DNA from: a virus
Virus record (IMG/VR): IMGVR_UViG_3300047373_000135
Location: 1 to 32,829 of that record
Direction: 5' to 3' (one strand)
DNA length: 32,829 nt
The notes under the pieces were generated by a model. That model was not told where the DNA came from and did no database searches. It saw only the letters and a list, made by a program, of their open reading frames with translations. Position 1 is the first letter of the stretch. Each line of letters opens with the position of its first letter. The position numbers and the translations under genes are program-made. Shown in pieces: positions 1 through 32,829 of this stretch.

Positions 1-179
1 CATAAGTAACGAATTTACCAGAAGTTGCTCCAGTGTTTACGTTCTCAAGGATTCCATATCTGTTTCTTACAGATCGATCTACTTCTGTATCAAAGTCAGT
101 CAATGCGTAGTCACCAGTGTAGTCAGCTGTAATCGTTGTAGTTTTCACATCAAGATTTAACTTTCCACCTTTCTCAACT
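1..179. repeat. Terminal overlap, left copy
   Basis: This stretch is repeated at 32651-32829, base for base except position 128 (T) against 32778 (C). Joining the copies restores an open major capsid gene across the junction, so this is an assembly overlap of a circular or circularly permuted genome rather than a biological long terminal repeat. The mismatch changes a Thr codon from ACA to ACG on the coding strand and is silent, which fits two variants in a phage population. Confidence 0.93.
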
Positions 180-481
180 GCATCCTTAATCGCTTCAATA
201 TTCTCAGCGTAAGATTTGAATAGAGACTGACCGATTGATAACTTTTCTACTTTTGGAGTTACTGCCTTCTCAGACATTGCTTCAATTCGACCTTCAAATT
301 TTGCGATTGCTTTCTCGATCTCTTGAGATTTCTCTTCAAGACTTTTAAGTGAATCGAGCTCACTCTTTAGACCAGCGACATCCTCTTGTGTTGGGACATT
401 CTGCATCTTTTCTGTGAATAGGCCATCTAATTTTGAGATGACTTCTTCAGTTGTTAGATTTGTGTTTTCCACGTTTTCCAA
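1..481 (-). CDS. Major capsid protein, N-terminal part (gene continues at 32650-31902)
   Basis: This is the 5' part of the HK97-fold major capsid gene, which runs off the left end and continues from 32650 down to 31902 once the terminal overlap is merged. The full product is 409 aa from a TTG at 481-479 or 406 aa from a GTG at 472-470. An in-frame TAA lies just upstream and the first in-frame ATG is about 22 codons in, so the start is probably not ATG. The first 75 or so residues are rich in Glu, Lys and Leu (for example LKSELDSLKSLEEKSQEIEK), as expected of the scaffolding delta domain that the neighbouring prohead protease removes during maturation. The protease gene lies just downstream at 504-1562 in coordinates, which is upstream in transcription order. 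Confidence 0.85.
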   Translation of the reverse strand, partial: MENVENTNLTTEEVISKLDGLFTEKMQNVPTQEDVAGLKSELDSLKSLEEKSQEIEKAIAKFEGRIEAMSEKAVTPKVEKLSIGQSLFKSYAENIEAIKDAVEKGGKLNLDVKTTTITADYTGDYALTDFDTEVDRSVRNRYGILENVNTGATSGKFVTY

Positions 482-503
482 GTTTAAAAATTAATAATTC
501 AAT

Positions 504-1562
504 TTATTGATCATCTAATTGATCAAGTTTTCTTTCACAATAGTTCAGCATTGCATCACCTCCCCAGAGTAGATATGAGATAGTCCCACACGCTTTCTCA
601 TCAGATGGTTTGTAGTATGTCCTGGCTCTTGATAAAAAGGAGTAAGTCCTCTTTATCACATCCAGACTCAAACTTGCGCCAGTGCTTATTTGGTTTCCTC
701 TCAACTTTCCAGTTTGTGTCGCGCACTTATTCCCTACTTCCTCATTAAGCCGAATGCCTCTTTTCGCATTGTCTTTGGCCTTCTTTGGATAGTCAGAATA
801 GGTCTCTGCTTTTTGTGTCAGTGAATCGATAACGTTGTCCCACTTAAACTCATCGACTATGACTGGCTCACTTGGAATAGAGTGGATGATCTCCGACTCT
901 TGTCCAGCAAGTAGTACCAATTGACTCGTCAAGTGTTTGACTTTCATTTCGATTCCATGAAGTCTCTCATCAGTTCCTTTCCCATTGGATAGTGCCTTGA
1001 TGCAGACATTCAATTCTCTTGTGAGTTTCTCTATGTAGTCAGTCTTTTGTTCTCCTTTGACATCGACTACTGGAGTGAACTCATTTGATCCGAAGGTCAC
1101 TGCAGATCCTTCGAATAGTTTTATTTCGCTGATCTCATAGAATCCACCAGACTCAAGATTCTTGTCTTCTATGTATTTAGCTTTGTCTTTTATGTATTGG
1201 AAACCTATGGAATGCTCCTTGATTATTCCATCCTCATAATCTCTGTATGCATCCTCACCATCTGTAGATCGACCAAGTTGACCGACTGCAAACAATCCAA
1301 AGGCATCCTCTTCAAGTCTCAAGAACTTACCGATTTGTTTCTCCCAATCATGATGTCTCAAGAAAGCAATCTTTCGATTTGATGTTGTCTCTGGCCCACG
1401 TTCTTTGATAGACTTACTGAATGCACCCTTTTTGATTATATCATAGTCTGAGTCCATTGTATCAAACTTTGAAAGATAGATTGAGACTTCTCTCTTCTGA
1501 GTGTCTATATCCTTGAGCTCGAATGCTCCTTTTTGATTATATAAGTTGTTTCTTAGATTCAT
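504..1562 (-). CDS. HK97-family prohead protease with C-terminal extension
   Basis: Residues 1-170 match the phage prohead protease family, which uses a herpesvirus-assemblin-like Ser/His fold and trims the capsid delta domain during head maturation. Visible landmarks are the DSDYDIIKKGAF segment near residue 38, the His-containing FLRHHDWEKQIGKF near 68, and EHSIGFQYI near 116 with the likely nucleophilic Ser. The family is usually about 200 aa; this protein is 352 aa. The added C-terminal half has a compact Cys-containing block at about 250-350 (YPKKAKDNAKRG, NKCATQTGKLRG, ACGTISYLLWGGD). From memory, this resembles a domain of unknown role that recurs at the C-termini of phage head proteins. 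The start overlaps the previous gene by ATGA, so the two are translationally coupled. The protease call is firm; the extension's role is unknown. Confidence 0.88.
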   Translation of the reverse strand: MNLRNNLYNQKGAFELKDIDTQKREVSIYLSKFDTMDSDYDIIKKGAFSKSIKERGPETTSNRKIAFLRHHDWEKQIGKFLRLEEDAFGLFAVGQLGRSTDGEDAYRDYEDGIIKEHSIGFQYIKDKAKYIEDKNLESGGFYEISEIKLFEGSAVTFGSNEFTPVVDVKGEQKTDYIEKLTRELNVCIKALSNGKGTDERLHGIEMKVKHLTSQLVLLAGQESEIIHSIPSEPVIVDEFKWDNVIDSLTQKAETYSDYPKKAKDNAKRGIRLNEEVGNKCATQTGKLRGNQISTGASLSLDVIKRTYSFLSRARTYYKPSDEKACGTISYLLWGGDAMLNYCERKLDQLDDQ

Positions 1563-1822
1563 ATCTCTTCTGGTATTGGTTCAGACCATTCAGCACTACT
1601 CATCAATGTTAGTGCCTGGCTATGCGTTAAAGTTTGCAACGGAGTTACTGATCCATCTGTGATGAATGATGGTTCATGTTCGTTAGACCATTTGATCACA
1701 AACTGAGAATCATCCAGAGACTTCCGTATTGTGTTCTCATCCGTTTCTCCGATCTGTGAGAAATCGATGTTTGATAAGTCTGCAATGTTTATTGTTGCGT
1801 AAACGTCTGGTAAGTGTGACAT
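1559..1822 (-). CDS. Small conserved head-region protein
   Basis: This 87-aa acidic protein contains SNIDFSQIGETDENTIRKSLDDSQFVIKW. It resembles a small protein I recall between portal and protease genes of flavobacterial phages, with a pattern of the type IDFSxVxETxxxTxRKSxDxxxxxVKW. No enzymatic motif is visible. It has an A-rich leader (AAAAAACAAAACT before ATG) with no Shine-Dalgarno sequence, and its stop overlaps the protease start (ATGA). A minor head or assembly role is inferred from position only. Confidence 0.7.
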   Translation of the reverse strand: MSHLPDVYATINIADLSNIDFSQIGETDENTIRKSLDDSQFVIKWSNEHEPSFITDGSVTPLQTLTHSQALTLMSSAEWSEPIPEEI

Positions 1823-1843
1823 AGTTTTGTTTTTTATTCGTTT

Positions 1844-2629
1844 TTATGTTGGTACGTCTGTTGTTCTATTGGCTTCTACCATATTGATAGACCTATTGGT
1901 ATAACCTCCGTTAACATCTGTCATAGTCCAAGTTGCACCGTTCCACGTTGCATTGTCTCCCATACGTTGCCACGTCGTTGGTTGTGGTGCAGTTGCCAAA
2001 TTATTAAGGTCTACGGCTTGACCTCCGCCATAAATTTCACTTACATTTGCTCTTTGGTCTGTACCACTCCATATTGCAATCTCATCTATTAAGCCATTAA
2101 AAGTTGGCATATAATTATTTACGCTTTCACCTATATATAACCCACTTGATGAGGTATCGAATCCAAGCGTGTCTATGTTTTGCACAAAGGTATCATCTAC
2201 ACCATTAACGAAAACCTTACCTCTATCGCCACCTGCTAATGATTTATCTATACAAAAAATCACATTATTCCAAGCGTTTAGAGTTATTCCTCCGTTATTA
2301 GAACGCAAATACAAGGTAGTGTTATTCATTTGCAAGCGTAATTTTTGAGAGGTATCTATGAATACTCTTATTTGCGTGTTTGTGCTTGTTGAATTTTTAG
2401 CGATTTCAAAAATTTGTCCGAAATGAGATGAGCTTGGCTTAACCCAAAAACTTACTGTCATTTTGTTCTGACCGTCTAACTCTGAATAAGTAGATGTACC
2501 TATAAAGTATTCATCAACTCCGTCAAAACTGAAGGAGTGCAAATTACTGAATGGAGGCGTACCACCACCATCCAATGCACTTTGATTGACTCTGAGTTGA
2601 CTATATGAAGAAAGTGAATAGAATGACAT
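1844..2629 (-). CDS. LamG/concanavalin-fold surface protein (LamG-1)
   Basis: This 261-aa protein has one laminin-G / concanavalin A-like domain at about residues 28-210. The evidence is SFSFDGVDEYFIG, MTVSFWVKPSS, LNAWNNVIFCIDK, GKVFVNGVDD, LYIGESV and FNGLIDEIAIWSGTD, the usual strand order of the fold. The N-terminal 30 residues (LRVNQSALDGGGTPPFSNL) and the C-terminal DVPT align with the product of 2944-3639, so the two are paralogs with shared anchoring ends. The likely role is head decoration binding glycans or the host surface, inferred from the fold and from its place between portal and protease. The gene is anomalous: it contains no GATC and no GCCAGG, unlike its paralog (several GATC), which suggests import from another phage. 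Confidence 0.85.
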   Translation of the reverse strand: MSFYSLSSYSQLRVNQSALDGGGTPPFSNLHSFSFDGVDEYFIGTSTYSELDGQNKMTVSFWVKPSSSHFGQIFEIAKNSTSTNTQIRVFIDTSQKLRLQMNNTTLYLRSNNGGITLNAWNNVIFCIDKSLAGGDRGKVFVNGVDDTFVQNIDTLGFDTSSSGLYIGESVNNYMPTFNGLIDEIAIWSGTDQRANVSEIYGGGQAVDLNNLATAPQPTTWQRMGDNATWNGATWTMTDVNGGYTNRSINMVEANRTTDVPT

Positions 2630-2632
2630 TGA

Positions 2633-2914
2633 TTATTTTAAAATTGCGACAACAGATCCAGATCGTAATGTTACACCAGAGAAGGTCTTGCCTCTCAATG
2701 GTGCAATGATAACACCAGCCTTGATCACTCCATTACTGGCCATATATGTTGATCGTGCATCCACACCATCAACTTTAATAGAATCGAATTCAGTGTCTTC
2801 AGCCACATAGATGGCATCGATCTGATTTGTGTATTCTGTTGTATCGTTTACAACGAATGTACCACTCTGTAAAGCCAGTTCTTCTATGGCTACCAATTGT
2901 GATGAACTTCCCAT
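2633..2914 (-). CDS. Small beta-rich structural protein, possible head fibre or decoration
   Basis: This 93-aa protein is predicted to be all-beta, with small Val/Thr/Ser/Gly strands. Its end (IAPLRGKTFSGVTLRSGSVVAILK) has the pattern G.F..VTL.SG.V.AY/IL that I associate with short structural proteins of many phages, often beside head genes. It lies between the two LamG paralogs, with only 3 bp separating its stop from the LamG-1 start and an A-rich leader of AAAT repeats before its ATG. It could be a decoration or fibre-base protein that positions the LamG proteins. That is inference from context. Confidence 0.65.
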   Translation of the reverse strand: MGSSSQLVAIEELALQSGTFVVNDTTEYTNQIDAIYVAEDTEFDSIKVDGVDARSTYMASNGVIKAGVIIAPLRGKTFSGVTLRSGSVVAILK

Positions 2915-2943
2915 GTTTTTTATTTATTTATTTATTTATATTT

Positions 2944-3639
2944 CTATATCGGCACATCTGCTACAAAATTACTACTGGACATATTCTGCATTGTTGCATC
3001 GTTTGATCCAGCGTTGTCACTTATTGTCGGATATACATCAGAGTCTCCCATGCGATACCATAACAATGGTGACAATGAACTAATATCATTTGGTACTCCA
3101 CTATTGTATACTGAATTAAGATTCAAACTTTGATCACTATCCCAGAAGGCCACCTCGTCAACATTACCATCATAGAAACTTGTCCCTACACCACCGATCT
3201 GAGTTAATCTGTGATTACCAGATGCAGATTGTGATGTGCTAAATGTTGCACCATTCAAGTACAGAGTCAAATTGTTTCCAGATCCTCTCACAATGAATAA
3301 GTGATTCCAGGCTCCAGTATTAATATTGTTCCCACCAGTCTCAGTGAAGGTGTATGTTGTGAAGTTTACTCTTACTCTTATTTGTGATGATGTTCTTAGC
3401 CAGACATAATCACTATTGGTTGATCGGCCCACCAAGAAACTTGCACCCAAATTGATCGGCTTAAACCAGAAGGATGTTGTGAATGAACTATTGAGATCTA
3501 CTTGTGTGAAATCTATTTGCTCATCAATTCCATCGAATGACGTTGACAAAGTATTGAATGGAGGTGTTACCCCACCATTAGTCAAAAGGTTACTCTTGAC
3601 TCTAAACAATGTGTTTATATTACTTGTCTTTAAGGCCAT
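2944..3639 (-). CDS. LamG/concanavalin-fold surface protein (LamG-2)
   Basis: This 231-aa paralog of the 1844-2629 product has the same plan. An N-terminal arm (FRVKSNLLTNGGVTPPFNTL) leads into the LamG domain, with STSFDGIDEQIDF, FTTSFWFKPIN, NTGAWNHLFIVRG, NLTLYLNGATF and FYDGNVDEVAFWDSD. The protein ends in DVPI, matching DVPT of LamG-1. Its start shares one base with the portal stop (TAATG), so it is coupled to portal translation. Base-word use is like the rest of the genome, so it looks like the resident copy. The likely role is a capsid- or neck-attached glycan-binding decoration, inferred from the fold and position. Confidence 0.85.
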   Translation of the reverse strand: MALKTSNINTLFRVKSNLLTNGGVTPPFNTLSTSFDGIDEQIDFTQVDLNSSFTTSFWFKPINLGASFLVGRSTNSDYVWLRTSSQIRVRVNFTTYTFTETGGNNINTGAWNHLFIVRGSGNNLTLYLNGATFSTSQSASGNHRLTQIGGVGTSFYDGNVDEVAFWDSDQSLNLNSVYNSGVPNDISSLSPLLWYRMGDSDVYPTISDNAGSNDATMQNMSSSNFVADVPI

Positions 3640-4856
3640 TAATATTCTTGATCGTTTAAGTCTGTTAATATTCTGATCTCTTCCTCTGTGAGCTCGACTC
3701 CAAGTCCAGCAATTTTCTCCAGAGTTTCTGCCTTTGTTTTTTGTACATCTGCCTTCTCTCCTTCGTCTTCTTGCAATGCTGGAAGGTGACTGAAGTCTGC
3801 CTTCAGATAATACTCATCAGAGAGTCCCCATTGCTTCATCATCGAGTCGTACATTGATTGAGTCTCTGGAATGATTGTATCTGTATAGACAAGTCTGATC
3901 GAGTCTCTCACATTCGTGAATGTACTACCACGTTCAGAACTGAATAAGTTTGCATTCAATCCATAGGTGTCAATGATGGCCATCTTATCTGCTGTAAGTT
4001 CCTCAAATAGCATGAGGTCTCTTGTCGGATAAGACATCGGCTTCCAGTCGACATTGCTCTCAGTGATGATCAACTCATCCTTAGATCTCTTGAACCAATC
4101 TTGTTGGATCTGTCTCTTCTCTTCTGGAGTCATTGGAATTGCTCCTCCCATATCACTCTGACTTGTAGTCAGTATACCTATTGATCCTATATTCTCAAGC
4201 AATACATTACGCTTGTGATATTGTGCTTTGATATTTGATAGTGGATACTTCAATGAGTCGATCCTGGAGATTGGTTTCACCAAGTTCATACCATCATCAG
4301 TGGTCAAGTAGATCATGTCAGTCCAGTCAATCATCTCCTTTGAATCATCATCGTACTCAAAACAGAAACGAGTGACCATGTCTTCGGAGTCCATAGCCTG
4401 GAGTTTCTTTCCAGATAGTTGAATCTCTATCTTGTTTGCTGGTAGTGGAACCATCAAGTTTCTAATGTCAAACGATCTCTTTGGACAATAGGCAAATGCA
4501 TTAGAGTACAATGCATCTTGTACAGATAGTGAGTATACAACATCCGACCATGATTGCATGGCGTTAGGATCTTTGAATAGATCAAGTAGCCAGTGACTCT
4601 CGACTTTGTCTCCATTCATATCGTATAGACATGGATGATTAGAGGCCATCATTGATGCTCTCTTGTCGATCACTGATCTGAGCTCTGGTATCTCAATGAA
4701 GAGTCTCCATGCGTTGTTTGTATCCACCCAGACTGCTTCCTTCTTACCCCAGATCTGATTTGCTATCGGTAGCCTTCCAGAGACTTGGTTGATGAATCTA
4801 CCAAGATGATTGTTCTGATTCGTTCCGAAAAAGTTGCTTAAAAAATTGTTGGCCAT
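3639..4856 (-). CDS. Portal protein
   Basis: This 405-aa protein matches the HK97-type portal family in length and layout. A short N-terminal tail is followed by IPELRSVIDKRASMMASNHPCLYD, the WLLDLFKDPNAMQSWSDVVYSL wing segment, the LPANKIEIQLSGKK strand, and a C-terminal part with LTADKMAIIDTYGLNANLFSSERGSTFTNVRDSIRLVYTD. It ends in an acidic Glu/Lys-rich tail. The portal is the dodecameric ring through which TerL pumps DNA and to which the neck attaches. TerL lies upstream with a 76-bp gap that holds a possible promoter. The call rests on motif layout plus the TerL neighbour. Confidence 0.88.
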   Translation of the reverse strand: MANNFLSNFFGTNQNNHLGRFINQVSGRLPIANQIWGKKEAVWVDTNNAWRLFIEIPELRSVIDKRASMMASNHPCLYDMNGDKVESHWLLDLFKDPNAMQSWSDVVYSLSVQDALYSNAFAYCPKRSFDIRNLMVPLPANKIEIQLSGKKLQAMDSEDMVTRFCFEYDDDSKEMIDWTDMIYLTTDDGMNLVKPISRIDSLKYPLSNIKAQYHKRNVLLENIGSIGILTTSQSDMGGAIPMTPEEKRQIQQDWFKRSKDELIITESNVDWKPMSYPTRDLMLFEELTADKMAIIDTYGLNANLFSSERGSTFTNVRDSIRLVYTDTIIPETQSMYDSMMKQWGLSDEYYLKADFSHLPALQEDEGEKADVQKTKAETLEKIAGLGVELTEEEIRILTDLNDQEY

Positions 4857-4881
4857 TATGTAAGATTACTTTACCATGCTA

Positions 4882-4889
4882 CAAAGATA
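4882..4889 (-). promoter_or_regulatory. Possible Bacteroidota -7 element before portal
   Basis: The minus strand reads TATCTTTG, matching the TANNTTTG -7 consensus of Bacteroidota promoters, 25 nt upstream of the portal ATG in a real intergenic gap. No clear TTG -33 partner is visible at 19-21 bp upstream, so it would be a weak promoter or a chance match. Confidence 0.4.
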
Positions 4890-4932
4890 CTGATTATTTT
4901 CTAAACATTTTGAGTGATTAGATTCTGATCAT

Positions 4933-6288
4933 CTATCGTGAGAGTTTCTTGAACATGGATTGAGTAAATATACTTAGACCAGCAAGACAATCTGGTGCAT
5001 CGTCATTCTTGTTCTTACCATCCTTCGAATAGGATAGTACAGACTCGATGAATAGGTTGCAGTCTCTTGTGTCTCTTCTAAGATATGTGACCATGTTCTG
5101 AAGCCAGGCTGACTGCATGATGATCCTTGTGTCTTTGTTTGTGGTGTTTTGGACTTGAAGGATCTTAGAGCTCGTGATCCTCTGTAGATGTCTTGAGAAC
5201 ATTGCTCCCATCGAGTTTGATTCTACTCGGCAATATGAGACCTTGTACTTCTCCAGCATACCAGCACACAATGGAATTGTGATGTCTGTATTGTCTCGGT
5301 TGTATATGTAGTCCACCAGATACAACTGATCACCTACCATTGAGATGATGGCCATTGCAGTGTAATCCTTCCCTTGATCTGCGACATCAATGTATGCTAT
5401 TGATCCATCAATTCCTTTGGCTTGAGAGATTTCGTTGTACTCTTCTGGATCGATGTATTTCATGTCTGAGAATAATCGACCACCGACATCGACTGGTTGT
5501 TGCATATACTCAGCACTCCAGATCTCTGGTGCAGTGTGTTTCTTCTTGGCCTGGTACTCCTCTGATGTCATGACCTCATCACAGAAGGATTCTCCTTTGT
5601 CATTTAGTGCTGGTATCACTATTGTCTGATCGTAGATACCTTGTTCAGTGTTCTGTCCTATTACATCCTTGAGACTCCATCTTGTGCCTATGTCTATACG
5701 TGAACATCCAGACTCGAATCTTGAGTCATGTGTGGCTTGTTTCCATTGTATGATCCTCTCGTTTGTAGTGTCTGACATGGCATCCTCTATACCTCGATAC
5801 AAGTCATCTGTGATTCCCAGAGTAGTACCGAATCCGATGATCGTACCACCTACACCAGCACCAAAGTATCCCACTTGTTTTGATTGCTGAAGATTCCATC
5901 CTTGTAGATTCTTTTTATCATCTGATAGTTTTATGTCTGGGAATATCTCTTGAAACTTCTCATTCTTTATGATGGCTCTCACATCATATGAGAACTTCAG
6001 ATACAATGTTGCAGTACAAGTGTTTCTCATGACTGATGTCGTTGGATTCCTTCCGAGTCTCCATGCACAAAACAATGATGTGATATAGGACTTCCCAGCA
6101 CGAGGAGGCATTGATACAGACAACGACTTGATCGATCCTTCCTCTACCTTCTGGAATGCTATTGCAACATCCTTTAGGAAGGGCCTGGCCGAAAAGAATT
6201 CATGATCCATCTGGTGACAGAAGATCCAGAACTTTCGTCTACTCAGTTCGAGTATTATCTGTCTCTTGTTGATCGTCTTGTTCTTCAT
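4933..6288 (-). CDS. terL: Terminase large subunit
   Basis: This 451-aa ATP-driven DNA packaging motor and nuclease has Walker A at residues 60-68 (MPPRAGKSY) and a Walker B-like LGITDD at 157-162. The RNase H-like nuclease half has the expected acidic residues in AYIDVADQGKDYTAM (near 300), RVESNSMG (near 355) and DDAPDCLAG (near 435). The length is normal for T4-type large terminases. The start overlaps the small terminase gene by 50 bp, an arrangement that usually couples translation. I recognise the family with confidence but cannot tell cos from headful packaging; the circular assembly fits headful packaging or circularised ends equally well. Confidence 0.95.
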   Translation of the reverse strand: MKNKTINKRQIILELSRRKFWIFCHQMDHEFFSARPFLKDVAIAFQKVEEGSIKSLSVSMPPRAGKSYITSLFCAWRLGRNPTTSVMRNTCTATLYLKFSYDVRAIIKNEKFQEIFPDIKLSDDKKNLQGWNLQQSKQVGYFGAGVGGTIIGFGTTLGITDDLYRGIEDAMSDTTNERIIQWKQATHDSRFESGCSRIDIGTRWSLKDVIGQNTEQGIYDQTIVIPALNDKGESFCDEVMTSEEYQAKKKHTAPEIWSAEYMQQPVDVGGRLFSDMKYIDPEEYNEISQAKGIDGSIAYIDVADQGKDYTAMAIISMVGDQLYLVDYIYNRDNTDITIPLCAGMLEKYKVSYCRVESNSMGAMFSRHLQRITSSKILQVQNTTNKDTRIIMQSAWLQNMVTYLRRDTRDCNLFIESVLSYSKDGKNKNDDAPDCLAGLSIFTQSMFKKLSR

Positions 6289-6661
6289 CTTTCATCATGT
6301 CAAGTAGTTCCTCATCTGTAAACTCTCTGAGGTCTTCCACCTTGTGCTTCTGTTTTGTTTCCATAAACGATGTAGACATTGCTCGTCTCTCGTCATCACT
6401 TGAGATCAACTTCATCAATGCAATCTGTAATGGAGGTGAGTCTGACTTAAACCATTTGTTTCTCATTGCTACCTTGAGCTCGACTCTATTCTTAACTAAA
6501 GAGTCTTTTATAGCGTCTACTTTATCCAATTGATGATTGTAGAATGTTGCTCTTGAACATGGTAGATAAGTTGATATATCGTCTATGAAGACCAGTTTAT
6601 GTTTGTCTATTGCTTCCAGGCTTTGTCGGAGTAGTTCTTCTGTGTTGTATGCTTTACTCAT
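6239..6661 (-). CDS. Terminase small subunit (probable)
   Basis: This 140-aa protein has an N-terminal helix-turn-helix-like segment (LVFIDDISTYLPCSRATFYNH, about residues 23-43) and a helical middle. Its acidic C-terminal tail (EELLDMMKDEEQDDQQETDN) fits a DNA-recognition subunit that contacts TerL. It sits directly upstream of terL and overlaps it by 50 bp, the standard place for TerS. Sequence alone is less decisive than context, because small terminases diverge quickly. Confidence 0.8.
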   Translation of the reverse strand: MSKAYNTEELLRQSLEAIDKHKLVFIDDISTYLPCSRATFYNHQLDKVDAIKDSLVKNRVELKVAMRNKWFKSDSPPLQIALMKLISSDDERRAMSTSFMETKQKHKVEDLREFTDEELLDMMKDEEQDDQQETDNTRTE

Positions 6662-6662
6662 G

Positions 6663-6860
6663 TTATTTATTTTTATAGATTTCTATGACTTCATGTCTGA
6701 CATCTAACCAGTATTGCATTGTCAACTGATCACCATATCGGCCTCTGGTTGTATCAATACATTCTTCAATGGTAATTAATACACATTGTTTGACATCATT
6801 AGAACAATCTATCCAATCATATTTATCTATTAAGTCTTGTGCTTTTTGTTTTGGTGTCAT
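6663..6860 (-). CDS. Unknown 65-aa protein upstream of TerS
   Basis: This is a small protein of mixed helix (MTPKQKAQDLIDKYDWIDC...EVIEIYKNK) with two Cys and no recognised motif. The KAQDLIDKY...CVLITIEECI pattern resembles short proteins of unknown function I have seen in many Bacteroidota phages. It ends one base before the TerS ATG, so it is in the same operon. No function can be assigned. Confidence 0.65.
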   Translation of the reverse strand: MTPKQKAQDLIDKYDWIDCSNDVKQCVLITIEECIDTTRGRYGDQLTMQYWLDVRHEVIEIYKNK

Positions 6861-6875
6861 CTTCTATGTTTTGTT

Positions 6876-7055
6876 TTAAGATCCACAAGCCAGGCACTCC
6901 TCGTCTTGATCAAGTTCTGGGTTGTTCACTATCTCTGGATTAAGTATTCTCTTTAGGTCATAAATCTCTTGGTGAGTTTTCATGTCTTTGAACATTTCTC
7001 CAGTGAGTTTGGATCGTAGTCTTTTTATTTCTTGTTTGATGTCTTTCTCTGTCAT
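6876..7055 (-). CDS. Small 59-aa protein with C-terminal CxxC
   Basis: ATG at 7055-7053, TAA at 6876-6878. I translated it by hand: it begins MTEKDIKQEIKRLRSK, runs through a predicted amphipathic helix, and ends EECLACGS. The Cys-x-x-Cys pair close to the C-terminus could bind metal with a partner. The reading frame fills the space between 7094 and 6860 that otherwise looks empty, and the codon pattern matches its neighbours. It ends 15 bp before the next gene. Function unknown. Confidence 0.7.
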   Translation of the reverse strand: MTEKDIKQEIKRLRSKLTGEMFKDMKTHQEIYDLKRILNPEIVNNPELDQDEECLACGS

Positions 7056-7093
7056 TCAGTTTTAGTCTTTTGGTTAACGTTTTTCCTTTATAC

Positions 7094-7213
7094 TTAAAGA
7101 GGAAATTCGTTAACTTTTGTTGTTTTGGTGAACATACGCTTCGCATCCTTCCAGACTTCCTTGATAGAGAATATTGAGCTCTTCATTGTCCCAGACTCGA
7201 TATATATGTTCAT
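7094..7213 (-). CDS. Small 39-aa basic protein
   Basis: ATG at 7213-7211, TAA at 7094-7096. The hand translation begins MNIYIESGTMKSSIFSIKE and ends KVNEFPL. It is short and mildly basic, with no motif. It lies in the operon direction between the 82-aa gene (stop at 7229) and the 59-aa gene, with normal spacing to both. The support is frame, spacing and lack of any competing gene, so this is a moderate call. Confidence 0.5.
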   Translation of the reverse strand: MNIYIESGTMKSSIFSIKEVWKDAKRMFTKTTKVNEFPL

Positions 7214-7228
7214 GGTGTTGTATTATTT

Positions 7229-7477
7229 TCATTTGTCCTCGATGTTTTCACCATATTCATGCATCATCTGTTTGATGTATTTTGCGATGTCTAAGTCTCT
7301 GATCTGCCTTCTGAACTTTCTTGATGTGATGTACTCTTCCAGCACCATTGATCCGAGTCCTAATATCTTCAGATCTTTTGCCTCCAGGCCACTAAATCTG
7401 GTTGTGTTTTTCTTTTTGGATATGATTCGAGGTATCCATGTTAATAGTCTCTTCAGTAAAAGTATTTTCTTAATCAT
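7229..7477 (-). CDS. Unknown 82-aa basic protein
   Basis: This basic protein starts with a hydrophobic and cationic N-terminus (MIKKILLLKRLLTWIPRIISKKK), which could be a membrane anchor or an amphipathic helix. A helical segment rich in Arg and Lys follows (YITSRKFRRQIRDLDIAKYIKQMM). No family was recognised. It begins 9 bp after the stop of the 96-aa gene and belongs to the same accessory cluster upstream of the terminase genes. Confidence 0.6.
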   Translation of the reverse strand: MIKKILLLKRLLTWIPRIISKKKNTTRFSGLEAKDLKILGLGSMVLEEYITSRKFRRQIRDLDIAKYIKQMMHEYGENIEDK

Positions 7478-7486
7478 ATTGTGAGT

Positions 7487-7777
7487 TTAAAAGATGTCAT
7501 AGCAAATTATGGGAGTCTTGTCTCCACATGAATTGCCTTGAATGTTATACGCAAAGTGTTGGAATGCTTCCTCGAATGTTAACTCTTCTGAGTTCTTTGA
7601 CTCTTCTATAATCTCCTCAATTATATTTGCAGTGGAATAGATTATCCTTCCAGAGTTTTCATCGATCCCAATGATCGACTGATTAAATCCTTGCAAGATG
7701 TAAAGATCAAGATCATCACCATATCTCTCAATGATCTGATCAAGTATACTTTCTGAGGTTGTTTCTGTCTGAGGCAT
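7487..7777 (-). CDS. Unknown 96-aa acidic protein
   Basis: This strongly acidic protein (DQIIERYGDDLDLYIL, NIIEEIIEESKNSEELTFEEAF) has two Cys near the C-terminus. The charge would suit a DNA-mimic or inhibitor type of protein, but there is no specific support for that. It is the first gene after the 22-bp dyad at 7817-7838, with the leader GAACAAAAAGA before ATG, so it may be the first gene of a separately controlled unit that leads into the packaging genes. Confidence 0.65.
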   Translation of the reverse strand: MPQTETTSESILDQIIERYGDDLDLYILQGFNQSIIGIDENSGRIIYSTANIIEEIIEESKNSEELTFEEAFQHFAYNIQGNSCGDKTPIICYDIF

Positions 7778-7816
7778 TCTTTTTGTTCTTTTGGTACTAT
7801 GTATCCACTTTTGTGT

Positions 7817-7838
7817 TAAAGTGTCTATAATCGCTTTA
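7817..7838. promoter_or_regulatory. 22-bp dyad TAAAGTG-N8-CGCTTTA, copy B
   Basis: This intergenic element lies between the stop at 7857 and the start at 7777. It shares 20 of 22 bases with the element at 16918-16939, differing only at two bases in the spacer. The arms TAAAGTG and CGCTTTA are near-perfect inverted repeats. It could be an operator for a dimeric repressor, or part of a phage-specific promoter, since both copies sit just downstream of a stop codon and upstream of a new gene set. Confidence 0.6.
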
Positions 7839-7856
7839 TTTTGATGTCTGTGGGCA

Positions 7857-8069
7857 TTATAGCCATATTTTTATCAGTGAGTAAATTGCTAACACAATGA
7901 TAACTCGAATTGTACTGATCAATATTCCTTCGTGATTCTCAAGCCACTTGTTCAAATTATCAAACTTAGACCAGAACAAAAATGACATGAATAATCGATC
8001 CATGATAAAAATTGCTAAAAGTATGGGAGTCAATATCACACCGACTACACCGAGTAAAAATTTTTTCAT
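7857..8069 (-). CDS. Small membrane protein
   Basis: This 70-aa protein has two or three hydrophobic segments: residues 4-24 (FLLGVVGVILTPILLAIFIMD), a shorter one at about 27-34, and 50-69 (ISTIRVIIVLAIYSLIKIWL). It is predicted to be an inner-membrane protein. It lies away from the lysis genes, so a superinfection-exclusion or host-takeover role is as likely as a holin. A large hairpin stands between its start and the preceding gene. Family not recognised. Confidence 0.65.
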   Translation of the reverse strand: MKKFLLGVVGVILTPILLAIFIMDRLFMSFLFWSKFDNLNKWLENHEGILISTIRVIIVLAIYSLIKIWL

Positions 8070-8084
8070 ATTGTTTGTTTAAAA

Positions 8085-8137
8085 GCCAGGAGGGAGGTTT
8101 TGGAGAATAACGAAAAAAAATTTGATACCCTCCTGGC
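8085..8137 (-). terminator. Long hairpin, likely terminator or attenuator
   Basis: GCCAGGAGGG at 8085-8094 and CCCTCCTGGC at 8128-8137 form a perfect 10-bp GC-rich stem around a 33-nt loop. On the transcribed strand the stem is followed by TTTTAAAC, as expected of intrinsic termination, though the loop is unusually long. Both arms contain the GCCAGG word that is over-represented across the genome. It lies in the gap between the 86-aa gene (stop 8165) and the membrane protein gene. Confidence 0.6.
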
Positions 8138-8164
8138 CATTGTTAAAAAACCTATTTTACAAAA

Positions 8165-8425
8165 TTACAATTTATTTTCAAACCATACCGAATGAATGCG
8201 ACCATAGAATTTTGTGTATTTGAATTTTATTCCGAATGTCTCTGCATATATTATCCACTCCTTTATGCTCTCATCAAGTAGTTTAGATCTCCATAAAAAT
8301 CCAGCACGTTTCTCTCCATAGTCTGCATTAAATACAATTTTCTCCTCGTCTATATCCATATCCTCCCAGAGTTTACGAATCAATCTCTGTTTAGGATAGC
8401 CAGATATATGTATACGATCAGACAC
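8165..8425 (-). CDS. Unknown 86-aa protein, GTG start
   Basis: The start is GTG at 8425-8423, inside the end of the upstream gene (8-nt overlap), which suggests coupled translation. The protein (SDRIHISGYPKQRLIRKLWEDMDIDEEKIVF...) has many aromatic residues and basic ends. No recognised domain. It precedes the hairpin at 8085-8137, which probably ends this short two-gene unit. Confidence 0.65.
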   Translation of the reverse strand: MSDRIHISGYPKQRLIRKLWEDMDIDEEKIVFNADYGEKRAGFLWRSKLLDESIKEWIIYAETFGIKFKYTKFYGRIHSVWFENKL

Positions 8426-8819
8426 GATGAAATACTTGTGGATAGTTTAGTTCATCCAGCACATCCATACAGATGGCCTCACCGAATTTATAGATCTGAT
8501 CATAATTGACATCTGATCCTTCTGTAAGTATTCTGGAGAGTTTCATTGATGCATGATGTACGACAAGGACAGACTCATGTATTGGTTTGTTTGATAACAT
8601 ATGAGAGTTAAGATATAAAAATGGTTTGCGATTCAAGTTTTTATACTTATCCTCTGGATGATAGTTGACCATTGAGTCAAATTGCTCTTTTGATTGATCC
8701 ATGAACTTGGCCTCTGCAAAAGTTACACCAGCCAGGCTATTGACTCCAAACCACTTGAAGATGTCACTGACCTCAGAAGATACTATCATGTCAAATTCAT
8801 TAAAGATTATCTGTCTCAC
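8418..8819 (-). CDS. Unknown 133-aa protein, GTG start
   Basis: The start is GTG at 8819-8817, because the overlapping ATG one base upstream is followed at once by a stop. The protein has a His-rich middle (SVLVVHHASMKLSRILTEG) followed by an acidic helix (GEAICMDVLDELNYP). No catalytic motif I can name. It is the first gene after the terminator at 8833-8859, so it needs its own promoter or read-through; I see no consensus promoter. Confidence 0.65.
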   Translation of the reverse strand: MRQIIFNEFDMIVSSEVSDIFKWFGVNSLAGVTFAEAKFMDQSKEQFDSMVNYHPEDKYKNLNRKPFLYLNSHMLSNKPIHESVLVVHHASMKLSRILTEGSDVNYDQIYKFGEAICMDVLDELNYPQVFHRV

Positions 8820-8832
8820 ATTGTAAAGTTAT

Positions 8833-8859
8833 AAAAAAAGCACCCATCTCTGAGTGCTT
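8833..8859 (-). terminator. Intrinsic terminator after the replication operon
   Basis: On the minus strand AAGCAC and GTGCTT pair around a 10-nt loop and run straight into seven T residues. This is a classic rho-independent terminator. It follows the stop of the HTH gene at 8865 and closes the early replication and recombination unit. Confidence 0.82.
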
Positions 8860-8864
8860 GTGTG

Positions 8865-9098
8865 TTACTTTTTAGATCTGACCAACTTTTTGCTGGACAT
8901 ATACTCACCTAATTTTTGAAGAGTTCCAGAGTGTACTCCTTTGCTATCGTCACCACTATAAAGATATAACCAAATCTGATTCTGGTGCAGTTTGGCTTCT
9001 TTACAGAAAGCATTGAGTGTCATGTCATGGTCTTTCATGAAGGCCAGGATCATCTTTCTTGTGGACTGATTAATGTCCTTTAGTTCTTTCGCTTTCAT
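8865..9098 (-). CDS. Small helix-turn-helix DNA-binding protein
   Basis: This 77-aa protein has a lambda Cro/repressor-like HTH: MILAFMKDHDMTLNAFCKEAKLHQNQIWLYL (about residues 16-46), with the pattern of a scaffold helix, turn and recognition helix. It ends in a basic tail (SSKKLVRSKK). Its ATG shares a base with the SSB-like gene's stop (TAATG). As the last gene of the early operon and the only clear small regulator, it is the best candidate to bind the 22-bp dyads. That link is inference. Confidence 0.75.
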   Translation of the reverse strand: MKAKELKDINQSTRKMILAFMKDHDMTLNAFCKEAKLHQNQIWLYLYSGDDSKGVHSGTLQKLGEYMSSKKLVRSKK

Positions 9099-9463
9099 TA
9101 GAATGGTAGATCATCTGATTGATTAGGTAAATCGCTGATTGCATCCTCTTGGAAGTTTCTATCGATACCACCTTGAGGAGATCCGAGCTCTTGAGTTGAT
9201 GTCATCTTCCAGATCTCCAAAGTGTTGAAGTATTTGATCTCACCTTGTGGACTTGTCCATTCTCGACCTCTCAGATTAATCGATGCATTGACCTCCTGGC
9301 CCACTGCAAACTGATCGGCCATTGAACAATTGTCTTGTGTCAATTGACATCCTATAAATTGAGGATACTCTCCTTCTGTCTTTATGACAATTTCTCTCTT
9401 TTGAAATTTCTGTGAGATCTGTTGTGTCTCACCTATCTTGTGTATTTTACCTTCTACGTTCAT
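9098..9463 (-). CDS. Single-stranded DNA-binding-like protein
   Basis: This 121-aa protein has an OB-fold-like core (KIHKIGETQQISQKFQKREIVIKTEGEYPQFIGCQLTQD, then VGQEVNASINLRGREW) and a disordered tail that ends SDDLPF. The acidic tip with a terminal Phe is the hallmark of SSB proteins, which use it to recruit repair and replication partners. It resembles the SSB-like DUF3127 group common in Bacteroidota and their phages. It sits between the exonuclease and HTH genes, which fits a role in protecting ssDNA made by the recombination module. Confidence 0.82.
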   Translation of the reverse strand: MNVEGKIHKIGETQQISQKFQKREIVIKTEGEYPQFIGCQLTQDNCSMADQFAVGQEVNASINLRGREWTSPQGEIKYFNTLEIWKMTSTQELGSPQGGIDRNFQEDAISDLPNQSDDLPF

Positions 9464-9472
9464 GTTTTTAGT

Positions 9473-10210
9473 TTATAGAAGTTCATAAATTTCATCGTAC
9501 TTTTTTCGTGCCTCGATGACTCTGGCCTTAATCAATTCAATCTCATCAAGATCTCTGTCGATTTTAAACATTCTTATCCTTGACTTCTCTGGAATATGAT
9601 TGAATCTCATTTCTTTATCTACTTGCTCTCTGATCTCATCCTCGATCTGACTCATGTCTTTGTGTGCGTTCTCTGGATATGTCATGGCCTTGTATGTTCT
9701 TCTCTGTACATCATCCTCAATCATGTGATCTGGAGTGTCTGTGAGGCAATAAGCCAGGTAAGACTCTGAGCAATCAAAAATATACATATATGACTGCATC
9801 TGAAAATGGTACGACTTGTTTAATGACTTCAGATCTCCATCGTGTAGGAATGGAAATGTCGATGCATTAAATGAGCATTTGACATCACCAAGAATTCCAT
9901 CAATGTAGATGTCTGGCTCTCCAGTTATATAGTCATTGAATCGTCTTGTCTTTGCATTCTGATCTGTGGAGGTCACATCCATGTCCATTGCTCTATAAAA
10001 CATCTCTAAGGCCACTGGCTCATTGATGATACCTTTGTCCAGATACTTTGATTGTATCTGAGTCTTGACTCCATACTTATTCAATAGGACTGCCTCTTGA
10101 ATGACTCCCATTGCAGTTGCTCCCCAGTCATTACCCTTTCCTCTGCCTTTGGACATCAGAGCTCCCATTGAGGATGCTCTGACATACCAGTTGTCTGAAG
10201 GTCTATCCAT
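9473..10210 (-). CDS. YqaJ/lambda-type exonuclease, PD-(D/E)XK family
   Basis: This 245-aa protein has the expected nuclease layout: NEPVALEMFYRA (Glu near residue 64), GEPDIYIDGILGDVKCS (acidic residues near 100 and 109, Lys 111), and the YHFQMQSYMYIF helix near 136-146. These match YqaJ-like viral recombinases, which chew one strand of dsDNA ends to expose ssDNA. It overlaps the erf-like gene by 8 nt and has a strong Shine-Dalgarno (AAGGAGG) before its ATG, unusual in this genome. The gene order Erf, exonuclease and SSB is a standard phage single-strand annealing module. Confidence 0.85.
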   Translation of the reverse strand: MDRPSDNWYVRASSMGALMSKGRGKGNDWGATAMGVIQEAVLLNKYGVKTQIQSKYLDKGIINEPVALEMFYRAMDMDVTSTDQNAKTRRFNDYITGEPDIYIDGILGDVKCSFNASTFPFLHDGDLKSLNKSYHFQMQSYMYIFDCSESYLAYCLTDTPDHMIEDDVQRRTYKAMTYPENAHKDMSQIEDEIREQVDKEMRFNHIPEKSRIRMFKIDRDLDEIELIKARVIEARKKYDEIYELL

Positions 10211-10796
10211 TTGATACCTCCTTGATAGTTTTGGCCTGGATAGGACTCAGTGAATATCTCTTGACTGCATATTCATCATCGATGAGGTTTCCGTTCTTGT
10301 CTTCCTTACCGAATGCACCGAGTAACTTCTGAAAGTCTGTATCCGATAATGTCGGAAGTGCGTTTGATACTTTTGATGGTTTGATTTCTGTACCAGATGC
10401 ATCCAGATCGGCATCGCTGACAATTGCCAAAATTGAGATATATGAGTACCTCCTAAAATACGTCAAGGCCGATCCATAAACTTGGAAGGTATTTTGACCT
10501 TTAAGGCTGACATCTTGTGGAATGTCTACGAATGAACAGATCTCTTCTTTGCTCGGTATGTGATGAAGGATTGTGTTGATCTTTGTTCCAGCAATTGGTT
10601 GAGTGATGACCAGACCATGTTTGGCCAGGATCGGTTGTGCAGTGTTGATGATGGTCAACAGATCGGTATATGTATATCCGTATCCTTTTGTGTTCTGTGG
10701 TAGTGTAGGCATATCACTTTGAAAGTTCATAAGTGCCTCATAGATTCCGATTTTTGCTCTCGTTGGAGTCTTTCTTTTTGTGGTTGTTTCGCCCAT
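10203..10796 (-). CDS. erf: Erf-family single-strand annealing protein
   Basis: This 197-aa protein has the ERF core: IYEALMNFQSDMPTLPQNTKGYGYTYTDLLTIINTAQPILAKHGL (about residues 18-62). The family's YGSALTYFRRYSYISILAIVSDADLDA block follows near 107-133. ERF proteins anneal complementary ssDNA during recombination-dependent repair and genome circularisation. The length is typical. It is followed by the exonuclease in an overlapping arrangement, so the two act as a pair. Confidence 0.88.
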   Translation of the reverse strand: MGETTTKRKTPTRAKIGIYEALMNFQSDMPTLPQNTKGYGYTYTDLLTIINTAQPILAKHGLVITQPIAGTKINTILHHIPSKEEICSFVDIPQDVSLKGQNTFQVYGSALTYFRRYSYISILAIVSDADLDASGTEIKPSKVSNALPTLSDTDFQKLLGAFGKEDKNGNLIDDEYAVKRYSLSPIQAKTIKEVSNG

Positions 10797-10797
10797 T

Positions 10798-11238
10798 TTA
10801 TTTCAATTTATAGATTCTAAACTTATATTTAAAAATTGTTATTGACTTGATCAATGACCATGTTCTTGATCTTGATTTTGGATAGTGTACGTTTCCGACT
10901 CCCATCTGTTTCCCAGATGTCGGATGTACCAGATCAGATGGCTTCCATCTCTTGAATGGATTGATTCTTGATTCTCTTGTGCGTTTGATTTGTATTCTCA
11001 ATTCTTGAATCATTTGATAGTCTGGAAATCTTCCGATCCATTCTCGACCTTTCCGACCAGTTCCAGAAATGATGTTCATTTTCTTTAATGCTGGGACAAT
11101 GTTGTTTCCTACATTGTGGTGATCAATAATGTCATTGACTGAACATTTAGGATCTTCAGTGATTTCATGTCTGAGCTCGATCAAGAAGTTAAGATATTTC
11201 TGAACGACTCCTTCTCTTGGGTTTCTGATTTTATTCAT
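10798..11238 (-). CDS. Unknown 146-aa basic protein with winged-helix-like segment
   Basis: This basic protein has a possible winged helix at about residues 36-70 (CSVNDIIDHHNVGNNIVPALKKMNIISGTGRKGREWIG) and long Arg/Lys-rich stretches. It is most likely a nucleic acid-binding protein. It stands just after the terminator at 11251-11273 and one base before the erf gene, so it begins the recombination gene run unless there is read-through from above. Family not recognised. Confidence 0.62.
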   Translation of the reverse strand: MNKIRNPREGVVQKYLNFLIELRHEITEDPKCSVNDIIDHHNVGNNIVPALKKMNIISGTGRKGREWIGRFPDYQMIQELRIQIKRTRESRINPFKRWKPSDLVHPTSGKQMGVGNVHYPKSRSRTWSLIKSITIFKYKFRIYKLK

Positions 11239-11250
11239 TATTTAGGTTTT

Positions 11251-11273
11251 AAAAAGGGAGGATCTCTCCTCCC
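11251..11273 (-). terminator. Intrinsic terminator after the 86-aa gene
   Basis: On the minus strand GGGAGGA pairs with TCCTCCC around GAGA and is followed by TTTTTAAAA. The short perfect stem and T-run make this a convincing terminator. It lies 15 bp after the stop of the gene at 11288-11548, which also has its own promoter. Confidence 0.8.
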
Positions 11274-11287
11274 CTATTTGATTAAAA

Positions 11288-11548
11288 TTACTTTTGAATA
11301 TCTAAAAATTTCTGATAGAAACTATCAAGAGTTCCGAATTGTTGTGAAACGTACATTGATGCACATGCTTTGATTACATTTTCACCTTCCATAAAAGGCA
11401 TAAAAGAGTAAGCACAAGCCGTATGCAATAATTCGTTTTCATTCATAACCTCGACCTCTGATTTGAATACTACTTTTTGAGCATATTTGTAATTTGCAAA
11501 TGCCCATTTCATTAGTTCGTTTGTTGTTGTGTTTGTTAAGTTTTTCAT
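11288..11548 (-). CDS. Unknown 86-aa protein in its own transcription unit
   Basis: This mostly helical protein (MKNLTNTTTNELMKWAFANYKYAQ...CAYSFMPFMEGENVIKACASMYVSQQFGTLDSFYQKF) has no recognised family. It is bracketed by a consensus Bacteroidota promoter (11583-11612) and an intrinsic terminator (11251-11273), so it can be expressed alone from inside the replication region. Its leader closely resembles that of the first early gene at 16459-16665. Host takeover, immunity and counter-defence are all plausible for such an isolated, strongly promoted gene; none is shown by the sequence. Confidence 0.72.
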   Translation of the reverse strand: MKNLTNTTTNELMKWAFANYKYAQKVVFKSEVEVMNENELLHTACAYSFMPFMEGENVIKACASMYVSQQFGTLDSFYQKFLDIQK

Positions 11549-11582
11549 TGTGTTTTTTTTTCGTTGTTGTCTTATGACATCA

Positions 11583-11612
11583 CAAATATAAAGATTAATT
11601 TAATATAAACAA
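11583..11612 (-). promoter_or_regulatory. Promoter P2, Bacteroidota type
   Basis: On the minus strand TTG (11612-11610) and TATATTTG (11590-11583) are 19 bp apart, matching the -33 TTG and -7 TANNTTTG consensus of Bacteroidota. The promoter lies 34 nt upstream of the ATG at 11548. The block from -33 into the spacer (TTGTTTATATTAAATTAA) is identical to promoter P1. Confidence 0.8.
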
Positions 11613-11631
11613 CTATTTATATAAAAATAAA

Positions 11632-12195
11632 TTATTTTTTTTTCTGATCCTTGATTTCTTGGATTCTTTCCTTGTAGATATTGATGTACTCCTGGAGTTC
11701 GATCTTGTTAAATTTACGAGTCTCATGTGCAATGCTATCCAGATGATCCAGTGTATTCTCTCCAATTCTCTCAATCAATCCTTTACGCATCTCAATGAGG
11801 TTTCCATGTCGATGTCTATTGCAAGTGACACACTGGCCAAAAATGTTTAGATGAGCATTGAATCTGACATTCCAGTGGTTGTTTGCATTGTAATAATGAC
11901 CAGCATCAAATTTACCTTTTAGGATCTTATGACATGATATACATTTCTTTCCAGCATCTCGAAGTCTCACGAACTGATTGACTACCTTCTGGACTCTCTG
12001 GGCCATCTGTTGGATTGTCTCCAGATCTTTCTTTCGTTCTCTGAGATCCTTTCTTTGCTTTGCCTTCTGTTTGTTCTTAATCTTCTCAAGATTTAAGAGT
12101 GCCTCTTGTGTTTTGCATTCGGTAGTCCAGCAGAATTTCTCTGTTGTCTTGTATCTTGGTTTAAACTCAGATCCACAATTTTTACACTTTTTCAT
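11632..12195 (-). CDS. NinG/Rap-like recombination nuclease
   Basis: This 187-aa protein has an N-terminal zinc-knuckle pair (CKNC at 4-7, with Cys at 22 and 27), a long basic helix, and a C-terminal HNH-like part. That part has KCISCHK near 89, DAGHYYNANNHW near 106 and GQCVTCNRHRHGN near 125. This is the layout of lambda NinG (Rap), a structure-specific endonuclease that resolves recombination intermediates. It overlaps the end of the methyltransferase gene by 14 nt. Together with Erf, exonuclease and SSB it completes a recombination set. Confidence 0.85.
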   Translation of the reverse strand: MKKCKNCGSEFKPRYKTTEKFCWTTECKTQEALLNLEKIKNKQKAKQRKDLRERKKDLETIQQMAQRVQKVVNQFVRLRDAGKKCISCHKILKGKFDAGHYYNANNHWNVRFNAHLNIFGQCVTCNRHRHGNLIEMRKGLIERIGENTLDHLDSIAHETRKFNKIELQEYINIYKERIQEIKDQKKK

Positions 12196-13246
12196 TTAGA
12201 TTCAATCTTTGTATTATTAATTCTAAACATTTCACCACAATACTATTACCAGCCTGGCTATATGCTTGTGTGTCTGAACAATCCCATTTGAATGTATCTG
12301 GAAAGTCCATAAGACGAAAACACTCTCGTGGAGTCAATCGTCTTATAGTATTATATAAAACAAATTGATCAGTATTGCCTCCAGCACCAGTAGATAAGTG
12401 TAAAGTATTGCTAATGTTTTTTAAATTTCTCTTGACTACCTTACCAGTCACGTTGTCTCTTGAGTAAGATATTATCTGTGCAGTTCTATGTCCTTTGTGA
12501 TATGTTGCATCTATACAATTAGAATATTTTGGAATACCCTTTCCTAAAAAGTTTCTACCCCAGTCTGTTTTTTCTGTTCTTAAAATATATTCAATTTTGG
12601 TATCTGTTAAATTGTATTTTGGATCTGGGTTTGGTTCTAAAACATCATTTAAAGATTTTGTCATGTGGACTTTTTTAGGAAACCTAAAAATATTATCCGA
12701 GTCATCTCTTATCCCTACAATAAAAATCCTTTCTCTATTCTGAGGTACATTATGATCTTTTGAATTTAAAACTTTGTAATAGATGTGATATGGTACTGAG
12801 TTATTATATGGAAACAAAACTGGTAAACCATTTACAGACTTTCCACCGAGCATATTTACCCACTCTTGAAATGTTTTACCATCATCATCAGAAAGCAATC
12901 CTTTTACATTCTCAAATATAAAATATCTGGGTTTATTTTTAAGTATAAATTCATGGCTATTAAAAAACAATATGCCTCTTTCATCGTTCTTTCCTTTTCT
13001 GTTTCCATTCTTAGAAAAAGATTGACATGGAGGCGAGCTCATATAAATTGTCAATGGATCTTTAGGTATTTCTCTATCATACACATTCTCTGGATAATAA
13101 GATGGTTCTCCATAATTTAAAACAAATGTTTGCCTGGCCCACTTATTCATATCACAAGCAAAAACCTCCTCATGTTCAATTTTTAATCTTAATAGTGCTT
13201 GATTAAATGCACCCACTCCCGAAAAATCACTTCCTACTTTTATCAT
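12182..13246 (-). CDS. DNA (cytosine-5) methyltransferase, orphan
   Basis: This 354-aa enzyme has the C5-methyltransferase motifs in order: motif I DFSGVGAFNQAL (7-18), catalytic PPCQSFS (72-78, Cys 74), ENV (112-114), QNRERIFIVG (169-178), a RRLTPRECFRLMDFPD block near 305 and motif X QAGNSIVV near 332. All key residues are present, so it should be active. It would transfer a methyl group from SAM to C5 of cytosine, probably protecting phage DNA from host restriction. No restriction enzyme gene is beside it. The gene is clearly more AT-rich than its neighbours (several lines near 23-32% GC) and has only background GATC, signs of recent transfer. The target sequence cannot be read from the protein. 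Confidence 0.93.
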   Translation of the reverse strand: MIKVGSDFSGVGAFNQALLRLKIEHEEVFACDMNKWARQTFVLNYGEPSYYPENVYDREIPKDPLTIYMSSPPCQSFSKNGNRKGKNDERGILFFNSHEFILKNKPRYFIFENVKGLLSDDDGKTFQEWVNMLGGKSVNGLPVLFPYNNSVPYHIYYKVLNSKDHNVPQNRERIFIVGIRDDSDNIFRFPKKVHMTKSLNDVLEPNPDPKYNLTDTKIEYILRTEKTDWGRNFLGKGIPKYSNCIDATYHKGHRTAQIISYSRDNVTGKVVKRNLKNISNTLHLSTGAGGNTDQFVLYNTIRRLTPRECFRLMDFPDTFKWDCSDTQAYSQAGNSIVVKCLELIIQRLNLNEKV

Positions 13247-13545
13247 AATTCTACTTCAGCCAGGATACGTTGATATTTTTCTTTTAGATCTCTGTTTTCT
13301 GATCTGAGACCATTGGCTTCTGTCTCGAGCACCATTGATCTTCTTGAGAAGTCTTTGATTTCAGTGCTAAGTATTGACCATCCAGATTTTATCTCCAATA
13401 AATCTGACTCAGTTTCCTTCATGCTTGTGATCAGATCAGTTCTCTCTGGATGATTTTGTTCAATCTCCTCTCGGCTTAATTTTACCTTGAGATAGTTGTG
13501 ATCGATCATTGTCTTGATTGTAAATAGATAAAGTGAGTTTGTCAT
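13243..13545 (-). CDS. Coiled-coil protein of unknown function
   Basis: This 100-aa protein has heptad-like Leu/Ile spacing through most of its length (TDLITSMKETESDLLEIKSGWSILSTEIKDF, then LRSENRDLKEKYQRILAEVEL). It overlaps the helicase gene upstream and the methyltransferase downstream, each by ATGA, so it is translated as part of the replication block. It may be a helicase partner or loader, but nothing specific supports that. Confidence 0.65.
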   Translation of the reverse strand: MTNSLYLFTIKTMIDHNYLKVKLSREEIEQNHPERTDLITSMKETESDLLEIKSGWSILSTEIKDFSRRSMVLETEANGLRSENRDLKEKYQRILAEVEL

Positions 13546-14435
13546 AATAATTTAGGTTTGTTTAACTTGTTTAAATTTGGTCTGTGTGCTTGTAATGGAT
13601 CGACTCCAGCAATCGTGAATCCCAGACCAGAATTCCACGAAAATAACAAAGGTGATTGATATTCGCTAATTTGACCACCAGTCTCCTTGTCTTTAATTTT
13701 CTCGATTGAGACCATTGTGTAGTATTTCATTGTCGGATGGCCAGGCATTCTGTGGATGACCAATGCATCATCTGTTCGATTTACAAAGGCCTTACCACCT
13801 TCGATTTCACTTCGCATGGGCATCTTTAAATGTCCCTTAAAATCTCCTTCAGTATACACTGCACCAGTACGACCACTTGCCGATGTTGGATGTGTTGTGA
13901 TGTATACAGATTTCTGTGTGGTGTTTACAAAGTGTCTCATGTCGTTTAAGAATCTATAGTTTCCTTCATAGGTCATATCTCGATCAAGACCAGTAAATGG
14001 ATCAAGTAGACAAATGTCTGCATCTGATGAGCCATAGATGTCATTGAGCTCTTCTGGTTTGTATAGTTTTTTATTGTCTACAAACTCAACATAGTTCTCA
14101 AGATGGTTATGGATTTTCGTGATCTGAGTGGTAGTCAATTGCTTAAATGGTACACCAGCAAACCACTGAATCATGTCTCTCATGATCTGTCCCTTAGAGT
14201 TCTCTCCAGACCACATGATCACCTTCTTTTTGTTTATGACTATGTGACAAGTTAGCATCCATATAAGCCATGCAGTTTTTCCGACATTATCGTGTCCAAG
14301 TGCGATGGTCATTTGTGACTTCTTTAATCTGAGATAATCATCCAGTTGACATCCAATACCAAGACCTGGCTTGATCTTCCCAGAGTGATAGTCCAGAAGG
14401 TACTTCATTGATGATCCATGACTCTCAATTGACAT
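13542..14435 (-). CDS. DnaB/RecA-like replicative ATPase
   Basis: This 297-aa P-loop ATPase of the RecA/DnaB type has Walker A GHDNVGKT (47-54), MWSGENSKGQIMRDMIQWFAGV as the following strand and helix, and Walker B DICLLDPFTG near 140. A downstream VYITTHPTSASGR sensor segment is also present. It lacks the N-terminal DnaB domain, as many small phage helicases do. A strong Shine-Dalgarno (GAGGAGG) precedes the ATG and the gene overlaps the initiator gene by 11 nt. It probably acts with the upstream wHTH initiator at the iteron region. Confidence 0.83.
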   Translation of the reverse strand: MSIESHGSSMKYLLDYHSGKIKPGLGIGCQLDDYLRLKKSQMTIALGHDNVGKTAWLIWMLTCHIVINKKKVIMWSGENSKGQIMRDMIQWFAGVPFKQLTTTQITKIHNHLENYVEFVDNKKLYKPEELNDIYGSSDADICLLDPFTGLDRDMTYEGNYRFLNDMRHFVNTTQKSVYITTHPTSASGRTGAVYTEGDFKGHLKMPMRSEIEGGKAFVNRTDDALVIHRMPGHPTMKYYTMVSIEKIKDKETGGQISEYQSPLLFSWNSGLGFTIAGVDPLQAHRPNLNKLNKPKLL

Positions 14436-15093
14436 TATTACCTCCTCTCTTGATTTGTTCCTTTATGTGACTGATCAACTTGTCATCATCATTGGAGAAC
14501 TTTGGTTGATTCTTTGCCCATGTCGATAGTCTTCTGGACAGACTGAATGCTTTCATAGTTTCAAACCTCATCTTTCCATTCGGAGTCTTCTCAGTCCAAT
14601 ACATGAAAAAGTCGTTCAACATATCAGATCCGTACTTGTCCAAAAAAGGAGAAAGATCTGACTTGAATCCTTCTTTCTTATCCTTCTTATCTTTCTTATC
14701 TTTCTTGTTTGGGTTCGTCTGCGTTTCGTCTGCGTTTCGTCTGCGTTTCACTTGCGATTCATTATCGTTTCGGTCTTCTTGATAACTATCATAGTTACAG
14801 ATAGTTATGCGTGTCGTTTTTGTTTCATTAGTTAGAACAATCATGTGATCACTTTGTAACAACTTTAAAAACCTCCTGGCCTTCGATTTTGAACATCTCC
14901 ATCTGGTTGCAAGTGTCTGTATTGATCTTAAAGTTTCGCCACGTTTACAGACAAATATTTGACCATTGAGCTCGATCTTTTTGTCTTGATAGTTTACCAT
15001 TGTCAACAGATCGATCCAGTTCCTAAACTTCCAAGAGTCTTGAAATATCCAGTGTGATGTAATGTCTCTCTCAATCTTAATCCATCCATTCAT
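14425..15093 (-). CDS. Replication initiator-like winged-helix protein
   Basis: This 222-aa protein has an N-terminal winged helix (WIKIERDITSHWIFQDSWKFRNWIDLLTMVNYQ, then GETLRSIQTLATRWRCSKSKARRFLKLLQSDHMIVL) typical of phage replication initiators that precede a DnaB-like helicase. A central linker contains RRRNADETQTN and a Lys-Asp-Lys repeat, followed by a C-terminal helical domain (SDMLNDFFMYWTEKTPNGKMRFE). The linker DNA carries five 11-bp repeats, so the gene may contain the origin, as lambda O does. It shares a base with the upstream stop (TAATG). Confidence 0.8.
   Translation of the reverse strand: MNGWIKIERDITSHWIFQDSWKFRNWIDLLTMVNYQDKKIELNGQIFVCKRGETLRSIQTLATRWRCSKSKARRFLKLLQSDHMIVLTNETKTTRITICNYDSYQEDRNDNESQVKRRRNADETQTNPNKKDKKDKKDKKEGFKSDLSPFLDKYGSDMLNDFFMYWTEKTPNGKMRFETMKAFSLSRRLSTWAKNQPKFSNDDDKLISHIKEQIKRGGNNVN
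14672..14708. repeat. In-frame 9-bp Lys/Asp-coding repeats beside the iterons
   Basis: On the coding strand, AAAGATAAG-type 9-mers repeat about three to four times and encode Lys-Asp-Lys. The repeats are in frame and purine-rich, so they may simply be a linker. Their place next to the iterons could also make them the easily melted side of an origin. Confidence 0.5.
14716..14770. repeat. Five 11-bp iterons, candidate replication origin
   Basis: Three perfect copies of CGTCTGCGTTT (14716-14726, 14727-14737, 14738-14748) are followed in the same 11-bp register by CACTTGCGATT (14749-14759) and CATTATCGTTT (14760-14770). Eleven is not a multiple of three, so the repeat is not kept for a protein repeat; it gives three different amino acid readings. 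Repeats at one helical turn inside an initiator gene are a known form of origin (as in lambda O). Confidence 0.7.
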
Positions 15094-15326
15094 TACACCT
15101 TAGACTTATAGGTGTAACAAACATTCCCATTGATCACCTTCTCCTCATATTTGTAATCTGGTGCATATTCGAAGTCGTATTCATAATAAGAACCATTGAC
15201 TTCAGTAGATTTGTGTTGCGTTCCTTTGTGTACAGATTTTACTATACTTGAGAATAAGTTTGTAAGATCAAACCGATCACAAAAGAAGATAGTAATGTTC
15301 AGTTTCTTGTTTGCTTTATTAGGCAT
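15093..15326 (-). CDS. Unknown 77-aa protein
   Basis: A basic N-terminus (MPNKANKKLNITIFFCDRF) precedes a Tyr-rich, probably beta-strand C-terminus (GSYYEYDFEYAPDYKYEEKV). No family recognised. It sits directly upstream of the initiator, sharing a base with it (TAATG), so it is co-translated with the replication genes. Confidence 0.62.
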   Translation of the reverse strand: MPNKANKKLNITIFFCDRFDLTNLFSSIVKSVHKGTQHKSTEVNGSYYEYDFEYAPDYKYEEKVINGNVCYTYKSKV

Positions 15327-15371
15327 TTTTAAGCGTTTTAAAGGTGTATAAATAGGTTTTGATATCTGATG

Positions 15372-15632
15372 TCAATTAACAACTTCGGCATCAGTGAACA
15401 ACAAATATGGCTCTTTTTTTTGAATCTTGTATTTGATCGCTGAAAAAAAATCTCCAGCCTCGCCATTGTCGTTGATCAATTTTGTCTCTCTGATTACTTG
15501 TCCATCGATCCAAAGTCTAAAGATAAACAGATGATCTGTGATCTCCTTAGTGATCTTAAAATTAGCTAAGATCTCTCCTTTTTGTCCGACCAAAAGATCT
15601 GCTCCTTGTACTTCTATTTCGTTTTGATTCAT
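15372..15632 (-). CDS. Unknown 86-aa protein
   Basis: This small alpha/beta protein contains ILANFKITKEITDHLFIFRLWIDGQVIRETKL and ends KEPYLLFTDAEVVN. It has no motif I can name. It starts 3 bp after the stop of the 76-aa gene and belongs to the early run of small genes behind promoter P1. Confidence 0.62.
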   Translation of the reverse strand: MNQNEIEVQGADLLVGQKGEILANFKITKEITDHLFIFRLWIDGQVIRETKLINDNGEAGDFFSAIKYKIQKKEPYLLFTDAEVVN

Positions 15633-15635
15633 TAC

Positions 15636-15866
15636 TTACTTATTAATGGTTTTAAGTACCTTCTCGCTTTCCATCTTGCCATTGTTATCTACAATGATAT
15701 TGAACATCTCTTCTGCCTCTTCTTTGTTCATAGATAGAGATCCACTGACGAGCATTGGAATTCTGTCTAAAGGTGTTTTCATTTGAGTAAACCAGTATGT
15801 GCGTTTACCATCTTTATTGATCTCCGTTTTTTCAACGAATGTGAATTGTGTTTTGTTGTTTGACAT
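15636..15866 (-). CDS. Unknown 76-aa protein
   Basis: This small protein has a strand-rich N-terminal half (TQFTFVEKTEINKDGKRTYWFTQMKTPLDRIPMLVSGSLS). An acidic helix (NKEEAEEMFNIIVDNNG) follows. No family recognised. Spacing to both neighbours is 2-4 bp, as in a tight operon. Confidence 0.62.
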   Translation of the reverse strand: MSNNKTQFTFVEKTEINKDGKRTYWFTQMKTPLDRIPMLVSGSLSMNKEEAEEMFNIIVDNNGKMESEKVLKTINK

Positions 15867-15868
15867 GA

Positions 15869-16024
15869 TTATTTGATTTGTGTGTTTATTGCGTTTAAGT
15901 AGTCAAGATATAACTCGACATTGAATGATGATCTGATGACTTCTGTGGAGGGCCTGGAAGACCTCATCCACTTGTCTCTGATCATGATGATTCTCTTTGG
16001 GTATTTGATGAATATGTTTCTCAT
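15869..16024 (-). CDS. Small 51-aa basic protein
   Basis: ATG at 16024-16022, TAA at 15869-15871. The hand translation begins MRNIFIKYPKRIIMIRDKWM and continues with a Ser/Arg-rich middle to a Leu/Tyr-containing end. Its ATG overlaps the stop of the 143-aa gene (ATGA) and its stop is 2 bp before the next ATG, which is strong positional support. The competing longer frame at 15903-16151 overlaps the 143-aa gene and has a His/Gln-rich, non-protein-like sequence. Function unknown; it could bind nucleic acid. Confidence 0.7.
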   Translation of the reverse strand: MRNIFIKYPKRIIMIRDKWMRSSRPSTEVIRSSFNVELYLDYLNAINTQIK

Positions 16025-16452
16025 GATTCGCCCTCCAATAAGTCTGTAATGTTTTCACCGACTGCGTCATCGACTGCATCGAATATCTCTTGATCAACGT
16101 GACAAACTGCATCCCATCCATTGAAGTCTGGTCGTGATGAGTATACATCAATTATGGTCTGCTTGATTGCTTTGTTCATAATTCTGTCGATACCCAGATA
16201 ATGATCGAAGATCTCACAATAGAACTTCATAGTCTCTGCATCAAGGATCAAGTCAAAGGTTGTGAAATCTGTGTATCCATGTGAGTCATTAAGGCCACTA
16301 AAAGAACTGAGCTCTGTCTCTGTACCTTTTTTAAGTTCGTACTTAATTTGACCTTGAATCAAACCTGGCTTGTCTTTGACTTCGAGAGTGAATGTGATCA
16401 TCTCTTCTGTTGTGTCTCTTTCGAGTTCTGTGATTGTGAATAGGTTTTTCAT
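16021..16452 (-). CDS. Unknown 143-aa acidic protein
   Basis: This acidic protein has a beta-rich first half (FTITELERDTTEEMITFTLEVKD) and a helical second half ending in DAVDDAVGENITDLLEGES. No recognised family. The leader AAAAAACA before ATG is the A-rich type used by other genes here. It follows the 68-aa gene by 6 bp and couples to the 51-aa gene by ATGA. Confidence 0.65.
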   Translation of the reverse strand: MKNLFTITELERDTTEEMITFTLEVKDKPGLIQGQIKYELKKGTETELSSFSGLNDSHGYTDFTTFDLILDAETMKFYCEIFDHYLGIDRIMNKAIKQTIIDVYSSRPDFNGWDAVCHVDQEIFDAVDDAVGENITDLLEGES

Positions 16453-16458
16453 TGTTTT

Positions 16459-16665
16459 TTATTTGTTATTATTTACTTCTTTTTGAATTGTTTCCAATGT
16501 GTTGTTTAATCTTCGCAATTTAGTTTTTAATGATAATTTATTCCATTTTAAAGTTTTTAATAAATAAGGAACATTCCAATCATCATTAGACATTTCAGTA
16601 AAAACAATTTTTTCTAATCTTTTCACTTGGTTTTTTAAGGGTACTTGTTTAAAAGAATTTTTCAT
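16459..16665 (-). CDS. Unknown 68-aa basic protein, first early gene
   Basis: This Lys/Arg-rich helical protein (MKNSFKQVPLKNQVKRLEKIV...LKTKLRRLNNTLETIQKEVNNNK) has no known motif. It is the first gene behind promoter P1, so it should be among the earliest made. The AT-rich codon use and short length fit early host-takeover proteins, but this is context only. Confidence 0.62.
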   Translation of the reverse strand: MKNSFKQVPLKNQVKRLEKIVFTEMSNDDWNVPYLLKTLKWNKLSLKTKLRRLNNTLETIQKEVNNNK

Positions 16666-16693
16666 TGTGTGTGTTTTTTAATTGTTGTTGATA

Positions 16694-16725
16694 CAAATAT
16701 AATATATTTAATTTAATATAAACAA
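16694..16725 (-). promoter_or_regulatory. Promoter P1, Bacteroidota type, early operon
   Basis: On the minus strand TTG (16725-16723) and TATATTTG (16701-16694) are separated by 21 bp, fitting the -33/-7 consensus. The ATG of the first early gene is 28 nt downstream after an A/C-rich leader. The first 18 bases from the -33 TTG are identical to P2. Confidence 0.8.
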
Positions 16726-16903
16726 GCATAAAGTGAAAATAATTTTTTTGAATTTCTCAAAGTCCCACCAGCACTGGGATACAGAGGCAAAATTTTTTTT
16801 ATAAATGTGTTTTGATTAGATATTAATCACGTTTTTTGATTACCCCTTCTGTATCCCTTATGTTTAAAGGATTTCTTCATAACTTTAATTTTTGATAGTA
16901 GTA

Positions 16904-16916
16904 TACCTCAGAGGTA
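16904..16916. promoter_or_regulatory. 13-bp palindrome TACCTC-A-GAGGTA
   Basis: A perfect 6-bp inverted repeat around one central base lies 2 bp beside the 22-bp dyad in the control region. The size suits a small operator. No second copy was found. Confidence 0.4.
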
Positions 16917-16917
16917 C

Positions 16918-16939
16918 TAAAGTGTCTTAAATCGCTTTA
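16918..16939. promoter_or_regulatory. 22-bp dyad TAAAGTG-N8-CGCTTTA, copy A
   Basis: This element matches the one at 7817-7838 at 20 of 22 positions, including both 7-bp arms and the 8-bp spacing. It starts 9 bp after the metallophosphoesterase stop. It is a candidate operator or phage-specific promoter element. Confidence 0.6.
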
Positions 16940-16948
16940 AAATGCGTT

Positions 16949-17824
16949 TTATGGGAATCTATAAGAATCTACTTTTTTAAGAATTGCGTCTCGACCATTC
17001 TTCTGAGTTCTCTCTATTTTGAGGTTCAGAATACGAGCTCCGATAGGTTTTATACCAGCACCTCTCTCAACGTGCCATCCAGAGTGACCTCCATTCCACT
17101 CCTCTTTGTAACATCCACAGACCATCATATGAATCTCTTGATGTACGATCTCGAATCCAGTTTTTGTGTTTCTCAAGGTCTCTCTCACATTTACTCTGGA
17201 AGAGTTTTCATGAATGTGTCCCATGCAGTAAACATCTGCACCTTCCATTTTACCCAATGCTCTGGTCAAATTAATTGCACCTTGAGTCACTGGCCCACCA
17301 CCTCCAGAACCATGAAAATATTTGATTTTAAAGTTGCCTACCGATGTGCTTCCTTTTCGTTTCATTCGAACACAAAACCATCCACCATATCCACCGACTT
17401 GAATCTGGCTTCCATTCTTATAGTTCATAAGATCAACGAATCGAGCAAGAAGATCAGTCTCTTGAAATTTAATGATTGCAGTCTCATGGTTGCCGTATCC
17501 GACCACTTGAATGAGATGAGCATATGGAGAAAAGTATTCGACCATTGTCTCTACTATTGAATCGAAATATCTTGCGTTGTTGTGTTCTGGTCTTATGTCA
17601 GATTTACTCGATCTGCGATCTTGACGACCTTGCATAAGGCACATCCAGTCACCTATACCAAGAATTGGTATGTTGTTCTCAAGGCAATAATCAAGATCTT
17701 TTTTGAGTTTCTCTCTGTCGCATTTTGGATTGTCCCAGTGAATATCACCTATGACTGCGAGTTGTAACGAGTCCCCATCAATATCTAATTGATGTACATT
17801 TTTTGAAGATCTTGATAATTTCAT
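16949..17824 (-). CDS. Calcineurin-like metallophosphoesterase
   Basis: This 291-aa protein has the full set of metallophosphoesterase motifs: GDIH (26-29), GIGDW (56-60), GNHE (111-114), FHG (170-172) and GHIH (202-205), which together bind two metal ions. Members cut phosphodiester or phosphomonoester bonds in nucleic acids, nucleotides or proteins. The substrate cannot be read here. It follows the endolysin gene directly (stop and ATG adjacent) and is the last gene of the late region. Similar enzymes are common in Bacteroidota phages, where a DNA-processing or RNA-repair role is often guessed. Confidence 0.9.
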   Translation of the reverse strand: MKLSRSSKNVHQLDIDGDSLQLAVIGDIHWDNPKCDREKLKKDLDYCLENNIPILGIGDWMCLMQGRQDRRSSKSDIRPEHNNARYFDSIVETMVEYFSPYAHLIQVVGYGNHETAIIKFQETDLLARFVDLMNYKNGSQIQVGGYGGWFCVRMKRKGSTSVGNFKIKYFHGSGGGGPVTQGAINLTRALGKMEGADVYCMGHIHENSSRVNVRETLRNTKTGFEIVHQEIHMMVCGCYKEEWNGGHSGWHVERGAGIKPIGARILNLKIERTQKNGRDAILKKVDSYRFP

Positions 17825-18433
17825 TTAGAATTCTTTGATTAAACAATAAGAGACGAATTTTTGAGATCCTCGATTTTTAGCATCTTCAAACCATCTCATG
17901 AGTTTGATATATTTTGCTCTCTGGTTTACGACTTGACATCCAGCAGACCATGAGTTGATGTCTTCTCTATGGACTTGTAAATTCTTTTTACTGAAGTCAT
18001 ATGTGTTCGAGTGAAAGTTTATGCCATACCACCCCATGAATGCCTTACCGAGCTCTTCAGACTTTCCATCCATGTCACCATCTCTGTACACCATGACTTG
18101 AGATCCCAGTTGTTTTAGTGAAGGCATTCGGCCACGATGTAGACCATACATCCAGACATTGTGATACCACATATCTGACTTAAGAATTGCCGATCCTTTG
18201 GCATTAAACTTCTTAAATCCACCTTTTAAAATTGTTAGGCCAGGATGAGTCGTTCCAGTCATTACATCGATGAACTTTGTTCCCTCATATATGTAGAACT
18301 TATCATCAAACTTATTGATCAGATCATCCTTTGATCTTACTCCAATGATCCAGCGACCTTTCGGATATCCTTTGAATGACTCCAGGCTTTTAACTCGATC
18401 AAGTAGTTCCTTGTCTGTATACTTTCTGACCAT
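17825..18433 (-). CDS. Endolysin candidate, L,D-transpeptidase-like
   Basis: This 202-aa protein has a C-terminal block GWYGINFHSNTYDF...INSWSAGCQVVNQ with His 141 and Ser-Ala-Gly-Cys at 163-166. The order His then S-x-G-C resembles the catalytic motif of YkuD-type L,D-transpeptidases and related phage peptidases, which act on peptidoglycan cross-links through Cys. The N-terminal half is unassigned. Its ATG shares a base with the stop of the preceding small membrane protein gene (TAATG), and the holin candidate lies just upstream, so it most likely serves in lysis. The spacing between His and Cys is longer than in classic YkuD, so the family call is tentative. Confidence 0.68.
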   Translation of the reverse strand: MVRKYTDKELLDRVKSLESFKGYPKGRWIIGVRSKDDLINKFDDKFYIYEGTKFIDVMTGTTHPGLTILKGGFKKFNAKGSAILKSDMWYHNVWMYGLHRGRMPSLKQLGSQVMVYRDGDMDGKSEELGKAFMGWYGINFHSNTYDFSKKNLQVHREDINSWSAGCQVVNQRAKYIKLMRWFEDAKNRGSQKFVSYCLIKEF

Positions 18434-18684
18434 TATTTCTGTGGTTTACAATTCCATTTCTTCCATACAGATACGATCACAAACGTCATGATCAAGATAC
18501 TGACTGCACTCTTACCGAAGTCTGGTCTGTTGATTAACTTCTCAATGATCTGGATCTCTTTGTCAAAAGTCACCTTCTCAATGATCAATGTATCTTGTTT
18601 GATAATGGTGTCGATTATTGTATGTCTTCCATCGATGTTTGTATCGACATGAATCATCTCTGTGTATGTGCTATCTTCATTCAT
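18433..18684 (-). CDS. Small C-terminally anchored membrane protein, lysis cassette
   Basis: I place the start at the ATG at 18684-18682, which overlaps the holin stop as ATGA, giving 83 aa. The alternative ATG at 18723 would overlap the holin gene by 43 nt. A polar part rich in Thr/Ile (HTIIDTIIKQDTLIIEKVTFDKEIQIIEKL) is followed by one membrane segment near the C-terminus (SAVSILIMTFVIVSVW) and a short basic end. It could be a spanin-like or antiholin protein. Its place between holin and endolysin supports a lysis role; no lipobox is visible. Confidence 0.65.
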   Translation of the reverse strand: MNEDSTYTEMIHVDTNIDGRHTIIDTIIKQDTLIIEKVTFDKEIQIIEKLINRPDFGKSAVSILIMTFVIVSVWKKWNCKPQK

Positions 18685-18989
18685 TTTAAACGTTTTTTTA
18701 TTACTCTTTCGATGTATTCCCAAACATCATCAAAGATAAGATCAATCTTTTCTGTGATTTCATTTGCTAACCATCCTACCACAAAGGCCACCAAGATAGT
18801 CAGTCTGGGAGTAAGGTCATTATAGAATAATTCTATCACTCCAATAAGTGAGAAAGAAAGTATTCCAGCCACCACACAAGCAATCAAAATAGATTGCATT
18901 TTCATTCTCTTTTTGAGTCCCTTCATTAGAGCTCCAGTCATTCCGATGGCCATAGCCAGGAGGTCTGTAAATTGTTCTAGTCCTTTCAT
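18681..18989 (-). CDS. Holin candidate
   Basis: This 102-aa protein has an N-terminal amphipathic part (FTDLLAMAIGMTGALMKGLKKRMK) and two strong membrane segments, SILIACVVAGILSFSLIGVIELF (about 33-55) and LTILVAFVVGWLANEI (about 64-79). It ends in a basic tail (EYIERVIKKRLK). Size, two hydrophobic spans and a positively charged end are typical of phage holins, which form pores in the inner membrane to release the endolysin. It opens the lysis cassette after the tail genes. Confidence 0.75.
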   Translation of the reverse strand: MKGLEQFTDLLAMAIGMTGALMKGLKKRMKMQSILIACVVAGILSFSLIGVIELFYNDLTPRLTILVAFVVGWLANEITEKIDLIFDDVWEYIERVIKKRLK

Positions 18990-18990
18990 T

Positions 18991-20169
18991 TTAATAGTAT
19001 GTACGTTTGTTTTTATATTTATCCGACAACGTGCAAGTTAATTTGACTTTACGACTAAAGTCATAATATTCTAATGATGGACTCTCTGAGACTATCACTG
19101 GAAGATCTTGGTATCTATATGAAGGATTGTGTGCGTTATAATCTGAAATAAATAATTGGTTTTCACTTAAAAAATAAAGGTCAACTAATGGTCGAATGAT
19201 ACAATCGTCACTCGGATCAGTTATCAACTGATATGTGTTCAGATTCTCACGAATCACACGCTTCATTTCTCTGTTGTTATAAATAATGTCGTAAATTTCC
19301 GTGTTCGGTTGTCTGTTGCCAATGTAACCAAAGAATCTGAATGTTGACTCAACATCCGCACCGCTAAAATTAATTTGTTCGATTTCTTGATATCCGTTGA
19401 ATATTGCTCTTATCCTTGCAGTGTTCAAAGCATTCTGGATCGAATATGGTTCGAGTTGATATTTACCCCATGACAATTCACCAGTGATGCCACTAATTGA
19501 ATAGGATATTTTTATCTCATAGCACCCTACTCCATCAGATGTCAGAACATCCATCCAGTTGATTGTAGTATAGTATGCATTTGGCTCATTTGGGAATGGT
19601 ACAGATGTCGGTGTGTATGTTGTGACAACATCGTTCTTTTTTAGTACGAAGTTGAATGTATCTGAAGGATCTGAGACTTTTAACCATGCCGATGTCTTGT
19701 CGTTCTTCCAAGTGTCTGAGCTTGGATCAGCCAGGACTTTATAAACACAACAACATTCTTTTAATCCTCTTGCATCCTCGACAAAGTCTGAAGGTAATTT
19801 TATTGAGTTAAATGATTCTTTTGTTCGATCTTGCTGATCGCAATTAGGACAATCTTGTGCTGAGGTTGTAAATGTTGTCCAAATACTCAAAAGGTCATTC
19901 CATCCAGTTGCTGGATTGCCAGTCAATGTTGCATGAGGACAAGATGTCACTCTGTTGTATCTTGAATATATTGGAAACGTTCCACTGATATCTCCTAAGA
20001 CTTCAGTCACAAACCAGAAACCAGCATTGTACCAGATGTGATATGTCAATCCATCATGGTCAAATGTCCACCAACTTTCACCATTTAGATCACCACCTTT
20101 CTCAAGTTGATAGATCGTTGATGATGGTTCTGTTGTTGTTTGAATTTCTACTTTTATACAATCACACAT
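18991..20169 (-). CDS. Tail-tip or receptor-binding structural protein
   Basis: This 392-aa, Cys-rich, beta-rich protein (MCDCIKVEIQTTTEPSSTIYQLEKGG, FTTSAQDCPNCDQQ, GLKECCCVYKVLADPSSDTW, EIKISYSISGITG) is the last large structural gene before the lysis cassette, where adhesion proteins often lie. The paired Cys clusters (CNC-like and CCC) are unusual for a phage tail protein. No enzymatic motif is visible and I do not recognise a named family. Receptor binding is inferred from order only. Confidence 0.65.
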   Translation of the reverse strand: MCDCIKVEIQTTTEPSSTIYQLEKGGDLNGESWWTFDHDGLTYHIWYNAGFWFVTEVLGDISGTFPIYSRYNRVTSCPHATLTGNPATGWNDLLSIWTTFTTSAQDCPNCDQQDRTKESFNSIKLPSDFVEDARGLKECCCVYKVLADPSSDTWKNDKTSAWLKVSDPSDTFNFVLKKNDVVTTYTPTSVPFPNEPNAYYTTINWMDVLTSDGVGCYEIKISYSISGITGELSWGKYQLEPYSIQNALNTARIRAIFNGYQEIEQINFSGADVESTFRFFGYIGNRQPNTEIYDIIYNNREMKRVIRENLNTYQLITDPSDDCIIRPLVDLYFLSENQLFISDYNAHNPSYRYQDLPVIVSESPSLEYYDFSRKVKLTCTLSDKYKNKRTYY

Positions 20170-20179
20170 ATTCTTCTAT

Positions 20180-22372
20180 TTATGGCCAGATACACCCTTT
20201 GATCTTAGTGGTGAATTTGACTCCATTGTTTAAATTAATTTTTGTAGGATCGAAGAAACATTCAAGCCTGGCTATATTTGGAGATGGGAATGTCAGATCA
20301 CATCTCAAACCACTTAGTGGAGTCAATGGATTCGATAAGTCTCCATCGTAATCTATTGCAGTGGAACTGATGTATCTGGGACTTGACTCTGTTGGTTCTA
20401 TTGTAATCATTCCCCAGATGTCTGTTTGTTTCCATGTTCCAGAAGTTATTGTGTGAGTCGCTACGACTCTCATCATCTCTCCCTCAATAATAACGTTAAC
20501 ATTTGTTAAAGGATCGTTTCTTTTGAGTTGTATGTCTTGGACAATGTTTGCATCTGAATCATAATCTAAGATGGTCAGATCGTCAGTGTATCGATATGCT
20601 GATCCATTTAGATTGTACTCGACAAATGTTCTGAGTCCCCATGTTCCAGTCGTACCATATGGAACCCAGTTCTGCGTTTGTTGATCTGGATAAAAGTCAC
20701 CATCTGCATTTGCTTGTGCGATCCAGTATCTCCAATTGTATAGATAAGGATAGTACAATCTCACACCATATTGAGTGGGAGTGTTTATTGTATTATCATT
20801 GATCAGTATTGCCTCGATTTTATTTGATGTTGTTGGGAGCTCGGTGTTTATTGGTGCAGTCAGATTCAACACATAAGAGTCCAATGGGCCAGTCTGAGGT
20901 ATGTTGTTAAGACTAAAGTTTGATTGTTGTAATATGAAGGAGTCTTCTGTCACAGAGTTATATGCTTCGATTCCCACTCTGACATATGTGACTATGGCCT
21001 TCTTAATCCATAACCATTTGGCAACGAATCCAAAGTCATCCTCAACGTTCCCAGAGTAACCAGTGACAGACAGACTTGTGTCTTGATCGGCAATTGTATT
21101 CTCTCCATGATCGATGTAGTTTGTGGCCTCCATGTTGATTGTACCAGCGACCACTGGAGCAGATGACAATTGACCACTAAAAGCCAGGACATTAACATTC
21201 CCGAACTTCATCCAAACATAGAAAGTTCTGTCCCCCTCCGTTCTGTTTGTCATGAACGTAGTGAATGCAGTATTCGGTGTGAAGGTAAAGTCTATTGTTC
21301 TAATCGTTCCAGCCGTTGCAATGTTTGTGATCTCAATTGTATATCCAGCACCATCTGGATTCAGTGCCGATTGATTTGGTACTCCAGAGATAGGTAAACT
21401 TGAAGGCACTAACATTGTTAAATTCGCTTGTGATTGTGGTTGTACCTTGTAATAAGAATCTGATCCACTAATATAGGCCGATCCGACTGCATAATCATTC
21501 GATGCTGAATCAATAACAAACTGACCAGTAGTGACTGAGTCGTATGCTAATGATCCAATGCTTTGCACAAGAGTTGCATCTATAACTGATGAATTGAAAC
21601 CTTGATTAAACCATCCAGTGTCTGCATCATCATTGAATACATCCATTGTCTGTCCGAAAGGTTCTCCAGACAAACTTGACCATGACATTCCAGCATATAA
21701 TTTGACACAATTATTGAAGTCAAATAGATTCGAATTATATAGTCCTACTTGTGTGAAACTTATTCGAAGAGTGTAATCTCTAATTGAAGATCCTGGATTC
21801 GGTGTGAGACTCATTGTCGCAGTGACATCATAAGATCCAGACTTGTTTCCGATCTGAACTCCAGTGAAGGATGTCCCACCTCCAGTGAAATCAAAATTAA
21901 AACGAGTGACTTCGCCATCGATCAATGAGAACTCTGATCCAGCAGATCCATTGGCCACCATGTTAACATTCAACGTCATGGATTCTCTTGCTCTCAACGT
22001 AACAATAGAAACCACCTCATCTGGTAAAGTGTACCATGTCGATGATGTTGAGGCCACCTTCATAGTATCACCGATCACGTAATCGATTGTCGTTGTTGTT
22101 GTCGATGTTACTGCACCAGTATTGACGTTGTATATTGTAAGAATCACAGAGTCAGTTGCTCTGAATCCTTCCTCTTCAAAGTCTCCACCAAGCCAGGTGA
22201 TAATGTTTGAAGATGCATTGTTCGTGATTGTGATACCATTTCCAGAAGTTACAGAGATCTCTTCCTTGATGTCGATTGATGCAGTTTGAAGGTCACCGAC
22301 ATTGCTCTTCAGATACGATCTTGTCGTTCCGAACATATCTTGGAATCCTTGATTAGTGACTATTATCGGCAT
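20180..22372 (-). CDS. Large tail-tip structural protein
   Basis: This 730-aa protein is rich in Thr, Ser, Asn and beta-strand patterns, as in phage tail-tip or fibre proteins. A Gly-rich strand region (FDFTGGGTSFTGVQIGNKSGSYDVTATMSL) lies near residue 165, and Tyr/Trp-rich segments (YYPYLYNWRYWIAQANADGDFYP) near 560. It begins inside the end of the 71-aa gene (20-nt overlap) and follows the tail hub gene. A distal tail or adhesin platform role fits the gene order tape measure, hub, tip. No specific family recognised. Confidence 0.7.
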   Translation of the reverse strand: MPIIVTNQGFQDMFGTTRSYLKSNVGDLQTASIDIKEEISVTSGNGITITNNASSNIITWLGGDFEEEGFRATDSVILTIYNVNTGAVTSTTTTTIDYVIGDTMKVASTSSTWYTLPDEVVSIVTLRARESMTLNVNMVANGSAGSEFSLIDGEVTRFNFDFTGGGTSFTGVQIGNKSGSYDVTATMSLTPNPGSSIRDYTLRISFTQVGLYNSNLFDFNNCVKLYAGMSWSSLSGEPFGQTMDVFNDDADTGWFNQGFNSSVIDATLVQSIGSLAYDSVTTGQFVIDSASNDYAVGSAYISGSDSYYKVQPQSQANLTMLVPSSLPISGVPNQSALNPDGAGYTIEITNIATAGTIRTIDFTFTPNTAFTTFMTNRTEGDRTFYVWMKFGNVNVLAFSGQLSSAPVVAGTINMEATNYIDHGENTIADQDTSLSVTGYSGNVEDDFGFVAKWLWIKKAIVTYVRVGIEAYNSVTEDSFILQQSNFSLNNIPQTGPLDSYVLNLTAPINTELPTTSNKIEAILINDNTINTPTQYGVRLYYPYLYNWRYWIAQANADGDFYPDQQTQNWVPYGTTGTWGLRTFVEYNLNGSAYRYTDDLTILDYDSDANIVQDIQLKRNDPLTNVNVIIEGEMMRVVATHTITSGTWKQTDIWGMITIEPTESSPRYISSTAIDYDGDLSNPLTPLSGLRCDLTFPSPNIARLECFFDPTKINLNNGVKFTTKIKGCIWP

Positions 22373-22568
22373 ACTTCTTAAATAATTCTGTTAATACTTG
22401 AACATCTTTGTTCTTGATTGCTTTTAATACTTCTGAGTTTGCCTTCATGATCTCAGCCACTTTCTCTGGTTCTTTCTCTTGTGCTTTTTGAAGTAGATCA
22501 TCAGTCAAGGTCTTCATCTGTTCGATGTTTTTCTTGAGCTCTCTTCCTATATGTTTGAAGTCTTGCAT
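22353..22568 (-). CDS. Small helical protein between tail genes
   Basis: This 71-aa protein is almost entirely helical with heptad-like spacing (IGRELKKNIEQMKTLTDDLLQKAQ, VAEIMKANSEVLKAIKNKDVQVLTELFKKYADN). It could be a coiled-coil chaperone or a small tail component. Its ATG shares a base with the hub stop and its end overlaps the next start, so translation is coupled on both sides. Confidence 0.68.
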   Translation of the reverse strand: MQDFKHIGRELKKNIEQMKTLTDDLLQKAQEKEPEKVAEIMKANSEVLKAIKNKDVQVLTELFKKYADNSH

Positions 22569-24340
22569 TAGTCGTTTATTACAATGGTTTGAACTTTACC
22601 ATCTGCCCAGTCAAATGGTTCTTTATATGATATTTGTGCGAATGATTTTTCATCGATCCATTCAAGTCTTAAAATCTCACAAAGTTTGCCATCGATTAGT
22701 GCATAATTATTGCCTAACAAAGATACGAAATTTGAAGACGATATCCGAATGCGTACATTTTCACGAATAATATAGTCGTTGTTTTGTATTGCATTGATAT
22801 AGTGATACTTGTCCCAGAGAGATTTGGCACTCACAATGTTGTTGAAATCAGACTCAGTTTGAATGATCTCTCCTGGCTTCACTGCACCACTTTGTCCGTA
22901 GATCATTTTCGTGACTCCGAAGTATTGTTGTGAGATCTGGAGACAATCTTTTCTTGAGTCTATTTGTGCCTCAAAGTTTGTACCACCTCCAAAGATTCCA
23001 GTCAATGTGTCTATTACTCCGAGAACATTCTTTGCAGAAATCTCCAGCCAGTTGAGTTCTTCCTTTCTTGATCCAAGTGCAAAGGGAATATTTACATCAT
23101 TCAGTCCTTTGATCGTTACCAGATCCTCATTAGTGACTGGAAAGGTCTCCTCTGTTGATAGTTCTGTGTCACTCTTATCATATGTGTTACCATCAGCGGT
23201 GTGAAGATCTTGAAAGTCTGTTTGATAGTGTATATAATATCTCTTCCATGTCTCTTCAGTATTATATGAGAACTCATCATCTCTCTCACTTTGCAAGTTT
23301 AGTGCTGGTTCTAATTGTAAAGAAGTTTGTTCTTGTAGCCAGTCTCTCCTCTCAAGTCTTACCTCACTATCTCTCACAATAGTTCTGCCGTTAAACATCG
23401 TCTCAAGTGCCTCTATGAAGGTCATGACCGTTGGGGTTGTATCTGATGATGATGGTACTTCTGAATTGAATACTGGAAAGATCTCATCTGGTAGAATGTT
23501 CCACAAAGATTTACGATCCTTAATCAATGGAACTGGTACGATTGCCCAGTATGGATGTGCATCCAAAAGATCTGAGGCAAATGTATATCCAAAGTATGCA
23601 CAACATTTCTCCATGATTTCTCTGACATATGTCCCTTTGAGTTTTCTCTTTGGAGGCATTATTGTGAGTATCAATTGAGTTGCAAGATCAATCAACAAAA
23701 CAATTAAAAGACCATAGTAAATCAATTGTGCTATTACGTTGAGAGAGTTTGCAATAATACCAGCAACATTGTAGGATATTGTAATTCCTACAAATGGAGG
23801 AGATGCAAGTCCGAATATTGGTGCAGATGCTTCCACAAGATTATTGATCGCAGTTGCAGTGGCGAGGGCCTGGCTATACAATGCATCACCAATGATATAG
23901 GTCATTATTGCGAGTTGCAGTGCAGTCTCGAACTGATTATCTTTGATTACAAAGTACGGAACGTCATGACTGGTGAACTGCACACCTTTCTCCTTCAATA
24001 AGTCAAAGGATGATCCACGAGCTCTCTCAAAGAAGTTGTCTTTAGATTTTCTTTTCTTGAGGTTGACTTCGATCTCATGTTGTCTCACTTTAACTCCCTC
24101 AAGTAGATCAATATAGTATTCAATAGTCACACCATCATCCATCTGTACAGAGTAAGGTATGCCCTCAAATAATCCAACATTCTGGATGTGGTTCTGAACG
24201 ATATCCTTTCCCTCTCTTGGTAGAATAACGGAGTCCACTGATAGAGATAGAATATCTGGATCATCAGTGAATGTCGATACCACTCCGATCTCTGTCAAGT
24301 TTTTTGGTGCAATCTCTATACCATTTATGAAGTGTCTCAT
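22568..24340 (-). CDS. Tail hub / distal tail protein with hydrophobic insert
   Basis: This 590-aa protein directly follows the tape measure gene (stop and ATG adjacent), the position of distal tail and tail-associated hub proteins in siphoviruses. The N-terminal 90 residues (FINGIEIAPKNLTEIGVVSTFTDDPDILSLSVDSVILP) look like a distal-tail-type barrel. A strongly hydrophobic stretch at about 137-228 (with GIIANSL and LIYYGLLIVLLIDLATQLILTIM) interrupts the protein, then a soluble part with Tyr-rich strands follows. Such an insert is uncommon in hub proteins and could enter the host membrane during DNA delivery. The placement is good; the fold assignment is tentative. Confidence 0.72.
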   Translation of the reverse strand: MRHFINGIEIAPKNLTEIGVVSTFTDDPDILSLSVDSVILPREGKDIVQNHIQNVGLFEGIPYSVQMDDGVTIEYYIDLLEGVKVRQHEIEVNLKKRKSKDNFFERARGSSFDLLKEKGVQFTSHDVPYFVIKDNQFETALQLAIMTYIIGDALYSQALATATAINNLVEASAPIFGLASPPFVGITISYNVAGIIANSLNVIAQLIYYGLLIVLLIDLATQLILTIMPPKRKLKGTYVREIMEKCCAYFGYTFASDLLDAHPYWAIVPVPLIKDRKSLWNILPDEIFPVFNSEVPSSSDTTPTVMTFIEALETMFNGRTIVRDSEVRLERRDWLQEQTSLQLEPALNLQSERDDEFSYNTEETWKRYYIHYQTDFQDLHTADGNTYDKSDTELSTEETFPVTNEDLVTIKGLNDVNIPFALGSRKEELNWLEISAKNVLGVIDTLTGIFGGGTNFEAQIDSRKDCLQISQQYFGVTKMIYGQSGAVKPGEIIQTESDFNNIVSAKSLWDKYHYINAIQNNDYIIRENVRIRISSSNFVSLLGNNYALIDGKLCEILRLEWIDEKSFAQISYKEPFDWADGKVQTIVIND

Positions 24341-27300
24341 TTACTTTTTTATTTTGTATCTGTTGTAGACAATTGTGTTCCCTTTTCTTGTGGACTTTAC
24401 GACCTCCATCATTGACTGAGTGATCTCACCAAGTTCAATGTTTGTCTCTGGTTTGTTCTCTATAGTTTTCTTGATGTCAGTCAATTCGTTCACCAAGATA
24501 GCGAGATCCATTGATGAGGTCATTTGTGTCGCACCTTCGACCACTCGACCATTCTTGTAGTCCACTGCAATCTTAGTCAGTTCCTCATTCGTTAAGTCTC
24601 CGATTTGTTGATTCAATGACTTTGGAACTACTCTCTCATTTGGATGAAGGACTGCATGGAAACCACCTCGACCATCTACTCCTTGACCATTTGATCCAGT
24701 GTCTTCTGTACCATCAAAGAATGCTGGTATCGAGTTAATGAATTGCAACAATAGAGAGGTGTCTCTGATCGTCTCTGCAAGTGGATTCTTAGAACCAGAT
24801 TCTACTTTGCTGGAGTAAGTATTAAAAACTGACTCGGCCATTCTGATTCTTTGTTGTTTCTTCTCTTCCTCAAGTTTCTTTTTGTTTGCCTCGTTTATGA
24901 TCTTCTGTTGCTCGGCCAGACTTTCCTTTGCATCAATATTACCATTTACTGCAAGTTGTTTAAAGTAATCGTATTGCTCTGTGGCCTTCGCTATCTCTTT
25001 ATTGATCTGATCAATCTTTCTTTGAGATTGCTGGATGAAATAATCTGCACCACCTTTGACTATTTCTTTGATTGTCTTTTGAGTTTCCTTAGTTCTCTCA
25101 ATTTGTTTCTGATCATAAGATGATACCTCATCAGTAAATTGTTCGAGAAGATCTTCAGATGATTTGTATCCTTCCTCTTGGATCTTTAAAATCTTATTGA
25201 CTTTCTCCTCTTCCATGACCTCAAGTTCAAGGTCAACATCGGCCTTCCTATCAATCTCTTCATTACTGAGCTCAGTCAGTCTGGTCTGATAATTTGCGTT
25301 GATCTTATCTTGTGCTTCTTGATCATCGATTGCCTTCTTTAGCAATGCATCTCTCTCATCTTTGAGTGCTTGTTCTCTGGCTTTTTTCTCAAATTCGTAT
25401 TGATCCAGTCTTGATTGTTTAGCGAATTCAGTTCTTTGTTCAATGTATCGAGTTTCTGTCTCGACCTTCTCATCTATGAGTTGATTAAGTTGATCGGCAT
25501 CAAACTCTCCAGTCTTCTTGATGTTTTCAATTTGTTTGTTGAACTCAGCATCAATATCTCTCTGTTGTGATAAAAGATCACGTTCTTGTTCTATCTTCTG
25601 AAGTTCTTGCAATAGTTTAATTTGTTGAGACAGATATTCATTCGATTGTTTAAGTTCTGTATTTAAAGACTTTGTTCTTTCAGTTCCTTTACCTTTGTTC
25701 TCCTCTTCAATAGTTTTCTTTTTTATTTCAAATGTTTCTCGCAATTTTTTAAAAGCCTCAATATCCAGCCTGGCTTGTTCTTGAGATGCTCTTATTCTTT
25801 TTACATGAGTGTCGCTTTCAATATCATATTGTTTGTTTCTAATAATTCCTTGAGAAATTAGAAAAGCAATTCTATCTATTTCTTTATCAATTTGATCCTC
25901 TTCACGTTCAATCAGTTTTTCAAGTTGTGCAATATTTTGATCAACTAAATCAACTTTCTGTTTAGCAAGTTTGACATCAAGAGATGCTTGTTTGTTTTTA
26001 TTTTTACCCAATGCTTTCTCAAGATCATTCTCCTCAATTAATTTTTCTATATTTTCATCAAATACTTTTTTTCTTTCTTCACTAAACTCCAAAAATTCTG
26101 CCTTATTGTCTTTCGCTTGTTGAGCTCTCAGTTCCTCTTGTCTCTGTAGTTCTGCACTCGCATCCACACCTTCCCATAAAGCCATTGCAAAGTCAATTGC
26201 AAGGCCAATGACTAAAAGATAAGGAACATTTTTCATGGCTTTACCCATTCTTTGAGTACCTACTGCGACCTCATTTGATGCTCTTGCAAGGTGTTTCTGT
26301 TGTAAGGTATACGCCTTTGTGCCTGGTATCAATTTTGCTATCATCAAACCGAGTTCTTTGAAACTTGTGTTCGTGATAAATTGTATAGTATTCAAAGCAA
26401 TCATTGTAGTCTTATAGACTACAAATGCTTTTATCACCTTAAATACTAAGCCTAAAATTGTAGACAAATTTCTCGCTAAAAAACCGATGGCTTCTTTTAA
26501 TGTTTCTGATGCACCAGCAGAATCATCAAGACCGAGAATAAATCCTTCCCATGCAGATCCAAGAAGAGTGACTTGACCACGAACTGAATCCAGTTTCTTT
26601 TCGGCCATATCTTCGAGCTCATCATTTACATCTGTTATGGAATCTTTGAATTGTACTAATTTATCTGATCCTTTAACAATCTGTAAGAATGCACCGACAG
26701 ATCTCTTGTCTGTCAATTCAAGTGCCTTTCCAAGATCAATTCCTTTGTCTTCCAGTTCTCCAAACGCATCGGCCAAGTCTTCGACTCCAGTGATAGGTCT
26801 GCCTATTTCTTTTGCAAGATCTCCATTCGCATCAGCCAGGTTCAAAAGAATGTTTCTGGTTGCAGTTGCCGATGATGATGCATCGAATCCAGCATCTGCT
26901 AATGTTCCAAGTAGTGCAGTCGTTTCCTCCACACTGAATCCAAATGTTGCCGATACTGGTGCAATGGTTGACATCGCAGTCTCAAATGTACTGAATGAAA
27001 GTGCTGACTTTGTTGTGGCCACTCCAAGAGTAGAAACTACTCTCTCCATCTCTGATGCATCCAAACCAAATGCTCTTAATGTAGATCCAGCCACTTTTGA
27101 TGCAGATGCAAGATCTGATCCAGTTGCAGATGCAAAGTTTGATACGGCCTCAGTTGATGCAGATATCTCCTCAGTTGTGAAGCCTAATTTCGCAAGTTCA
27201 ATTTGTAAAGATGTGATTTCTGTTGCAGTAAATTGAGTTGTTGCACCTAACTCCTTTGCTTGTGCAGTAAGTCCAGAAAGTTCATCTTTTGTCTTTCCAG

Positions 27301-28084
27301 AGATTGCAGTTAAATCGGCTTGTGCTTGATCGAAGTCCATCATGACTCCAGTCACATTCCTAAATATCTGGCCCAATCCAATACCAGCACCAAGTGTCCC
27401 AAGTACACCGACAAGTCCCTTAATCGCATCCTTGTAGTTACCAACGTTTCGGAAGTTGTCACCAACAGATTTGTCAAGTTTCTTCAATGCTTGATCTCCT
27501 TGCTTTGCCGATGCAGTGACCTTCTTGTATTGGTTGCTTAAATCTCTGTATGCCTTTGTGTTTTTCTTTCCAGATTGTTCAAGTAGCAATAATTCAGCAC
27601 CCAGTCTCTTGGATTCGTTCTTTAGATCTCTGGTGTTCTTTGCGAGTTTCTTGTATGCGTTTGCTTCATCTTGTGCAGTCTTTACGGCCTTCTGGTTTAT
27701 CTTTTGAAGTCTCTCCTTCTCTTGTCTCTGTTGCTTATCATTTCGCATCTGTTGAGACTGAGTCTTGAGTTTCTGTTGTTCTATCTTTTCAAGTTCTTGG
27801 AGTGCCTTCGCCTCCTTGATCATTGCATCCTTCTTGAGTTTATCAATTTGGATCGATTCTTTTTTTAATTTGTTTGCCTTTGAGGTGACATCCACAACGT
27901 TCTTGATGGCCTTTGCAGAGTCAAACTTTGCTCCACCAATAGACTTTTTTAAGGCATCCGCAGTCTCCATGACCTCCTTCTGGAGATTGTTCATCATGGT
28001 AATGGTTTGCTTTGCAGAGTCTCGAATACCTTTAAAGATATCTTCTTGATCGAATATGTCTCTACTACTTATTTTCTTTGCCAT
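24341..28084 (-). CDS. Tail tape measure protein
   Basis: The largest protein. I use the ATG at 28084-28082 (MAKKISSRD, 1247 aa) rather than one at 28117, which would extend far into the upstream gene. The N-terminal third is coiled coil, a hydrophobic GLVGVLGTLGAGIGLGQIF lies near 230, and a TP901-type tape measure core runs from about 281 (LGATTQFTATEITSLQ) to about 508. A membrane-like segment (YLLVIGLAIDFAMALW) is near 628, then long Glu/Lys/Gln coiled coils, and HAVLHPNERVVPKSLN near 1146. It sets tail length and threads into the host. At about 0.15 nm per residue the tail would be near 190 nm (inference). Confidence 0.93.
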   Translation of the reverse strand: MAKKISSRDIFDQEDIFKGIRDSAKQTITMMNNLQKEVMETADALKKSIGGAKFDSAKAIKNVVDVTSKANKLKKESIQIDKLKKDAMIKEAKALQELEKIEQQKLKTQSQQMRNDKQQRQEKERLQKINQKAVKTAQDEANAYKKLAKNTRDLKNESKRLGAELLLLEQSGKKNTKAYRDLSNQYKKVTASAKQGDQALKKLDKSVGDNFRNVGNYKDAIKGLVGVLGTLGAGIGLGQIFRNVTGVMMDFDQAQADLTAISGKTKDELSGLTAQAKELGATTQFTATEITSLQIELAKLGFTTEEISASTEAVSNFASATGSDLASASKVAGSTLRAFGLDASEMERVVSTLGVATTKSALSFSTFETAMSTIAPVSATFGFSVEETTALLGTLADAGFDASSSATATRNILLNLADANGDLAKEIGRPITGVEDLADAFGELEDKGIDLGKALELTDKRSVGAFLQIVKGSDKLVQFKDSITDVNDELEDMAEKKLDSVRGQVTLLGSAWEGFILGLDDSAGASETLKEAIGFLARNLSTILGLVFKVIKAFVVYKTTMIALNTIQFITNTSFKELGLMIAKLIPGTKAYTLQQKHLARASNEVAVGTQRMGKAMKNVPYLLVIGLAIDFAMALWEGVDASAELQRQEELRAQQAKDNKAEFLEFSEERKKVFDENIEKLIEENDLEKALGKNKNKQASLDVKLAKQKVDLVDQNIAQLEKLIEREEDQIDKEIDRIAFLISQGIIRNKQYDIESDTHVKRIRASQEQARLDIEAFKKLRETFEIKKKTIEEENKGKGTERTKSLNTELKQSNEYLSQQIKLLQELQKIEQERDLLSQQRDIDAEFNKQIENIKKTGEFDADQLNQLIDEKVETETRYIEQRTEFAKQSRLDQYEFEKKAREQALKDERDALLKKAIDDQEAQDKINANYQTRLTELSNEEIDRKADVDLELEVMEEEKVNKILKIQEEGYKSSEDLLEQFTDEVSSYDQKQIERTKETQKTIKEIVKGGADYFIQQSQRKIDQINKEIAKATEQYDYFKQLAVNGNIDAKESLAEQQKIINEANKKKLEEEKKQQRIRMAESVFNTYSSKVESGSKNPLAETIRDTSLLLQFINSIPAFFDGTEDTGSNGQGVDGRGGFHAVLHPNERVVPKSLNQQIGDLTNEELTKIAVDYKNGRVVEGATQMTSSMDLAILVNELTDIKKTIENKPETNIELGEITQSMMEVVKSTRKGNTIVYNRYKIKK

Positions 28085-28517
28085 TGCTTTGTGGTTTGTT
28101 ATGTTTCTCAAATTCACTCAAGAGATTAAAGTATTCTTGAGTGGTAATCTTTTTAGGATTCAGCCAGTGACCGATCCATTTACTGAGGTGAATCAAGGTC
28201 TGACTTATAGTCATTCCAGATCCTTTGTTTGAGAGCATTGTTTCAAGTTTAGTCTCTTGAATCTCTGCCTCTGTCAACTTTATTCTGTTCCCAGTGATAC
28301 AGAAGTCGAGCTCTGCGTTTGCTTTTTTTATCATGGTATTCAACATCTTTTCATACATCTTATTGAGTCCATGTTTGTTTATGTAGTCATCGTATATGAT
28401 GTCCCAGACTTTATGATCAACGTCTTCTGATCCAGCCTGGCTATCTATTCGGCAATATGTAAGTTGACCTTCTGAACATTTAATCCAGTTGTGTAATGGT
28501 AGCACCTCGATACTCAT
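28065..28517 (-). CDS. Tail assembly chaperone candidate
   Basis: I start this gene at the ATG at 28517-28515, which has a GAGGGG ribosome site and follows the previous stop by 10 bp, giving 150 aa. A longer frame to 28733 would lie inside the preceding gene. The protein (MSIEVLPLHNWIKCSEGQ...LTEAEIQETKLETML...WIGHWLNPKKITTQEYFNLL) is helical and polar. It lies between the tube and tape measure genes, where chaperones that coat the tape measure are encoded. I did not see an obvious slippery site for the usual frameshifted second form. It overlaps the tape measure start by 20 nt. Confidence 0.65.
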   Translation of the reverse strand: MSIEVLPLHNWIKCSEGQLTYCRIDSQAGSEDVDHKVWDIIYDDYINKHGLNKMYEKMLNTMIKKANAELDFCITGNRIKLTEAEIQETKLETMLSNKGSGMTISQTLIHLSKWIGHWLNPKKITTQEYFNLLSEFEKHNKPQSNGKENK

Positions 28518-28527
28518 GTAGTACCCC

Positions 28528-29001
28528 TCAAATTTGGAGGAGTCTTCTGACTTCGATTTCATAGAGTCTGAGGACTTCTCTTGAGAGTTTGTCCATCGAC
28601 TCCGTAGTGAGTCCCATAATACCCTCACCATATTTGTAGAATAGATTTTCTGTGTCTCCATCTTGATCTGTTTTGATTGGATTGGCATTGATTTCAAAGT
28701 ATGTCGGAAAGACATCGATATAAAAAGAATCAAAGAAGTCTCCAGTGTCTTTGAGTGTGTAATGTGAACCAGCCACCTTCTCTGGATTGAGTGCCTCTGT
28801 AAACTCTGAATACGTTCCGATCACATCTCCATCCTCGTCAATACCTTGTTCAAATAGTTGGTCTTCTCTTACAAGATCCAGAATGAATCTCTTCAATGAT
28901 GGTCTTCTGAATACAGATACCCAGATCACTTTGTTGTATAAAGCCAGGTTGACTAAATTTAACTTCTGTCCGAGTGCAGTCTGCATGATATCAAATCCCA
29001 T
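28528..29001 (-). CDS. Tail-associated structural protein
   Basis: I choose the ATG at 29001-28999 (MGFDIMQTALGQKLNL, 157 aa) because AAAAGGA lies just upstream and the earlier ATG at 29046 lies within a hairpin. The protein has SFYIDVFPTYFEINANPIKTD and YTLKDTGDFFDSF blocks like those of a conserved protein seen between tail tube and tape measure in Bacteroidota phages. A tail completion or initiation role is likely, based on order and that remembered pattern. Confidence 0.68.
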   Translation of the reverse strand: MGFDIMQTALGQKLNLVNLALYNKVIWVSVFRRPSLKRFILDLVREDQLFEQGIDEDGDVIGTYSEFTEALNPEKVAGSHYTLKDTGDFFDSFYIDVFPTYFEINANPIKTDQDGDTENLFYKYGEGIMGLTTESMDKLSREVLRLYEIEVRRLLQI

Positions 29002-29021
29002 TTCAATCCTTTTAGTTGATA

Positions 29022-29045
29022 TGGGAGTGGCCGAAACCACTCCCA
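29022..29045 (-). terminator. Hairpin after the tail tube gene
   Basis: TGGGAGTGG and CCACTCCCA form a perfect 9-bp stem around a 6-nt loop (CCGAAA on the plus strand), 22 bp after the tail tube stop. There is no T-run, so it probably lowers read-through or stabilises the abundant tube mRNA rather than stopping transcription fully. Confidence 0.6.
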
Positions 29046-29067
29046 ATCAATTAACCATCAAACAATA

Positions 29068-29976
29068 TTATGATGCAGTGAAAGTCACTTCACCATCATA
29101 TCCATCTTTGTTTATTGAAAGTGTGTAACTCTCAGCACTAACAAAAGTAAATGCAATAGTATAGTTACCTTCAAGTGGAAGGTTCTCAGTCGCTGATCCT
29201 ATTGTCTCAGAAGTTGAAGTTGTATTGTTGTACAATGCGAAGTCTGTGTCTACAAGTCCCTTCAATTTGATAGGATTGTATGCAGTACCATAATCGAACT
29301 CAGCATTGAAAGTCACTGATGTATTCGCCACTTGAGTCAAGTCTGCAAAGTTAACATCAATTAATCCTTCAAGATCGTTGAAGTTGATACCAGCCTCTTC
29401 TGGTGTGATCATGTACATTGTACCCTCATCGAATAAACGATAGAAGTCAAATCCGACCATGATCTTACTGATTGTAGAATCAGTAGCAAACATATACTTT
29501 GGATCAAACGATGGATTGTCCACTGCGATAGGATACAATTTGTCTCCCACTTTAGATCCGACTAAGTTACCATTCACATCAACGATGTAAACTCCAAACT
29601 CAACACAACGATTGTTCTGTAGTTTGCTTAATAATGTAGGCGATGAATCATCTGCCCATAACTCTCCAGAGAAAGAACGTACTCCTTGACGAAGGAATGC
29701 TTTTCTTCCAGAGTTTGCTTCCTCAAATTGAGAGTCTGCTTTTGGTAGTTCGACATTTTCGAACTGAGGTAATGGAAACCATCTCTGGCTCTCATCACTT
29801 TGGTTGACCAATGTTGACCATGTTGGAACAGCTACCGATAAATCGATTGCATTATCTACTCCAGCATTAGACTTCAAAGGAACCATTATCAATGTGCTTG
29901 TTACCGATTGAATCGGCACACACGCTGGAACTCCAGTGTTGGATAGTCCCATATCACAATTACATCCTAATGACAT
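29068..29976 (-). CDS. Major tail tube protein
   Basis: This 302-aa protein (MSLGCNCDMGLSNTGVPACVPIQSV at the start) has a beta-rich tube-like core (FPLPQFENVELPKADSQFEEANSGRKAFLRQGVRSFSGELW). Its C-terminal 90 residues (NTSVTFNAEFDYGTAYNPIKLKGLV through SINKDGYDGEVTFTAS) look like an added Ig-like domain. Such surface domains are common on tail tubes. It comes after the connectors and before the chaperone and tape measure genes, as expected. The N-terminal Cys-rich start resembles tail tube proteins of other flavobacterial phages. The hairpin just downstream fits a highly expressed gene. Confidence 0.78.
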   Translation of the reverse strand: MSLGCNCDMGLSNTGVPACVPIQSVTSTLIMVPLKSNAGVDNAIDLSVAVPTWSTLVNQSDESQRWFPLPQFENVELPKADSQFEEANSGRKAFLRQGVRSFSGELWADDSSPTLLSKLQNNRCVEFGVYIVDVNGNLVGSKVGDKLYPIAVDNPSFDPKYMFATDSTISKIMVGFDFYRLFDEGTMYMITPEEAGINFNDLEGLIDVNFADLTQVANTSVTFNAEFDYGTAYNPIKLKGLVDTDFALYNNTTSTSETIGSATENLPLEGNYTIAFTFVSAESYTLSINKDGYDGEVTFTAS

Positions 29977-30000
29977 ATTCTTAAAGTGTTGTGAATTGTA

Positions 30001-30687
30001 TTAACATTTACAATTCTGTTTATATTTTACTAAGTTGACTCTGAGCTCAACTCCAGAGAGATTTGCATCAAGGATGTTCTCGAACATTCCACGATCTGTC
30101 TCTACACCGAATCTGCTAAACGTGATCAATTCATACTCTTCTATAGTTTGAAAACTGCGATCGTATCTCACACTATCCATGAAAGCCTTTGCAAGTCTCT
30201 CCATTGGAAAGACTACATTGTCTCTGTGGTCAGCGGTGTAATAGTTTCGTATGTCAGTCTCATCCAGAAAGAACATTCTGATCTCACTCTCAAAGTCAAT
30301 TGCACTCTCTCTCCCTCTCTTGGTCATTCGTATCATTTCCAATAGCCAGGCAAGTGGTGTCTTTTCGGACATTTTACTTGTAGAGATTGTCCATTCTCTA
30401 TTCGTTGCCATCTTTGTTCCAGAGATATAGAATGGCGCTGGTATGTATATCTTACCATCTAATGGAGGATTACTCACCAGCAATGGTTCGACATTTATAT
30501 ACTCATCTGGTACGACCTCTGTGATCGTGTAAATGTTATCAGACTCATCGGTGACTTTCTTTCCCACTCTGATCCACTTGGTGTCACAGATATAGGTTCG
30601 TCCATCTACAGAGTTATATTCGCCCACGACAGAATTATCTATCTGTGAGACGAGTGTTCTGACTACATTTGTGATTTCAGTTGTCAT
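30001..30687 (-). CDS. Neck or head-tail joining protein
   Basis: This 228-aa protein contains GRTYICDTKWIRVGKKVTDESDNIYTITEVVPDEYINV, IYIPAPFYISGTKMATNREW and a long helix-rich end. It follows the adaptor gene by an ATGA overlap and precedes the tube gene, the usual place of stopper or tail terminator proteins. The two Cys of the C-terminal NCKC are unusual. I do not recognise a named family but the order fits well. Confidence 0.7.
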   Translation of the reverse strand: MTTEITNVVRTLVSQIDNSVVGEYNSVDGRTYICDTKWIRVGKKVTDESDNIYTITEVVPDEYINVEPLLVSNPPLDGKIYIPAPFYISGTKMATNREWTISTSKMSEKTPLAWLLEMIRMTKRGRESAIDFESEIRMFFLDETDIRNYYTADHRDNVVFPMERLAKAFMDSVRYDRSFQTIEEYELITFSRFGVETDRGMFENILDANLSGVELRVNLVKYKQNCKC

Positions 30688-31475
30688 ATCCAGTATGCAG
30701 TTATTTTCTCAGTTCCATTCCATTTACTAAAATCTCCCACTCCGACATATGTCAAAGTGATAGAGGCATCACTATTGCCTCCCTCGATCTGTAGCACATC
30801 ACCAATCTGATAATCTGCACCAGCAGACTTAATGGTCAAATGTGTAATGTGTCCGCTTCCAGATGAAGTGCTTAAAGTAGCCACTCCTCCAGTTCCAGAT
30901 CCACCTATCAAGTTAGCATCACCATCAACATATCCAGTACCATCGATTAAAGTATACGATACTATCTGGCCCAATGAAGGACTCTGATTGATATATATAT
31001 ACTCTTGAATGGCCTGGTATGTCTTAATGGCTTCGTTGTATCTCTCCCACATAAGAGAATGAGGAGTGTCAACTACAATACTATTCTCCGACATTTGCTT
31101 CACACCTCCATACGGAGTCTGTTGATTCAAGAGATCTCTCGCATATTCCCAATATATAAAACCCTTTAACATATCAAGTATACCATCACTCTCCAGTATA
31201 CGATTCAGACCATGTCCGAATGTTGCACCAGTACCATAGAATGGTGTAAGAGTGTTTAGATCCATATTAAATGGATTGAATATCTTGATAAAGTTTGGAC
31301 TCTTTGGAACATTCATCGACAGATCAGCAATGAACTCATCGTACAATTTTGCACCCAATAGATGCACAAGATACTTCTCTTCGTACTTTGCGATGTATGA
31401 AGTGATCTTGTTTGTGTCGTACATTCCAGTGGAAAGTTCCCACTTGTTTATGAAGTCATCTGTTGTCAGTAGCAT
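30684..31475 (-). CDS. Head-tail connector (adaptor) with beta insert
   Basis: This 263-aa protein starts with a helical connector-like part (DDFINKWELSTGMYDTNKITSYIAKYEEKYLVHLLGAKLYDEFI) that matches the adaptor type of Bacteroidota phages. A Gly-rich, beta-type segment at about residues 177-250 (GTGYVDGDANLIGG, SAGADYQIGDVLQIEGG) is the GxGY..GD pattern of tail-fibre and baseplate domains. It is followed by a short tail (KWNGTEKITAYWI). The insert probably projects from the neck. The connector call rests on the N-terminal part and on position after the capsid gene. Confidence 0.75.
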   Translation of the reverse strand: MLLTTDDFINKWELSTGMYDTNKITSYIAKYEEKYLVHLLGAKLYDEFIADLSMNVPKSPNFIKIFNPFNMDLNTLTPFYGTGATFGHGLNRILESDGILDMLKGFIYWEYARDLLNQQTPYGGVKQMSENSIVVDTPHSLMWERYNEAIKTYQAIQEYIYINQSPSLGQIVSYTLIDGTGYVDGDANLIGGSGTGGVATLSTSSGSGHITHLTIKSAGADYQIGDVLQIEGGNSDASITLTYVGVGDFSKWNGTEKITAYWI

Positions 31476-31479
31476 TCTT

Positions 31480-31881
31480 TTATTTTTTTAGTTGTCCCCA
31501 TCCTCTTTTGAGGAATCCTTTAATTACTGATCCAGTCAGTTTCCAGATCGCACCTTTTGGAAGTCTTCGATTGTTACCATTGCCTTCAAAGATGTAGAGC
31601 TCGTCATCATTGATCTCTACCTCAATCTTGACCTTTCCATCTTTACTCTTTGAGTATTTACCATCAACGTGCTTTCCATCCCATTCGATGTCAAGGTTGC
31701 CTTCTTGGTCTCTATCGATGCTTATGTCCACTCTCTTGGTGTCGATATCAATGTCAAGTTCTTTTTTCTTTCTTGACTTCTTTTCTTCTTTACGTTCAAG
31801 CCTGGATTCTTTGCGATCAGATCGCTTGTCCTTCCTGGCCTCTTGTCTTTCAGATTTGGTTGTTCTCGTTTTCTTATCCAT
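31480..31881 (-). CDS. Highly charged protein next to the capsid gene
   Basis: This 133-aa protein has an N-terminal 45 residues almost all Lys, Arg, Glu and Asp (KSERQEARKDKRSDRKESRLERKEEKK), probably disordered or a single helix. Alternating beta-strands follow (LDIDIDTKRVDISIDRDQEG). It has a strong AAAGGAGG ribosome site. It lies between the capsid and connector genes and could be a scaffold or decoration protein. No family recognised. Confidence 0.68.
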   Translation of the reverse strand: MDKKTRTTKSERQEARKDKRSDRKESRLERKEEKKSRKKKELDIDIDTKRVDISIDRDQEGNLDIEWDGKHVDGKYSKSKDGKVKIEVEINDDELYIFEGNGNNRRLPKGAIWKLTGSVIKGFLKRGWGQLKK

Positions 31882-31901
31882 TTCGTGCCTCCTTTAATTT
31901 A

Positions 31902-32829
31902 TTATGGCTTTAAGATTAGCGCTAAATCTGTAGCGATGTCACCATATACGAATGCTGGTTTTTGATTGTTCTTCACATATGATACAAGTCTCGCCTCTGC
32001 TAAGATTGTAACCATGTTCTTTGTGAAATCATCTTGATCTAAACCTACAGACATTGCAATGTTGTTTCTGAATCTTACATTCACTCTTGACATATCACCT
32101 ACAAGATAATCTCCTACTGGCATAAATGTTGAAGAGATTACTCTCATTCCAGCAATGATCATCTCACCATCTCCAGATTGAACTGGTAAGAACATCGGAT
32201 AAGTATATGCTCCATCAGATGCCTTTGTCAATTGAAGTTTAGCAATATCCTCTGGATTCAATACTACGTGAGTTGGTGTAAAGTTAGACGCTTCTATTTG
32301 TGCCTTCGCCACTCTTAACAAGTCACTAATGTTTGCATCTTGAACTAAGTCATCAAAGTTTCCATTGTAGCCAGGTAGTCCCATTGACGCATCAATTAAA
32401 CCTTTGATTTGGTTACCAGCACCAGTTCCAGTCAATAATGCTTGTTCGATTCCAACTCTCACTTGCTCCATTAAATCATTGTCGATCTCTGCACGAATGA
32501 AAGAAAGGTCTTCCAGCATCTCTTTAGAAACCTTCACGTATGACGCGATTTTCTTAACCTCTTCAGAGATCTCAGACCATGTTGGCTCTCCTTCTGTTTT
32601 TGCACCACCTTCTGCAGTCCATCCAGTTCCAGATGTTGCAGTTTGTTGTACATAAGTAACGAATTTACCAGAAGTTGCTCCAGTGTTTACGTTCTCAAGG
32701 ATTCCATATCTGTTTCTTACAGATCGATCTACTTCTGTATCAAAGTCAGTCAATGCGTAGTCACCAGTGTAGTCAGCCGTAATCGTTGTAGTTTTCACAT
32801 CAAGATTTAACTTTCCACCTTTCTCAACT
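31902..32829 (-). CDS. Major capsid protein, main part (start lies at 481 across the ends)
   Basis: This is the 3' part of the HK97-fold capsid gene; the 5' part is at 1-481 after merging the terminal overlap. The sequence shows GWTAEGGAKTEGEPTWSEISEEVKKIASYVKVSKEMLEDLSF and IEQALLTGTGAGNQIKGLID, the E-loop and spine helix region of gp5-type capsids. The C-terminal VRFRNNIAMSVGLDQDDFTKNMVTILAEARLVSYVKNNQKPAFVYGDI completes the fold. An ATG at 32798 exists (MKTTTITADY) but lies inside the gene. Product about 406-409 aa before delta-domain cleavage. Confidence 0.93.
   Translation of the reverse strand, partial: VEKGGKLNLDVKTTTITADYTGDYALTDFDTEVDRSVRNRYGILENVNTGATSGKFVTYVQQTATSGTGWTAEGGAKTEGEPTWSEISEEVKKIASYVKVSKEMLEDLSFIRAEIDNDLMEQVRVGIEQALLTGTGAGNQIKGLIDASMGLPGYNGNFDDLVQDANISDLLRVAKAQIEASNFTPTHVVLNPEDIAKLQLTKASDGAYTYPMFLPVQSGDGEMIIAGMRVISSTFMPVGDYLVGDMSRVNVRFRNNIAMSVGLDQDDFTKNMVTILAEARLVSYVKNNQKPAFVYGDIATDLALILKP
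32651..32829. repeat. Terminal overlap, right copy
   Basis: This is the second copy of the 179-bp end overlap described at 1-179, differing at one silent site (C at 32778). It marks where the circular map was opened. Confidence 0.93.

Follow-up and report, generated by a model that had tools for sequence, protein, structure and literature searches.

The window analysed here is the whole of a 32,829-bp virus record. Its two ends (1-179 and 32651-32829) carry the same 179 bp apart from one mismatch, so that the record probably represents a complete phage genome closed into a circle. The minus strand encodes nearly all of the likely genes. Around 14 kb, an initiator gene is followed in the same operon by the gene of a DnaB-like ATPase, and genes for an ssDNA-binding protein, an Erf annealing protein and an exonuclease are found nearby. 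The first-pass annotation had placed the initiator upstream of the ATPase, which is right in transcription order, since both genes are on the minus strand. A C5-cytosine DNA methyltransferase gene (12182-13246; Pfam DNA_methylase, E 6e-62) also belongs to this replication region, two genes past the ATPase. The features considered below are, in the order of transcription:

14425-15093, minus strand: initiator gene, 222 aa (phrog_2514 match and predicted structure)
14749-14770, minus strand: two degenerate 11-bp iterons in exact register, 7/11 each (unit-by-unit comparison)
14716-14748, minus strand: three perfect 11-bp iterons, AAACGCAGACG on the coding strand (sequence inspection)
14672-14706, minus strand: purine/A-rich tract with a period of 9, AAGAAAGAT-repeated and read as KKDKKDKKDKK, a candidate opening region (sequence inspection)
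13542-14435, minus strand: next gene in the operon, DnaB-like ATPase with a RecA fold, 297 aa (Pfam and PHROG profiles)

The ATPase is related to the C-terminal domain of DnaB-type replicative helicases, with matches to phrog_18375 (primase/helicase, 3.9e-17), phrog_19 (DnaB-like, 1.1e-10) and Pfam DnaB_C (E 5.9e-6, with a bit score slightly below the curated cutoff). The initiator begins with a predicted winged-helix N domain (aa 1-105); the repeats lie in the disordered linker that follows (aa ~108-138), and the C domain (aa ~138-200) is helical. Its best profile, phrog_2514 ('DnaD-like helicase loader', E 3.3e-32), covers aa 1-146 only, and O-like and initiator families are matched more weakly. 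In the AlphaFold2 model, pLDDT is about 90 or more at aa 11-90 and falls below 50 at aa 108-138, a disordered segment that coincides with the iterons and the A-rich tract. The N-domain fold matches plasmid RepA initiators (4pt7 and 4pql; Z 8.4 over about 90 residues), a Rep-DNA complex (5kbj) and a phage O protein (TM 0.89 by target), which agrees with the winged-helix initiator proposed from the letters of the sequence. Many general winged-helix regulators match this fold as well, and therefore the fold alone does not prove function.

The DnaD domain (TIGR01446/PF07261) gave no match to the window initiator in Pfam or NCBIfam searches; TIGR01446 does match the homologous protein of Staphylococcus phage SA12 (1.9e-22) and, weakly, that of one other relative, L092 (3.1e-5). 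The C domain of the window initiator (aa 143-202, 14485-14667; YWTE...MRFE..K.F...RL..W) recurs in Flavobacterium 11b, Cellulophaga and Bacteroides phages, in proteins whose N domains are unrelated to that of the window. It looks like a helicase-partner module of Bacteroidota phages that has no Pfam family.

The 11-bp array and the adjoining A-rich tract

Three exact CGTCTGCGTTT copies (14716-14726, 14727-14737 and 14738-14748) are continued without a break by CACTTGCGATT (14749-14759) and CATTATCGTTT (14760-14770), each of which matches the perfect iteron at 7/11 positions, while the units flanking these five copies match at merely 4/11. The longest run of matches at lag 11 is 25, against a maximum of 10 at this lag, and of 13 at any lag from 5 to 60, in 60 first-order Markov sequences of the same length, so that the array of three perfect and two degenerate copies with an exact 11-bp period stands as it had been described. 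Elsewhere in the 32.8 kb, the iteron 11-mer is absent from both strands when up to one mismatch is allowed. The degenerate copies are further supported by a close relative (L003, 95% aa identity), because its fourth copy matches the iteron at 10/11, compared with 7/11 for the corresponding copy of the window (14749-14759); close relatives differ here by substitutions and have the same copy number. The iterons of the window are themselves G+C-rich.

When the linker was recoded with synonymous codons drawn from the same gene, the observed lag-11 score of 27 was never reached (null mean 6.1), and the 11-bp repeat is hence not dictated by the protein. A unit of 11 does not divide by 3, so the frame changes from one copy to the next (KRRRNADETQT); a single copy gained or lost would put the rest of the gene out of frame, which speaks against free slippage. 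The earlier reading of a period out of step with codons as a mark of DNA-level selection is thus supported for the iterons.

The same cannot be said of the purine-rich 9-bp repeat tract noted beside them: it is present at 14672-14706, but its period does not exceed the synonymous-codon expectation (p 0.26). Over the family, the lag-9 signal rises above this null in only 9 of 41 genes, and the 9-bp period is therefore mostly explained by Lys, Asn, Asp and Glu codons, so the tract was rejected as a second DNA-level repeat. An A-rich tract at this place is typical of the relatives: averaged over 41 family genes, the 45 nt after the array contain 75% A+T, against 65% in the gene as a whole, and A alone makes up 59.5% of their coding strand. 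In the window, the tract is moderately unstable only (7th-16th percentile of duplex stability) and was rejected as the least stable point of the genome. An 8-bp period occurs in the tract after the iterons, or in their place, in the Listeria phage A006 (L102) and in four other relatives (L036, L133, L143 and L160); since it is out of step with codons, DNA-level selection is possible there, and there is a hint that in these genes the presumed opening region is under such selection.

The compositional check suggested for the place of the origin was of little help. The detrended GC-skew has its extremes at 4.2 and 24.0 kb and the AT-skew at 16.7 and 24.3 kb, and both were rejected as origin locators, because nearly all genes run one way and the skew mostly reflects that; the place of the array is neither supported nor excluded by them.

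Conservation of the period and association of iteron sequence with the N domain

Relatives were gathered with a protein query followed by alignment, among viral contigs, annotated phages and bacterial genomes (presumably carrying prophages), and the region scored was the 110 nt that follow a conserved [IV]CNYDSYQ-like motif. This gave 53 distinct viral relatives, the window included, and 105 distinct genes once annotated phages and bacterial genomes were added. In the viral set, mean identity reaches 0.505 at lag 11, 0.484 at lag 22 and 0.457 at lag 33, against about 0.30-0.40 at other lags, and remains flat at about 0.28 in the other two coding regions sampled. A significant 11-bp array was detected in 45 of the 53 viral relatives against the synonymous null (p <= 0.01), a codon-order null likewise leaves 45/53 significant at lag 11, and among 2493 control stretches taken from these loci, one alone attains a lag-11 score of 14. 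In the larger set, 67/105 genes pass at lag 11 beyond the synonymous-codon null, compared with 7 at lag 8 and 0 or 1 at lags 7, 10, 13, 14, 16 and 17. Conservation of the period in related phages, proposed earlier as a check, is accordingly strongly positive: most of the genes of both sets show it, those of dozens of only distantly related phages among them, with repeat letters that vary by clade. While these letters change from clade to clade, period and place are constant: many arrays end 67 nt past the motif, and 4 to 5.5 copies are present in 32 of 41 arrays, a steadiness unlike the freely varying repeat number that slippage had been expected to leave.

Among named phages, 11-bp arrays are found in Staphylococcus PVL and SA12, Lactobacillus phiAT3, Bacillus 279BB001 and Enterococcus EH-TP1, and 22-23 bp versions in Anoxybacillus A403, Vibrio 1.242.O and Pseudoalteromonas SL25; relatives in bacterial genomes come from Bacteroidota, Alpha- and Gammaproteobacteria, Spirochaetes and others. 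No relative at the DNA level was found among the named phages. The phrog_2514 genes of the Staphylococcus, Bacillus, Lactobacillus and Enterococcus phages resemble that of the window in having a related N domain and 11-bp arrays in the same linker, and differ from it in their repeat letters and their C domains, SA12 carrying a DnaD domain to which the window protein gives no match.

In 8 of the 53 viral relatives, no significant 11-bp array was found, and some of these carry 12-bp repeats in step with codons. Arrays of 12 bp replace the 11-bp ones in the same linker in six relatives (L081, L087, L070, L136, L164 and L165), which may form a separate spacing class within one origin type. A near-perfect 12-bp array (ACAGATACAGTA, score 63.5), also in step with codons, lies in the linker of gp007 of Cellulophaga phage phi19:3 (L109:1260-1928), a protein that has only its C domain in common with the window initiator and a different N domain.

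Which part of the protein does the iteron sequence follow? Iteron distance correlates at 0.67 with N-domain distance and at 0.21 with C-domain distance, and the partial correlations are 0.658 for the N domain (0/2000 permutations as high) and 0.085 for the C domain. Many pairs of genes have the N domain and a similar iteron in common although their C domains are unrelated, and where the N domain is common and the C domain is not, the iteron is mostly kept; conversely, the C domain of one relative (L012) is common to several genes with another N domain and another iteron. Iteron sequence thus follows the winged-helix N domain and not the exchangeable C domain, although part of the correlation is possibly due to linkage, because the array adjoins the sequence encoding the N domain. 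After correction for overall divergence, the strongest link to iteron change is found at two positions of the alignment, residues 69 and 70, with which the predicted recognition helix (69-81) begins; several wing residues (87-93) also rank high. The recognition helix taken as a whole is not significantly enriched (p 0.34), though the top two positions are inside it, and its association with the iterons is therefore only suggestive.

Comparison with known origins and alternative readings

An origin inside an initiator gene is a known kind, with iterons and an AT-rich tract located in the middle of gene O in phage lambda (PMC7466680). The lambda O-like arrangement recognized in the window holds as to order, from the N-terminal DNA-binding domain to the iterons (aa 116-144 in lambda), the A-rich tract, the C domain and the gene of a helicase partner. 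It does not extend to the parts themselves, as lambda has four 18-bp inverted-repeat iterons with annotated starts 20-24 bp apart, in place of the contiguous 11-bp direct repeats of the window, and its next gene encodes a P-type loader instead of a DnaB-like ATPase. Membership in the lambda O family proper was rejected, the window having no 18-bp inverted-repeat iterons. In phage SPP1, oriL lies within gene 38 and comprises direct repeats and an AT-rich unwinding element, bound by the gp38 replisome organizer (PMC6316719). The window resembles this published description in having repeats and an A-rich tract inside the initiator gene, but SPP1 has a second origin copy (oriR) 13 kb away, and no second array was found in the window genome. 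The plasmid RepA_N initiators of pSK41 and pTZ2162 have a comparable winged-helix N domain (4pql, 4pt7), which binds iterons described as semi-palindromic (PMC7145576), and differ by these iterons and by having no sequence-level match to the window protein. The window thus combines the traits of initiators with internal iterons, namely tandem direct repeats, a predicted DNA-binding domain encoded before them and a helicase-type gene alongside.

With the array in the disordered linker of a winged-helix initiator, the A-rich tract directly after it and the DnaB-like ATPase one gene on, this layout matches the origins that experiments have established in lambda O and SPP1 gene 38; initiator binding, opening of the A-rich tract and helicase loading are its likeliest functions. 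The functional reading leans chiefly on the comparison of relatives. From sequence, this comparison and structure prediction, we infer that the array is very probably the initiator-binding part of a phage theta-type replication origin, located inside the initiator gene and completed by the adjacent candidate opening region. The N-terminal winged-helix domain of the 222-aa protein would bind the five 11-bp iterons, one per helical turn, a spacing that would align the initiators on one face of the DNA; the aligned initiators would then strain and open the neighbouring A-rich tract, with the C-terminal domain recruiting a replicative helicase, most likely the DnaB-like ATPase of the next gene, or that of the host.

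A DNA-binding array does not by itself reveal its use, and the repeats might serve as sites of the same protein, or of a host or phage regulator, for autoregulation or partition rather than as a replication start; Foldseek also lists the TubR-type winged-helix centromere binders (3m8e, 3m8f) and CzrA/HlyU-type repressors at similar scores. Such a use is nevertheless improbable, given that the array lies within the coding sequence and not at a promoter and adjoins an A-rich tract, as in lambda O, that the attached C domains include DnaD in two relatives and a weak DnaT-domain match in one, and that no parA, tubZ or parM partner was identified among the genes searched.

Still less probable, and already disfavoured, is a feature of the protein alone, in which a flexible charged linker would have grown by repeat slippage and the DNA would play no role. 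The linker is indeed disordered and of biased composition (K, N, D, E), and the 9-bp tract is in keeping with codons, as are the 12-bp arrays that some relatives have; however, units of 11 bp encode a different peptide in each of three consecutive copies, the period is lost on synonymous recoding in 45 of 53 genes, a single-copy change would break the frame, and copy number is steady. An RNA-level signal, with repeats in the mRNA bound by a regulator, would account for an array transcribed with the gene in one orientation in all relatives, but a period of about one turn of double-stranded DNA, and clade-variable iteron letters that follow a DNA-binding winged-helix domain, make this the most remote of the three.

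Relative to the origin kind known from lambda, what is added here is the contiguous 11-bp unit, the breadth of its distribution and its co-movement with the N domain, which are new at most with respect to the open-access literature, where no description of 11-bp iterons in DnaD-like phage genes was found. A bolder proposal, which we hold tentatively and rate as somewhat short of an even chance, is that of one general, hitherto undescribed origin type. In this proposal, a large initiator family spread over many phyla would bind contiguous 11-bp iterons in its own linker, the winged-helix domain and the iterons moving as one cassette and helicase-recruiting C domains being exchanged behind the A-rich tract, so that both origins and recognition code could be read from sequence.

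To our knowledge, the place where replication starts has been established for only a minority of phages, and the 11-bp rule looks general and useful for locating it. Should this rule hold, sequence alone would suffice to place the origin to within about 100 bp wherever the initiator family occurs, among phages and prophages of several bacterial phyla. Initiator specificity would also become open to simple domain-swap tests between laboratory phages, thanks to natural variation in the family, where iteron letters change along with recognition helices and C domains are freely exchanged.
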